DNA of 64,000 nt from the NCBI RefSeq assembly GCF_004570385.1, contig NZ_SPQL01000005.1, forward strand, positions 1 through 64,000, read 5' to 3'. The DNA comes from Blastococcus sp. CT_GayMR19 (GTDB lineage Bacteria > Actinomycetota > Actinomycetes > Mycobacteriales > Geodermatophilaceae). A program made the position numbers and the translations under genes. How positions within the stretch are numbered: the first letter of the stretch is position 1; each line of letters begins with the position of its first letter. Positions 1-64,000 of this stretch are shown here, in pieces. The notes under the pieces are model-generated. The model ran no database searches and was not told the DNA's origin. It saw nothing but the letters and a program-made list of their open reading frames with translations.

Positions 1-1
1 G

Positions 2-664
2 ATCTCTCCGGTCGCCGGCGCTGCCCGGCCCGCCCCCGCCCGGTCCGCCGCCGGCCGGGACGCCGCCGGCCGGGACGCCGCCGGTTCCCGGGCGAAGGTC
101 TCGGCGGGAGCGCCGTCGGCACGGACCGGCCGACGCGTCTCCGCACTCGCCCTGGTGCTCGCGCTGCTGTGCGTCCTGGCCGCGGCCGGCGCGGGTCTGC
201 TCCTCTGGCAGCGGCTGAACCCGAGCCATGTCGACACGTCCGTCCTCACCGCCACCCGCAGCGGCGTCCAGGCGCTCTACGCCTACGACTACCGCGACTC
301 CGAGGGCAGCGTCGATCGCAAGCTCGACGTGCTCACCGGTGAGCTGCGGGAGCAGTACGAGACCGACCTGGCCCAGGGCGGGATCCTCGACACCTACGAG
401 CAGGTCTCCGCGACCACCAGCTACGAGGTCGTCGACGTCGGCCTGCAGCGGATCAACGACGCGCAGGACACCGCCACTCTCGTGGTGTTCGGCAGGTACG
501 TCGTGCAGTCGGCCACCACGGGCCAGGAACCCGCACCCGAGGGGTCCGAGTGCGAGGTGAGCCCGGAGGGTGCCCAGTCCTGCACCCAGACGGTCCAGGT
601 GGGTGTGATCCAGGTCGACGGGGAGTGGAAGATCAACGAGCTCACCCTGCTCACGACCAGTTGA
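2..664 (+). CDS. Mce-associated-like membrane protein, 5' end outside the window
   Basis: The frame is open from base 2, so the true start probably lies upstream; an in-frame GTG at 155 is possible but would cut into the membrane segment. What is visible is an Ala/Gly/Arg-rich cytoplasmic stretch, one hydrophobic helix encoded at about 137-210, then an extracytoplasmic domain ending in a DGEWKI-type motif before the stop. That single-helix plus small alpha/beta domain layout is typical of actinobacterial Mce-associated proteins, which accompany MCE lipid-transport operons. Actinobacteria often carry such operons upstream of rpoB, which fits the position. No MCE gene is inside the window, so the assignment is by architecture only. 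Confidence 0.55.
   Translation: MSPVAGAARPAPARSAAGRDAAGRDAAGSRAKVSAGAPSARTGRRVSALALVLALLCVLAAAGAGLLLWQRLNPSHVDTSVLTATRSGVQALYAYDYRDSEGSVDRKLDVLTGELREQYETDLAQGGILDTYEQVSATTSYEVVDVGLQRINDAQDTATLVVFGRYVVQSATTGQEPAPEGSECEVSPEGAQSCTQTVQVGVIQVDGEWKINELTLLTTS
47..84 (+). repeat. 15-bp tandem repeat, about 2.5 copies
   Basis: A GCCGCCGGCCGGGAC unit occurs at 47-61 and 62-76, with a partial third copy at 77-84. Fifteen bases keep frame, so it encodes an Ala-Ala-Gly-Arg-Asp repeat in the cytoplasmic tail of the partial membrane protein. Such a repeat is likely to vary in copy number between strains. Confidence 0.7.
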
Positions 665-1044
665 TCCCGCGGGCACTGCCGATCCCGCCCGCCCCGCCGC
701 GGCGTGGCATTCCCCCCGGGGACCGTCGGCTGGCATCATGGGCCCCGCACCTGCCTGGCATCCGCGCTCGCACGACCGCCGGTCCCCGGGATGTGGCGCC
801 GGTCGCACCTGCGCCCCCGACGTGGACAGCGCCCGTGAGCACGGGTAGGGTTTCCTGTTGCGCTGCCCTCTGACTGCCTGCCCGCCGAGACGGGTCACCA
901 GGGGTGCCCGGGATCAGTCCCGTTCACCTCGTGATCGGACCCCTCCGGAACGTCGGACAGATCAGGTGGACAGCTCCGCCATTTACCGACGACGACCCCG
1001 CACAGTCCCGCCCGCACGTCGTGAGGTCCTTGGAAGGACGCATC
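665..1044. other. Intergenic region and long leader upstream of rpoB
   Basis: This 380-base gap holds the rpoB promoter (823-851) and a predicted leader of about 187 nt. The rpoB frame is open from 904 and has a GTG there, but the residues encoded at 904-1044 do not look like RpoB. No other convincing gene was seen. Confidence 0.6.
823..851 (+). promoter_or_regulatory. Predicted housekeeping promoter of rpoBC
   Basis: A -35 TGGACA (823-828), a 17-bp spacer and a -10 TAGGGT (846-851) fit the actinobacterial group-1 sigma pattern (TTGAC / TANNNT). Transcription would start near 858. It lies in non-coding sequence directly before rpoB. Confidence 0.6.
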
Positions 1045-4554
<3,510 letters not shown>

Positions 4555-4560
4555 TCGGTA

Positions 4561-4586
4561 GCCGGCCGGCCTTCGGGCCGGCCGGC
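4561..4586 (+). promoter_or_regulatory. rpoB-rpoC intercistronic UUCG hairpin
   Basis: A perfect 11-bp inverted repeat (4561-4571 with 4576-4586) closes a TTCG tetraloop. It begins six bases after the rpoB stop codon and has no T-run behind it. A cUUCGg-capped stem is exceptionally stable, so it may act as a processing site, a 3'-end protector or a partial attenuator rather than a full terminator. Confidence 0.7.
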
Positions 4587-4639
4587 ACCCACCCACTTGG
4601 ACATAAGAGAAGAACTAGCCCCGGAAAGGGGTCATCACG

Positions 4640-8551
<3,912 letters not shown>

Positions 8552-8569
8552 TCTCCCGTAGGCAGTGAC

Positions 8570-8608
8570 GACAGGGCCCCGTAGGTCATCGACCTACGGG
8601 GCCCTGTC
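8570..8608 (+). terminator. rpoBC terminator
   Basis: A perfect 18-bp stem (8570-8587 with 8591-8608) with a 3-nt loop begins 18 nt after the rpoC stop. There is no long T-tract, as is usual in high-GC actinobacteria. It ends the rpoBC unit. Confidence 0.8.
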
Positions 8609-8611
8609 GCA

Positions 8612-8722
8612 ATGACACCGCGGTCCTCCGGACCGCACCGCGTCCAGGTGCCGTCCCCTGCTGAGCGGAGCCGCTGCGTCACCGCTGCTTCTGGACCCTT
8701 CTGGCCCCACTCGGCGCGACAG
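8612..8722 (+). repeat. Dispersed intergenic hairpin element, copy 1
   Basis: This copy starts with ATGACA, then a 7-bp stem with a TCC loop (GCGGTCC-TCC-GGACCGC, 8620-8636). It continues through a conserved block containing CGGAGCCGCTGCGTCAC and ends near TCGGCGCGACAG. Related copies are at 36931-37061, 42824-42930 and 57567-57675. This one follows the rpoC terminator and lies between convergent genes. Confidence 0.75.
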
Positions 8723-8731
8723 AGCACCCCA

Positions 8732-8781
8732 GCGAGAGCCGCCCCGCAAGCGCGAGGGCCGCGCTGCAGGGCGGCTCTCGC
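8732..8781 (-). terminator. Probable terminator of the LLM oxidoreductase gene
   Basis: A 13-bp perfect inverted repeat (8732-8744 with 8769-8781) with a 24-nt loop lies about 40 bases downstream of the leftward LLM gene stop. A further copy of the right arm (GGCGGCTCTCG) lies at about 8790-8800. No T-run follows, so the call rests on position and stem strength. Confidence 0.5.
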
Positions 8782-8823
8782 GGTCGTACGGCGGCTCTCG
8801 TGGCCGGCGGGGGAGTGCCGCCG

Positions 8824-9864
8824 TCAGCCGCCCAGCCTCTTCATCGTCTCCACCGTCTTCAGGCGGGCCTCGCGGCTGCCGTCCATCGGCTGGACGGCGA
8901 GCGTGGTGACGCCGGCCTCGGCGAACGCGGCGATCCGCTCGGCGACGTAGGACTCGGGGCCGATCAGCGAGACGGCGCGGACGAGCTCGTCGGGCAGCGC
9001 CGCCGCGGCCTCGTCCTTCTTCCCGTCCAGGTAGAGGTCCTGCACCGTCTTCGCCTCGGCCTCGAAGCCGTACCGGACGGCGAGGTCGTTGTAGAAGTTC
9101 TTGCCGCGGGCGCCCATGCCGCCGACGTAGAGGGCCAGCGCCGGCCGGACCTGGTCGTGCAGGGCGTCGACGTCGTCACCGATGGCGACCGGGACGCCCA
9201 CGAGCACCTGCAGCTCACCCAGGGACGGGTCCCGCCTCGCTCTGCCGGCCGCCAGCGATTCGCCCCAGACGTCGGCCGCCCGCTCGGGGTGGAACCAGAT
9301 CGGCTCCCAGATCTCGGCGATCTCGGCCGCCAGCTCCACGTTCTTCGGGCCCAGCGCGGCCAGCAGGATCGGGATGTCCGACCGCAACGGGGTGTTGATC
9401 AGCTTCAGCGGCTTGCCGAGCCCGGTGCCCTGCTCCGGCGGCAGCGGGATCGTGTACTTCTTGCCCGCGTGCTCCAGCCGCTCGCGGCGCCAGACCTGGC
9501 GGCAGATCTCCACGACCTCGCGGGTGCGCTGGAGCGGGGCGTCGTACGGGACGCCGTGCCAGCCCTCGATCACCTGTGGTCCGGAGGCGCCGAGGCCCAG
9601 GGTGAACCGGCCGTCGGAGACGAAGTCGAGCCCGGCGGCGGTCATGGCGGTCAGCGCGGGAGTGCGGCTGTAGATGGGCAGGATCGCGCTCATCAGCTCG
9701 ACCCGCTCGGTCACGGCGGCCAGGTAGCCGAGCTGACTCACGGCGTCGAAGGTGTAGACCTCCGCCATCATCGCTACGTCGAGCCCGGCGGACTCCAGAT
9801 CGCGGATCTCCGACGCGGTCTCCTTGAACCCACCGCTGTAGCTCGCCTGGATGCCGATGCGCAC
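8824..9864 (-). CDS. LLM-class, probably F420-dependent, oxidoreductase
   Basis: This is a 346-residue luciferase-like monooxygenase fold protein. The family layout is visible: an N-terminal RIGIQ strand, a LESAGLD helix, the GRFTLGLGASGPQV strand-loop that binds the cofactor phosphate region, and a C-terminal GPESYVAERI..AEAGVTTL segment. Actinobacterial members usually use F420 rather than FMN; the sequence alone does not prove which, and no substrate can be inferred. I start at the GTG at 9864, because GAGGAG lies just upstream and the product begins as other members do; a frame open to 9909 adds a Pro/Arg-rich leader. It is transcribed toward rpoC, ahead of its own terminator. Confidence 0.85.
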   Translation of the reverse strand: MRIGIQASYSGGFKETASEIRDLESAGLDVAMMAEVYTFDAVSQLGYLAAVTERVELMSAILPIYSRTPALTAMTAAGLDFVSDGRFTLGLGASGPQVIEGWHGVPYDAPLQRTREVVEICRQVWRRERLEHAGKKYTIPLPPEQGTGLGKPLKLINTPLRSDIPILLAALGPKNVELAAEIAEIWEPIWFHPERAADVWGESLAAGRARRDPSLGELQVLVGVPVAIGDDVDALHDQVRPALALYVGGMGARGKNFYNDLAVRYGFEAEAKTVQDLYLDGKKDEAAAALPDELVRAVSLIGPESYVAERIAAFAEAGVTTLAVQPMDGSREARLKTVETMKRLGG

Positions 9865-9950
9865 GTCCGCTCCTCGGGGTCGCGGCACCACCGTTGGCGC
9901 CACGGGCACGCTATCGGCCGCGCGCCGAGGCCCGTCCGCGACGGGGGTGG

Positions 9951-10166
9951 TCAGAGCGCGCGGACGGCGCCCACGACCTCCGTCACCACGCGGACGCCGT
10001 CGACGTCCTGCGGCACCCGTGCGGCCGCCGCGGCGTCGGCCAGGTCGACCTTGACCACGTAGCCGCTCTCCCGGCGGGCCAGGCCGATCCCGAGAACGCC
10101 GGGCTCAGCGGCGAGCCGGAAGGCCAGCGCACTCCTGGCCGCGCGGGCGGCAGTTCGATCGGTCAT
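9951..10166 (-). CDS. Small standalone protease-associated domain protein (71 aa)
   Basis: This 71-residue protein has an Ala-rich helix, then a GVLGIGLARRESGYVVKVDL strand-turn-strand and a GVRVVTEVVG strand. The arrangement (glycine-rich strand, aliphatic strand, loop, V-rich strand) resembles the non-catalytic N-terminal region of the neighbouring trypsin-like protease, which has IAVGLAPAGDGRARVAVRL followed by IDIRVIGRVRAL. It lies 60 nt downstream of that protease on the same strand, so the two are probably cotranscribed. I infer an accessory or regulatory version of the protease N-domain. No function is established, and there is no signal peptide or membrane helix. Confidence 0.6.
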   Translation of the reverse strand: MTDRTAARAARSALAFRLAAEPGVLGIGLARRESGYVVKVDLADAAAAARVPQDVDGVRVVTEVVGAVRAL

Positions 10167-10226
10167 CCGGCCATGGTGCCCCTGTTGTGCCTGCGAGCAC
10201 AGCTCCCGGCCCCCGGCCGGGGGAAT

Positions 10227-11195
10227 TCAGTCGACCACCCACTCGGCGCCGAGGACGGCCAGCACCGTCGACAAGGGGCTGGCGAAGGTGACCCCGGCTC
10301 CACCGTCGCCGCCGGTGGAGCTGCCCGCGAAGAGCAGGCAGAGCGGCGCGCGGTCCCGGCTGCGCCAGATGACCGAGCCGCTGTCGCCGCCCTGGCTGAA
10401 CGCCCCCGCCCGGCCGGCGATCTCGATCTGGTCGTCGAAGCGGTAGATGCCGCCGTCGTACTCGACCGCCACCCCGTCCACCTCCACCGCGGTGACCCGG
10501 CCGTGCGTGTGCCCGGTCGTCCGGCCCACCTTCTCGACGAGCTCGTCGGGCTCGATGTCGAGGCTGCCCGGGATCGGGCCGGCCAGGGGACCGCCGGGCA
10601 GGTCGCCCGGTTCGGCCGCCACGCCCGGGTCGAGCGTCGCGACGGCGGCGTCCACCAGGTTGGCGCGGGCCGCGGTCAGGCCCTCGAACGCGCTCAGCGT
10701 GGCCACGCGGTCCGCCGCTGTTCCGCCGTCGGCCGGTCCGGGCTGGACGACGGGATCCCCGATCCGTGCGGCGCCGCTGGCCGCCAGCACGTGGTTGTTG
10801 GAGAGGATCGCCGGCCTCCCGCCCACGCGTACGAACCCGCCGAGCGTGCCGGCGGTGACGTCGAGGTGGGCCACGGACAGCCCCGGGCGCAGGGGGCGGA
10901 CCCGGCGCTGCAGGTCGTCCGGCGCGGGGGAGGAGAGCGCGCGCACCCGGCCGATGACCCGGATGTCGATCTGGGCCTCGGCCGCCCGGCCCAGGTCGGG
11001 CAGGAGCGCACGATCCGCCTCTTCCTCCAGCCGGACGGCGACGCGAGCCCGGCCGTCCCCGGCCGGGGCCAGCCCGACGGCGATCTGCGGCCGCCGGTCC
11101 CGGGGGTCGTAGTCGGAGGCCTGCGCGGCCGGAAGCTCTGCCTCGACGGCCGCCAGGATGCGGGCCTTGAGCTCACGGGCGGAATCAGGCTGCAC
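10227..11195 (-). CDS. Trypsin-like (S1) serine protease without signal peptide
   Basis: This is a 322-residue protein. Residues 1 to about 110 form a non-catalytic domain; the rest is a chymotrypsin-fold protease. The triad is readable as His135 in NNHVL, Asp182 in LVDAAV and Ser272 in GGDSGS. The His motif is NNHVL rather than the usual TAGHC. There is no signal peptide or lipobox, so the enzyme is predicted to be cytoplasmic, unlike most actinobacterial trypsins. The start is GTG at 11195 with GGAGGA just upstream. It is divergent from the str operon and probably cotranscribed with the 71-residue protein downstream. The substrate is unknown. Confidence 0.85.
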   Translation of the reverse strand: MQPDSARELKARILAAVEAELPAAQASDYDPRDRRPQIAVGLAPAGDGRARVAVRLEEEADRALLPDLGRAAEAQIDIRVIGRVRALSSPAPDDLQRRVRPLRPGLSVAHLDVTAGTLGGFVRVGGRPAILSNNHVLAASGAARIGDPVVQPGPADGGTAADRVATLSAFEGLTAARANLVDAAVATLDPGVAAEPGDLPGGPLAGPIPGSLDIEPDELVEKVGRTTGHTHGRVTAVEVDGVAVEYDGGIYRFDDQIEIAGRAGAFSQGGDSGSVIWRSRDRAPLCLLFAGSSTGGDGGAGVTFASPLSTVLAVLGAEWVVD

Positions 11196-11797
11196 GAGGT
11201 CCTCCGGGGTCGGGAACGGGCGGTCGGAACGACGGTAAGCGGGACCCCGGACGATTTCGGGACAGCGGCGCGCTGCGCCGCCCCGCGGCGGCGTCCGCGA
11301 GGTACCGTCGCAGCCGCTGCCGGGTCCTCCCCGGGCGGCGGTGCGCAGCCGGGAAGAGGCCGGTCCCGGGCGCCGTTGCCCCGGGTGTCGTCCGCCCCGG
11401 TGGGCGATCGCAGGCCTGTGTCCAAGAGCATGGGGACCCGGTTTTGACCGGTCTCCGGGGCGCGGGTACTGTGGGCTGCTGTGCCCAGGGTGCCTGGGCC
11501 TGCTCCCGTTCGCGGTGCGCCTGGGTGACCTTCCGGTTGCCGGGGACCGCCTCCCGGTTCACAGCCGGAAGGCGGCGGCGCCGAGTCGCGAGGGGCGACG
11601 GAGTCCGGTCCGAATCTCATCGGCCGGCCCCGGGAAGGGCGACACGCCCGACCGCGGGGGTCGGACGGTGGTGGACGGCCTGATCCGGAAGGGCTCCTCG
11701 TCGGGCCGGCACCCAGCACCACAGCACGAGCGCACGACCAGGCAGAACCAATACGTCAGCAGCACGACCCAGCGCAGGTAGGAGATCAAGGCCACCC
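11196..11797. other. Divergent intergenic region with long rpsL leader
   Basis: This 602-base gap separates the leftward protease gene from rpsL. It contains the str promoter (11444-11472) and then a leader of about 320 nt. The leader is GC-rich and able to fold, and has a CA-rich stretch near 11712-11745 just before the AGGAG of rpsL. Frames inside it do not resemble proteins. No convincing promoter for the protease was recognised. Confidence 0.5.
11444..11472 (+). promoter_or_regulatory. Predicted str-operon promoter
   Basis: A -35 TTGACC (11444-11449), exactly 17 bp of spacer, and a -10 TACTGT (11467-11472) make this the closest match to a housekeeping promoter in the window. It would start transcription near 11479, leaving a leader of roughly 320 nt before rpsL. 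Confidence 0.75.
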
Positions 11798-12172
11798 ATG
11801 CCCACGATCAACCAGCTGGTCCGCAAGGGCCGCGAGGACAAGGTCGAGAAGACCAAGACCCCGGCGCTGAAGGGTTCGCCCCAGCGTCGCGGAGTCTGCA
11901 CGCGCGTCTACACGACGACGCCGAAGAAGCCGAACTCGGCGCTGCGCAAGGTCGCTCGCGTCCGCCTCACCAGTGGCATCGAGGTGACCGCCTACATCCC
12001 GGGCGTCGGACACAACCTGCAGGAGCACTCCATGGTGCTCGTGCGCGGCGGCCGGGTGAAGGACCTCCCCGGCGTGCGTTACAAGATCATCCGCGGTTCG
12101 CTGGACACCCAGGGCGTCCGCAACCGCAAGCAGGCCCGTAGCAAGTACGGCGCCAAGAAGGAGAAGAGCTAA
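11798..12172 (+). CDS. rpsL: 30S ribosomal protein S12
   Basis: S12, 124 residues, sits at the decoding centre. The [13 protein letters not shown] motif places Lys43, and the GVRYKIIRG motif places Lys88. These are the two lysines whose substitution gives streptomycin resistance in mycobacteria, so both positions are of the sensitive type. The start is ATG with GTAGGAG upstream. It is first in the str operon and overlaps rpsG by one base (TAATG), so there is no room for the intercistronic S7 operator known from E. coli. Confidence 0.98.
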
Positions 12173-12642
12173 TGCCGCGCAAGGGCCCCGCCCCGAAGCG
12201 ACCGCTGATCGCCGACCCGGTCTACCAGTCGCCGCTGGTCACCCAGCTGGTGAACAAGGTGCTGGTCGACGGCAAGCGTTCGGTCGCCGAGGCGATCGTC
12301 TACGGCGCCCTCGAGGGTGCCCGCGCCAAGAGCGACACCGACCCGGTCGTCACGCTCAAGCGCGCGCTGGACAACGTCAAGCCGGCCCTCGAGGTCCGCA
12401 GCCGCCGCGTCGGTGGTGCGACCTACCAGGTCCCGGTCGAGGTCCGCGCCTCGCGCAGCACCACGCTCGGCCTCCGCTGGCTGATCCAGTACAGCCGGGC
12501 CCGTCGCGAGAAGACGATGACCGAGCGCCTCATGAACGAGCTCCTCGACGCCAGCAACGGCCTCGGTGCCGCCGTGAAGCGCCGCGAGGACACCCACAAG
12601 ATGGCCGAGTCGAACAAGGCCTTCGCGCACTACCGCTGGTGA
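12172..12642 (+). CDS. rpsG: 30S ribosomal protein S7
   Basis: S7, 156 residues, nucleates assembly of the 30S head and contacts the E-site tRNA. It begins [10 protein letters not shown] and contains the YQVPVEV[18 protein letters not shown] core and the C-terminal AFAHYRW end of actinobacterial S7. Its ATG shares a base with the rpsL stop, indicating translational coupling. The 102-nt gap to fusA has its own purine-rich ribosome site (GAAGAGGAG) before fusA. Confidence 0.98.
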
Positions 12643-12744
12643 CGTCCGTTCACCTGCACCCGCTGCCCGCGGGAAGCCCGGGGCGCTTCCAACAGGTCGT
12701 AGCCCCGGAACCCGCACGCGGACCCGAACGAAGAGGAGTAAGAG

Positions 12745-14841
<2,097 letters not shown>

Positions 14842-14940
14842 CGACCTGTCGGCCGCGGGCTCCCTGCCCGCGACCGGCTAGCACCGCCCGCAACCCCCCA
14901 AGCACGCGCACGACTGCGAAGACACGGAGAGAGGATCCCA

Positions 14941-16134
14941 GTGGCCAAGGCCAAGTTCGAGCGGACCAAGCCGCACGTCAACATCGGCACCATCGGGCAC
15001 ATCGACCATGGGAAGACGACGCTCACCGCGGCGATTACCAAGGTCCTGCACGACAAGTACCCGAACCTCAACGAGGCGTCGGCGTTCGACCAGATCGACA
15101 AGGCGCCCGAGGAGAAGGCTCGTGGCATCACGATCTCCATCGCGCACGTCGAGTACCAGACGGAGAACCGCCACTACGCGCACGTCGACTGCCCCGGGCA
15201 CGCCGACTACATCAAGAACATGATCACCGGTGCCGCGCAGATGGACGGCGCGATCCTCGTGGTCGCCGCCACCGACGGCCCCATGCCGCAGACGAAGGAG
15301 CACGTCCTCCTGGCCCGCCAGGTCGGCGTCCCCTACATCGTCGTGGCGCTGAACAAGGCCGACATGGTCGACGACGAGGAGATCCTGGAGCTCGTCGAGC
15401 TCGAGGTCCGCGAGCTCCTCAGCGAGTACGAGTTCCCGGGCGACGACCTCCCCGTGGTCCGCGTCTCGGCGCTGAAGGCGCTCGAGGGCGACAAGGAGTG
15501 GGGCGACAAGCTCATGGAGCTCATGGACGCGGTCGACACCGCGATCCCCGAGCCCGAGCGTGAGATCGACAAGCCGTTCCTCATGCCCGTCGAGGACGTC
15601 TTCACGATCACCGGCCGTGGCACCGTCGTCACCGGTCGCGTCGAGCGCGGCATCGTCAAGGTCTCCGAGGAGATCGAGATCGTCGGCATCCGCGAGAACT
15701 CGACCAAGACGACCGTCACCGGCGTCGAGATGTTCCGCAAGCTGCTCGACCAGGGTCAGGCCGGCGACAACGTGGGCCTGCTGCTGCGCGGCATCAAGCG
15801 CGAGGACGTCGAGCGCGGCCAGGTCGTCGTGAAGCCCGGTTCGATCACCCCGCACACGAACTTCGAGGGCTCGGTCTACATCCTCTCGAAGGACGAGGGT
15901 GGCCGTCACACGCCGTTCTTCAACAACTACCGTCCCCAGTTCTACTTCCGGACGACGGACGTGACGGGCGTCGTGACGCTGCCCGCCGGCACCGAGATGG
16001 TCATGCCCGGCGACAACACCGAGATGACGGTCGAGCTGATCCAGCCGATCGCCATGGAGGAGGGCCTGCGCTTCGCCATCCGTGAGGGTGGCCGCACCGT
16101 CGGCGCCGGCCGGGTCGTCAAGATCAACAAGTAG
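14941..16134 (+). CDS. tuf: Elongation factor Tu
   Basis: EF-Tu, 397 residues, delivers aminoacyl-tRNA to the ribosome. The P-loop GHIDHGKTT spans residues 19-27; DCPGHADY and [10 protein letters not shown] are the G3 and G4 motifs; domains 2 and 3 end in GRVVKINK. The start is GTG at 14941 after AGAGAGG. It closes the str operon and is followed at once by a strong terminator. Some actinobacteria have two tuf genes; only one is present here. Confidence 0.98.
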
Positions 16135-16141
16135 TACCCCC

Positions 16142-16175
16142 GACGGGCGGCGGCCGCGAACGGCCGCCGCCCGTC
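16142..16175 (+). terminator. str-operon terminator
   Basis: A perfect 15-bp GC stem (16142-16156 with 16161-16175) closes a CGAA tetraloop seven bases after the tuf stop. Only about 60 nt separate it from rpsJ, and no clear new promoter was recognised there, so part of the S10 operon transcription may be readthrough. Confidence 0.8.
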
Positions 16176-16235
16176 ACCCGGGTCACCGGACCCACTCGAA
16201 CCTTCACAACCGATCGGCAGGAGCAGAAGACAGCG

Positions 16236-16541
16236 ATGGCGGGACAGAAGATCCGCATCCGGCTGAAGGCCTACGACCACGAGGCGATCGATGCCTCGGC
16301 GCGACGCATCGTGGAGACGGTCACCAAGACCGGAGCGCGAGTGGTCGGCCCGGTGCCTCTGCCGACGGAGAAGAACGTGTACGCGGTGATCCGTTCGCCG
16401 CACAAGTACAAGGACTCGTTCGAGCACTTCGAGATGCGCACGCACAAGCGGCTCATCGACATCCTCGACCCGACGCCGAAGACGGTCGACGCGCTCATGC
16501 GCATCGACCTGCCGGCTTCGGTCGACGTCAACATCCAGTAA
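16236..16541 (+). CDS. rpsJ: 30S ribosomal protein S10
   Basis: S10, 101 residues, belongs to the 30S head and in other bacteria also forms the NusB-NusE antitermination pair. [15 protein letters not shown] near the N-terminus, the [17 protein letters not shown] loop and the [30 protein letters not shown] end are diagnostic. ATG at 16236 follows GGCAGGAGCAG. It opens the S10-spc operon 102 nt after tuf, and rplC follows after 15 nt. Confidence 0.98.
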
Positions 16542-16556
16542 GGGCTGTTTCCAGAC

Positions 16557-17222
16557 ATGGCGAGCACATTTCGCGGTCTCCTCGGCGAGAAGCTGGGGAT
16601 GACCCAGGTTTTCGACGAGAACAACCGTCTCGTGCCGGTGACCGTCGTCAAGGCGGGCCCGTGTGTGGTGACCCAGGTGCGCACCCCCGAGAACGACGGC
16701 TACTCCGCCGTCCAGCTCGGTTTCGGTGAGATCGACCCGCGCAAGGTGAACCGCCCCGAGGGCGGGCACTTCACCAAGGCGGGCGTCACGCCGCGGCGGC
16801 ACCTGGTGGAACTGCGCACCGAGGACGCCGGCGACTACACGGTCGGCCAGGAGCTGAACGCCGACGTGTTCGACGGCGTGGCCAAGGTCGACGTCATCGG
16901 CACCAGCAAGGGCAAGGGCACCGCCGGCGTCATGAAGCGTCACGGCTTCAAGGGCCTCGGCGCGTCCCACGGCACCCAGCGCAAGCACCGTTCACCCGGT
17001 TCCATCGGTGGCGCGTCCACCCCGGGCCGCGTGTTCAAGGGCCTGAAGATGGCCGGCCGCATGGGCAACGTGCGCACGACCACGCTCTCGCTGGTCGTCC
17101 ACAAGGTCGACACGGAGCGCGGGCTGCTGCTCATCAAGGGCGCCGTTCCCGGTCCGAAGGGTGGCCTCCTCCTCGTCCGTTCCGCGGTCAAGGGTGGCCC
17201 CGTGGGGAGTGACAGCAAGTGA
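16557..17222 (+). CDS. rplC: 50S ribosomal protein L3
   Basis: L3, 221 residues, is an early assembly protein reaching toward the peptidyl-transferase centre. The extended loop is seen as [15 protein letters not shown] followed by [14 protein letters not shown]. The start is ATG at 16557. The ribosome site is poor (only AAGGG overlapping the rpsJ stop), so translation may be coupled to rpsJ. Its stop overlaps the rplD start by four bases (GTGA). Confidence 0.98.
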
Positions 17223-18142
17223 CCAGCACCGAGACCCGCACCGACCGCCAGGTCGACGTCCGCACCCCGTCCGGAGAGACCACCGGCAGCGTCACGCTGC
17301 CCGGTGAGCTCTTCGACGCAGGAGCGAACGTCTCCCTGATGCACCAGGTCGTCATCGCCCAGCTGGCCGCGGCCCGCCAGGGCACGCACTCCACCAAGAC
17401 CCGCGGCCAGGTCAGCGGTGGTGGCGCCAAGCCGTACCGCCAGAAGGGGACCGGCCGGGCCCGTCAGGGCTCGACCCGCGCGCCGCAGTTCGCCGGCGGT
17501 GGCACCGTCTTCGGCCCGACGCCGCGTGACTACACGCAGAAGACCCCGAAGAAGATGAAGGCCGCCGCCCTGCGCGGTGCCCTCTCCGACCGGGCCCGCG
17601 AGGGCCGGGTGCACGTGGTCTCCGCGTTCGTCGACGGCGATGCGCCGAAGACGAAGGCCGCCCTGGCGACGCTCACCGCGGTGACGCAGGCCAAGCGCGT
17701 GCTGGTCGTCCTCGACCGGGACGACGTCCTCAACTGGGTGAGCCTGCGCAACGCGCCGCAGGTGCACCTGATCGAGGCCGGCCAGCTCAACACCTACGAC
17801 GTGCTGGTCGCCGACGAGGTGGTCTTCACCGAGGCCGCGCTCGCCGAGTACGTCGAGGCGAAGTCCAAGGGCGGCACGGTCAAGCCGGACCTCGCCACTC
17901 ACCTGACCCCGGGTGGCATCCCGTCGATCGCTCCGGCCGAGGGCGAGGGCACCGTCGAGACGGGGACCGCGGCCGAGGCGGCGCCGGCGAAGAAGGCTGC
18001 TGCCAAGAAGGCGCCGGCGAAGAAGGCCACGGCCGACAAGGCCGAGGCGGACGACGCCGAGAAGCCGGCCAAGAAGGCCGCCGCGAAGAAGGCGCCCGCC
18101 ACCACGGCGGCTGCTGACGAGACCACCGAGGAGAAGGCATGA
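17219..18142 (+). CDS. rplD: 50S ribosomal protein L4 with Lys/Ala-rich tail
   Basis: L4 lines the exit tunnel and in E. coli represses its own operon. The core holds the usual motifs: [34 protein letters not shown] and GPTPRDY. The protein is 307 residues, whereas most bacterial L4 are about 200-225. The extra ~90 C-terminal residues are low-complexity, with repeated [13 protein letters not shown]-like blocks and acidic spacers, similar to histone-H1 tails. The extension stays in frame up to the ATGA overlap with rplW, so it is real coding sequence. The start is GTG overlapping the rplC stop. Confidence 0.97.
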
Positions 18143-18441
18143 GCGTCCGCGACCCCCGGGACGTCCTGCTCGCCCCGGTGATCTCCGAGAAGAGCTACGG
18201 CCTGCTGGACGCCAACCAGTACACGTTCATCGTGCTGCCGGAGGCGAACAAGACGCAGATCAAGATCGCGGTCGAGCAGATCTTCAAGGTGAAGGTCCTC
18301 GGCGTGAACACGATCAACCGTCAGGGCAAGCGCAAGCGCAGCAAGGGCAGCGTGATGGGCAAGCGCAAGGACACCAAGCGCGCCATCGTCTCGCTCGCCC
18401 CCGGCGAGCGCATCGAGATCTTCGGGGGCCCGAACGCCTGA
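18139..18441 (+). CDS. rplW: 50S ribosomal protein L23
   Basis: L23, 100 residues, lies at the tunnel exit and docks trigger factor and SRP. It has the [16 protein letters not shown] motif and the lysine-rich [22 protein letters not shown] loop. Its ATG overlaps the rplD stop (ATGA). The stop codon lies in the 4-nt loop of an 8-bp hairpin (18431-18450). A 54-nt gap then leads to rplB. Confidence 0.98.
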
Positions 18442-18450
18442 CGGCGTTCG
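18431..18450 (+). promoter_or_regulatory. Hairpin around the rplW stop codon
   Basis: CGAACGCC (18431-18438) pairs with GGCGTTCG (18443-18450), leaving TGAC, which includes the TGA stop of rplW, as the loop. It is a short intra-operon stem with no T-run. Confidence 0.5.
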
Positions 18451-18495
18451 AGGTAACCGACCGGACCAGAGAGAACAGACAGGGACTCACGACCC

Positions 18496-19329
<834 letters not shown>

Positions 19330-19352
19330 GCGGGAAGAGGAGTTCGACAGAC

Positions 19353-19634
19353 ATGCCACGCAGCCTGAAGAAGGGCCCGTTCGTCGACGACCACCTGCTC
19401 AAGAAGGTGGACGCCCAGAACGAAAAGGGCACCAAGAACGTCATCCGCACCTGGTCGCGGCGCTCGACGATCATCCCCGACATGCTCGGGCACACGATGG
19501 CCGTCCACGACGGCCGCAAGCACGTCCCGGTGTTCGTGACCGAGGCGATGGTCGGGCACAAGCTCGGCGAGTTCGCGCCCACGCGCACTTTCCGTGGGCA
19601 CATCAAGGACGACCGCCGCTCGCGGCGGGGCTGA
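19353..19634 (+). CDS. rpsS: 30S ribosomal protein S19
   Basis: S19, 93 residues, sits in the 30S head next to S13. The sequence [18 protein letters not shown], then [27 protein letters not shown] and [16 protein letters not shown] is diagnostic. GAAGAGGAG precedes the ATG. rplV begins 19 nt after the stop. Confidence 0.98.
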
Positions 19635-19653
19635 CCAGGTAGAGGACAGACAG

Positions 19654-20133
19654 ATGACTTCCCAGTTGGGACAGGAGGCGCCGGTCGCCCGGGCTACGGC
19701 CCGGTTCGTCCGTGTGACCCCCATGAAGGCCCGGCGGGTGGTGGACCTGATCCGCTACCTGCCGACAGACGAGGCACTCGCCCTGCTGCGCTTCGCGCCG
19801 CAGAGTGCCAGCGAGCCGGTTGCCAAGGTCGTCGCCAGCGCGGTGGCGAACGCGGAGCACAACCTGCAGCTGGACCCGGCCGCCCTGGTGGTCAGTGCCG
19901 CCTACGTCGACGAGGGCCCCACGCTCAAGCGGATCCGTCCGCGCGCGCAGGGCCGGGCGTTCCGCATCAACAAGCGGACCAGCCACATCACCGTCGAGGT
20001 GAGCGAGGTCGGCGGCAGCGCCGAGCTCGCGCAGAAGTCGCGCAAGGCGCGTCGGGACACCGGCCAGTCCGGCCCGGCCACCCAGCAGCAGAGCAACCAG
20101 TCCAGGAGCAACACGAGGGGAGGGACCCGCTAG
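19654..20133 (+). CDS. rplV: 50S ribosomal protein L22
   Basis: L22, 159 residues, has a beta-hairpin that lines the exit tunnel, seen as [22 protein letters not shown]. The frame is open back to 19594, inside rpsS, but the ATG at 19654 with AGAGGA upstream is preferred because the product then starts MTSQLG just before the conserved [16 protein letters not shown] block. The last ~30 residues are a Gln/Ser/Arg-rich tail. The stop overlaps the GTG of rpsC by one base. Confidence 0.96.
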
Positions 20134-21062
20134 TGGGTCAGAAGGTCAACCCGCACGGGTTCCGGCTCGGCATCACCACGGACTACAAGTCGCGGTGGTT
20201 CGCCGACAAGCTCTATTCGTCCTACGTCAAGGAGGACGTCGCGATCCGCAAGCTCATGTCCAAGGGCATGGAGCGGGCCGGCATCTCCAAGGTCGAGATC
20301 GAGCGGACCCGCGACCGGGTCCGCGTCGACATCCACACCGCCCGGCCGGGCATCGTCATCGGCCGCCGCGGCGCGGAGGCCGACCGCATCCGCGGCGAGC
20401 TCGAGAAGCTCACCGGCAAGCAGGTGCAGCTGAACATCCTCGAGGTCAAGAACCCCGAGTCGGACGCGCAGCTCGTCGCCCAGGGTGTCGCCGAGCAGCT
20501 CTCCAGCCGGGTCAGCTTCCGTCGTGCCATGCGCAAGGCGATGCAGTCGGCCCAGCGCAGCCCGCAGGTCAAGGGCATCCGGGTGCAGTGCTCGGGTCGC
20601 CTGGGCGGCACGGAGATGAGCCGGTCGGAGTTCTACCGCGAGGGCCGGGTGCCGCTGCACACGCTCCGCGCGAACATCGACTACGGCATCTACGAGGCCC
20701 GCACCACCTTCGGCCGCATCGGCGTCAAGGTGTGGATCTACAAGGGTGACGTCAGCGGTTCGCGGGCCGAGCGGGCGGCCCTCGAGGCGCTCGCCGACCG
20801 GCAGCAGCGTCGCGAGCGCGCCCAGCGCCCGCAGCGTCGCTCGGGTTCCTCCGGCACCACCGCCGGTGGCACCGAGGCCGGCCGCGCAGCGGTCGAGTCG
20901 TCCACCGGACCGGTCGCGGACACGGCCGAGAGCACCGTCGCGGTGACCTCGGGCGAGGTCGCTCCCGAGACGACCGTCGCCGAGGTTGCCGGCCCGGAGG
21001 CCACCGCCGCCGCCGAGAGCACGGCTGCGCAGCCCTCGGCGACCGAGACCACGGAGGGCTGA
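20133..21062 (+). CDS. rpsC: 30S ribosomal protein S3 with Ala/Thr/Glu-rich tail
   Basis: S3 is at the mRNA entry site. The KH domain carries [17 protein letters not shown], and the C-domain has [31 protein letters not shown]. The protein is 309 residues, compared with about 210-275 usually. The last ~85 residues are a low-complexity tail rich in Ala, Thr, Glu, Ser and Val. The GTG start shares a base with the rplV stop, and rplP starts 3 nt after its stop. Confidence 0.97.
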
Positions 21063-21065
21063 CAC

Positions 21066-21482
21066 GTGCTCATCCCACGGCGCGTCAAGCACCGCAAGCA
21101 GCACCACCCGGACCGCGGCGGCAAGGCCAAGGGCGGGACGGCGATCAACTTCGGTGAGTTCGCCATCCAGGCCCTCGAGCCGGCCTACGTGACCAACCGG
21201 CAGATCGAGTCCGCTCGTATCGCCATGACCCGTCACATCAAGCGTGGCGGCAAGGTGTGGATCTCGATCTACCCGGACCGTCCGCTGACCAAGAAGCCCG
21301 CCGAGACCCGCATGGGTTCCGGTAAGGGGTCCCCCGAGTGGTGGGTGGCCAACGTGAAGCCCGGACGCATCATGTTCGAGCTCTCCGGTGTCGCCGAGCC
21401 CGTGGCCCGCGAGGCGATGCGCCGCGCGATCCACAAGCTCCCGATGAAGTGCCGCTTCATCACGCGTGAAGGAGAAGTGTGA
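21066..21482 (+). CDS. rplP: 50S ribosomal protein L16
   Basis: L16, 138 residues, lies by the A site. It begins [15 protein letters not shown] and contains [29 protein letters not shown]. The arginine in [12 protein letters not shown] is the loop hydroxylated by YcfD in E. coli. The start is GTG. Its stop and the rpmC ATG share one base (GTGATG). Confidence 0.98.
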
Positions 21483-21715
21483 TGGCCGCCGGTCTGACCG
21501 CTCCCGAGCTGCGCGAGCTGTCCGTGGACGAGCTCGCCACGCGGCTGCGTGAGCACAAGGAAGAACTGTTCAACCTGCGGTTCCAGGTGGCCACCGGCCA
21601 GCTGGACAACAACCGGCGACTGCAGACCGTCCGCCGCGACATCGCCCGGATCTACACGATCATGCGCGAGCGCGAGCTGGGTCTCTCGGTCGCCCCGAAC
21701 GAGGGTGTGGCATGA
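21482..21715 (+). CDS. rpmC: 50S ribosomal protein L29
   Basis: L29, 77 residues, is a two-helix protein at the tunnel exit beside L23. [26 protein letters not shown] and [23 protein letters not shown] are the two helices. The GTG one codon upstream (21479) could serve, but the ATG at 21482 has the better-placed GGAG. The stop overlaps rpsQ (ATGA). Confidence 0.97.
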
Positions 21716-22002
21716 GCGAGACCCAGGAAGCGTCGGGCCCCGGCCTGGCCGGTCGCGGGTACCGCAAGGTGCGCGAGGGCCTGGTCGTCAGCGACAAGAT
21801 GGAGAAGACCATCGTCGTCGAGGTCGAGGACCGCGTGAAGCACGGCCTGTACGGCAAGGTCATCCGCCGTACGAGCAAGCTGAAGGCGCATGACGAGCAG
21901 AACGTCGCCGGCATCGGCGACCGCGTGCAGATCATGGAGACCCGTCCGACGTCGGCCACCAAGCGGTGGCGGCTCGTGACGGTCGTCGAGAAGGCCAAGT
22001 AA
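21712..22002 (+). CDS. rpsQ: 30S ribosomal protein S17
   Basis: S17, 96 residues, is a primary 16S rRNA binder with an OB fold. [44 protein letters not shown] is diagnostic. It starts with ATGA overlap to rpmC and is the last gene of the S10-like half. A 246-nt structured gap separates it from rplN, the first gene of the spc half. Confidence 0.98.
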
Positions 22003-22010
22003 CCGAACAC

Positions 22011-22036
22011 GCAATCGGAGCGCCAGCGAGGATTGC
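22011..22036 (+). repeat. GCAATC...GATTGC stem carrying a GAGCGCCAGCGAG motif
   Basis: A 6-bp inverted repeat (GCAATC / GATTGC) encloses GAGCGCCAGCGAGG. The same GAGCGCCAGCGAG core occurs at about 40223-40235 and 40974-40986, both in ribosomal-gene spacers, so it looks like a dispersed motif. Confidence 0.45.
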
Positions 22037-22142
22037 CTGTGGTCGGAACGACCAGGGCAGCCGCGCAGAGCGCGACGAGGTCGGATACTCTGGACGACTG
22101 GCGCGCCCCCCGGGTGCGCGCCGCATCCCGGTACCCGTGCTT

Positions 22143-22223
22143 CGGACGCACCGGCGGCCACCGCCGCCGGTGCGTCCGCACGCGAGTGCCGGACAGCCGG
22201 TTCACCGAACCGGCCCGGCTGTC
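22143..22223 (+). promoter_or_regulatory. Two strong hairpins in the rpsQ-rplN spacer
   Basis: The first is a perfect 16-bp stem (22143-22158 with 22163-22178) with a CACC loop. The second pairs 22192-22200 with 22215-22223 (9 bp), with an alternative inner pairing CCGGTTC / GAACCGG inside it. They sit just before the ribosome site of rplN. A terminator or attenuator between the S10 and spc halves, or a ribosomal-protein binding site, would fit; the sequence does not decide. Confidence 0.6.
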
Positions 22224-22248
22224 ACAACAAAGATTTGGGAGTAGGGAC

Positions 22249-22617
22249 GTGATCCAGCAGGAGTCGCGGCTGCGAGTCGCCGACAACACCGGAGCAAAGG
22301 AGATCCTCTGCATCCGGGTGCTCGGCGGTTCCGGGCGACGCTACGCGGGCATCGGCGACGTCATCGTCGGCACCGTGAAGGACGCGCTGCCCGGTGCCGG
22401 CGTCAAGAAGGGCGACGTGGTCAAGGCCGTCATCGTCCGCACGGTGAAGGAGCGCCGTCGTCCTGACGGTTCCTACATCCGCTTCGACGAGAACGCCGCG
22501 GTCATCATCCGCGACAGCGGCGACCCGCGCGGGACGCGCATCTTCGGGCCGGTCGGCCGGGAACTGCGCGACAAGCGCTTCATGCGGATCATCTCGCTCG
22601 CACCGGAGGTGCTGTGA
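22249..22617 (+). CDS. rplN: 50S ribosomal protein L14
   Basis: L14, 122 residues, forms an intersubunit bridge. It starts [19 protein letters not shown] and ends [23 protein letters not shown]. The frame extends back to 22033, but the GTG at 22249 after GGGAGTAGGGA gives the exact family start. It heads the spc half; rplX follows within 2 nt. Confidence 0.97.
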
Positions 22618-22619
22618 AC

Positions 22620-22967
22620 ATGGCTGACAACAGCCGCGCCAAGGCGCCGTCGATGAAGGTCAAGAAGGGTGACACCGTGGTCGTCCTGTCCGGCAAGGAC
22701 AGGGGCGCCAAGGGTCGCGTCATCGCTGCGTTCCCCAAGCTCCAGCGGGTGCTGGTCGAGGGTGTGGGCCGCGTGAAGAAGCACACCCGCATCAGCTCCA
22801 ACCAGCGCGGCGCCCAGCAGGGCGGGATCGTCACGCAGGAGGCGCCCATCCACGTGAGCAACGTGATGGTGATCGACTCCGAGGACAAGCCCACCCGCGT
22901 CGGCTACCGCAAGGACGACAACGGCCGCAGCGTCCGCGTCTCGCGGCGAACCGGTAAGGACCTCTGA
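22620..22967 (+). CDS. rplX: 50S ribosomal protein L24
   Basis: L24, 115 residues, initiates 50S assembly. The KOW motif is [22 protein letters not shown]. Two starts are possible: GTG at 22614, overlapping the rplN stop, or ATG at 22620. I prefer the ATG because the GGAGGT at about 22605 is 9 nt away. rplE follows after 5 nt. Confidence 0.95.
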
Positions 22968-22972
22968 ACGTC

Positions 22973-23557
22973 ATGAGCGCACCCACGCGCGAGCTGCCCC
23001 GCATGCTCGCCCACTACCGCGAGACCATCGCACCGGCGCTGCAGTCGGAGTTCAACTACGACAACGTCATGCAGATCCCGCGCCTGACGAAGATCGTCGT
23101 CAACATGGGCGTCGGCGAGGCCACCCGCGACGCCAAGCTGATGGACGGCGCCGTCCGCGACCTGACCGCGATCACCGGTCAGAAGCCGGCCGTCGTCCGG
23201 GCCCGCAAGTCCATCGCGCAGTTCAAGCTGCGCGAGGGCATGCCGATCGGCGCCAAGGTGACCCTGCGCGGCGACCGGATGTGGGAGTTCCTGGACCGGC
23301 TGCTGTCGCTGGCCCTGCCCCGTATCCGCGACTTCCGCGGCCTGAACTCCAAGCAGTTCGACGGCCACGGGAACTACACCTTCGGCCTCAACGAGCAGTC
23401 GATGTTCCGCGAGATCGACGTCGACAAGATCGATCGGCAGCGCGGCATGGACATCACGCTGGTCACCACCGCCTCGACCGACGACGAGGGGCGTGAGCTG
23501 CTCCGCCAGCTCGGCTTCCCCTTCGCCGGCTCGCCCGTCGTGACCACCACCCGCTGA
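22973..23557 (+). CDS. rplE: 50S ribosomal protein L5
   Basis: L5, 194 residues, binds 5S rRNA and contacts the P-site t[54 protein letters not shown] and the C-terminal [11 protein letters not shown] segment are typical. The ATG is 5 nt after rplX, with AAGGA inside the rplX end. The zinc-type S14 gene follows after 17 nt. Confidence 0.98.
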
Positions 23558-23574
23558 GCCGGTAGGAGAAACCA

Positions 23575-23760
23575 ATGGCCAAGAAGGCTCTGATCGAGAA
23601 GGCGAACCGCAAGCCCAAGTTCGCCGTCCGTGGCTACACCCGCTGCCAGCGGTGCGGTCGCCCGCACTCGGTGTTCCGCAAGTTCGGCCTCTGCCGGATC
23701 TGCCTGCGGGAGATGGCCCACGCCGGGGAGCTCCCGGGCGTGCGCAAGTCCAGCTGGTAA
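23575..23760 (+). CDS. rpsZ: 30S ribosomal protein S14, zinc-binding type Z
   Basis: This is the 61-residue short S14 with all four zinc cysteines: C24-x2-C27 and C40-x2-C43. The sequence [16 protein letters not shown]...[24 protein letters not shown] is diagnostic. In actinobacteria a zinc-free paralogue elsewhere is often Zur-controlled; none is in this window. GGTAGGAG precedes the ATG. A 126-nt gap with a CA-rich stretch follows before rpsH. Confidence 0.97.
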
Positions 23761-23886
23761 GTCATTCCATCCGGCCGTGGCGCTCGCCCCGGCCGCACCA
23801 CAGCACCACCGTTCGCCGACAGGCCCACGACCACCGGACAAGCCCGGGAAACGTGCGGAACCGCGGCGAGAAAGGCACCACATTCC

Positions 23887-24297
23887 ATGACGATGACCGA
23901 CCCGATCGCGGACATGCTGACGCGCCTGCGGAACGCCAACCAGGCGTATCACGACTCGGCGGCCATGCCGTCCTCGAAGCTCAAGACGCACATCGCCGAG
24001 ATCCTCCAGCAGGAGGGTTACATCGCCGGCTGGACCGTCAACGACATCGAGAAGGACGGCAGCACCTTCAAGCAGCTGGTCGTCGACCTGAAGTACGGCC
24101 CCAACCGTGAGCGGAGCATCGCCGGCGTCCGGCGCGTCTCCAAGCCCGGTCTGCGGGTGTACGCCAAGTCCACCGCGCTGCCCAAGGTGCTCGGCGGGCT
24201 CGGCGTGGCGATCATCTCGACCTCCACCGGGCTGCTCACCGACAAGCAGGCGAACAAGAAGGGCGTGGGTGGGGAAGTCCTCGCCTACGTCTGGTAA
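23887..24297 (+). CDS. rpsH: 30S ribosomal protein S8
   Basis: S8, 136 residues, binds the central 16S domain and in E. coli represses the spc operon. [19 protein letters not shown] and [33 protein letters not shown] identify it. ATG at 23887 follows a GGCGAGAAAGG leader. rplF follows after 13 nt. The upstream leader holds a CAGCACCAC motif like those upstream of rpsL and groES. Confidence 0.97.
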
Positions 24298-24310
24298 GGG
24301 AGCAGCGAAG

Positions 24311-24850
24311 ATGTCACGGATCGGACGACTCCCGATCGCTGTGCCCGGTGGTGTGGACATCGCCATCGACGGCCAGACGGTCAACGTCAAGGGCCCCAAG
24401 GGCTCGCTGAGCCACACCGTCGCGGCGCCCATCACGGTCGAGCGCGACGAGGACGGCACGCTGCGGGTGCAGCGTCCCAACGACGAGCGTCAGAACCGCG
24501 CCCTGCACGGGCTGTCGCGGACGCTCATCGCCAACATGATCACCGGCGTCACCGAGGGCTACACCAAGACCCTGGAGATCGTCGGTGTCGGTTACCGCGT
24601 CCAGGCGCGTGGCTCGGACCTCGAGTTCGCCCTGGGCTTCAGCCACCCGGTGCCGGTGAAGGCCCCCGAGGGGATCACCTTCACGGTCGAGGCCCCCACC
24701 CGCCTGCGGGTGACGGGGATCGACAAGCAGCAGGTCGGCGAGGTCGCCGCCAAGATCCGCAAGATCCGCAAGCCCGACCCGTACAAGGGCAAGGGCGTGC
24801 GGTATCAGGGCGAGGTCGTCAAGCGCAAGGTCGGGAAGACGGGCAAGTGA
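24311..24850 (+). CDS. rplF: 50S ribosomal protein L6
   Basis: L6, 179 residues, lies near the factor-binding site. It starts [17 protein letters not shown] and ends with [31 protein letters not shown]. The frame is open back into rpsH, but the ATG at 24311 after GGGAGCAGCGAAG gives the standard start. The stop overlaps the rplR ATG by one base. Confidence 0.97.
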
Positions 24851-25263
24851 TGGCTCAGGCGAAGACAGAGAAGGGCGCCGGGGGCCACAAGCCCGTCGGC
24901 ACCGACATCAGCACGGCTCGCCGGGTCTCACGGCTGCGCCGTCACAACCGGCTGCGCAAGCGGGTCTCCGGCACGCCGGAGCGTCCGCGCCTGGTGGTCA
25001 AGCGCAGCTCGCGGCACATCCACGTGCAGCTCGTCGACGACACCGTCGGCCGCACGCTGGCCAACGCGTCCACCATGGATGCCGGCCTGCGCGGTGCCGA
25101 GGGCGACAAGTCCGCCCTGGCCCGCCAGGTGGGCGCCCTGATCGCCGAGCGCGCGAAGGCGGCCGGCATCTCCGCGGTCGTGTTCGACCGCGGCGGCAAC
25201 CGGTACGCCGGGCGGATCGCCGCTCTGGCCGACGGTGCCCGCGAGGGCGGGCTGGACTTCTGA
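24850..25263 (+). CDS. rplR: 50S ribosomal protein L18
   Basis: L18, 137 residues, binds 5S r[40 protein letters not shown] and the C-terminal [26 protein letters not shown] are diagnostic. The ATG shares a base with the rplF stop. The stop shares a base with a 14-codon minicistron that leads to rpsE. Confidence 0.96.
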
Positions 25264-25307
25264 TGAGCAGCAACAGCACGACCAAGCAGATCGAGAGGGA
25301 CGTCTGA
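25263..25307 (+). CDS. 14-codon minicistron between rplR and rpsE
   Basis: An ATG at 25263 shares a base with the rplR stop, and the frame ends with a TGA (25305-25307) whose last base starts rpsE. The 14-residue product would be [14 protein letters not shown]. The near-perfect tiling (TGATG at both ends) suggests translating ribosomes are handed from rplR to rpsE through it. It could instead be a chance frame in a 43-nt spacer. No protein family is recognised. Confidence 0.4.
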
Positions 25308-25948
25308 TGCCAGGACCACAGCGACGCGGCGGTGGCGCCGGTGGCGCCGGCGGCGCCGGCGGTGCCGGCGGCGGTAACGACCGCCGCGACCGTCGTGACG
25401 GCGGTCGGGGCCCGGGTGGCGCACCCGCCGAGAAGAGCAACTACATCGAGCGCGTGGTCGCCATCAACCGCGTGTCCAAGGTCGTCAAGGGTGGTCGACG
25501 CTTCAGCTTCACCGCCCTGGTGATCGTGGGCGACGGCGACGGCAAGGTCGGCGTCGGCTACGGCAAGGCCAAGGAGGTGCCCGCGGCGATCGCCAAGGGC
25601 GTCGAGGAGGCCAAGAAGCACTTCTACAACGTGCCGCGCATCGCCAGCACCATCCCGCACCCCGTGCAGGGTGAGGCGGCGGCCGGTGTGGTGCTGCTCA
25701 AGCCGGCCAGCCCCGGTACCGGTGTCATCGCCGGTGGGCCGGTGCGTGCCGTGCTCGAGTGCGCCGGGATCCACGACGTGCTCTCCAAGAGCCTCGGTTC
25801 GTCGAACCCGATCAACATCGTGCACGCCACGATGCAGGCGCTGAAGGACCTCGTCCGCCCCGAGGAGATCGCGGCCCGCCGTGGCCTGCCCCTCGAGGAC
25901 GTCGCCCCGGCCGCCATGCTCCGTGCGCGTGCGGGTCAGGGGGTCTGA
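25307..25948 (+). CDS. rpsE: 30S ribosomal protein S5 with Gly/Arg-rich N-terminus
   Basis: S5, 213 residues, lines the mRNA channel and affects fidelity. The core has [47 protein letters not shown]. The first ~42 residues are unusual for bacteria in general: Gly/Ala then Arg/Asp/Gly repeats. ATG at 25307 follows GAGAGGGA. rpmD starts one base after the stop. Confidence 0.97.
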
Positions 25949-25949
25949 G

Positions 25950-26129
25950 ATGGCACAGCTGAAGGTCACCCAGATCCGGTCGTCGATCGGCAACAAGAAG
26001 AACCAGCGGGAGACGCTGCGCTCGCTGGGGCTCAAGCGGATCCACGACTCGGTCGTGCAGGAGGACCGTCCCGAGATCCGCGGGATGGTCGCGACGGTGC
26101 CGCACCTCGTGCGCGTCGAGGAAGTCTGA
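25950..26129 (+). CDS. rpmD: 50S ribosomal protein L30
   Basis: L30, 59 residues, is a small 50S protein. [31 protein letters not shown] and the [15 protein letters not shown] end are typical. The longer frame to 25881 lies inside rpsE and is discarded. It follows rpsE by one base and precedes rplO by 13 nt. Confidence 0.96.
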
Positions 26130-26142
26130 GGAAAGACTCGCT

Positions 26143-26586
26143 ATGACACTGAAAGTTCACCACCTGCGTCCGGCCCCCGGCGCCCACACCCCGAAGACCC
26201 GCGTGGGTCGCGGTGAGGGCTCCAAGGGCAAGACCGCCGGTCGCGGAACCAAGGGCACCGGCGCCCGGGGCAACACCTCGGCCCGCTTCGAGGGTGGGCA
26301 GACCCCGCTGCACATGCGGCTGCCCAAGCTCTCGGGGTTCAAGAGCCCGAACAAGGTCGTCTTCCAGGTCGTCAACCTGGACCGGATCGCGGCGCTGTTC
26401 CCGCAGGGCGGGTCGATCGACCCGGACGCGCTGGTCCAGGCCGGCGCCGTCCGCCGGGGCCAGCCGGTCAAGGTGCTCGGCACCGGCGATCTGGGCGGCG
26501 TGAAGGTCGACGTCCACGCGCACGCCTTCTCCACGTCCGCGGCCGAGAAGATCGGCGCGGCCGGGGGCAGTACCACCCGCATCTGA
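26143..26586 (+). CDS. rplO: 50S ribosomal protein L15
   Basis: L15, 147 residues, is a late-assembly protein. The glycine-rich N-terminus [24 protein letters not shown] and [12 protein letters not shown] are diagnostic. ATG follows GAGGAAAG. It ends the spc cluster; two strong stems lie in the 196 nt before secY. Confidence 0.97.
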
Positions 26587-26594
26587 CGGCAGAC

Positions 26595-26641
26595 GACCCC
26601 CGGGGCGCTCCTCGATTCCGAGGGACCGCGCCCCGGGGGTC
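26595..26641 (+). terminator. Terminator-like hairpin after rplO
   Basis: A 13-bp GC stem (26595-26607 with 26629-26641) encloses an inner CCTCG/CGAGG stem, beginning 9 nt after the rplO stop. It separates the ribosomal cluster from secY. Confidence 0.7.
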
Positions 26642-26649
26642 CTCTGCTG

Positions 26650-26676
26650 CCCGGCCCGGAGAAGACCCGGGCCGGG
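26650..26676 (+). terminator. Second stem downstream of rplO
   Basis: A 10-bp stem (26650-26659 with 26667-26676) with a 7-nt loop lies directly behind the first hairpin. The two together look like a tandem terminator. Confidence 0.45.
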
Positions 26677-26782
26677 ACCGTCCAAGGGCGGGACAGGCCG
26701 AGCCACGCCCCTCAATCACGGGTGCTGAACCGGTAAGTCCCCGTCCGTTGCTAACCTCACACGACCGATCAGGGGAGGGCAC

Positions 26783-28093
26783 GTGCTGCAGGCGTTCGCC
26801 GCGGCGTTCCGGACGCCAGACCTCCGGCGCAAGCTGCTGTTCTCCCTCGCGATCATCGCCGTCTACCGGCTGGGGGCCTCCGTGCCCGGCCCGGGTGTCT
26901 CGGTCCGGGCGATCAACAGCTGCCTCGAGCTGGCCCAGGCCTCCGACCAGCGGGACATCTACTCGCTGGTGAACCTGTTCTCCGGTGGGGCGCTGCTCCG
27001 GCTCTCCGTCTTCGCGCTCGGGATCATGCCGTACATCACGGCGAGCATCATCGTGCAGCTCCTGGTCGTGGTCATCCCGCGGTTCGAGCAGCTGAAGAAG
27101 GAAGGGCAGTCGGGCCAGGCGAAGCTGACCCAGTACACCCGGTACCTGACGATCGCCCTGGCGGTCCTGCAGAGCACCGGCATCATCGCCCTGGCGCGCA
27201 GCGGCCAGCTGTTCCCGAACTGCCCCGAGTCGATCATCCCGTCGGACTCCGTGTGGTCGACGGTGGTGCTCGTCGTCGCCCTCACCGCCGGCACGGCCCT
27301 GATCATGTGGCTCGGCGAGCTCCTGACCGAGAAGGGGATCGGCAACGGCATGTCCGTGCTGATCTTCACCTCGATCGCCGCGCGCATCCCCGCCGAGGGC
27401 GGCTCGATCCTGCAGACCCGCGGCGGGCTCGTCTTCGCCGTCGTCTGCGTGATCGCGGTGGTCATCATCGGCACCGTCGTCTACGTGGAGCAGGCCCAGC
27501 GCCGGATCCCGGTGCAGTACGCCAAGCGCATGGTCGGCCGCCGGATGTACGGCGGGACGTCGACGTACCTGCCGCTGAAGGTCAACCAGGCCGGCGTCAT
27601 CCCGGTCATCTTCGCTTCGTCGCTGCTCTACCTGCCCCAGCTGATCACCCAGCTCCAGGGCAACGAGACCGGGGGCGTGCGGCAGTTCTTCGAGACCTAC
27701 GTCATCGACCAGAGCAGCCCCGTGCACGTGGCGCTCTACTTCGGGTTGATCGTGTTCTTCACGTACTTCTACGTGTCGATCACCTTCAATCCCGAGGAGC
27801 GCGCCGACGACATGAAGCGCTACGGCGGCTTCATTCCCGGCATCCGTCCCGGCCGGCCCACCGCTGAGTACCTGCAGTACGTACTCTCCCGGATCACCCT
27901 GCCGGGATCGATCTACCTGGGTCTGGTGGCCGTGCTGCCGAACCTGTTCCTGTCGATCACGCAGCCGGGCCAGAACCAGAACTTCCCGTTCGGCGGGACC
28001 GCGGTGCTCATCATGGTCGGAGTGGGGTTGGAGACGGTGAAGCAGATCGAGACGCAGCTCAATCAGCGCAACTACGAAGGGTTCCTGAAGTAG
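26783..28093 (+). CDS. secY: Preprotein translocase subunit SecY
   Basis: SecY, 436 residues with about ten membrane helices, is the Sec channel. It starts [20 protein letters not shown]. The helix-2 plug region contains [29 protein letters not shown], and the cytoplasmic loop has [23 protein letters not shown]. The start is GTG at 26783 with AGGGGAGGG upstream. It lies 196 nt past rplO, behind two stems, so it probably has its own promoter; a TAACCT at 26752-26757 is a possible -10 but no good -35 matches it. The stop overlaps adk by one base. Confidence 0.97.
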
Positions 28094-28698
28094 TGCGCGT
28101 CGTCCTGCTGGGCCCCCCCGGAGCGGGCAAGGGCACCCAGGCGCAGATCATCGCCGGCCAGCTCGGCGTGCCCGCCATCTCCACGGGCGACATCTTCAGG
28201 GCCAACGTGAGCGGACAGACCGAGCTGGGCCGGAAGGCCAAGGCGTACATGGACGCCGGCGACCTCGTCCCCGACGAGATCACCGTCGCCATGGTCCGGG
28301 ACCGGCTCGCCGAGCCCGACGCCAAGGCGGGGTTCCTGCTCGACGGGTTCCCCCGGACCATCGCGCAGGCCGAGCAGCTGGCGTCGTCCCTGGCCGAGCT
28401 GGGCAACAAGCTGGACCGCGTCCTCGAGCTCGTGGTCGACGAGGACGAGCTCGTGCGGCGGCTGTCCGGGCGGCGGATGCTGGTGGACGGGCAGATGGTC
28501 CAGCGCGACGACGACAAGCCCGAGACCGTCCGGCACCGCCTGGAGGTCTACCGGGAACAGACGGCGCCGCTCTCCGGGTTCTACGAGTCCGAGGGCCTGC
28601 TGTCGCGGATCGACGCGATCGGCGAGGTCGAGGTCGTCACCGGCCGCGCGATGCAGGCGCTGGGCGCGGCCGACCCGGAACAGCCCACCCAGGGCTGA
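28093..28698 (+). CDS. adk: Adenylate kinase
   Basis: Adenylate kinase interconverts ATP + AMP and 2 ADP. The P-loop GPPGAGKGT spans residues 7-15; the AMP site has TGDIFRANV and FLLDGFPRT. At 201 residues it is a short-LID form: the LID is reduced to a stretch around [20 protein letters not shown] with no zinc cysteines, as in other actinobacteria. GTG overlaps the secY stop by one base. map follows after 71 nt. Confidence 0.96.
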
Positions 28699-28769
28699 CG
28701 GACGGCGAGAGTGCGATGACGGCCGAGATCCTGAGCCGGCTCCCGCTGCTCGCGAAGTGGAGTGGACGC

Positions 28770-29573
28770 ATGATCCAGATCAAGACACCGCAGGAGATCG
28801 AACTCATGCGGGCCTCGGGGTTGGTGACCGCGGGCGCCATCGCCGCGGTGAAGGCCGCCGTCCGCCCCGGGGTCAGCACCGGCGAGCTGGACGCGATCGC
28901 GGAGGACCACATCCGCTCGAAGGGCGCGGTGCCCAACTTCCTCGGCTACCACGGGTTCACCGGCACCATCTGCGCGTCGGTCAACCACGAGATCGTGCAC
29001 GGGATCCCCAGCCCCGAGCGCCGGCTGGTCGAGGGGGACAACATCTCCATCGACTGCGGCGCGATCCTCAAGGGCTGGCACAGCGACTCCGCCGTCACGG
29101 TGACGGTCGGAGAGCCGTCGCCGGAGGACGCCGCATTGCTCGAGGTGACCGAACGCTCGATGTGGGCCGGGCTCGCCCGTGCGCTCGCCGGGGGCCGGCT
29201 CACCGACATCAGCGCGGCCGTCGGCGAGACCATCAGCGCCGAGGCGCACCCCTACGGCATCGTCGACAACTACGGCGGCCACGGCATCGGCACCGAGATG
29301 CACCAGGACCCGCACGTGCTGAACTACGGTCGCCCGGGCCGCGGTCCGAAGCTCGTGCCGGGACTGGCGCTGGCGATCGAGCCCATGGTGACCGTCGGCG
29401 ATCCCACGACGGTCGAGCTCGAGGACGGCTGGACCGTCGTCACCAAGGACGGCTCCCGGGCCGCGCACTTCGAGCACACCGTGGCCATCACGCCCGAGGG
29501 CCCGTGGGTCCTCACGGCCGAGGACGGCGGGGTCGCGGGCCTGGCCCCGTACGGCGTCACGCCGCGCACCTGA
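28770..29573 (+). CDS. map: Type I methionine aminopeptidase
   Basis: This enzyme removes the initiator Met from nascent proteins. All five metal ligands are present when counted from 28770: D95, D106, H171, E204, E235. These positions almost match E. coli (97, 108, 171, 204, 235). GGAG lies 8 nt before that ATG. An in-frame ATG at 28716 would add 18 residues and cannot be ruled out. It sits in the conserved secY-adk-map cluster. Confidence 0.95.
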   Translation: MIQIKTPQEIELMRASGLVTAGAIAAVKAAVRPGVSTGELDAIAEDHIRSKGAVPNFLGYHGFTGTICASVNHEIVHGIPSPERRLVEGDNISIDCGAILKGWHSDSAVTVTVGEPSPEDAALLEVTERSMWAGLARALAGGRLTDISAAVGETISAEAHPYGIVDNYGGHGIGTEMHQDPHVLNYGRPGRGPKLVPGLALAIEPMVTVGDPTTVELEDGWTVVTKDGSRAAHFEHTVAITPEGPWVLTAEDGGVAGLAPYGVTPRT

Positions 29574-29607
29574 CCGCTGCGCGTGCCCCGTCTCACGGAG
29601 GACCGGT

Positions 29608-29637
29608 TTGGTGGCCCCCGTTCCGCCGGGGTAGAGT
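29608..29637 (+). promoter_or_regulatory. Predicted infA / alpha-operon promoter
   Basis: TTGGTG (29608-29613), an 18-bp spacer and TAGAGT (29632-29637) lie just after map. Transcription would start near 29644, giving a leader of about 165 nt before infA. Confidence 0.6.
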
Positions 29638-29808
29638 GACCGATGGCGTTCGCGCCGTCCCGTCGCCGTGCTGTGGCCGCATGACCCGGGACGCCCTCGC
29701 GAGAGCGTCTGCACCACCTGTTCTGCAATCACCGAGTGTGTCCGTCGGGGTTCCCCCGTGGGCGCAGGAGGACACCGGCATCACCGAGTCAGGGAGCGCG
29801 TAAAGGGC

Positions 29809-30030
29809 ATGGCGAAGAAGGACGGGGCCATCGAGGTCGAAGGTCGCGTCGTCGAGCCGCTGCCCAATGCGATGTTCCGGGTGGAGCTGGAGAACGGGCA
29901 CCGGGTGCTCGCCCACATCAGCGGCAAGATGCGTCAGCACTACATCCGCATCCTGCCGGAGGACCGCGTGGTCGTGGAGCTCTCGCCCTACGACCTGACC
30001 CGCGGCCGCATCGTCTACCGCTACAAGTAA
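29809..30030 (+). CDS. infA: Translation initiation factor IF-1
   Basis: IF-1, 73 residues, is an OB-fold protein binding the 30S A site. [42 protein letters not shown] and the [11 protein letters not shown] end are diagnostic. The frame is open upstream, but ATG at 29809 after AAAGGG gives the exact family length. rpmJ follows after 75 nt. Confidence 0.97.
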
Positions 30031-30105
30031 CCGCCCGCTCCGCGGCTGCCCACCGGCAGAACCCGCGGTCGGCACACGATCGACAGGAATGAGGGGCGGC
30101 ACCGC

Positions 30106-30219
30106 GTGAAGGTCCAGCCGTCGGTGAAGAAGATCTGCGACAAGTGCAAGGTGATCCGCCGGCACGGCCGGGTCATGGTCATCTGCGACAACGCCCGGCA
30201 CAAGCAGCGCCAGGGCTGA
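30106..30219 (+). CDS. rpmJ: 50S ribosomal protein L36, zinc-binding type
   Basis: L36, 37 residues, begins [21 protein letters not shown] and ends NARHKQRQG. The zinc set C11, C14, C27 and the following His is intact. The start is a GTG at 30106 preceded by GAGGGGCGG. It is in the usual infA-rpmJ-rpsM order, with rpsM 14 nt on. Confidence 0.95.
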
Positions 30220-30233
30220 GGGAGTACCAGAAC

Positions 30234-30614
30234 ATGGCACGACTGGCCGGCGTCGACCTGCCCCGCGAGAAGCGGATGGAGATCGCGCTCACCTACATCT
30301 ATGGCATCGGCAAGCACCACGCCAAGGAGACCCTGGCCGCGACGGGCGTCAGCCCCGACCTGCGCGCCAAGGACCTCACGGACGAGGACCTGCTGAAGCT
30401 CCGTGACTACATCGACGAGCACTTCCGCGTCGAGGGCGACCTGCGCCGCGAGGTCGCGGGCGACATCCGCCGCAAGGTGGAGATCGGCTGCTACCAGGGC
30501 CTGCGTCACCGTCGTGGACTGCCCGTCCACGGCCAGCGCACCAAGACCAATGCGCGCTCGAGCAAGGGCCCGCGCAAGACCATCGCCGGCAAGAAGAAGG
30601 CCGGCAAGAAGTAA
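30234..30614 (+). CDS. rpsM: 30S ribosomal protein S13
   Basis: S13, 126 residues, forms head bridges to the 50[27 protein letters not shown] and [31 protein letters not shown] are diagnostic. ATG at 30234 follows GGGAGTACCAGAAC. A strong stem lies in the 105-nt gap before rpsK. Confidence 0.98.
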
Positions 30615-30617
30615 ACG

Positions 30618-30642
30618 CACGGGGGGACTCCGTCCCCCCGTG
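30618..30642 (+). promoter_or_regulatory. rpsM-rpsK intercistronic hairpin
   Basis: An 11-bp perfect stem (30618-30628 with 30632-30642) with a TCC loop begins just after the rpsM stop. It is terminator-like but sits inside a conserved operon, so partial attenuation or mRNA protection is more likely. Confidence 0.55.
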
Positions 30643-30719
30643 GACCCCCCGGCGTCGGTCACCTCCCGCGTGCCCGCCGGGTCCCTCAAGGCCACGAACG
30701 ATCAAGGATCCGGAGAGAC

Positions 30720-31127
30720 ATGCCTCCCAGGGCTCGCACTGCGGCCGGCGCCAAGAAGGTGCGCCGCAAGGAGAAGAAGAACGTCGCCCACGGCGCCGCG
30801 CACATCAAGAGCACGTTCAACAACACGATCGTGTCGATCACCGACCCCATGGGCAACGTGATCAGCTGGGCGTCCGCCGGCCACGTCGGCTTCAAGGGCT
30901 CGCGCAAGTCCACGCCGTTCGCGGCGCAGATGGCTGCCGAGAGCGCCGCGCGCAAGGCCCAGGAGCACGGCATGCGCAAGGTCGACGTCTTCGTGAAGGG
31001 CCCGGGCTCGGGTCGCGAGACGGCCATCCGGTCCCTGCAGGCCACGGGCCTCGAGGTCGGCCAGATCCAGGACGTGACGCCGCAGCCGCACAACGGCTGC
31101 CGCCCCAAGAAGCGCCGCCGGGTCTGA
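30720..31127 (+). CDS. rpsK: 30S ribosomal protein S11
   Basis: S11, 135 residues, lies on the 30S platform. [49 protein letters not shown] and the C-terminal [15 protein letters not shown] are diagnostic. ATG at 30720 follows GGAGAGAC. rpsD follows after 35 nt. Confidence 0.98.
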
Positions 31128-31162
31128 CCGGTCACTGACGAGACGAAACAGGAGTATTTGAC

Positions 31163-31789
31163 GTGGCCCGTTACACCGGAGCCGATTGCCGCCTCTGCCG
31201 GCGCGAGAAGATGAAGCTGTTCCTCAAGGGCAGCAAGTGCGAGTCCCCGAAGTGCCCGATCGAGATCCGGCCCTACCCGCCGGGCGAGCACGGCCGTGGC
31301 CGCACCAAGGACAGCGAGTACCTGCTCCAGCTTCGTGAGAAGCAGAAGGCCCGCCGCATCTACGGCGTCCTCGAGAAGCAGTTCCGCGGTTACTACGAAG
31401 AGGCCAACCGCAAGACCGGCAAGACCGGTGAGGTCCTGCTGCAGATCCTCGAGTCGCGCCTCGACAACGTGGTCTACCGGGCCGGCTTCGCCGAGTCCCG
31501 CGACATGGCCCGCCAGCTGGTGCGCCACGGCCACATCCGGGTCAACGGCCGCAAGGTCGACATCCCGTCCTTCCGCGTGAGCGCGAACGACATCGTCGAG
31601 GTGGCCGAGAAGTCCCGCACGATGCTGCCGTTCGAGATCGCCCAGGCGAAGGCCGGCGAGCGTCCCGTCCCCGCGTGGCTCGAGGTCATCAGCAGCCAGC
31701 TGCGCGTGCTCGTCCACAGCATCCCGGCCCGCCAGGTGATCGACACCCCGGTCCAGGAGCAGCTGATCGTGGAGCTCTACTCCAAGTAG
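31163..31789 (+). CDS. rpsD: 30S ribosomal protein S4
   Basis: S4, 208 residues, is a primary 16S binder. This is the zinc-type form: [23 protein letters not shown] supplies C-x2-C and C-x5-C. The S4 domain is [42 protein letters not shown] at 31163 follows AGGAGTATTTGAC. In E. coli S4 represses the alpha operon; strong stems downstream are candidates for regulation. Confidence 0.97.
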
Positions 31790-31798
31790 GCAGCACGA

Positions 31799-31834
31799 CC
31801 CCTGCGGCCGAAATGGCCATTTCGGCCGCAGGGG
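31799..31834 (+). promoter_or_regulatory. 36-bp perfect palindrome between rpsD and rpoA
   Basis: 31799-31816 is the exact reverse complement of 31817-31834, with no spacer. In RNA it would form a stem of about 16 bp with a minimal loop. It starts 10 nt after the rpsD stop, and a second 9-bp stem follows. It could be a strong attenuator ahead of rpoA or a duplex-DNA site. Confidence 0.75.
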
Positions 31835-31846
31835 GCACCACCGGCC

Positions 31847-31872
31847 CCGGCGGGCGGACAGATGCCCGCCGG
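31847..31872 (+). promoter_or_regulatory. Second stem between rpsD and rpoA
   Basis: CCGGCGGGC (31847-31855) pairs with GCCCGCCGG (31864-31872), loop 8 nt, immediately after the 36-bp palindrome. Confidence 0.5.
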
Positions 31873-31936
31873 AGCCTGTACCACCCACCTCACGGCGTCA
31901 TATGGCGGTCGCCGGAGGACCTGAAGGAGAACCACC

Positions 31937-33001
31937 ATGCTCATCGCACAGCGCCCCAGCCTCACCGAAGAGACGATCACCGAGTCCCGCTCGCGGTTCG
32001 TCATCGAGCCCCTCGAGCCCGGCTTCGGTTACACGCTCGGCAACTCCCTGCGCCGCACGCTCCTGTCCTCGATCCCCGGCGCTGCTGTCACCAGCATCCG
32101 CATCGAGGGCACCCTGCACGAGTTCACCACCGTGCCGGGCGTCAAGGAGGACGTCACCGAGATCATCCTGAACCTCAAGGGCCTGGTCGTCAGCTCCGAC
32201 TCCGACGAGCCGGTGACGATGTACCTGCGCAAGCAGGGCCCGGGTGAGGTCACCGCCGCCGACATCGCGCCCCCGGCCGGTGTCGAGGTGCACAACCCCG
32301 ACCTGCACATCGCCACGCTGAACGGCAAGGGCCGGCTCGAGATCGAGCTGGTCGTCGAGCGTGGCCGTGGCTACGTCCCGGCGCCGCAGAACAAGCAGCC
32401 CGGCCAGGAGATCGGCCGGATCCCGGTCGACTCGATCTACTCGCCGGTCCTCAAGGTCACCTACGCCGTCGAGGCCACCCGTGTCGAGCAGCGCACCGAC
32501 TTCGACCGCCTCGTCGTCGACGTCGAGACCAAGCCGTCGATCGTCCCCAGGGACGCCATCGCCAGCGCCGGCTCGACCCTCGTGGAGCTGTTCGGCCTGC
32601 TGCGCGAGCTGAACGTCGACGCCGAGGGCATCGAGGTCGGCCCCAGCCCGGCCGAGGCCGCCGACATCGCGAACTTCTCGATGCCGATCGAGGACATGGA
32701 CCTCACCGTCCGGTCCTACAACTGCCTCAAGCGCGAGGGCGTGCACACCGTCGGGGAGCTCGTCACCCGCTCGGAGGCCGACCTGCTCGACATCCGCAAC
32801 TTCGGCGCGAAGTCGATCGACGAGGTCAAGATGAAGCTGGCGGCCATGGGCCTCGCGCTCAAGGACAGCCCGCCCGGGTTCATCCCCACCTCGATCGAGA
32901 GCTACGACGAGGGCTACGAGACCGACGCGTACCAGGGCACCACCGAGTACGCCGACGTCGAGTACAGCGACGCATCCTTCCAGGAGACCGAGCAGCTCTG
33001 A
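31937..33001 (+). CDS. rpoA: DNA-directed RNA polymerase alpha subunit
   Basis: The alpha subunit, 354 residues, has an N-terminal dimerisation domain ([31 protein letters not shown]) and a C-terminal domain for UP-element and activator contact ([21 protein letters not shown], then [16 protein letters not shown]). An acidic, Tyr-rich tail of about 35 residues follows. ATG at 31937 follows AAGGAG. It lies in the standard rpsD-rpoA-rplQ order. Confidence 0.98.
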
Positions 33002-33008
33002 CCCGGAT

Positions 33009-33044
33009 CGCACCGGACGGTGGGGCCACCCGCCGTCCGGTGCG
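33009..33044 (+). promoter_or_regulatory. rpoA-rplQ intercistronic hairpin
   Basis: A 12-bp perfect stem (33009-33020 with 33033-33044) with a 12-nt loop begins 7 nt after the rpoA stop. No T-run follows. Confidence 0.55.
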
Positions 33045-33068
33045 CCGGTCCGGCCAGCCACACTGGCC

Positions 33069-33114
33069 TGCACCACCAACGTTCGTGCACCACCGACGCT
33101 TTGCACCACGGATG
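33069..33114 (+). repeat. Three imperfect TGCACCAC repeats before rplQ
   Basis: TGCACCAC occurs at 33069, 33086 and 33102, spaced 17 and 16 bases; copies 1 and 2 also share further bases (CC.ACG.T). This CA-rich stretch resembles those in other leaders of the window and precedes the rplQ ribosome site. Confidence 0.55.
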
Positions 33115-33156
33115 CAGCCGAGCGCGCCCCGCCCGGCGGCCTGAGGAAGGACCGAC

Positions 33157-33876
33157 ATGCCCACCCCCACCAAGGGTCCCCGTCTCGGCGGCGGCCCCGC
33201 GCACGAGCGGCTGATGCTGGCCAACCTGGCCACCTCGCTGTTCGAGCACGGGCGGATCACCACGACCGAGGCGAAGGCCAAGCGGCTGCGTCCGCTGGCC
33301 GAGAAGCTCGTCACCTTCGCCAAGCGCGGTGACCTGCACGCCCGTCGCCAGGTGATGACGACCATCCGTGACAAGAACGTCGTCCACACGCTCTTCGCGG
33401 AGATCGGCCCCCGGTTCGAGAACCGTCCCGGCGGCTACACGCGGATCACCAAGGTGGGTCCCCGCAAGGGCGACAACGCCCCCATGGCGGTCATCGAGCT
33501 GGTCGAGGCGCTGACCGTCTCGCAGCAGGCCGTCGGCGAGGCAGAGCGCGCCCGGGGCACGAAGTTCGCCGCCGGTGCCGGTGCGTCCGCCGCCGCCGGT
33601 GAGGTCACGGCGGATGCCGTCGAGGCGCCCGCCGCCGGCGACGACGACGCGCAGGAGATCGTCACCGACGTCTTCACCCCCGACGGTGAGCGCCAGGACG
33701 ACGGCGACGTCGACCGGGAGCCGACCGCGCAGCACGGCGTGGTCGTCGAGGGCGACAACGTCTCGCCCGAGCTCGCCGACGCGGCCGCCGCCGAGGTGAA
33801 CGCCGCGGAGACCGGCGACGCCGCCACCGAGAGCCTCAACGCTCCCGGCGGCGACGCAGCGCCGGACCCCAAGTAG
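33157..33876 (+). CDS. rplQ: 50S ribosomal protein L17 with long acidic tail
   Basis: L17, 239 residues, is a tunnel-exit protein. The ~120-residue core is canonical: [52 protein letters not shown] and [31 protein letters not shown]. The second half is a low-complexity Ala/Glu/Asp/Val-rich acidic tail, roughly doubling the usual bacterial length. GAGGAAGG precedes the ATG. Its terminator overlaps the start of truA. Confidence 0.96.
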
Positions 33877-33914
33877 GACCGCTGAGCGCCCGCCCCACGG
33901 GTGCCGAGGCCACG

Positions 33915-34754
33915 ATGCCGCACCCGGACGAGCCCGCCCCCGATCACGGGGGCGGGCTCGTCCGTCTTCGGCTGTCCATCAGCTACGACGGCACCGCCCT
34001 GCACGGGTGGGCGCGGCAGCCGGGCCAGCGCACGGTCCAGGGCGAGCTGGAGCAGGCCCTCAGCATGGTGCTGCGCTGCCCGGTCGACCTCACCGTGGCC
34101 GGGCGTACGGACGCCGGGGTGCACGCCACGGGCCAGGTGGCGCACTGCGACGTCCCGCGGGAGCTGTGGGAGGAGCAGGGCACCCGGCTGGTCCGCCGGC
34201 TGCGCGGGGTGCTCCCGCCCGACATCGCCGTCCCGGCGGTCGTCGCGGCGCACCCCGACTTCGACGCCCGGTTCGCGGCGCTCGCCCGGCACTACGTCTA
34301 CCGGCTCACCGACGTCCCCTGGGGCCCGCCGCCGCTCCGCCGGGCCGATGTCGTGGGCTGGCCGCGGGCGCTGGACGCCGGTGCGATGGCCGCCGCGGCC
34401 GCCGTGCTGCTCGGGGAGAACGACTTCGCCGCCTTCTGCCGCCGCCGTGAGGGCGCGACCACCATCCGGACGCTCCTGGCGCTGGACGTCGAGCGCCACG
34501 GCGACCTGATCACCATCGCCGCCTCGGCGGACGCCTTCTGCCATTCGATGGTGCGCAGCCTCGTGGGTGCCCTGTCGGCGGTGGGAGAGGGACGCCGGAC
34601 GCCCGAGTGGCCGGCCGCGCTGCTGACCCGCACGGAGCGGTCCAGCGAGGTCCCGGTGGCGCCGGCCGGTGGGCTGACCCTGGTGCGCGTCGACTATCCG
34701 CCGGACGACGGACTCGGCGCCCGCACATCGGTGACCCGAGCCCGGCGCAGCTGA
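33915..34754 (+). CDS. truA: tRNA pseudouridine(38-40) synthase
   Basis: TruA, 279 residues, modifies uridines 38-40 of the anticodon arm. The conserved region starts [18 protein letters not shown]; the catalytic Asp lies in [13 protein letters not shown]. The first 17 residues from ATG 33915 are encoded by a 15-bp terminator-like stem (33927-33962) and do not look conserved; no ATG, GTG or TTG lies between there and the conserved core, so this start is kept. It lies 38 nt after rplQ, the usual order. Confidence 0.93.
33927..33962 (+). terminator. Terminator-like hairpin inside the truA 5' end
   Basis: A perfect 15-bp stem (33927-33941 with 33948-33962) with a GATCAC loop is followed by CGTCTTCGGCTGT. 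It lies 50 nt after the rplQ stop, where the alpha-operon terminator is expected, yet begins 12 bases after the truA start codon. Confidence 0.65.
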
Positions 34755-34755
34755 A

Positions 34756-35421
34756 TCAGGGGAGGTCGGCGACGGCCTTCTCGATCGGCGTCGTCCCGCT
34801 GACGACGTCCAGCACCGAGCCCGGCCGGGGCGAGTCCAGCAGGGCGAGCATCACGGCGGCCACGTCGTCCCGGGAGATCTCACCCAGGCCCAGGTCCCGG
34901 CCCAGGGTGACCAGGCCGGTGCCCGGGTCCTCGGTGAGCTGCGCCGGGCGCAGCACGGTGAGGTCGACCGCCGGCCGCTGGCGGACGCCGTCCTCGGCGG
35001 CCAGCTTGGCCTTCAGGTAGGCGTGGAAGACGTCGTCGATGCCCTCGGGACGGCGTCCCTCCGCGACGGCCTCGACGCCCATGGACGACATCAGCAGATA
35101 GGGCCGCACGGAGGCCTGCTCGGCCGCGTCGGCGAGCAGGAGGGCCGCGGCCCGGTCCGCCTCGTCCTTGTGCGGCGTGCTGCCCGCCGGCTCGGCACCC
35201 GCGGCGAAGACCACCACGTCGGCATTGACCACGAAGGCCGCCAGGTGGTCGACGGCGGTGTCTTCCAGGTCGAGCACGACGAGATCAGCGGCGTCCGAGG
35301 AGAGCTCCGCCTCGTGCTCCGGCGTCGGCACGATCCCGACGACGGAGTCGCCGCGGGCGCAGAGCAGCCGCCCGAGCCGGCGGCCCACCCGGCCATGGGC
35401 CCCTGCGATCACGACGCGCAT
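34756..35421 (-). CDS. NAD(P)-binding Rossmann protein (atypical SDR)
   Basis: This 221-residue protein has an N-terminal GAHGRVGRRLGRLL dinucleotide motif (GxxGxxG), then VVVFAAGAEPAG, LLMSSMGVEA and VLRPAQLTEDPGTG. That is the layout of NAD(P)H-binding atypical SDRs acting as reductases, isomerases or redox sensors. The active-site Tyr-Lys is suggested by the AYLKAK stretch. It starts 9 nt after the mobA stop, so the two are likely an operon. The substrate cannot be inferred. It converges on truA with only a base between the ends. Confidence 0.8.
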   Translation of the reverse strand: MRVVIAGAHGRVGRRLGRLLCARGDSVVGIVPTPEHEAELSSDAADLVVLDLEDTAVDHLAAFVVNADVVVFAAGAEPAGSTPHKDEADRAAALLLADAAEQASVRPYLLMSSMGVEAVAEGRRPEGIDDVFHAYLKAKLAAEDGVRQRPAVDLTVLRPAQLTEDPGTGLVTLGRDLGLGEISRDDVAAVMLALLDSPRPGSVLDVVSGTTPIEKAVADLP

Positions 35422-35430
35422 CCCCGAAAA

Positions 35431-36024
35431 CTACCCCGGCCCGGGGCCTGCCAGCAGCCGGGCGCGAGCGAGATCGGCCGGGGTATCGCAATCGGTCCAG
35501 GGTGGGGGTTCACCGGGGCGCGATTCCGCGTGCCACCTGCGCACGGACAGCGGGGCGAGCGCGCGGCGCAGGGAGGTCGGCCCCGCGACGTCGGCGACCG
35601 CCGCCCGCAGCGCCGCCGTCCGCCAGATCCCGAGCAGGTACTGGTCGCGGCCCGCGTCGTCGACGACGAGGATCCCGTCGCCGGTGAGCCGCGTCCGCAG
35701 CTCCTCGATCAGGGACGGCGGCACGAACGGCAGGTCCCCGGCGAGCACGGCCACGACGTCGGTGTCGACCGCCGCGAGCCCCGCCCGCAGGGCGGCGACG
35801 GGGCCGCCGCCGGGAGGGTGCTCACGCACGAGCAGCACGTCCGGCGGCACGGGCTGCGGAGGGCCGACGACGACCCGCTGGGCCGCGTCGGCCACCGCAT
35901 CGAGGACGGCCGCCAGGATGCTGCGGCCCCCGACCTCCAGTTGGGGCTTGGCCTGACCGCCGAGCCGGGCCGCCCGCCCCCCGGCCGGCACCACCGCGGC
36001 GTAGGGCGGCAGGTCCGGCGGCAT
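35431..36024 (-). CDS. mobA: Probable molybdenum cofactor guanylyltransferase
   Basis: This 197-residue nucleotidyltransferase-fold protein has an N-terminal [21 protein letters not shown] nucleotide-binding loop and a GDLPFV metal-binding aspartate. MobA attaches GMP to Mo-molybdopterin. The neighbourhood (fdhD, moaB, moaC, moeA) supports MobA over a sugar nucleotidyltransferase or MocA, but the family is hard to subdivide by eye. I start at ATG 36024; the frame runs further upstream into the divergent fdhD. The ribosome site is weak. Confidence 0.75.
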
Positions 36025-36065
36025 GCGCAGACCGTACGGCCGCCGGGCGTGGGTACCGTCCTCCC

Positions 36066-36902
<837 letters not shown>

Positions 36903-36930
36903 CGAAAGCCGCCCTGCGAGGCGGTGGGAG

Positions 36931-37061
36931 GAGTGGGGGCCGGAGGCTCCCCGACGAACGCCGGGATGGGCTCCACGCAGCTGGGGACGGCACGTTGCAG
37001 CGGTGGGGTGCGGAGGACCGCGATGTCACAGCGGTGCGGTCCGGAGGACCGCGATGTCACA
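36931..37061 (-). repeat. Dispersed intergenic hairpin element, copy 2, with duplicated hairpin
   Basis: In reverse orientation this repeats the element at 8612-8722, sharing GTGGGGxCxGAGG, GGGGACGGCAC and the hairpin block. Its hairpin end is duplicated in tandem: 37000-37030 and 37031-37061 match at 29 of 31 bases. The second unit has the perfect stem GCGGTCC-GGA-GGACCGC (37036-37052). It fills the gap between convergent fdhD and the VOC gene, ending three bases before the VOC stop. Confidence 0.7.
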
Positions 37062-37063
37062 GC

Positions 37064-37426
37064 TCAGAAGACCAGGCAGAACGGGTGGCCGGCCGGGTCG
37101 GCGAACACCCGGAATCCCTCGTCCGAGGCGTCGTGGAGCCGGCTGGCCCCGAGCGCCACCACCGCGCGCTCGCCCGCCTCGACGTCGTCGACCCGGATGT
37201 CGACGTGCAGTTGCTGGGGGTGCCCGGGGTCCGGCCAGACGGGCGGCAGGTACGGCGACGCGCGCTGGAAGGCGAGCTCCCGCCAGCCGACGTCGCGGCC
37301 GATGACCACCCAGGCGCCGTCGCCGTCGTCCTCGTTGACCCGCATGCCGAGCACCTCGGCGTAGAACGCGGCGAGCGCGCGCGGGTCCGGGCAGTCGAAG
37401 ACCGTCTTCTCGAGCCGTCCGATCAC
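37064..37426 (-). CDS. VOC-family (glyoxalase-like) protein
   Basis: This 120-residue single vicinal-oxygen-chelate protein has KTVFDCPDPRALAAFYAEVLGM, the WxELAFQ strand, HVDIRVDDVEAGERAVVALGA and FADPAGHPFCLVF. Members include dioxygenases, lyases and antibiotic-binding proteins; nothing here picks one. It sits 4 nt downstream of moaB on the same strand, so it is probably cotranscribed with the moeA-moaC-moaB operon. I see no reason to link it to molybdenum chemistry. Confidence 0.82.
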   Translation of the reverse strand: MIGRLEKTVFDCPDPRALAAFYAEVLGMRVNEDDGDGAWVVIGRDVGWRELAFQRASPYLPPVWPDPGHPQQLHVDIRVDDVEAGERAVVALGASRLHDASDEGFRVFADPAGHPFCLVF

Positions 37427-37430
37427 GGCG

Positions 37431-37925
37431 TCAATGGTCGCCGCCGCGCAGCTGGCTGACCACGTGGGGGAGGAGCGGGCCGAGCACCGCCAGCCCGTCG
37501 CGCACCCCGCCCGTCGAACCGGGCAGATTGACGATCAGCGTGCGCGCGGCCATCCCGGCGAGGCCGCGGGACAGCACCGCCGTCGGGACTCCGTTCTCGG
37601 CGCCGTACCGGCGGACGGCCTCGGCCAGGCCCGGCGCCTCGCGCTCGAGCACCCGCCGGGTGGCCTCCGGTGTGACGTCGGTCGGAGACAGGCCGGTGCC
37701 GCCCGTGGTGAGGACGACGTCGAACCCGAGGTCCACCGCGTTCGCGAGCACCGCCTTCAGTTCGTCGACGTCATCGGGGCGCACGTGCGGGCCTTCGACG
37801 GTGAACCCGAGCTCCCGCAGTCCCGCGGCGAGCGCCTGCCCGCTGCGGTCCTCGTAGACGCCGGCGGCGGCGCGGTTGGACGCGGTGACGACCAGCGCGC
37901 GGGCGTCGTCGGGCAGCTCGCTCAT
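37431..37925 (-). CDS. moaB: MoaB/Mog-family molybdenum cofactor protein
   Basis: This 164-residue protein is the molybdopterin adenylyltransferase type. LTTGGTGLSPTDVTPEAT is the signature, with LVVTASNRAAAGVYEDRSG near the N-terminus and NLPGSTGGVRDGL near the end. It would adenylate molybdopterin for MoeA. The ATG at 37925 overlaps the moaC stop (ATGA). The longer upstream frame lies over moaC and is discarded. Whether it is Mog-like (active) or MoaB-like cannot be settled by eye. Confidence 0.88.
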   Translation of the reverse strand: MSELPDDARALVVTASNRAAAGVYEDRSGQALAAGLRELGFTVEGPHVRPDDVDELKAVLANAVDLGFDVVLTTGGTGLSPTDVTPEATRRVLEREAPGLAEAVRRYGAENGVPTAVLSRGLAGMAARTLIVNLPGSTGGVRDGLAVLGPLLPHVVSQLRGGDH

Positions 37926-38395
37926 CGCGTCCAGTCCCCGCTCTTGCCGCCGGACTTGGTCAGCAGCCGGATGTCGGTGATGGCAGCGCGGGGGTCGACG
38001 GACTTGACCATGTCGATCATCGTCAGCCCGGCGACGGCGACCGAGGTGAGCGCCTCCATCTCCACCCCGGTGCGGTCGGCCGTGCGGGCGGTGGCGGTGA
38101 TCTCGACGGCGTCGTCGGTGACCTCGAGGTCGACGGTGACCCCGTGCAGCGCGATCGGATGGCACAGCGGCACCAGGTCCGGCGTCCGTTTGGCGCCCGC
38201 GATGCCGGCGATGCGGGCGACGGCGACCGCGTCCCCCTTCGGCACCCCGCTGCCCCGGAGCAGCGCGACGACCTCCGGGCTGACCAGCACCCGGCCGGCC
38301 GCCGTCGCGACCCGTGCGGTGACCGGCTTCGCGCTGACGTCCACCATCCGGGCGGCGCCGGTCTCGTCCACGTGCGTGAGGCGGGGCTCTTTCAC
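37922..38395 (-). CDS. moaC: Cyclic pyranopterin monophosphate synthase
   Basis: MoaC, 157 residues, makes cyclic pyranopterin monophosphate from the MoaA product. LTHVDETGAARMVDVSAK, LVPLCHPIALHG, GVEMEALTSVAVAGLTMIDMVKSVD and the KSGGKSGDW end are diagnostic. The start is GTG overlapping the moeA stop (GTGA), and the stop overlaps moaB. No moaA is in the window. Confidence 0.93.
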   Translation of the reverse strand: MKEPRLTHVDETGAARMVDVSAKPVTARVATAAGRVLVSPEVVALLRGSGVPKGDAVAVARIAGIAGAKRTPDLVPLCHPIALHGVTVDLEVTDDAVEITATARTADRTGVEMEALTSVAVAGLTMIDMVKSVDPRAAITDIRLLTKSGGKSGDWTR

Positions 38396-39594
38396 TGGAG
38401 GGCTCCTTCGATCAGCACGACGTCGACGTCGGCGCCGGCAGGGAGGTCGGTGACGACCTCGGGGACGACGACCAGGCAGTTCGCCCGGGAGAGGTGCGCG
38501 ACCAGGTGGGAGCCGGGACCGCCGACCTGGGAGACCAGGCCGCCGTCGTAGCGGCCCCGCAGGAACTGGCGGCGGCCGGCGGGCGAGCGCAGCGGGCCGG
38601 TCAGCCGGGCGGGCACGTGCAGGCGGTCGGGGGAGGCGTACCCCATCGCCCGCCGGAGCGCCGGCCGGACGAACACCTCGAAGGAGACGAAGGCGCTGAC
38701 CGGGTTGCCCGGCAGTGTGACCACGGGGACGCCGTCGACGGTGCCGGCGCCCTGCGGGCCGCCCGGCTGCATCGCGACCTTGGCGAACTCGACCGTGCCG
38801 AGGCCGCGGAAGGCGTCCTTGACCACCTCGTAGGCGCCGGCGCTGACGCCGCCGCTGGTGATCAGCAGGTCCGCCGTCGCCACCTCCGCCCGCACCGTCG
38901 CGAGGAACTGGTCGACGTCGTCGGGGACGAAGTGCAGCCGGCGGGCCTCGCCGCCGGCGTCCTCCACGGCGGCGGCGAGGAGCAGGGAGTTGGACTCGTA
39001 GATCTGCCCCGGCTGCAGTGGCCGCCCCGGCTCGACCAGCTCGCTGCCGGTGGACAGCACCAGCACGCGGGGACGGCGCCGCACCCGCAGGGTCGTGATG
39101 CCGACGGCGGCGGCCAGCCCGACCTGCGCGGCGCCCAGCGCGGCCCCCGCCGACAGGGCGACCGCGCCGGCCGGGATGTCCTCGCCCGCGGCCCGCACGT
39201 GGCTGCCGAGCGGGGGCGTGTCCCGGATCTCCACGACGTCGGTCGCCCCGTCGGTGAGCTCGACGGGGACGACGACGTCCGCGCCCGGGGGCAGCGGGGC
39301 GCCGGTCATGATGCGGTGCACGGTGCCGGGCGCCAGGGGGACGACGTCGGAGCGCCCGGCGGGGATGTCCTCGGCGACGGGCAGCCGGACCGGCGACCGC
39401 GCGGAGTCCGAGACCTCGGCCCACCGGGCGGCGTAGCCGTCCATGGCCGAGTTGTCGAAGCCGGGCAGCGCGACCTCGGCGGCGACGTCGCGGGCCAGCA
39501 CCCGGCCGTGCGCGGCCGCCAGCGGGACGGACTCCTCGCCGAGGGGCCGGAGCAGCGCGGTGACCACTGCCTGGTGTTCCTCGACGGTGCGCAC
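38392..39594 (-). CDS. moeA: Molybdopterin molybdenumtransferase
   Basis: MoeA, 400 residues, inserts molybdenum into adenylylated molybdopterin. Visible are LPGFDNSAMDGYAAR, RIMTGAPLPPGAD, VLSTGSELVEPG, TSGGVSAGAYEVVKD and LPGNPVSAFVSFEVFVRPALRRAMG. The GTG at 39594 gives VRTVEEHQ, a normal start; the long frame to 40875 runs into antisense of rplM and is discarded. It is the first gene of the moeA-moaC-moaB operon, divergent from the carbonic anhydrase gene. Confidence 0.93.
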   Translation of the reverse strand: MRTVEEHQAVVTALLRPLGEESVPLAAAHGRVLARDVAAEVALPGFDNSAMDGYAARWAEVSDSARSPVRLPVAEDIPAGRSDVVPLAPGTVHRIMTGAPLPPGADVVVPVELTDGATDVVEIRDTPPLGSHVRAAGEDIPAGAVALSAGAALGAAQVGLAAAVGITTLRVRRRPRVLVLSTGSELVEPGRPLQPGQIYESNSLLLAAAVEDAGGEARRLHFVPDDVDQFLATVRAEVATADLLITSGGVSAGAYEVVKDAFRGLGTVEFAKVAMQPGGPQGAGTVDGVPVVTLPGNPVSAFVSFEVFVRPALRRAMGYASPDRLHVPARLTGPLRSPAGRRQFLRGRYDGGLVSQVGGPGSHLVAHLSRANCLVVVPEVVTDLPAGADVDVVLIEGALQ

Positions 39595-39681
39595 GCGCCC
39601 ATCCTTGCCGATCGCTCCGACACGAGCCGGAAACGGCCTCCGGATAGGGTCCCGGCTCGAACGGGCGAGGCGGAGGTGGGC

Positions 39682-40167
39682 ATGGCTGAGATCGACCGGA
39701 TGCTCGAGGCGAACGAGCAGTGGGCGGAGCGGTTCCCCGGCAGCAAGCCGGTGCGGCCGGCGCGTGCGGTGGCGATCGTCGCCTGCATGGACTCCCGGAT
39801 GCCGCTGTTCGGGATGCTCGGCCTCGCGGTGGGCGACGCCCACGTGATCCGCAACGCCGGTGGTGTCATCACCGAGGACACCATCCGGTCGCTGACCATC
39901 TCCCAGCACGTGCTGGGCACCCGCGAGATCCTGCTCGTGCACCACACCGAGTGCGGGCTCGAGGCGACCGACGACGTGAGTTTCGCCGACATGGTCGAGC
40001 AGGCGACCGGGCGGCGTCCGCCCTGGGCGGCCCGGGCGTTCACCGACGTCGACGCCGACGTCCGCGAGTCGATCCGGCTCATCCGGGACAGCCCGTACCT
40101 GCTGTCGCGGGAGGTCCGCGGCACCGTGTACGACGTGGGGACGGGGCACCTGCGCGAGGTCCGCTGA
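39682..40167 (+). CDS. Beta-class carbonic anhydrase
   Basis: This 161-residue beta-CA interconverts CO2 and bicarbonate. Zinc and catalytic residues are C35, D37, R39 (CMDSR) and H88-x2-C91 (HTECG), followed by the RNAGG loop at 57-61. It is a compact form. ATG at 39682 with GGAGGTGGG upstream; the frame to 38494 is antisense to moeA. It is divergent from moeA across an 87-bp gap. Confidence 0.9.
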   Translation: MAEIDRMLEANEQWAERFPGSKPVRPARAVAIVACMDSRMPLFGMLGLAVGDAHVIRNAGGVITEDTIRSLTISQHVLGTREILLVHHTECGLEATDDVSFADMVEQATGRRPPWAARAFTDVDADVRESIRLIRDSPYLLSREVRGTVYDVGTGHLREVR

Positions 40168-40479
40168 CAGCCCCGGGAGCATCGCAGCGAGGCCGGTGCC
40201 GACAGGGAGTGAGCATCGCAGCGAGCGCCAGCGAGCGAGGAGCGGAGCGACCGCGGAGGCGCCGTGGGGCGTGGAGCGAGGAGCGGACCGGGGGCGCGGA
40301 AGCGGACCGGGAAAGGGTCCGCTGACCGTCCCCTCGGCCGCGGGAAAGTGGCCGGTCGGCGGCTGGTATCGTGGCCGACTGGCGCGTGAGCCGGCTGGTG
40401 CCGCGCGCGCTGCACCGTCTCCCGTGCTCGGTGAGGCGATCCCACCAGCCTTCCCGACGACGAAGAGGACACGAGCGCC
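40168..40479. other. Intergenic region before rplM with GAGCATCGCAGCGAG repeats
   Basis: GAGCATCGCAGCGAG occurs at 40177-40191 and 40211-40225, and GCGAGGAGCGGA twice further on (near 40236 and 40276). The rest is purine-rich, then a GC-rich stretch with a possible -10 (TATCGT near 40367) but no good -35. No gene was seen in these 312 bases. Confidence 0.5.
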
Positions 40480-40923
40480 GTGCGCACGTACACCCCCAAG
40501 CCCGGCGAGGTATCCCGGGCCTGGCATGTCATCGACGCCACCGATGTGGTGCTCGGTCGACTGGCCAGCCAGACCGCGCAGCTGCTGCGCGGCAAGCACA
40601 AGCCCCAGTACGCCCCGCACATGGACGTCGGCGACTTCGTCGTCATCGTCAACGCCGGGAAGGTCGCCCTCACGGGCTCCAAGCGGGACGACAAGGTCGC
40701 CTACCGGCACTCCGGTCACCCGGGTGGTCTGAAGACGATCAACGTCGGCGACCAGCTGCGCACGCACCCCGACCGCGTCGTCGAGCGCGCGATCAAGGGG
40801 ATGCTGCCGCACAACACCCTCGGCCGGCAGATGCTCTCCAAGCTCAAGGTCTACGCAGGCCCGGAGCACCCCCACGCTGCGCAGCAGCCCCAGACCTACG
40901 AGATCAAGCAGGTGGCCCAGTGA
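40480..40923 (+). CDS. rplM: 50S ribosomal protein L13
   Basis: L13, 147 residues, is an early 50S assembly protein. [43 protein letters not shown] and [31 protein letters not shown] are diagnostic. The start is GTG at 40480 with GAAGAGGA upstream. It and rpsI form the usual pair; a 26-codon minicistron bridges them. Confidence 0.97.
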
Positions 40924-41000
40924 GCGAGCTTGCGAGCGAGCCGATCAACACAGCACCGTCGGTCACGACGCCGACGAGCGCCAGCGAGGAGAGCAAGTGA
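40920..41000 (+). CDS. 26-codon minicistron between rplM and rpsI
   Basis: A GTG at 40920 overlaps the rplM stop (GTGA), and the frame ends with TGA at 40998-41000, overlapping the rpsI GTG (GTGA). The product would be a 26-residue Ser/Glu/Thr-rich peptide starting MSELASEP and ending SASEESK. Some actinobacterial S9 proteins carry a Ser/Thr/Glu-rich N-terminal extension, so this may be a frameshifted remnant now used for reinitiation. Part of it is the repeat-like GAGCGAGCTTGCGAGCGAG. Confidence 0.4.
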
Positions 41001-41416
41001 CCAGCCCAGCGACCGTGACCGACGCCGACGGGCGTCCGATCCAGACCGTCGGGCGACGCAAGGAAGCCATCGTCCGCGTGCGCCTGCTCCCCGGCACCGG
41101 CCAGTTCAAGCTCAACGGCCGCACCCTCGAGGAGTACTTCCCCAACAAGGTCCACCAGCAGCTCATCCGTGAGCCGTTCGTGACCCTGGAGAAGGGCGAG
41201 CAGTACGACGTCGTCGGTCTGCTCAACGGTGGCGGCGTCACCGGCCAGGCCGGTGCCCTGCGCCTCGCCATCGCGCGGGCCCTCATCGAGATCGACGTCG
41301 ACGACCGGCCGGCGCTGAAGAAGGCCGGCTTCCTCACCCGTGACCCGCGGGTCAAGGAGCGCAAGAAGTACGGGCTCAAGAAGGCCCGCAAGGCGCCTCA
41401 GTACTCCAAGCGCTGA
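40997..41416 (+). CDS. rpsI: 30S ribosomal protein S9
   Basis: S9, 139 residues, has a C-terminal tail that reaches the P site. [38 protein letters not shown] and [17 protein letters not shown] are diagnostic. The start is GTG at 40997. Only about 13 residues precede the conserved core, shorter than in many actinobacteria. glmM follows after 8 nt. Confidence 0.96.
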
Positions 41417-41424
41417 CCCCTCCG

Positions 41425-42768
41425 TTGGGTCGCCTGTTCGGAACGGACGGCGTCCGCGGCCTGGCCAACTCCGACCTGACGCCGGAGCTGGCTCTCTCGG
41501 TCGCGCGCGCCGCCGCCGGAGTGCTCGCCGGCCGCGACGGGACCTCGCGTCCCGTCGCGGTCGTCGGCCGCGACCCCCGGGCCAGTGGCGAGATGCTCGA
41601 GGCCGCCGTGGTGGCCGGGCTGACCAGCGCCGGCGCCGAGGTGCTGCGCGCCGGCGTCGTCCCCACGCCCGCTCTCGCCTATCTCACCGGCCGGAACGAC
41701 GCGGATCTCGGCGTCATGATCTCGGCCAGCCACAACCCGATGCCCGACAACGGCCTCAAGCTGTTCAGTCGCGGGGGCCACAAGCTCCCCGACGCGGTCG
41801 AGGCGGCGATCGAGCGCACCGTCGTCGCCGGCCGCTCCGGCGAGCACCGGCCCACCGGTGCCGGGATCGGCCGGGTCCGCGACCTGCCCGAGGCGGGGGA
41901 GGACTACGCCCGCCACGTCCTGTCCACCGTCGACCAGCCGCTCACCGGCCTCCGGGTCGTCGTCGACTGCGCCCACGGGGCCGCTGCGGCCACGGGACCC
42001 GACGTCTACCGGCGGGCCGGTGCCACCGTGCACGCCATCGGGGACGCACCCGACGGCTGGAACATCAACGACGGCGTGGGGTCCACCCACCTCGGCCCGC
42101 TGGCCGACACGGTCCGGGAGCAGGGCGCCGACATCGGCATCGCCCACGACGGCGACGCCGACCGGTGCCTGGCCGTCACCGCTGACGGGGACGTCGTCGA
42201 CGGCGACATGATCCTGGCGATCTGCGCCCTGTCGATGCACGAGCGCGGCGCCCTCAAGGACTCGACCGTCGTGGCCACGGTGATGAGCAACCTCGGTTTC
42301 CACCACACGATGCGGGACGCCGGCATCGCGGTGCAGACGACGGCCGTCGGCGACCGCTACGTGCTCGAGGCCCTGCGCGCCCGGGGCCTGAGCCTGGGTG
42401 GCGAGCAGAGCGGCCACCTGGTGTTCCTCGACCACGCCACCACCGGCGACGGCCTGCTGACCGGCCTGGCCCTGCTCTCCCGGATGGCCGCGACCGGCGC
42501 CTCCCTGGCCGAGCTCGCCTCGGTGGTGCAGCGGCTGCCGCAGATCCTGATCAACGTGCCCGTGACCGACCGGCTCGCCGTCGCCGAGAGCGACGAGGTG
42601 GCGGAGGCGGTCAACGCGGTCGAGGAGGAGCTCGGGGACTCCGGCCGGGTGCTCCTGCGCCCGTCCGGCACGGAGCAGCTCGTGCGCGTGATGGTCGAGG
42701 CCCCGACCCAGGAGCAGGCCGACGAGGTCGCCACCCGGCTCGCGGAGGTCGTCGCGCGGGTCGGTTAG
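41425..42768 (+). CDS. glmM: Phosphoglucosamine mutase
   Basis: GlmM, 447 residues, converts glucosamine-6-phosphate to glucosamine-1-phosphate for UDP-GlcNAc. The phosphoserine is S102 in SASHNP; the metal loop is HDGDADRC; the sugar loop is GGEQSGHL; the C-terminal phosphate site is [15 protein letters not shown]. The start is TTG at 41425, 8 nt after rpsI and without a clear ribosome site, so coupling to rpsI is likely. A 37-bp tandem duplication spans its stop codon. Confidence 0.96.
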
Positions 42769-42833
42769 CGGGACGCGACGGGCCCTGTCGCGACACGGGT
42801 CGGTCAGCGGGACGCGACGGGCCCTGTCGCGAC
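42758..42833 (+). repeat. 37-bp tandem duplication across the glmM stop codon
   Basis: 42758-42794 and 42797-42833 differ at one base (GGTTAGC versus GGTCAGC). The first copy contains the last codons and TAG of glmM; the second has TCAG. Each copy has a CGCGAC...GTCGCG stem, so the duplication doubles a terminator-like hairpin. Confidence 0.85.
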
Positions 42834-42930
42834 GAGGTGGGGCCGGAGGCCTCGCCGAGGAGTGACGCAGCGGCTCCGTGTGACAGGAGTGGGCTCCTGG
42901 TGGCGGTGTCGTGCGGAGCACGACGGTGTC
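42824..42930 (-). repeat. Dispersed intergenic hairpin element, copy 3
   Basis: In reverse orientation it matches the element at 8612-8722, including GTGACGCAGCGGCTCCG. Its hairpin is GTCGTGC-GGA-GCACGAC (42908-42924): five stem positions differ from copy 1 in paired fashion while the 3-nt loop is kept. It lies between codirectional glmM and glmS and abuts the 37-bp duplication. Confidence 0.72.
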
Positions 42931-42957
42931 CTAGACGGATCGGTCCGCCACTCCCGG

Positions 42958-42963
42958 TACTCT
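42958..42963 (+). promoter_or_regulatory. -10 box placing glmS transcription start at its ATG
   Basis: TACTCT (TANNNT) ends 7 nt before the glmS ATG at 42971. There is no Shine-Dalgarno sequence in between, so the mRNA is predicted to be leaderless. No convincing -35 was seen. Confidence 0.55.
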
Positions 42964-42970
42964 CGGCCCA

Positions 42971-44833
42971 ATGTGCGGCATCGTGGGATATGTCGGTCCG
43001 CAGGACGCCCGGGACGTGGTTCTCGAAGGCCTCCGCCGGCTCGAGTACCGGGGCTACGACTCCGCTGGGATCGCCGTCGTCGCCGACGGTGCGCTGAGCT
43101 CGGCCAAGAAGGCCGGCAAGCTGGCGAACCTGGAGAAGGTGCTGGCCGAGCGCCCGCTGCCCGCGGCCACCATCGGCATCGGGCACACCCGGTGGGCGAC
43201 GCACGGTGGCCCGACCGACCGCAACGCGCACCCGCACCTCTCGGCCGACGGCTCGGTCGCGGTGATCCACAACGGGATCATCGAGAACTTCGCCGTCCTG
43301 CGGGCCGAGTGCGAGAAGGACGGCATCGAGTTCACCTCGGAGACCGACACCGAGGTCGCGGCCCACCTGCTGGCACGGGCCTACGACGCCGCGCCCGAGG
43401 GCGAGGGCCGCCTGGCCGACGCGATGCGCACCGTCTGCCGCCGCCTGGAAGGGGCCTTCACCCTCGTCGCCACCGCGGCCGCGGAGCCGGACACCCTCGT
43501 GGCGGCCCGGCGCAGCAGCCCGCTCGTGGTCGGCATCGGGGACGGCGAGTACTTCCTCGGTTCCGACGTCGCCGCCTTCATCGCGCACACGCGCGAGGCC
43601 CGCGAGCTCGGTCAGGACCAGGTCGTCGAGATCGACCGGCACCGCGGCCTGACCGTCACGGACTTCGCCGGCGCCGAGGTCGAGCCCACCGCCTACACCG
43701 TCGACTGGGACGCCGCCGCCGCCGAGAAGGGCGGTTACGACTGGTTCATGCTCAAGGAGATCGCCGAGCAGCCGCAGGCGATCGCCGACACCCTGCTGGG
43801 CCGGCTCGGCGTCCGCGGTGAGCTCGTGCTCGACGAGGTGCGGCTCTCCGACCAGGAGCTCCGGGACATCGACAAGATCTTCGTCGTCGCCTGCGGCACG
43901 GCCTACCACGCCGGCCTGATCGCGAAGTACGCGATCGAGCACTGGACCCGCATCCCCGTCGAGGTCGAGGTGGCCAGCGAGTTCCGCTACCGCGACCCGG
44001 TGCTCGACCGGTCGACGCTGGTCGTGGTCATCAGCCAGTCGGGCGAGACCATGGACACGCTGATGGCGCTGCGGCACGCGAAGGACCAGAACGCGCGCGT
44101 CCTGGCGATCTGCAACGCGAACGGCTCGACCATCCCGCGCGAGTCCGACGCCGTGCTCTACACGCACGCCGGCCCGGAGGTCGCCGTCGCCTCGACGAAG
44201 GGCTTCCTCACCCAGCTGGTCGCCTGCTACCTCGTCGGGCTCTTCCTGGCCCAGATCCGCGGGGTGAAGTACGAGGACGAGGTGTCCGCGATCGTCGCGG
44301 ACCTGCGGCGGCTGCCGGAGGCGGTCGCCCAGGTGCTCGCCGGCATGGAGCCGGTGCGCGAGCTGGCCCGCTCGCTGGCCGACGCGAACACGATCCTCTT
44401 CCTGGGCCGCCACGTCGGCTTCCCCGTGGCGCTGGAGGGGGCCCTCAAGCTCAAGGAGCTGGCCTACATCCACGCCGAGGGCTTCGCCGCGGGTGAGCTC
44501 AAGCACGGCCCCATCGCCGTCATCGACCAGGGCACGCCGGTCATCGTCATCGTGCCCTCGCCGCGCAGCCGGGAGTCGGTGCACGGCAAGGTTGTGTCCA
44601 ACATCCAGGAGGTCCGCGCCCGCGGTGCCCGGACGATCGTCATCGCCGAAGAAGGCGACGAGGACGTCGTGCCGTACGCCGACCACCTGATCCGCATCCC
44701 GCGGACGCCGACACTGCTCGCGCCGGTGGTCACGACGATCCCGCTCCAGGTGCTGGCGTGCGAGATCGCCGACACCCGGGGTCTCGACGTCGACCAGCCG
44801 CGCAACCTGGCCAAGTCGGTCACCGTCGAGTAG
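42971..44833 (+). CDS. glmS: Glutamine-fructose-6-phosphate aminotransferase
   Basis: GlmS, 620 residues, makes glucosamine-6-phosphate. Cys2 (MCGIVGYVG) is the glutaminase nucleophile; [18 protein letters not shown] follows in the glutaminase domain. Two SIS domains hold [17 protein letters not shown] and [38 protein letters not shown]; the end is [14 protein letters not shown] at 42971 has no ribosome site and appears leaderless. No glmS ribozyme is visible, as expected outside Firmicutes. A 17-bp duplication spans the stop. Confidence 0.97.
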
Positions 44834-44857
44834 TTCCGGCCGTCGAGTAGTTCCGGC
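44823..44857 (+). repeat. 17-bp tandem duplication across the glmS stop codon
   Basis: CCGTCGAGTAGTTCCGGC occurs at 44823-44840 and again at 44840-44857. The first copy holds the Val-Glu codons and TAG of glmS; the second repeats them outside the gene. Confidence 0.85.
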
Positions 44858-44879
44858 TCCGGCACGGCAGACTGACCCG

Positions 44880-45335
44880 GTGATCATCGGGGTCGGGATC
44901 GACGTCGTGCCGGTGGAGCGCTTCGCCGAGTCGCTGACGCGCACACCAGGGCTGCGGGACCGGCTGTTCACCGCCGCCGAGCAGCACACACCCTCGGGGA
45001 GCAGGCGCACCGGCGAGTCGCTCGCCGCCCGCTTCGCGGCCAAGGAGGCGCTGGCCAAGGCCCTCGGCGCCCCGGGCGACCTCCACTGGCACGACGCCGA
45101 GGTGACGGTCGGCGAACACGGCCGCCCGCACCTGGAGGTCCGCGGGACGGTGGCCGGCCGGGCCGCGCAGCTCGGCGTCACCGGCTGGCACATCTCGCTC
45201 AGCCACGACGGCGGCATCGCCTCGGCGGTGGTCGTCGCGGAGGGCCTTGCTCTCGGGGCGGGACCGGCTCTGGGGTCGGGGCCGGCGCTCGGATCGGGGA
45301 GCGGCGTCGGGGCGGCGCGCGCGGACGACGCATGA
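44880..45335 (+). CDS. acpS: Holo-[acyl-carrier-protein] synthase
   Basis: AcpS, 151 residues, transfers 4'-phosphopantetheine to [19 protein letters not shown] holds the Mg-binding Asp, [11 protein letters not shown] the Glu, and [17 protein letters not shown] is the third motif. The last ~25 residues are a Gly/Ala/Ser-rich tail from GC-rich near-repeats. The start is GTG at 44880 without a clear ribosome site; a CAGACT 7 nt before it could be a -10. The stop overlaps nnr (ATGA). Confidence 0.93.
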
Positions 45336-46804
45336 TCGGGCTGCACGCCGTCCAGGAGGTGCGGGCCGCCGAGGAGCCGCTGCTCGCCGCGCTGCCCGAG
45401 GGCACGCTCATGCAGCGGGCCGCCACCGGGCTGGCCACCGTGTGCCTGCGGCTGCTCGGCCCGGCCTACGGGCGTCGCGTCGTGCTGCTCGTGGGAACGG
45501 GCAACAACGGCGGTGACGCGCTGTTCGCCGGCGCCGTCCTCGCCCGCCGTGGAGTGCGGGTGACCGCGGTCCTGCTCGATCCGGACCGGGCGCACGCGGC
45601 AGGCCGCGCCGCGCTCCTGCGGGCCGGTGGCCGCGCGCTCCCCGCCGGGTCGCGCGAGGCGGCCACGGTCATCGGCCGCGCCGACCTGGTGGTGGACGGG
45701 ATGCTCGGCATCGGCGGCCGGGGCGGGCTGCGCCCCGACGCCGCGGCGCTGGCCTCGGCAGCGGCGGACGGCGCGGGCATTCCGGTCGCGGTCGACGTCC
45801 CCAGCGGTGTCGACGCCGACACCGGCGCCGTGGACGGCGTGGCGTTCCCGGCTCTGCACACCGTCACCTTCGGCGCGGTCAAGCCCGGACTCGTCGTCGG
45901 GGAGGGCCGCGGGCACGCGGGTCAGGTGCACCTGGTCGACATCGGCCTCGGACCGCACCTCCCGTCGGCGACCGCGTTCGCACTGACCGACGCCGACGTC
46001 GCCGCACGGCTGGAGCCGCCGTCGGCCGGGGACGACAAGTACTCGCAGGGCGTCGTCGGCATCGTCGCCGGGTCGGCGGCCTATCCCGGTGCCGGCGTGC
46101 TCTGCACCGGGGCCGCGCTGCGCACCCGGCCCGGCCTGGTCCGCTACGCCGGGACCGCCGCCGACGGGGTGCGGGCCGCGTGGCCGGAGGCGATCGTGAC
46201 CGCCGGCCGCCCGTCCGACGCCGGCCGGGTGCAGGCCTGGGTGGTCGGTCCCGGGATGGGGACGGACGACGCCGCGCGCAGCGTCCTGGCCGAGGTGCTG
46301 GCCACCGACCTGCCGGTGGTGCTCGACGCGGACGCCCTCACCATGGCCGCCGCGGAGCCGTCGCTGGTGAGGGGGCGGAGCGTCCCGACCGTGCTGACGC
46401 CGCACGACCGCGAGTTCGCCCGGTTCGGGTTCGACGTCGGCCCGGACCGGATCGGCGCGGCCCGGCGGCTGGCCGCCGACCTCGGCTGTGTCGTGCTGCT
46501 CAAGGGCGACGCCACGGTCGTCGCCGGCCCGCACGGGGGTGTCTTCGTGAACGGGACGGGCACGTCGTGGCTCGCCACGGCGGGGACCGGCGACGTGCTG
46601 GCCGGCATTCTCGGCGCCCTCCTGGCGACCGGCCTCGACGCGACCGAGGCGGCCGCGGTGGGCGCCCATCTGCACGGGCGGACGGGGCAGCTCGCCGCGG
46701 AGCGCGGACCACTGGTGGCGGGCGACCTGGTCCGGTGCCTGCCGGACGCGATCGGCCGGGTGCGCGGGGTCCCGGCGCGCCGCCTGGGAGACTCGGAGGC
46801 GTGA
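45332..46804 (+). CDS. nnr: Bifunctional NAD(P)H-hydrate epimerase / ADP-dependent dehydratase
   Basis: This 490-residue fusion repairs hydrated NAD(P)H. The N-terminal YjeF-type epimerase domain has [19 protein letters not shown] and [15 protein letters not shown]. The C-terminal ribokinase-fold dehydratase has [34 protein letters not shown] and the catalytic [20 protein letters not shown] overlaps the acpS stop; TGA overlaps the alr GTG. The glmS-acpS-nnr-alr order is actinobacterial. Confidence 0.94.
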
Positions 46805-47940
46805 CGAACGCACCCCCCCGCGCCGAGATCGTCGTCGACCTCGACGCGATCGCCGCCAACACGGCGGTGCTGCGGGAGCGGGTCGGCCGCCCGCTGATGG
46901 CCGTGGTCAAGGCCGACGGGTACGGCCACGGGCTGATCCCGGCCGCACGGGCGGTGCTGGCCGGCGGCGCCGACGCGCTGGGTGTCGCCGTCCTCGACGA
47001 GGCCCTCGCGCTGCGCTCGGCGGGCGTGACCGCGCCGGTGCTCGCCTGGCTGCACGGCCCCGGCACCGACTACTCGGCCGCCCTGACCGCCGACATCGAG
47101 ATCTCGGTCAACGCCGACTGGGGGCTGGACGAGGTGGTCGCCGCGGCACAGGCCACCGGTCGTACGGCGCAGGTGCACCTGAAGGTCGACACGGGCCTCT
47201 CCCGGGGCGGCGCGACGCCGGCCGACTGGCCCGCGCTGGTCGCCGCGGCCGCGCGCGCGGAGGCCGAGGGGTCCGTCGCCGTCGTCGGGGTGTGGAGCCA
47301 CATGGCCTACGCCGACGCGCCCACCCACCCCACGATCGGGGCGCAGGTCCGGGTCTTCGAGGAGGCCGTGGGGATCGCCCGTGCCGCCGGCCTCACCGAT
47401 GCGCGCCGGCACCTGGCCAACTCGGCCGCCACCGTCGCCCTGCCCGAGACCTGGTACGACCTCGTCCGGCCCGGGATCGCCCTGTACGGGCTCGACCCGC
47501 TCGGCGGGGACCCGGCGGCCCACGGTCTCCGCCCGGCGATGACGGTCCGTGCCGCCGTCGCGCTGACCAAGCGGGTGCCGGCCGGGGTCGGTGTCTCCTA
47601 CGGCCACACCTACTTCCCCGAGCGCGAGACCACGCTGGCGCTCGTGCCGGTGGGGTACGCGGACGGTGTGCCGCGCGCGGCCGGGAACCGGGCCCCGGTC
47701 CTGGCCGGCGGCGCGCAGCGGACGATCGCCGGGCGGGTCTGCATGGACCAGTTCGTGCTGGACGTCGGGGACGCCGCGGTGGCACCCGGCGACGAGGTCG
47801 TCCTCTGGGGCCCCGGGGAGGGGGGCGAGCCGACGGCGCAGCAGTGGGCCGACGCGGTCGACACCATCCACTACGAGCTGGTCACCCGGGTCGGCGGACG
47901 CTTCGCCCGCCGCTACGTCGGCTCGGCGGGGGCGGTCTGA
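46801..47940 (+). CDS. alr: Alanine racemase
   Basis: Alr, 379 residues, supplies D-alanine for peptidoglycan. Lys37 in VVKADGYGHG is the PLP lysine; Tyr267 in GVSYGHTYF is the opposing base; PGIALYG and RVCMDQFVLDVG are further landmarks. The start is GTG at 46801 overlapping nnr; the frame open to 46180 lies over nnr. The stop shares a base with the hydrolase ATG. Confidence 0.96.
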   Translation: MTNAPPRAEIVVDLDAIAANTAVLRERVGRPLMAVVKADGYGHGLIPAARAVLAGGADALGVAVLDEALALRSAGVTAPVLAWLHGPGTDYSAALTADIEISVNADWGLDEVVAAAQATGRTAQVHLKVDTGLSRGGATPADWPALVAAAARAEAEGSVAVVGVWSHMAYADAPTHPTIGAQVRVFEEAVGIARAAGLTDARRHLANSAATVALPETWYDLVRPGIALYGLDPLGGDPAAHGLRPAMTVRAAVALTKRVPAGVGVSYGHTYFPERETTLALVPVGYADGVPRAAGNRAPVLAGGAQRTIAGRVCMDQFVLDVGDAAVAPGDEVVLWGPGEGGEPTAQQWADAVDTIHYELVTRVGGRFARRYVGSAGAV

Positions 47941-49124
47941 TGGCCAGGGACCCGAAGCCGAAGCCGGCAGCCGGCCCCTCCCGCGGGCACACCGCGGGGG
48001 TCGTCGGGGCGCTGCTCGGCCTCGCCGCGGCCGGCACCGCCGCGGGAGTCGCGGTCAGCCGGGTCGCCGCGCGGCGCGTCCGGGCCGCCGAGCTCGGCGG
48101 GAAGCAGCTCGCCGACGCCCGCCTCCGGGAGAACGACCCGCTCGGCGGTGCGGCCCGCCCGGCCGATCGGACGGCCCTGGTGCAGGCCGACGACGGCGTG
48201 CTGCTGTCCGTCGAGGAGATCGGCCCGCGGGACGCGCCGCTGACCGTCGTCTTCGTGCACGGCTACTCGCTGTCGATGGCGTCCTGGGCCTTCCAGCGGC
48301 GCACGCTCGCCGCCGAGCTGGCGACCGCCAACGGCCACCGACCGGACGCGCGACTGGTGTTCTACGACCAGCGGGGGCACGGCGCGTCCAGCCGGGGGTC
48401 GGCCGACCGGTCCACGATCGACCAGCTGGCGCACGACCTGGCCGCCGTGATCGAGGCGCGGGTGCCGCAGGGTCCCGTGGTTCTCGTCGGGCACTCGATG
48501 GGCGGCATGACGGTCATGGGGCTCGCGGCGGTGCGCCCCGAGCTGTTCGGGTCGAAGGTCGTCGCGGCCGCCCTGATCTCCACCTCCAGCGGCAACCTGG
48601 CCGAGCTCACGTTCGGGCTCCCCGAGCTGCTCACCCGGGTCCGGGCGGCGTTCTTCCCGGTGGCCGCGTGGACGATGCGGTGGCGGCCGGCCCTGGCCGA
48701 GCGCACGCGGCGCCTGGCCGGTGACCTGGTCTCGGCGGTCACCCGCTCGCTGTCGTTCGCCTCGTCCGACGTCGACCCCGCGCTGACCCGGTACCTGGAC
48801 GCGATGATCGCCGGCACCCGGGTCGACGTGATCGCGGAGTTCTACCCGGCGCTCGCCGGACTGGACCAGACCGGCTCGCTCGAGCCGCTCCGTCGCATCC
48901 CGACCCTCGTGCTGACCGGGGATGCCGACAAGATGATCCCCAAGCAGCACAGTGAGCTGATCGTGGAGCGGCTGGGGCGGACGGGCGACAGCAGAGTGGA
49001 GTACGTCGTCGTCCCCGACGCCGGGCACATGGTGCTGCTGGAGAAGCCGGACGAGGTGAGCGCCGCCCTGACGGCGCTGCTGCGCCGGGCCGCCGCGGAG
49101 GTACGGACCGCTCGCCGCAGGTGA
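47940..49124 (+). CDS. Membrane-anchored alpha/beta hydrolase
   Basis: This 394-residue protein has an N-terminal hydrophobic helix (about residues 18-42, GVVGALLGLAAAGTAAGVAV) and an alpha/beta-hydrolase domain. The oxyanion strand is FVHGYSLS; the nucleophile elbow is GHSMGG with Ser186; TGDADKMIP supplies the acid and DAGHMVLLE the histidine. The ATG shares a base with the alr stop, a conserved neighbourhood in actinobacteria. No substrate is inferred. Confidence 0.88.
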   Translation: MARDPKPKPAAGPSRGHTAGVVGALLGLAAAGTAAGVAVSRVAARRVRAAELGGKQLADARLRENDPLGGAARPADRTALVQADDGVLLSVEEIGPRDAPLTVVFVHGYSLSMASWAFQRRTLAAELATANGHRPDARLVFYDQRGHGASSRGSADRSTIDQLAHDLAAVIEARVPQGPVVLVGHSMGGMTVMGLAAVRPELFGSKVVAAALISTSSGNLAELTFGLPELLTRVRAAFFPVAAWTMRWRPALAERTRRLAGDLVSAVTRSLSFASSDVDPALTRYLDAMIAGTRVDVIAEFYPALAGLDQTGSLEPLRRIPTLVLTGDADKMIPKQHSELIVERLGRTGDSRVEYVVVPDAGHMVLLEKPDEVSAALTALLRRAAAEVRTARRR

Positions 49125-49153
49125 CGGCGGTCAGGCCCCTCCCCGTCGCCGTT

Positions 49154-49159
49154 TAGGGT
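49154..49159 (+). promoter_or_regulatory. -10 box suggesting a leaderless UDG transcript
   Basis: TAGGGT ends 6 nt before the GTG at 49166, the spacing expected when transcription starts at the start codon. A GGAG is present but too close to the GTG to act as a normal ribosome site. No clear -35 was found. Confidence 0.45.
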
Positions 49160-49165
49160 GCGGAG

Positions 49166-49807
49166 GTGGCCGCCCCCCGTCCGCCCCGGCTGGACGCCAC
49201 CGCCGACGAGGTCGCGCGCATCGCCGCCGCGGCGCCGGACTGGCCGGCGCTCGCGGCCGCGGCCCGTCCCTGCGTCGCCTGTCCCGAGCTGGCGGCGGTC
49301 CGGCAGCACGTCGTCGTCGGCGACGTCCCGGTCGGGCCGCCCCGCTTCGCACTCGTCGGGGAGGCGCCGGGCGCGACCGAGGACGAGACCGGCCGGCCCT
49401 TCGTCGGCCGGTCCGGGGCGCTGCTCGACCAGCTGCTCGCCGAGGCCGGGCTCGCGCGATCGGAGGCGGCCGTGCTGAACATCGTCAAGTGCCGGCCACC
49501 CGGCAACCGCACCCCGACCGCCCATGAGGTGGCCCGCTGCAGCGGATGGCTGCGCCGCCAGCTCGAGCTGCTCGATCCGCCGATCGTGGTGGCGCTGGGA
49601 CTGTCGGCGGCGAAGTGGTTCCTCGGGCCGCGCACGGTGCTCGCGCGGGCCCGGGCGGAGGGTCCGCACGACTACGCCGGCCGGGCGCTCTGGCCCACCT
49701 ACCATCCGTCGGCCGCCATCCGCTTCGGGCCGAACGGCGCCCCCCGGGCCGCCCTCCTGGCCGACCTGTCGGCGGTCGCGGCCTCGCTCGGCAGGAGGCC
49801 CGCGTGA
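49166..49807 (+). CDS. Family-4 type uracil-DNA glycosylase
   Basis: This 213-residue protein has the four iron-sulfur cysteines C36-x2-C39 and C109-x15-C125. Motif 1 is GEAPGATEDETGRPFVGRSG and the C-terminal motif is HPSAAIR. That combination marks 4Fe-4S uracil-DNA glycosylases, which remove uracil from DNA. A UDGX-like activity cannot be excluded, but the UDGX-specific KRRIH-type insert is not visible. It lies directly upstream of tsaE, overlapping by four bases (GTGA). Confidence 0.86.
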   Translation: MAAPRPPRLDATADEVARIAAAAPDWPALAAAARPCVACPELAAVRQHVVVGDVPVGPPRFALVGEAPGATEDETGRPFVGRSGALLDQLLAEAGLARSEAAVLNIVKCRPPGNRTPTAHEVARCSGWLRRQLELLDPPIVVALGLSAAKWFLGPRTVLARARAEGPHDYAGRALWPTYHPSAAIRFGPNGAPRAALLADLSAVAASLGRRPA

Positions 49808-50259
49808 GACGCCAGCACCTGCTCCCGACGGCCGGGGACACCCACGCCCTGGGCCGGGCCCTCGCCGAGGTGCTCCGGCCCGGTGACCTCGTCGTCCTCG
49901 TCGGGCCGCTGGGCGCCGGCAAGACCGCGCTCACGCAGGGGATCGGCGCGGGGCTGGAGGTCCGCGAGCCGGTGACCTCGCCGACGTTCGTGATCGCCCG
50001 CGTGCACCGCGGCGGCCGGGTGCCCCTGGTGCACGTCGACGCCTACCGGCTGGGCAGCGTCGCCGACGTCGACGACCTCGACCTGGACGCCTCGTCCGCC
50101 GAGTCGGTCACGGTGGTCGAGTGGGGCCAGGGCCTGGTCGAGCAGCTGGCGGACGGGCACCTCGAGGTGCGCCTCGACCGCCGCGACGACGACGTCCGGA
50201 CGGCGACGCTCGTGCCGCACGGGCCGGACTGGGAGCAGCGGCTCCAGGCGACTCAGTAA
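49804..50259 (+). CDS. tsaE: tRNA t6A biosynthesis ATPase TsaE
   Basis: TsaE, 151 residues, is the ATPase partner of TsaB-TsaD in making N6-threonylcarbamoyladenosine at tRNA position 37. The Walker A GPLGAGKT spans residues 34-41. PVTSPTFVIARVH, HVDAYRLG and VVEWGQGL are family landmarks. The start is GTG at 49804 overlapping the UDG stop. tsaB follows after 11 nt. Confidence 0.94.
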   Translation: MRRQHLLPTAGDTHALGRALAEVLRPGDLVVLVGPLGAGKTALTQGIGAGLEVREPVTSPTFVIARVHRGGRVPLVHVDAYRLGSVADVDDLDLDASSAESVTVVEWGQGLVEQLADGHLEVRLDRRDDDVRTATLVPHGPDWEQRLQATQ

Positions 50260-50270
50260 CCTCGGCGTCC

Positions 50271-50909
50271 GTGCTCGTCCTTGCCCTCGACACCGCGACG
50301 CCGACGCTCGTCGCGGGCCTCGGCCGCTGGTCGGCCGACGCCGGCATCGAGGTGCTCGCCGAGCGGGCCGTCCCGTCGGGCAACCGGCACGCCGAGCTGC
50401 TCACGCCGGCGATCCGGGGTGTGCTGGCCGACGCCGGGCTGGGGATGACCGACCTGGACGCCGTCGTGACCGGGCTGGGTCCGGGGCCCTTCACCGGCCT
50501 CCGCGTCGGGGTCGTGACCGCGCTGACGCTCGCCGATGCGCGGCGGCTGCCGGTCGTCGGGGTCTGCTCGCTCGACGCCGTCGGCTCCGGTGCGCGCACG
50601 GTGGTGACCGACGCCCGCCGCAAGGAGGTCTACTGGGCGACCTACGGCGACGACGGCCGGCGCACCGAGGGGCCCGGCGTGGTCCGGCCGGAGGAACTCG
50701 GCCGGCCCGGTCCGTTCGTCGGCGACCGCGCCTTCGCCGAGCGCTTGGCCTCCCCGGTGACCGCGGCGGACGTGACGACCGCGGGCCTGCTGCGGGCTGC
50801 CTCGCCGCAGCTGGCGGACCCGTCGTCGGCGGGACCGCTGGTGCCGCTGTACCTGCGCCGTCCGGACGCGACGCCGCCGACGGCGATCAAGGCGGTGACG
50901 CGGGCATGA
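50271..50909 (+). CDS. tsaB: tRNA t6A biosynthesis protein TsaB
   Basis: TsaB, 212 residues, is the ASKHA-fold dimer partner of TsaD. VLVLALDTATPTLVAGL and the GLGPGPFTGLRVGVVTALTLAD signature are clear. The start is GTG at 50271; an open frame further upstream overlaps tsaE. TAACCT 8 nt before the start could be an internal -10. The stop overlaps rimI (ATGA). Confidence 0.93.
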   Translation: MLVLALDTATPTLVAGLGRWSADAGIEVLAERAVPSGNRHAELLTPAIRGVLADAGLGMTDLDAVVTGLGPGPFTGLRVGVVTALTLADARRLPVVGVCSLDAVGSGARTVVTDARRKEVYWATYGDDGRRTEGPGVVRPEELGRPGPFVGDRAFAERLASPVTAADVTTAGLLRAASPQLADPSSAGPLVPLYLRRPDATPPTAIKAVTRA

Positions 50910-51421
50910 CGGTGACGCTGCGCCCGATGACGCTGGACGACCTGCCCGCGGTGATGCGGATGGAGGAGGAGCTCTTCGCGCCGGACACCTGGACCGAGGA
51001 CATGTACCGCGACGAGCTGTCCCGCGCCGACACCCGGTACTACGTGGTGGCCGAGTTCGACGTCAGCGGTGACGAGGACGAATCCGACGGGCCGCCCGTC
51101 ATGGTCGGCTACGCGGGACTGATCGCCTACGACGACGAGTCGCACGTGGCCACCCTCGGGGTGACCAAGGCGCTGCAGGGCGAGGGCGTCGGCTCGCTGC
51201 TGCTCGACGCGCTGCTCGCCGAGGCGGACCGGCGCAGCCCGGTCGTCCTGCTGGAGGTGCGGGCGGACAACGAGGCGGCCCAGCGCCTCTACCGCCGTCG
51301 GGGGTTCACCGAGATCGGCCGGCGCCGCGGCTACTACCAGCCCAGCGGGGACGACGCCGTCGTCATGAAGCGCAAGCGGGTGCGGGCTCTGGGGCGCGCG
51401 TCGGGGGGTGGGCGTGGCTGA
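50906..51421 (+). CDS. rimI: GNAT acetyltransferase, RimI type
   Basis: This 171-residue GNAT protein sits between tsaB and tsaD, the standard place of rim[43 protein letters not shown] (acetyl-CoA loop Q/RxxGxG/A) and [23 protein letters not shown] are typical. RimI acetylates protein N-termini, S18 in E. coli. A short acidic insert ([11 protein letters not shown]) sits after residue 50. ATG overlaps tsaB; the end overlaps tsaD by 14 nt. Confidence 0.9.
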
Positions 51422-52451
51422 CCAGCCGCTGGTGATCGGGTTCGAGACCTCCTGCGACGAGACCGGCGTGGGCCTCGTCCGGGGGCACACCCTGCTGGCC
51501 GATGCCCTGGCCACGTCGGTGGCCGAGTACGAGCGCTTCGGCGGTGTGGTTCCCGAGATCGCCTCGCGCGCGCACCTCGAGGCGATGGTCCCGACCGTGC
51601 ACCGCGCCCTGGCCGACGCGGGGGCGACGGTGGACGACGTGGACGCCGTCGCGGTCACCTCCGGGCCCGGGCTGACCGGGGCGCTGCTGGTCGGGGTGGC
51701 CGCCGCGAAGGCCTACGCCCTGGCGCTGGGGGTGCCGCTCCACGGCGTCAACCACCTGGCCGCCCACGTCGCCGTCGACGAGCTCGAGCACGGCCCGCTG
51801 GCCGAGCCGTCGATCGCGCTGCTCGTGTCCGGCGGTCACAGCTCGCTGCTGCTCGTGCCCGACCTCTCCCGGCAGGTCGAGTCACTGGGGCGAACCGTGG
51901 ACGACGCGGCGGGCGAGGCGTTCGACAAGGTCGCCCGCGTGCTCGGGCTGCCCTTCCCGGGTGGGCCGCCGATCGACAAGGCGGCCCGCGAGGGCGATCC
52001 GGCGGCCATCCCGTTCCCGCGCGGGCTCACCGGCCCGCGGGACGCGCCCTTCGACTTCTCGTTCTCCGGCCTGAAGACGGCGGTGGCGCGCTGGGTGGAG
52101 GCGCGGGAGCGGTCGGGGGAGCCGGTGCCGGTGGCCGACGTCGCGGCGTCCTTCCAGGAGGCGGTCGCCGACGTGCTCACCGCCAAGGCGGTCCGCGCCT
52201 GCCGCGACCGCGGTGTCGGCCACCTCGTGCTCGGCGGGGGAGTGGCGGCCAACTCGCGGCTGCGGGCGCTGGCCGAGGAGCGGTGCGCGGCCGCCGGCAT
52301 CGTGCTGCGGGTGCCCAGCCCGCGGCTGTGCACGGACAACGGCGCGATGGTCGCCGCGCTCGGGTCCCGGCTGGTCGCGTCCGGGGTCGCGCCCTCGGAG
52401 CCCGACCTCGGCGCGGACAGCTCGCTGCCTATCGAGGTCGTCACCCGCTGA
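51408..52451 (+). CDS. tsaD: tRNA t6A threonylcarbamoyltransferase TsaD
   Basis: TsaD, 347 residues, is the catalytic subunit of t6A synthesis. [13 protein letters not shown] opens the protein; the metal-binding motif is [47 protein letters not shown] and [14 protein letters not shown] follow. GTG at 51408 is taken; a second GTG at 51414 is equally possible. The 3' end overlaps the convergent methyltransferase gene by 11 bp. Confidence 0.95.
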
Positions 52452-53676
52452 GCGGGGCGCAGACCAGCACGGACGGCGCGCCGGCGACCCGGGTGACCAC
52501 GACGACCGCGGAACCGCTCCCGGGTCCCCTCAGCTGTCTGGCCAGCGTCTCCGGCTCGATGGGGGAGCCACGCTTCTTCACCACCACCCGCCCGACACCC
52601 TGGGTGCGCAGCAGCGCCCGCAGCTTCTTGAGGTTGAACGGCAGCACGTCGGTGACCCGGTACGAGCTCACCCACGGGTTCGCGGCCGGCCCGTCGGAGG
52701 TCAGGTAAGCGATCGTCGGGTCGATCAGGGTCGCGCCGAGATCGGCCGCCACGCACGCGACCAGCCCGGACCGGATGACCGCCGGGTCCGGCTCGTGCAG
52801 CCATCTGCGCACCGGGCCGGTCGGCGCGAGCCCGGGGTCCTGGTCGGCCGTGAGCTCGTGGACGGCGTCGCGGCCGACGAGGGTCGCCCGGCGCCAGGTG
52901 GCCGACAGTCCGCGGCCCCACAGCAGCGCCTCGACGATCGAGCCGCCGACCGAGATCCACTCGGCCTCGATGCCTGCGGGAACCCGGTCGTGGTCCAGGC
53001 CGGGGGCCACCTTCACCACCGTCGCCGGGACGCGGTCGAGCAGCGCGGTGACGGTCGACCACGGCGGGGACCAGCGGTCGGGGTCCAGCTGCCGGCGTCC
53101 CCCGGCCCGCCTCGCCGGATCCAGGACGGCGGCGCGGCAGCCGGCCACCACACCGTCGGCGGCGGCCGCCACCAGGTCGACGACGTCGGCGTCGATCACC
53201 TCGACCCGCGTCAGCCCCAGCGCCGTGGTGTTCAGCAGGGTCAGCTCCCGGGCCACCGGATCGCGGTCGACGGCCACCACCCGGGCGCCGGCCCGCGCCA
53301 GTGCGATCGTGTCGGTGCCCGCCGCGCAGCCCAGGTCGGCGACCGACTCGGAGCCCGGGGCCAGCAGCCGCGCGGCGCGCCGGTCGGCGAGGGCGGGACG
53401 GCCGGCCTGCTCGAGGGTGTCGCCGGTGAACAGCAGCCGGTCGGCGTCGGCCCCGAACGTCGCCCGCGCCTTGTGCCGCTGGCGCGCGACGCCCCACGCC
53501 GGGCCGGCCAGGTCCGTGCCCACCTCGGCGCGCAACCGGGACAGTGCGGACACCGCATCGGCCCCGTCGGCCATCAGCGACGCCGCCCGGGACAGCGCCG
53601 CCGCGCCGTCCGGCGTCGCCAGGGCCCGCAGCTGACGCACCGTCTCGGCGGCCTGCTCCTCGGGTTGCCGGTCCAT
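52441..53676 (-). CDS. SAM-dependent methyltransferase with THUMP-like C-terminus
   Basis: This 411-residue protein has a Rossmann methyltransferase core ([29 protein letters not shown], motif I, then [12 protein letters not shown]) and a C-terminal segment [37 protein letters not shown] typical of the THUMP-like domain in this actinobacterial family. It probably modifies RNA, but the target is unknown. I start at ATG 53676 (MDRQPEEQ); the frame runs on to 53823 over the groES promoter. It is divergent from groES. Confidence 0.85.
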
Positions 53677-53733
53677 CGGCACAGCGTGGCGTACGGGCTG
53701 GTCCGTCCCGTCGTCACCTGCCGGGGGACCCGG

Positions 53734-53768
53734 TTGAGCGGCTGGCACTCTCATGGGTAGAGTGCCAA
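53734..53768 (+). promoter_or_regulatory. groES promoter overlapping a CIRCE operator
   Basis: A -35 TTGAGC (53734-53739), an 18-bp spacer and a -10 TAGAGT (53758-53763) carry across them CTGGCACTC-N9-GAGTGCCAA (53742-53768). This is the HrcA operator CIRCE with G/C in place of the A/T usual next to GCACTC. HrcA bound here would cover the -10, so heat-shock derepression is expected. Confidence 0.88.
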
Positions 53769-53896
53769 TCGACACGGGCTGGCGCCCGACCCCCGCGACG
53801 GCGGGTGCCCGGATCCGTGCCACAGCATCAGCACCACAAGCACCACCAGCACGTTCCTAGCCACAGCCGTCCGACACCGAAGGGGGCGTCACCGAC

Positions 53897-54205
53897 GTGA
53901 CGACCGCTACCAAGGTCAGCATCAAGCCGCTGGAGGACCGGGTCGTGGTCCAGGCCAACGAGGCCGAGACCACCACCGCTTCCGGTCTGGTCATCCCGGA
54001 CACCGCCAAGGAGAAGCCGCAGGAGGGCACGGTCATCGCCGTGGGCCCCGGCCGCATCGACGACAACGGCAACCGCGTTCCGCTCGACGTGAACGTGGGT
54101 GACGTCGTCATCTACTCGAAGTACGGCGGCACCGAGGTCAAGTACGCCGGTGAGGACTACCTCGTCCTCTCGGCCCGCGACCTGCTCGCCGTCGTGGAGA
54201 AGTGA
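53897..54205 (+). CDS. groES: Co-chaperonin GroES
   Basis: GroES, 102 residues, caps Gro[48 protein letters not shown] includes the mobile loop, and [16 protein letters not shown] the roof strand. The start is GTG at 53897 with GAAGGGGG upstream, about 125 nt after the CIRCE promoter. The leader has a CA-rich CAGCACCAC stretch. groEL follows after 117 nt with a strong stem. Confidence 0.97.
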
Positions 54206-54240
54206 CCTCTCCCCGTCACTAGCTCCACCAGCACTGACCG

Positions 54241-54281
54241 ACCGCCCCGGGCGACCCGATTCCCTCGGGTCCCGGGGCGGT
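54241..54281 (+). promoter_or_regulatory. groES-groEL intercistronic hairpin
   Basis: A 17-bp stem with one 2-nt bulge (54241-54259 with 54265-54281), 5-nt loop, lies between groES and groEL, where a processing or partial termination site would set the groES:groEL ratio. There is no second CIRCE. Confidence 0.65.
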
Positions 54282-54298
54282 CGTCGTCCCACCCCTGA

Positions 54299-55969
<1,671 letters not shown>

Positions 55970-55982
55970 GCGGAGGCCTCCT

Positions 55983-56051
55983 GGAGTTGATCATCGGCGG
56001 ATGGCTGTCCGGCGCGCCGCCGGGCGTGACCATTCGCCGATGATCAACTCC
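55983..56051. repeat. Inverted-repeat element downstream of groEL
   Basis: GGAGTTGATCATCGGCG (55983-55999) is the exact reverse complement of 56035-56051, with a 35-bp GC-rich centre. A further ATGG/CCAT match extends each arm after one mismatch. The AT-containing arms stand out from the surroundings. It looks like a small mobile or dispersed palindromic element between convergent groEL and whiB. Confidence 0.65.
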
Positions 56052-56071
56052 TGAGCAGCGGCACGACAACG

Positions 56072-56111
56072 CGAGAGGGCGGGTCCGGACGAATCCGGAC
56101 CCGCCCTCTCG
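56072..56111. terminator. Bidirectional terminator between groEL and whiB
   Basis: A perfect 18-bp stem (56072-56089 with 56094-56111) closes a CGAA tetraloop. It lies between the convergent groEL and whiB genes and can serve both. Confidence 0.8.
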
Positions 56112-56127
56112 GCGTTCGTGCGAAGTC

Positions 56128-56427
56128 TCAGACGCCCGCGGCGACGGCGGCGGGCTCGGCGGCGATGAGCCGCGCCCGCTCCTCCTCGCTCATGCCGCCC
56201 CACACGCCGTAGGGCTCGCGCACCGAGAGGGCGTGCTTCAGGCAGGCATCGATGACGGGGCAGCGCGCGCACACGGCCTTGGCCGCGGCCTGCCGCCGCG
56301 CCCGGGCCGGCCCGCGCTCACCGTCGGGGTGGAAGAAGAGGGACGTGTTCTCGCCACGGCAGGAACCGTGGAGCTGCCAGTCCCAGACCTCGGCGACCGG
56401 CGTCGGGAGCCGTCGAATGTCGGCCAT
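56128..56427 (-). CDS. WhiB-family regulator, WhiB3/WhiD type
   Basis: This 99-residue Wbl protein has the four iron-sulfur cysteines C23, C53, C56 and C62 and the GVWGG turn at 73-77. The stretch VWDWQLHGSCRG...LFFHPDGERGPAR matches mycobacterial WhiB3 and Streptomyces WhiD more closely than other Wbls. Such proteins bind the group-1 sigma factor and sense redox or nitric oxide. ATG at 56427 has GGAGGAGAC in front; the frame open to 56475 is discarded. It is divergent from the BldM-like gene, as whiD and bldM are neighbours in Streptomyces. Confidence 0.9.
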   Translation of the reverse strand: MADIRRLPTPVAEVWDWQLHGSCRGENTSLFFHPDGERGPARARRQAAAKAVCARCPVIDACLKHALSVREPYGVWGGMSEEERARLIAAEPAAVAAGV

Positions 56428-56553
56428 GTCTCCTCCAGGGCTCGGGTGAGCCGGAGAAGGGCTGTCCGGCTGCAAGGGGCCGGTGCCCTTGGCCCGACAT
56501 GGTCAAACACGGCTTGATCGCAACTTTTCGCGCCCGGCCGCTTCGCGAGCGCC

Positions 56554-56571
56554 CTCACCCCCCGGGGTGAG
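56554..56571. promoter_or_regulatory. CTCACCCC-CC-GGGGTGAG palindrome
   Basis: A perfect 8-bp inverted repeat with a 2-bp centre sits between two divergent regulator genes. The wider sequence extends to AGCGCC...GGCGCT with one extra base. It is a candidate operator, possibly for autoregulation by the BldM-like protein. Confidence 0.4.
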
Positions 56572-56668
56572 GGGCGCTGTTGTACCCCGTCCGTGTCGAT
56601 CAAGGTGGGACGAGGTCGTGCCGTATCCGGGAGGGGGAGAAGCCCGGGGACGCGGTGCGACCCCCGCC

Positions 56669-56704
56669 CAGGCGGGGGCTTCACGACATGGGAGCCCCCG
56701 CCTG
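56669..56704. promoter_or_regulatory. 12-bp inverted repeat upstream of the BldM-like gene
   Basis: CAGGCGGGGGCT (56669-56680) and AGCCCCCGCCTG (56693-56704) are exact complements with a 12-nt loop, about 80 bp before the start codon. It could be an operator or a leader hairpin. Confidence 0.4.
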
Positions 56705-56782
56705 AGCGATACCCGGTCAGGTGTTCCCGGACCGGTACGGGGACCCGGCGGACACGTTGCCGGGGTGAAGCGAGGAGCAGGC

Positions 56783-57502
56783 GTGATCGACGACAGGATG
56801 CGCGGACCGGGCAACGGCACGACGAACGTCTGGGTGTACGACGAACGCCGGCGGGTCCGCGACGACGTCGCCTCACGGCTGGTGGCTCTGCCGTTCGTCG
56901 GCCGGGTCGAGGTCGTCGGTGACGCCGCCTCGCTGATGTCCCGGCTGGCCACCCGCATGCCCGACGTGCTGATCGTCGGCACCCAGCGGGCCGTGGACAC
57001 CGGGCTGAGCGCGGCCACCCAGGCGCTGCGTGCCTACCCGGGCCTGCCGGTCCTGGTACTCGGCGCGCCCGACGACGCGGACAGCGTCCGTGCCGCCGTC
57101 GCCTTCGGGGCGCGGGGCTACCTGCGCTGGGACGCCAGCTCCATCGAGATGGGCCTCGGTCTGTCGCGCGTGGGGTTGCGTGCCGAGGGTGCCCGCATCC
57201 CTCAGCCGGCCACCGCCGGCAGCCCGGCGCCCTGGAGCGGTGCCGCGCCGCTCAACGGTTCCGCCCCGACCACGGTGCGCTCGACCGTGCGGGAGGCGAC
57301 GCCGGTCGCCGCGCTGTCCATGCGGGAGATGCAGGTGCTCAGCGGCATGAGCCAGGGCAAGAGCAACGCCCAGATCGGCCGCGAGCTGTACCTGTCCGAG
57401 GACACGATCAAGACCCACGCCCGCCGGCTGTTCCGCAAGCTCGGCGCCAAGGACCGCGCCGAGGCCGTCGCGACGGGTTTCCGCCGCGGCATCATGACGT
57501 AG
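56783..57502 (+). CDS. BldM-like LuxR-family regulator with degenerate receiver
   Basis: This 239-residue protein has a receiver-like domain (residues ~15-130), a Pro/Ser/Gly linker and a LuxR-type helix-turn-helix near 175-239: MREMQVLSGMSQGKSNAQIGRELYLSEDTIKTHARRLFRKLG. That HTH and the adjacent whiD-type gene point to BldM. The phosphoacceptor site reads PDVLIVG, so Gly66 replaces Asp, and the conserved Lys is replaced in GYLRWD; phosphorylation is not expected. GTG at 56783 follows GAGGAG; a longer frame to 56483 crosses the regulatory region. Confidence 0.85.
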   Translation: MIDDRMRGPGNGTTNVWVYDERRRVRDDVASRLVALPFVGRVEVVGDAASLMSRLATRMPDVLIVGTQRAVDTGLSAATQALRAYPGLPVLVLGAPDDADSVRAAVAFGARGYLRWDASSIEMGLGLSRVGLRAEGARIPQPATAGSPAPWSGAAPLNGSAPTTVRSTVREATPVAALSMREMQVLSGMSQGKSNAQIGRELYLSEDTIKTHARRLFRKLGAKDRAEAVATGFRRGIMT

Positions 57503-57527
57503 GTCCCGCCCACAAGATCAACGCACG

Positions 57528-57564
57528 CTGAGGGCCCCTTCCGGACGTCGGGAGGGGCCCTCAG
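57528..57564 (+). terminator. Terminator of the BldM-like gene
   Basis: A 15-bp stem with one G-U pair (57528-57542 with 57550-57564) and a 7-nt loop begins 26 nt after the stop codon. Confidence 0.75.
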
Positions 57565-57566
57565 TC

Positions 57567-57675
57567 ATGACAAGCGATCCTCCGGATCGCACCGCGGCCA
57601 GGACCCCACCCCTGACCGCGGAGCCGCTGCATCGCGCCTGCGCGGACCCCTCCGGGGCCCACTCGGCGCGATCAC
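57567..57675 (+). repeat. Dispersed intergenic hairpin element, copy 4
   Basis: It starts ATGACA, then GCGATCC-TCC-GGATCGC (57574-57590), and shares ACCGCG.CCAGG, CGGAGCCGCTGC and CCCACTCGGCGCGA with copy 1 at 8612-8722. The stem differs from copy 1 by a paired G-C to A-T change. It follows a terminator and lies between convergent genes. Confidence 0.75.
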
Positions 57676-57687
57676 GCTTTCTGGAAC

Positions 57688-58098
57688 TCAATCCTCGCGG
57701 GCGTGGCGGCCGCTTCCGCCGGCGCCGTGCTGGCCGGTGGGCTCGTCCCGCTCCGCGGCCGCGGCCACGCCGTCGGCGTACCCGCTGGCGTAGTCCCAGC
57801 TGACGTAGTCGTCGGGGTCGGGGTCGAACGGGGGCTCGTGCCGGCCGGTCTGGCCCTCGTCCAGCAGCTGCCGCAGGTTGGCCTGCATCAGCGCCCAGTC
57901 GACGTGGTGCTCCTCGTCGCAGTCGGGGCAGTCGACGACGATGCCCTTGATGCCCGTGGGCTCGAGCAGGGTGCGGAACACCTCGAGCTCGGCGAGGTCG
58001 TCGAGGACGCCCGCACGCTCCTCCATGGTGAGCGGAGGAGGAGTGGCGGAGTCGCCGGCCCCGAAGTCCGGGCCGGAGGTGTCGTCGAACGGAGTCAC
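57688..58098 (-). CDS. DUF5319-type conserved protein
   Basis: This 136-residue acidic protein has the central CPDCDEEHHVDWALMQANLRQLLDEG motif (a Cys-x2-Cys-type pair with His) and DPDDYVSWDYASGYADG. The same length and position next to guaB are known for the mycobacterial homologue (Rv3412 region). Function is unknown; the Cys/His cluster suggests metal binding. GTG at 58098 with GTGGGGG upstream is preferred over the frame open to 58236. It is divergent from guaB. Confidence 0.82.
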   Translation of the reverse strand: MTPFDDTSGPDFGAGDSATPPPLTMEERAGVLDDLAELEVFRTLLEPTGIKGIVVDCPDCDEEHHVDWALMQANLRQLLDEGQTGRHEPPFDPDPDDYVSWDYASGYADGVAAAAERDEPTGQHGAGGSGRHARED

Positions 58099-58111
58099 GC
58101 CCCCACGGTAA

Positions 58112-62469
<4,358 letters not shown>

Positions 62470-62494
62470 TCCTCCGCGGAGGCCGTAGAACACG

Positions 62495-62532
62495 GAGAGG
62501 GCCCGGGGAGCGGATGCTCCCCGGGCCCTCTC
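62495..62532. terminator. Bidirectional terminator after guaA
   Basis: A perfect 17-bp stem (62495-62511 with 62516-62532) closes a GGAT loop. It lies between convergent guaA and the small membrane protein gene and can serve both. Confidence 0.82.
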
Positions 62533-62550
62533 GCCCCGTCCCTCCTGCGG

Positions 62551-62823
62551 TCAGCGCTGCTTGCGGCGGACCTTGCGCATCTCCGACACCAGCAGCGCCA
62601 CGCCGCCGCCGATGAGGGCGATCCAGACCAGCCCGCCGTTGTCGAACAGGAACAGCTCGATGCCGGTCATCAGCGTGATCGCCAGGGCGATGAAGACCAG
62701 GCCCGGGATCAGAGCCACCCAGTCGACGACGCGGCGCTGGGGGAGGGGACGGTCCTCGGTCTCCAGCGGGGTGATCTCCTGCCAGGCGGTCGGTGTGGTC
62801 GGGAACTCGCTGTAGTCAGCCAC
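62551..62823 (-). CDS. Small two-helix membrane protein (90 aa)
   Basis: This 90-residue protein has a polar N-terminal ~30 residues and two hydrophobic helices (about 34-53 and 63-79) with a basic end (RKVRRKQR). It starts inside the 3' end of the PspC gene (8-nt overlap), so it is part of that operon. No known domain was recognised; a partner of the PspC protein is an inference from position. Confidence 0.75.
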   Translation of the reverse strand: MADYSEFPTTPTAWQEITPLETEDRPLPQRRVVDWVALIPGLVFIALAITLMTGIELFLFDNGGLVWIALIGGGVALLVSEMRKVRRKQR

Positions 62824-63760
62824 GGGACACCTCCACGTCTCCGAATCCGTTGTGGACCACCAGGTTGATCTCAGGCACGCCGTCGTCCACCCACGAGCCG
62901 CTTCCGCGACCGGCGAAGTAGCCGTCGTCAGCGCCCTGCCCGAAGACGTCGATCGAACCCATTCCGGAGTCGACTGTCAGCCGGACGTCGGCCTCTGGCG
63001 GAACGATCACCCGGATGTCGCCGAAGCCGTGCTCGATGCGTGTGCGGACCGGGCTCCCCTCGCCGACGTCGATGCGGGTGAGGTCGAGCGTCAGGTCGCC
63101 CGCATCGCTGCGGTAGACGTCGTTCACGGCCGACGCGGTGACCGGCCGGTAGATCCGGTCGCCCGACGACCCGCCGTCCCAGGGCTCGGACGCCGCGGCG
63201 ATCAGACCCAGGGACAGCACGACGCCGAGCGCGATGAGCCCGCCGCGGGCCGTCCGGCCGCCGGCGAAGGCCGCGGCCACCAGGCCGATCCCGACGACCA
63301 GGACGGCGACGCCGAAGAAGCCGACCGCGCCGATGTTCCAGGCGGTGAAGTTGGTGATCATCGCCATGGCGCCGAGCAGGATGAGCAGGGCCGCGATGGT
63401 GATGCCCGGAACCGGGGACCGCGGGCCGAGCGGCGCGCGTTCCCGCCGGCTGGCAGGAGTTCCGGGCCCGGCGGGCGGACCGGCCGGTGTGAGCACCCAG
63501 AGCAACAGGTAGACGACGATGCCCGCGCCGCCGGCGAGAGTCAGCGCCACGAACCCGACACGCCAGAGCAGCGCGTCGATGCCGGTGTACTCGGCCAGGC
63601 CGCCGTTGACGCCGCCGAGGATCTTGTCGGTGCGGCTGCGACGCAGCGGGGGCCGGACGGACGGCCCGTACGGCGGCGGGGACTGCCACGCCGGGGGCTC
63701 GACGGACGGGGGGAGGGGCGGCGGGGGTGCCGCGGGGGGAGGGGGCGTTGCCGATGTCAT
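62816..63760 (-). CDS. PspC-domain membrane protein with LiaF-like C-terminus
   Basis: This 314-residue protein begins with a Pro-rich tail, then a PspC domain (SRTDKILGGVNGGLAEYTGIDALLWRVGFVALTLAGGAGIVVYLLLWVL). About three more membrane helices follow, and then a C-terminal beta-rich domain with GFGDIRVIVPPEADVRLTVDSGMGSIDV repeats like LiaF-type envelope-stress proteins. Such proteins monitor the cell envelope. It is divergent from another PspC-domain gene, the usual actinobacterial arrangement with a histidine kinase. The ATG at 63760 lacks a clear ribosome site. Confidence 0.88.
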   Translation of the reverse strand: MTSATPPPPAAPPPPLPPSVEPPAWQSPPPYGPSVRPPLRRSRTDKILGGVNGGLAEYTGIDALLWRVGFVALTLAGGAGIVVYLLLWVLTPAGPPAGPGTPASRRERAPLGPRSPVPGITIAALLILLGAMAMITNFTAWNIGAVGFFGVAVLVVGIGLVAAAFAGGRTARGGLIALGVVLSLGLIAAASEPWDGGSSGDRIYRPVTASAVNDVYRSDAGDLTLDLTRIDVGEGSPVRTRIEHGFGDIRVIVPPEADVRLTVDSGMGSIDVFGQGADDGYFAGRGSGSWVDDGVPEINLVVHNGFGDVEVSRG

Positions 63761-63797
63761 GCCAGAAGCGTGCCGATCCGGTCGCCTCTAGACCATC

Positions 63798-63828
63798 AGG
63801 GAACGCCCCCATCCGACCCTGGTTCCCT
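63798..63828. promoter_or_regulatory. AGGGAAC-N17-GTTCCCT inverted repeat
   Basis: Perfect 7-bp arms at 63798-63804 and 63822-63828 lie in the 122-bp gap between two divergent PspC-domain genes. It is a candidate operator for a response regulator controlling both; there is no direct proof. Confidence 0.4.
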
Positions 63829-63882
63829 TTCCGGGGTGATCACCGGTGTCGGACGGGGGTCGCGCGGTGCGACGATCAACAC

Positions 63883-64000
63883 GTGACCATGACCTCCACC
63901 GGGGCGCCGCCCCGCCCACCGCTCGCTCGCCCGCGGGACGGTCGGATGCTGGCGGGGGTCGCCGCGGGCACCGCCGCGCACCTGCGGCAGGACCCGCTCA
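63883..64000 (+). CDS. PspC-domain protein, probably a sensor histidine kinase (3' end outside)
   Basis: Only 39 codons are in the window. After a Pro/Arg-rich start comes RDGRMLAGVAAGTAAHLRQDPL, the first part of a PspC domain. In actinobacteria a PspC domain fused to a kinase is often divergent from a PspC/LiaF-like protein, so a sensor kinase is likely but unproven. The start may be GTG at 63883 or ATG at 63889; no ribosome site is evident. Confidence 0.6.
   Translation, partial: MTMTSTGAPPRPPLARPRDGRMLAGVAAGTAAHLRQDPL

Follow-up and report, generated by a model that had tools for sequence, protein, structure and literature searches.

Four related loci in the window, i.e., the whole 64,000-nt stretch of Blastococcus sp. 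CT_GayMR19 DNA analyzed here, represent a non-coding and non-autonomous repeat of ~110 bp, REP/BIME- and BOX-like in kind, which is dispersed through the genome in ~100 copies at 78 sites. We read it, tentatively and with slightly less than even confidence, as an old REP/BOX-like element that has been kept by the fold of one of its single strands and most likely acts as RNA. Covariation establishes the fold, a polarity between the strands identifies which one folds, and orthologous sites document the upkeep of copies in place; the element's action, as RNA or as single-stranded DNA, is inferred.

All four copies that an earlier note on this DNA had located are present, with their bounds redrawn by a covariance model (Table 1), and their surroundings are as described there: three lie between convergent genes (by codon-usage gene calls), and terminator-like palindromes precede two, copies 1 and 4. 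The left hairpin, S1, had also been drawn correctly, its stems GCGGTCC, GCGATCC and GTCGTGC being perfectly paired and its TCC loop present in all four copies. The common layout proposed at that time stands insofar as the four loci align over ~110 bp; however, the exact CCAGG and CGGAGCCGCTGC blocks are missing in copy 2, and S1 is joined by a second covarying hairpin unit, in the right half of the element, that had gone undescribed. On the strand of the earlier note, the consensus runs TGACAyyG-(S1 hairpin)-ACCGCGGCCA..GCCGTCCCC-(~8 variable)-GAGCCGCTGC-(S3 left)-..(S4 hairpin)..-(S3 right)-A. Copy 2 comprises two tandem hairpin units, the one adjacent to the body (37005–37021) broken and the other intact.

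Table 1 Copies of the repeat and associated features in the window (CM, covariance model; palindrome and tandem block listed as side observations)
Feature	Position	Strand	Description and setting
Palindrome before copy 1	8570..8610		Terminator-like, after rpoC; near-identical in G009, kept in place like copy 1
Copy 1	8612..8721	+ (folded strand is minus)	CM match of 96.0 bits; G009 orthologue C85:129929; after rpoC-like gene and terminator-like palindrome, convergent genes
S1 hairpin, copy 1	8620..8636	+	GCGGTCC-TCC-GGACCGC; minus-strand loop GGA
Copy 2	36922..37029	-	CM match of 67.4 bits; G009 orthologue C85:158901; fdhD-like and glyoxalase-like genes either side, convergent
Intact additional S1 unit, copy 2	37036..37052	-	31-bp tandem duplication of the S1 module
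Tandem block before copy 3	42757..42834		39-bp tandem block over the glmM stop codon; one inner mismatch plus last base
Copy 3	42825..42932	-	CM match of 82.1 bits; G009 orthologue C85:166927; glmM-like and glmS-like genes either side, same direction; S1 at 42908-42924
Copy 4	57567..57673	+	CM match of 102.6 bits; orthologues in G006 and G009; LuxR-type regulator and DUF5319 gene either side, convergent; terminator-like palindrome precedes
S1 hairpin, copy 4	57574..57590	+	GCGATCC-TCC-GGATCGC
S3 outer stem, copy 4	57631..57672	+	57631-57638 with 57665-57672; encloses S4 at 57644-57660; hand-counted positions

Beyond the element edges conservation ends, except for a C placed two bases outside the S1 edge. 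Across 58 isolated copies from this genome, 3 of 80 flank columns exceeded the control maximum: column −2 on the S1 side (0.58 bits, the C that extends the edge) and, on the S3 side, columns +14 (0.21 bits) and +34 (0.25 bits), neither of which recurs in G009, a second genome used for comparison. A promoter belonging to the element and lying beside it was rejected on these unrepeated S3-side columns and on a look for minus-10-like TANNNT boxes ahead of the minus strand, which found none in two sets of isolated copies (0/58 and 0/54).

The earlier note had let its proposal depend on further copies in the genome and on their not stemming from one recent duplication. A covariance model (R1), built from 16 hand-picked copies (alignment A2), returned 105 matches at E ≤ 1 in this genome, partial and solo units included, grouped in 78 clusters, and 100 matches at E ≤ 0.01 when run on the window together with 69 fetched loci; since 150 of 10610 candidates were scored in the genome scan, weak matches may be missed and the copy number is a lower bound. 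A 17-base hairpin pattern allowed ≤2 mismatches occurred at 67 places, compared to 6 for a reversed control pattern. A single recent duplication does not account for these copies, as even the most similar dispersed full-length ones are 0.89 identical (81 copies compared in 3222 pairs). The S1 module is also found multiplied in tandem: additional 31-bp S1 units are found in several copies (window copy 2 and, in series, C42:12084), near-solo S1 units occur at C8:28385, C35:273922 and C2:40465, and whole or truncated units form tandem arrays at C4:108062-108509 (five units, period 84–85 bp), C2:21412-21860 (four units, period 113 bp), C1:24306-24586 and C1:148117-148414. The near-constant periods of the first two arrays point to local amplification, distinct from dispersal.

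With more sequences, the covariation first noted for S1 proved strong. Cells changed on both sides of a pair numbered 24 among 16 copies (7.3 in shuffles, s.d. 2.2) and 263 among 99 distinct rows (81.9 in shuffles, s.d. 11.1; at most 55 for slid structures); the counts on A3 and A4 rest on alignments fitted to the model and, the copies being related, are not counts of independent events. A mutual-information scan of 83 copies placed S1, S3 or S4 pairs in 11 of the 13 best positions, the other two being register neighbors of S1. The second unit thus covaries too, as an outer stem (S3) holding a triloop hairpin (S4). S1 occurs with 19 different perfectly paired arms and is perfect in 141 of 175 copies; S3 is looser, with all eight pairs formed in 74 of 172 copies when minus-strand wobble is allowed. 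A further helix, S2 (GCGGC..GCCGC), taken from single folds, was rejected as a covarying helix: 37 one-to-one orthologue pairs showed 2 double, 54 single and 2 other changes in it, and none of its pairs is among the 40 mutual-information pairs listed for the 83 copies.

Selection on an RNA or cruciform structure, as proposed in the earlier note, holds in that a folded single strand is under selection, but this strand is the reverse complement of the one noted (hereafter, the minus strand). In 155 of 158 full-length copies from three genomes, the minus strand had the greater stability, by 10.1 kcal/mol on average, and the plus strand was rejected as the working strand on this ground. The same preference was seen for the 48 nt of S3/S4 alone (151/158, compared to 301/600 for 48-nt control windows), for the 32 nt of S1 alone (143/158), and with DNA energies (151/158, compared to 302/600 for 110-nt controls), and consensus folding of 77 copies gave −84.8 kcal/mol for the minus strand versus −69.0 for the plus strand with ribosum scoring, and −25.3 versus −17.9 without it. 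Mismatches tell the same story in S4, where a plus-strand fold would predict G·T as the tolerated type: the plus-strand ratio of A·C to G·T was 39/2 in this genome, 29/3 in G009 and 4/1 in G006, indicating that the minus strand, on which A·C becomes G·U, is the folded one. There, most of the listed S4 haplotypes are fully paired through G·U, with 17 of 158 copies falling outside the search expression. Corresponding A·C to G·T ratios were 40/18, 27/27 and 4/2 in S3 (this genome, G009 and G006, respectively), whereas S1 lacked polarity (6 A·C and 7 G·T in this genome) and S2 leaned the opposite way in this genome (14 A·C, 26 G·T) and G009 (11/33), though not in G006 (7/6).

The resulting minus-strand fold consists of a long hairpin (S3 with S4) and a short one (S1), with a sequence-conserved linker between them. 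Among rows with a clear hairpin, out of 191, S1 loops on this strand were GNA in 134 and GNNA in 22 (156/170), and S4 loops were GNA in 135 of 154, with GGA, GAA and GCA found 114, 14 and 7 times, i.e., a variable middle base between outer bases that hardly change.

Placement relative to genes was evaluated at 160 sites from three genomes, using gene calls from a codon-usage script. Half of the sites (80) lay between convergent genes, compared to 5 of the window's 37 intergenic gaps of ≥40 bp; same-direction pairs accounted for 35 sites along and 23 against the element, divergent pairs for 15, and the remaining 7 were inside genes, mixed or at a contig edge. The S1 edge lay ≤8 nt from the stop codon of 59 of 114 facing genes, with the stop codon coinciding with the TGA of the element edge in 23 of these 114, and the S3 edge lay ≤8 nt from the stop codon in 30 of 102. 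The 3′ RNA module suggested in the earlier note is possible on this evidence, yet the orientation bias that it predicts is absent, since the two same-direction classes did not differ significantly (35 versus 23, p 0.15). RNA hairpins in read-through transcripts at gene ends would explain the tolerance of wobble pairs and the placement, but not this lack of bias. Moreover, it is in the smaller class (23) that the minus strand would be read from the upstream gene, the opposite of what a minus-strand 3′-UTR role predicts, which counts against RNA, and the null result for TANNNT does not favor RNA either.

Absent gene-orientation bias and absent promoter motif would both fit a hairpin formed in DNA, a reading that we consider possible but unlikely. 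In this case, the minus strand would extrude GNA-capped hairpins under negative supercoiling or in single-stranded DNA, and recognition of that strand would fall to a host protein, for which gyrase, a nucleoid protein or a former transposase are candidates. GNA triloops are known to be extra-stable in DNA rather than RNA, and the predominance of GNA/GNNA loops, the C–G pair found innermost in the stem in nearly all copies and the persistence of the polarity with DNA energies all agree with such a structure. However, the G·T pairs in S4 of many copies fit poorly, such pairs being ill-suited to stable DNA hairpins, and no replication-strand bias was seen in G010, the only genome counted for replication orientation and a single contig, where 11 of 22 copies lay with and 11 against replication, with the terminus assumed opposite dnaA. 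Six places on the same contig (G010:C1, e.g., 61610-61864) also carry equal-scoring weak DnaA-domain matches in 269-aa frames, which are probably IstB-like ATPases of one IS21-type element. Precedents for the DNA structure include the extra-stable GNA DNA minihairpins in work cited in PMC6479982 and phage N4 promoters (PMC4496689), where hairpin extrusion depends on the closing pair and on the loop's G and A. The template-strand hairpins of the N4 early promoters (PMC4496689) have a GNA-type triloop and are favored on just one strand, but only the loop type is common to both systems, and no promoter evidence was found at the present element.

Orthologous sites, defined by matches in both 900-bp flanks, were found for 33 of the 78 sites of this genome (30 in G009, 6 in G006), and at 27 of the 33 all four matched edges lay ≤250 bp from the element. 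All four window sites are orthologous in G009, with element identities of 0.65, 0.80, 0.74 and 0.90; the G009 orthologue of copy 1 has lost S4. In the 37 one-to-one orthologue pairs, S1 differed by 43 double Watson–Crick changes, 11 single and 2 other changes, and at least one compensated S1 pair was seen in 20 and at least two in 13 of the 37. S3 showed 46 double, 51 single and 40 other changes, and S4 showed 6 double changes, 13 single changes of the A·C type, 1 of the G·T type, 1 other single and 4 other. Copy 4 provides a direct example: S1 is GCGATCC/GGATCGC in this genome and G006 and GTGATCC/GGATCAC in G009, a compensated change in place on copies that are 89–90% identical. Many copies were present before the compared species diverged, and double changes have kept their stems paired in place. 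The primary sequence is kept only slightly better than third codon positions, with a median orthologue identity of 0.763 compared to 0.713, 0.93 and 0.95 for third, first and second codon positions of the flanks. Identity to the nearest dispersed copy (median 0.845, the best of many comparisons) exceeds that between orthologues, which may reflect gene conversion or later spread.

Occupancy of individual gaps varies among genomes. The glmM–glmS gap, the site of copy 3, yielded no model match in 8 of 8 loci from other named family members, three of them Blastococcus. In the gap of copy 4, the element is present in G006, G009 and G004 and absent by eye in G013, G014 and G001, and elsewhere the gap is longer with other DNA (ending in an S1-like remnant in G008) or unreadable. 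At the gap of C42:171160, G006 has a full copy and G010 a partial one; a remnant is left in G009, none is seen by eye in G011, and a different 1.2 kb stretch takes its place in G001.

The pattern of S1 changes also bears on whether the element might be a decaying selfish relic, functionless now, with perfect stems kept by template-switch (quasi-palindrome) repair copying one arm onto the other, which we regard as quite improbable. Template switching has been proposed to create multi-base compensations (PMC8794818), and here the S1 changes between orthologues were mostly double (43 versus 11 single) and often several together, while the primary sequence is weakly kept. At C36:76419-76529 in this genome, the S1 loop is inverted (GGA on the element's plus strand) and the remainder keeps its orientation; the orthologues in G006 and G009 have the usual S1 loop, and the inversion fits template switching. 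Such repair would explain both this inverted loop and the sudden S1 changes, but not the strand polarity, and the 13-to-1 bias toward the wobble type in S4 and the largely constant GNA loops are likewise left unexplained.

The best-known REP repeats are tied to RAYT, a Y1 tyrosine transposase that mobilizes them by acting on the hairpin in single-stranded form. The earlier note had pointed to such a REP-type transposase, and when it was sought in the family genomes, PF01797 was absent from 47 of 47, although the same search matched 5 of the 14 control genomes and 3 of the 32 genomes taken from elsewhere in the order. RAYT mobilization was rejected on this basis, and we consider an element of this kind extremely improbable and largely refuted, the more so as no GTAG-type unpaired tag was seen by eye (edges TGACA and GACA/GACC) and G010 showed no replication bias. 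Single-strand polarity would be compatible with it, as would placement at gene 3′ ends and a stop codon supplied by the element edge, both of which PMC3733652 describes for REPs, whose termini often supply stop codons. The same paper (PMC3733652) distinguishes a GTAG superfamily with RAYT from a CGTC superfamily without dedicated transposase, the latter with a terminal CGTC, an 8–9 bp stem, a 4–5 nt loop and a CCA-type tail. The present element has no terminal unpaired CGTC by eye, and in its S1 the core measures 7 bp and the loop mostly 3 nt.

Overall, the likeness to REPs and the dispersal suggested in the earlier note hold, with most copies positioned at gene 3′ ends. Like REP/BIME sequences, the element belongs with high-copy short dispersed palindromes found mostly in convergent or same-direction gaps and near, or supplying, stop codons. 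However, the palindrome of GTAG REPs measures 20–40 bp and has an end tag, whereas the element spans ~110 bp with two hairpin units, a conserved linker and a TGACA edge; neither kind of REP tag is present, no Y1 transposase was found in the family, and the fold is better on one strand. In BOX the repeatable module lies in the middle, whereas the repeatable S1 module is terminal here. BOX of Streptococcus pneumoniae is likewise a structured intergenic repeat with slow present movement, thought to be parasitic (PMC3049150); it belongs to other bacteria, and we liken the two by description, not by sequence.

MITEs resemble the element in being small, non-coding and dispersed with sharp bounds, but no parent transposon was found for the element. 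No target duplication above chance was seen among 126 isolated copies from three genomes (726 offset/length combinations, best z 2.7), and the ends, TGACA.. and ..CGACA, form by eye a short imperfect inverted match. A reverse transcriptase was rejected as present mobilizer, PF00078 being found in 21 of 47 family genomes and absent from this genome and from other copy-rich genomes such as G002 and G008. Carriage by phages or plasmids was likewise rejected, on weak tests: phage and plasmid collections gave no match to a single copy used as query, and viral contigs gave none to one exact pattern.

Across genomes, R1 matched 38 of 47 sampled Geodermatophilaceae, own genome counted, and none of 32 genomes from other families of the order, both lower bounds given 48 scored candidates per genome and stricter filters than in the own-genome scan. 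The nine family genomes without matches comprise all four sampled of g6, all four of g9 and the single g11, and five of the nine are <90% complete. A coarser class-wide draw of 296 genomes (13 candidates scored per genome, stricter filters) produced matches in just two, the own genome and, out of the 295 others, G099 from outside the family, with one match. The G099 match (L386, G099:C187:6956-7032, E 2e-7) looks like a genuine, shortened copy and could stem from contamination or mis-binning as well as from horizontal transfer; a match in Streptomyces (L238, 28 bits, E 0.009) was treated as chance. The window GlmM is 88% identical to that of Blastococcus haudaquaticus, other near loci being from Geodermatophilus, Goekera and Klenkia, and the sole match among named family loci was L184:5968-6078 in Blastococcus sp. 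VKM Ac-2987, beside fdhD, i.e., the place of window copy 2. In a look at 10 loci, four of them from the own genus, the six top copies from other family genera (g5, g8 and g12) had GGA S1 loops (one GGTA) and a more stable minus strand. Rfam gave no match at gathering score in the window and, in the four loci with copies, 2 matches far under gathering scores and away from the element. No open-licence paper among the matches listed describes the repeat in its title or the start of its abstract. The element is probably a repeat family of its own, so far almost confined to Geodermatophilaceae.

Taken together, we rank the action as RNA as more likely than the DNA hairpin, and the latter as more likely than the relic. 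For the favored RNA reading, the elements would have spread long ago via machinery now lost or unrecognized, other than RAYT, and each copy would have been retained because the folded strand serves a purpose at the end of a gene, where RNA hairpins in read-through transcripts may block 3′ exonucleases or, between convergent genes, transcription from the opposite side. Points against it are the often broken S3, the GNA triloops with their known extra stability in DNA, the 15 divergent sites, the lack of mismatch polarity in S1, the reversed lean in S2 and the weak primary conservation.

With many copies, no RAYT in 47 genomes, a clear strand preference and compensation in place, the element offers a clean system for studying repeat persistence, in which function, selfish spread and template-switch repair can be weighed against one another as causes. 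It also provides a marker for Geodermatophilaceae genomes and a set of non-coding features that lack Rfam model coverage. A bolder and rather doubtful proposal is that this family-wide, one-strand, GNA-capped double hairpin, independent of gene and replication direction and kept in place at dozens of sites, is a chromosomal site read by a host protein or a trans-acting multi-copy RNA; if true, it would represent a new kind of intergenic element in Actinobacteria.
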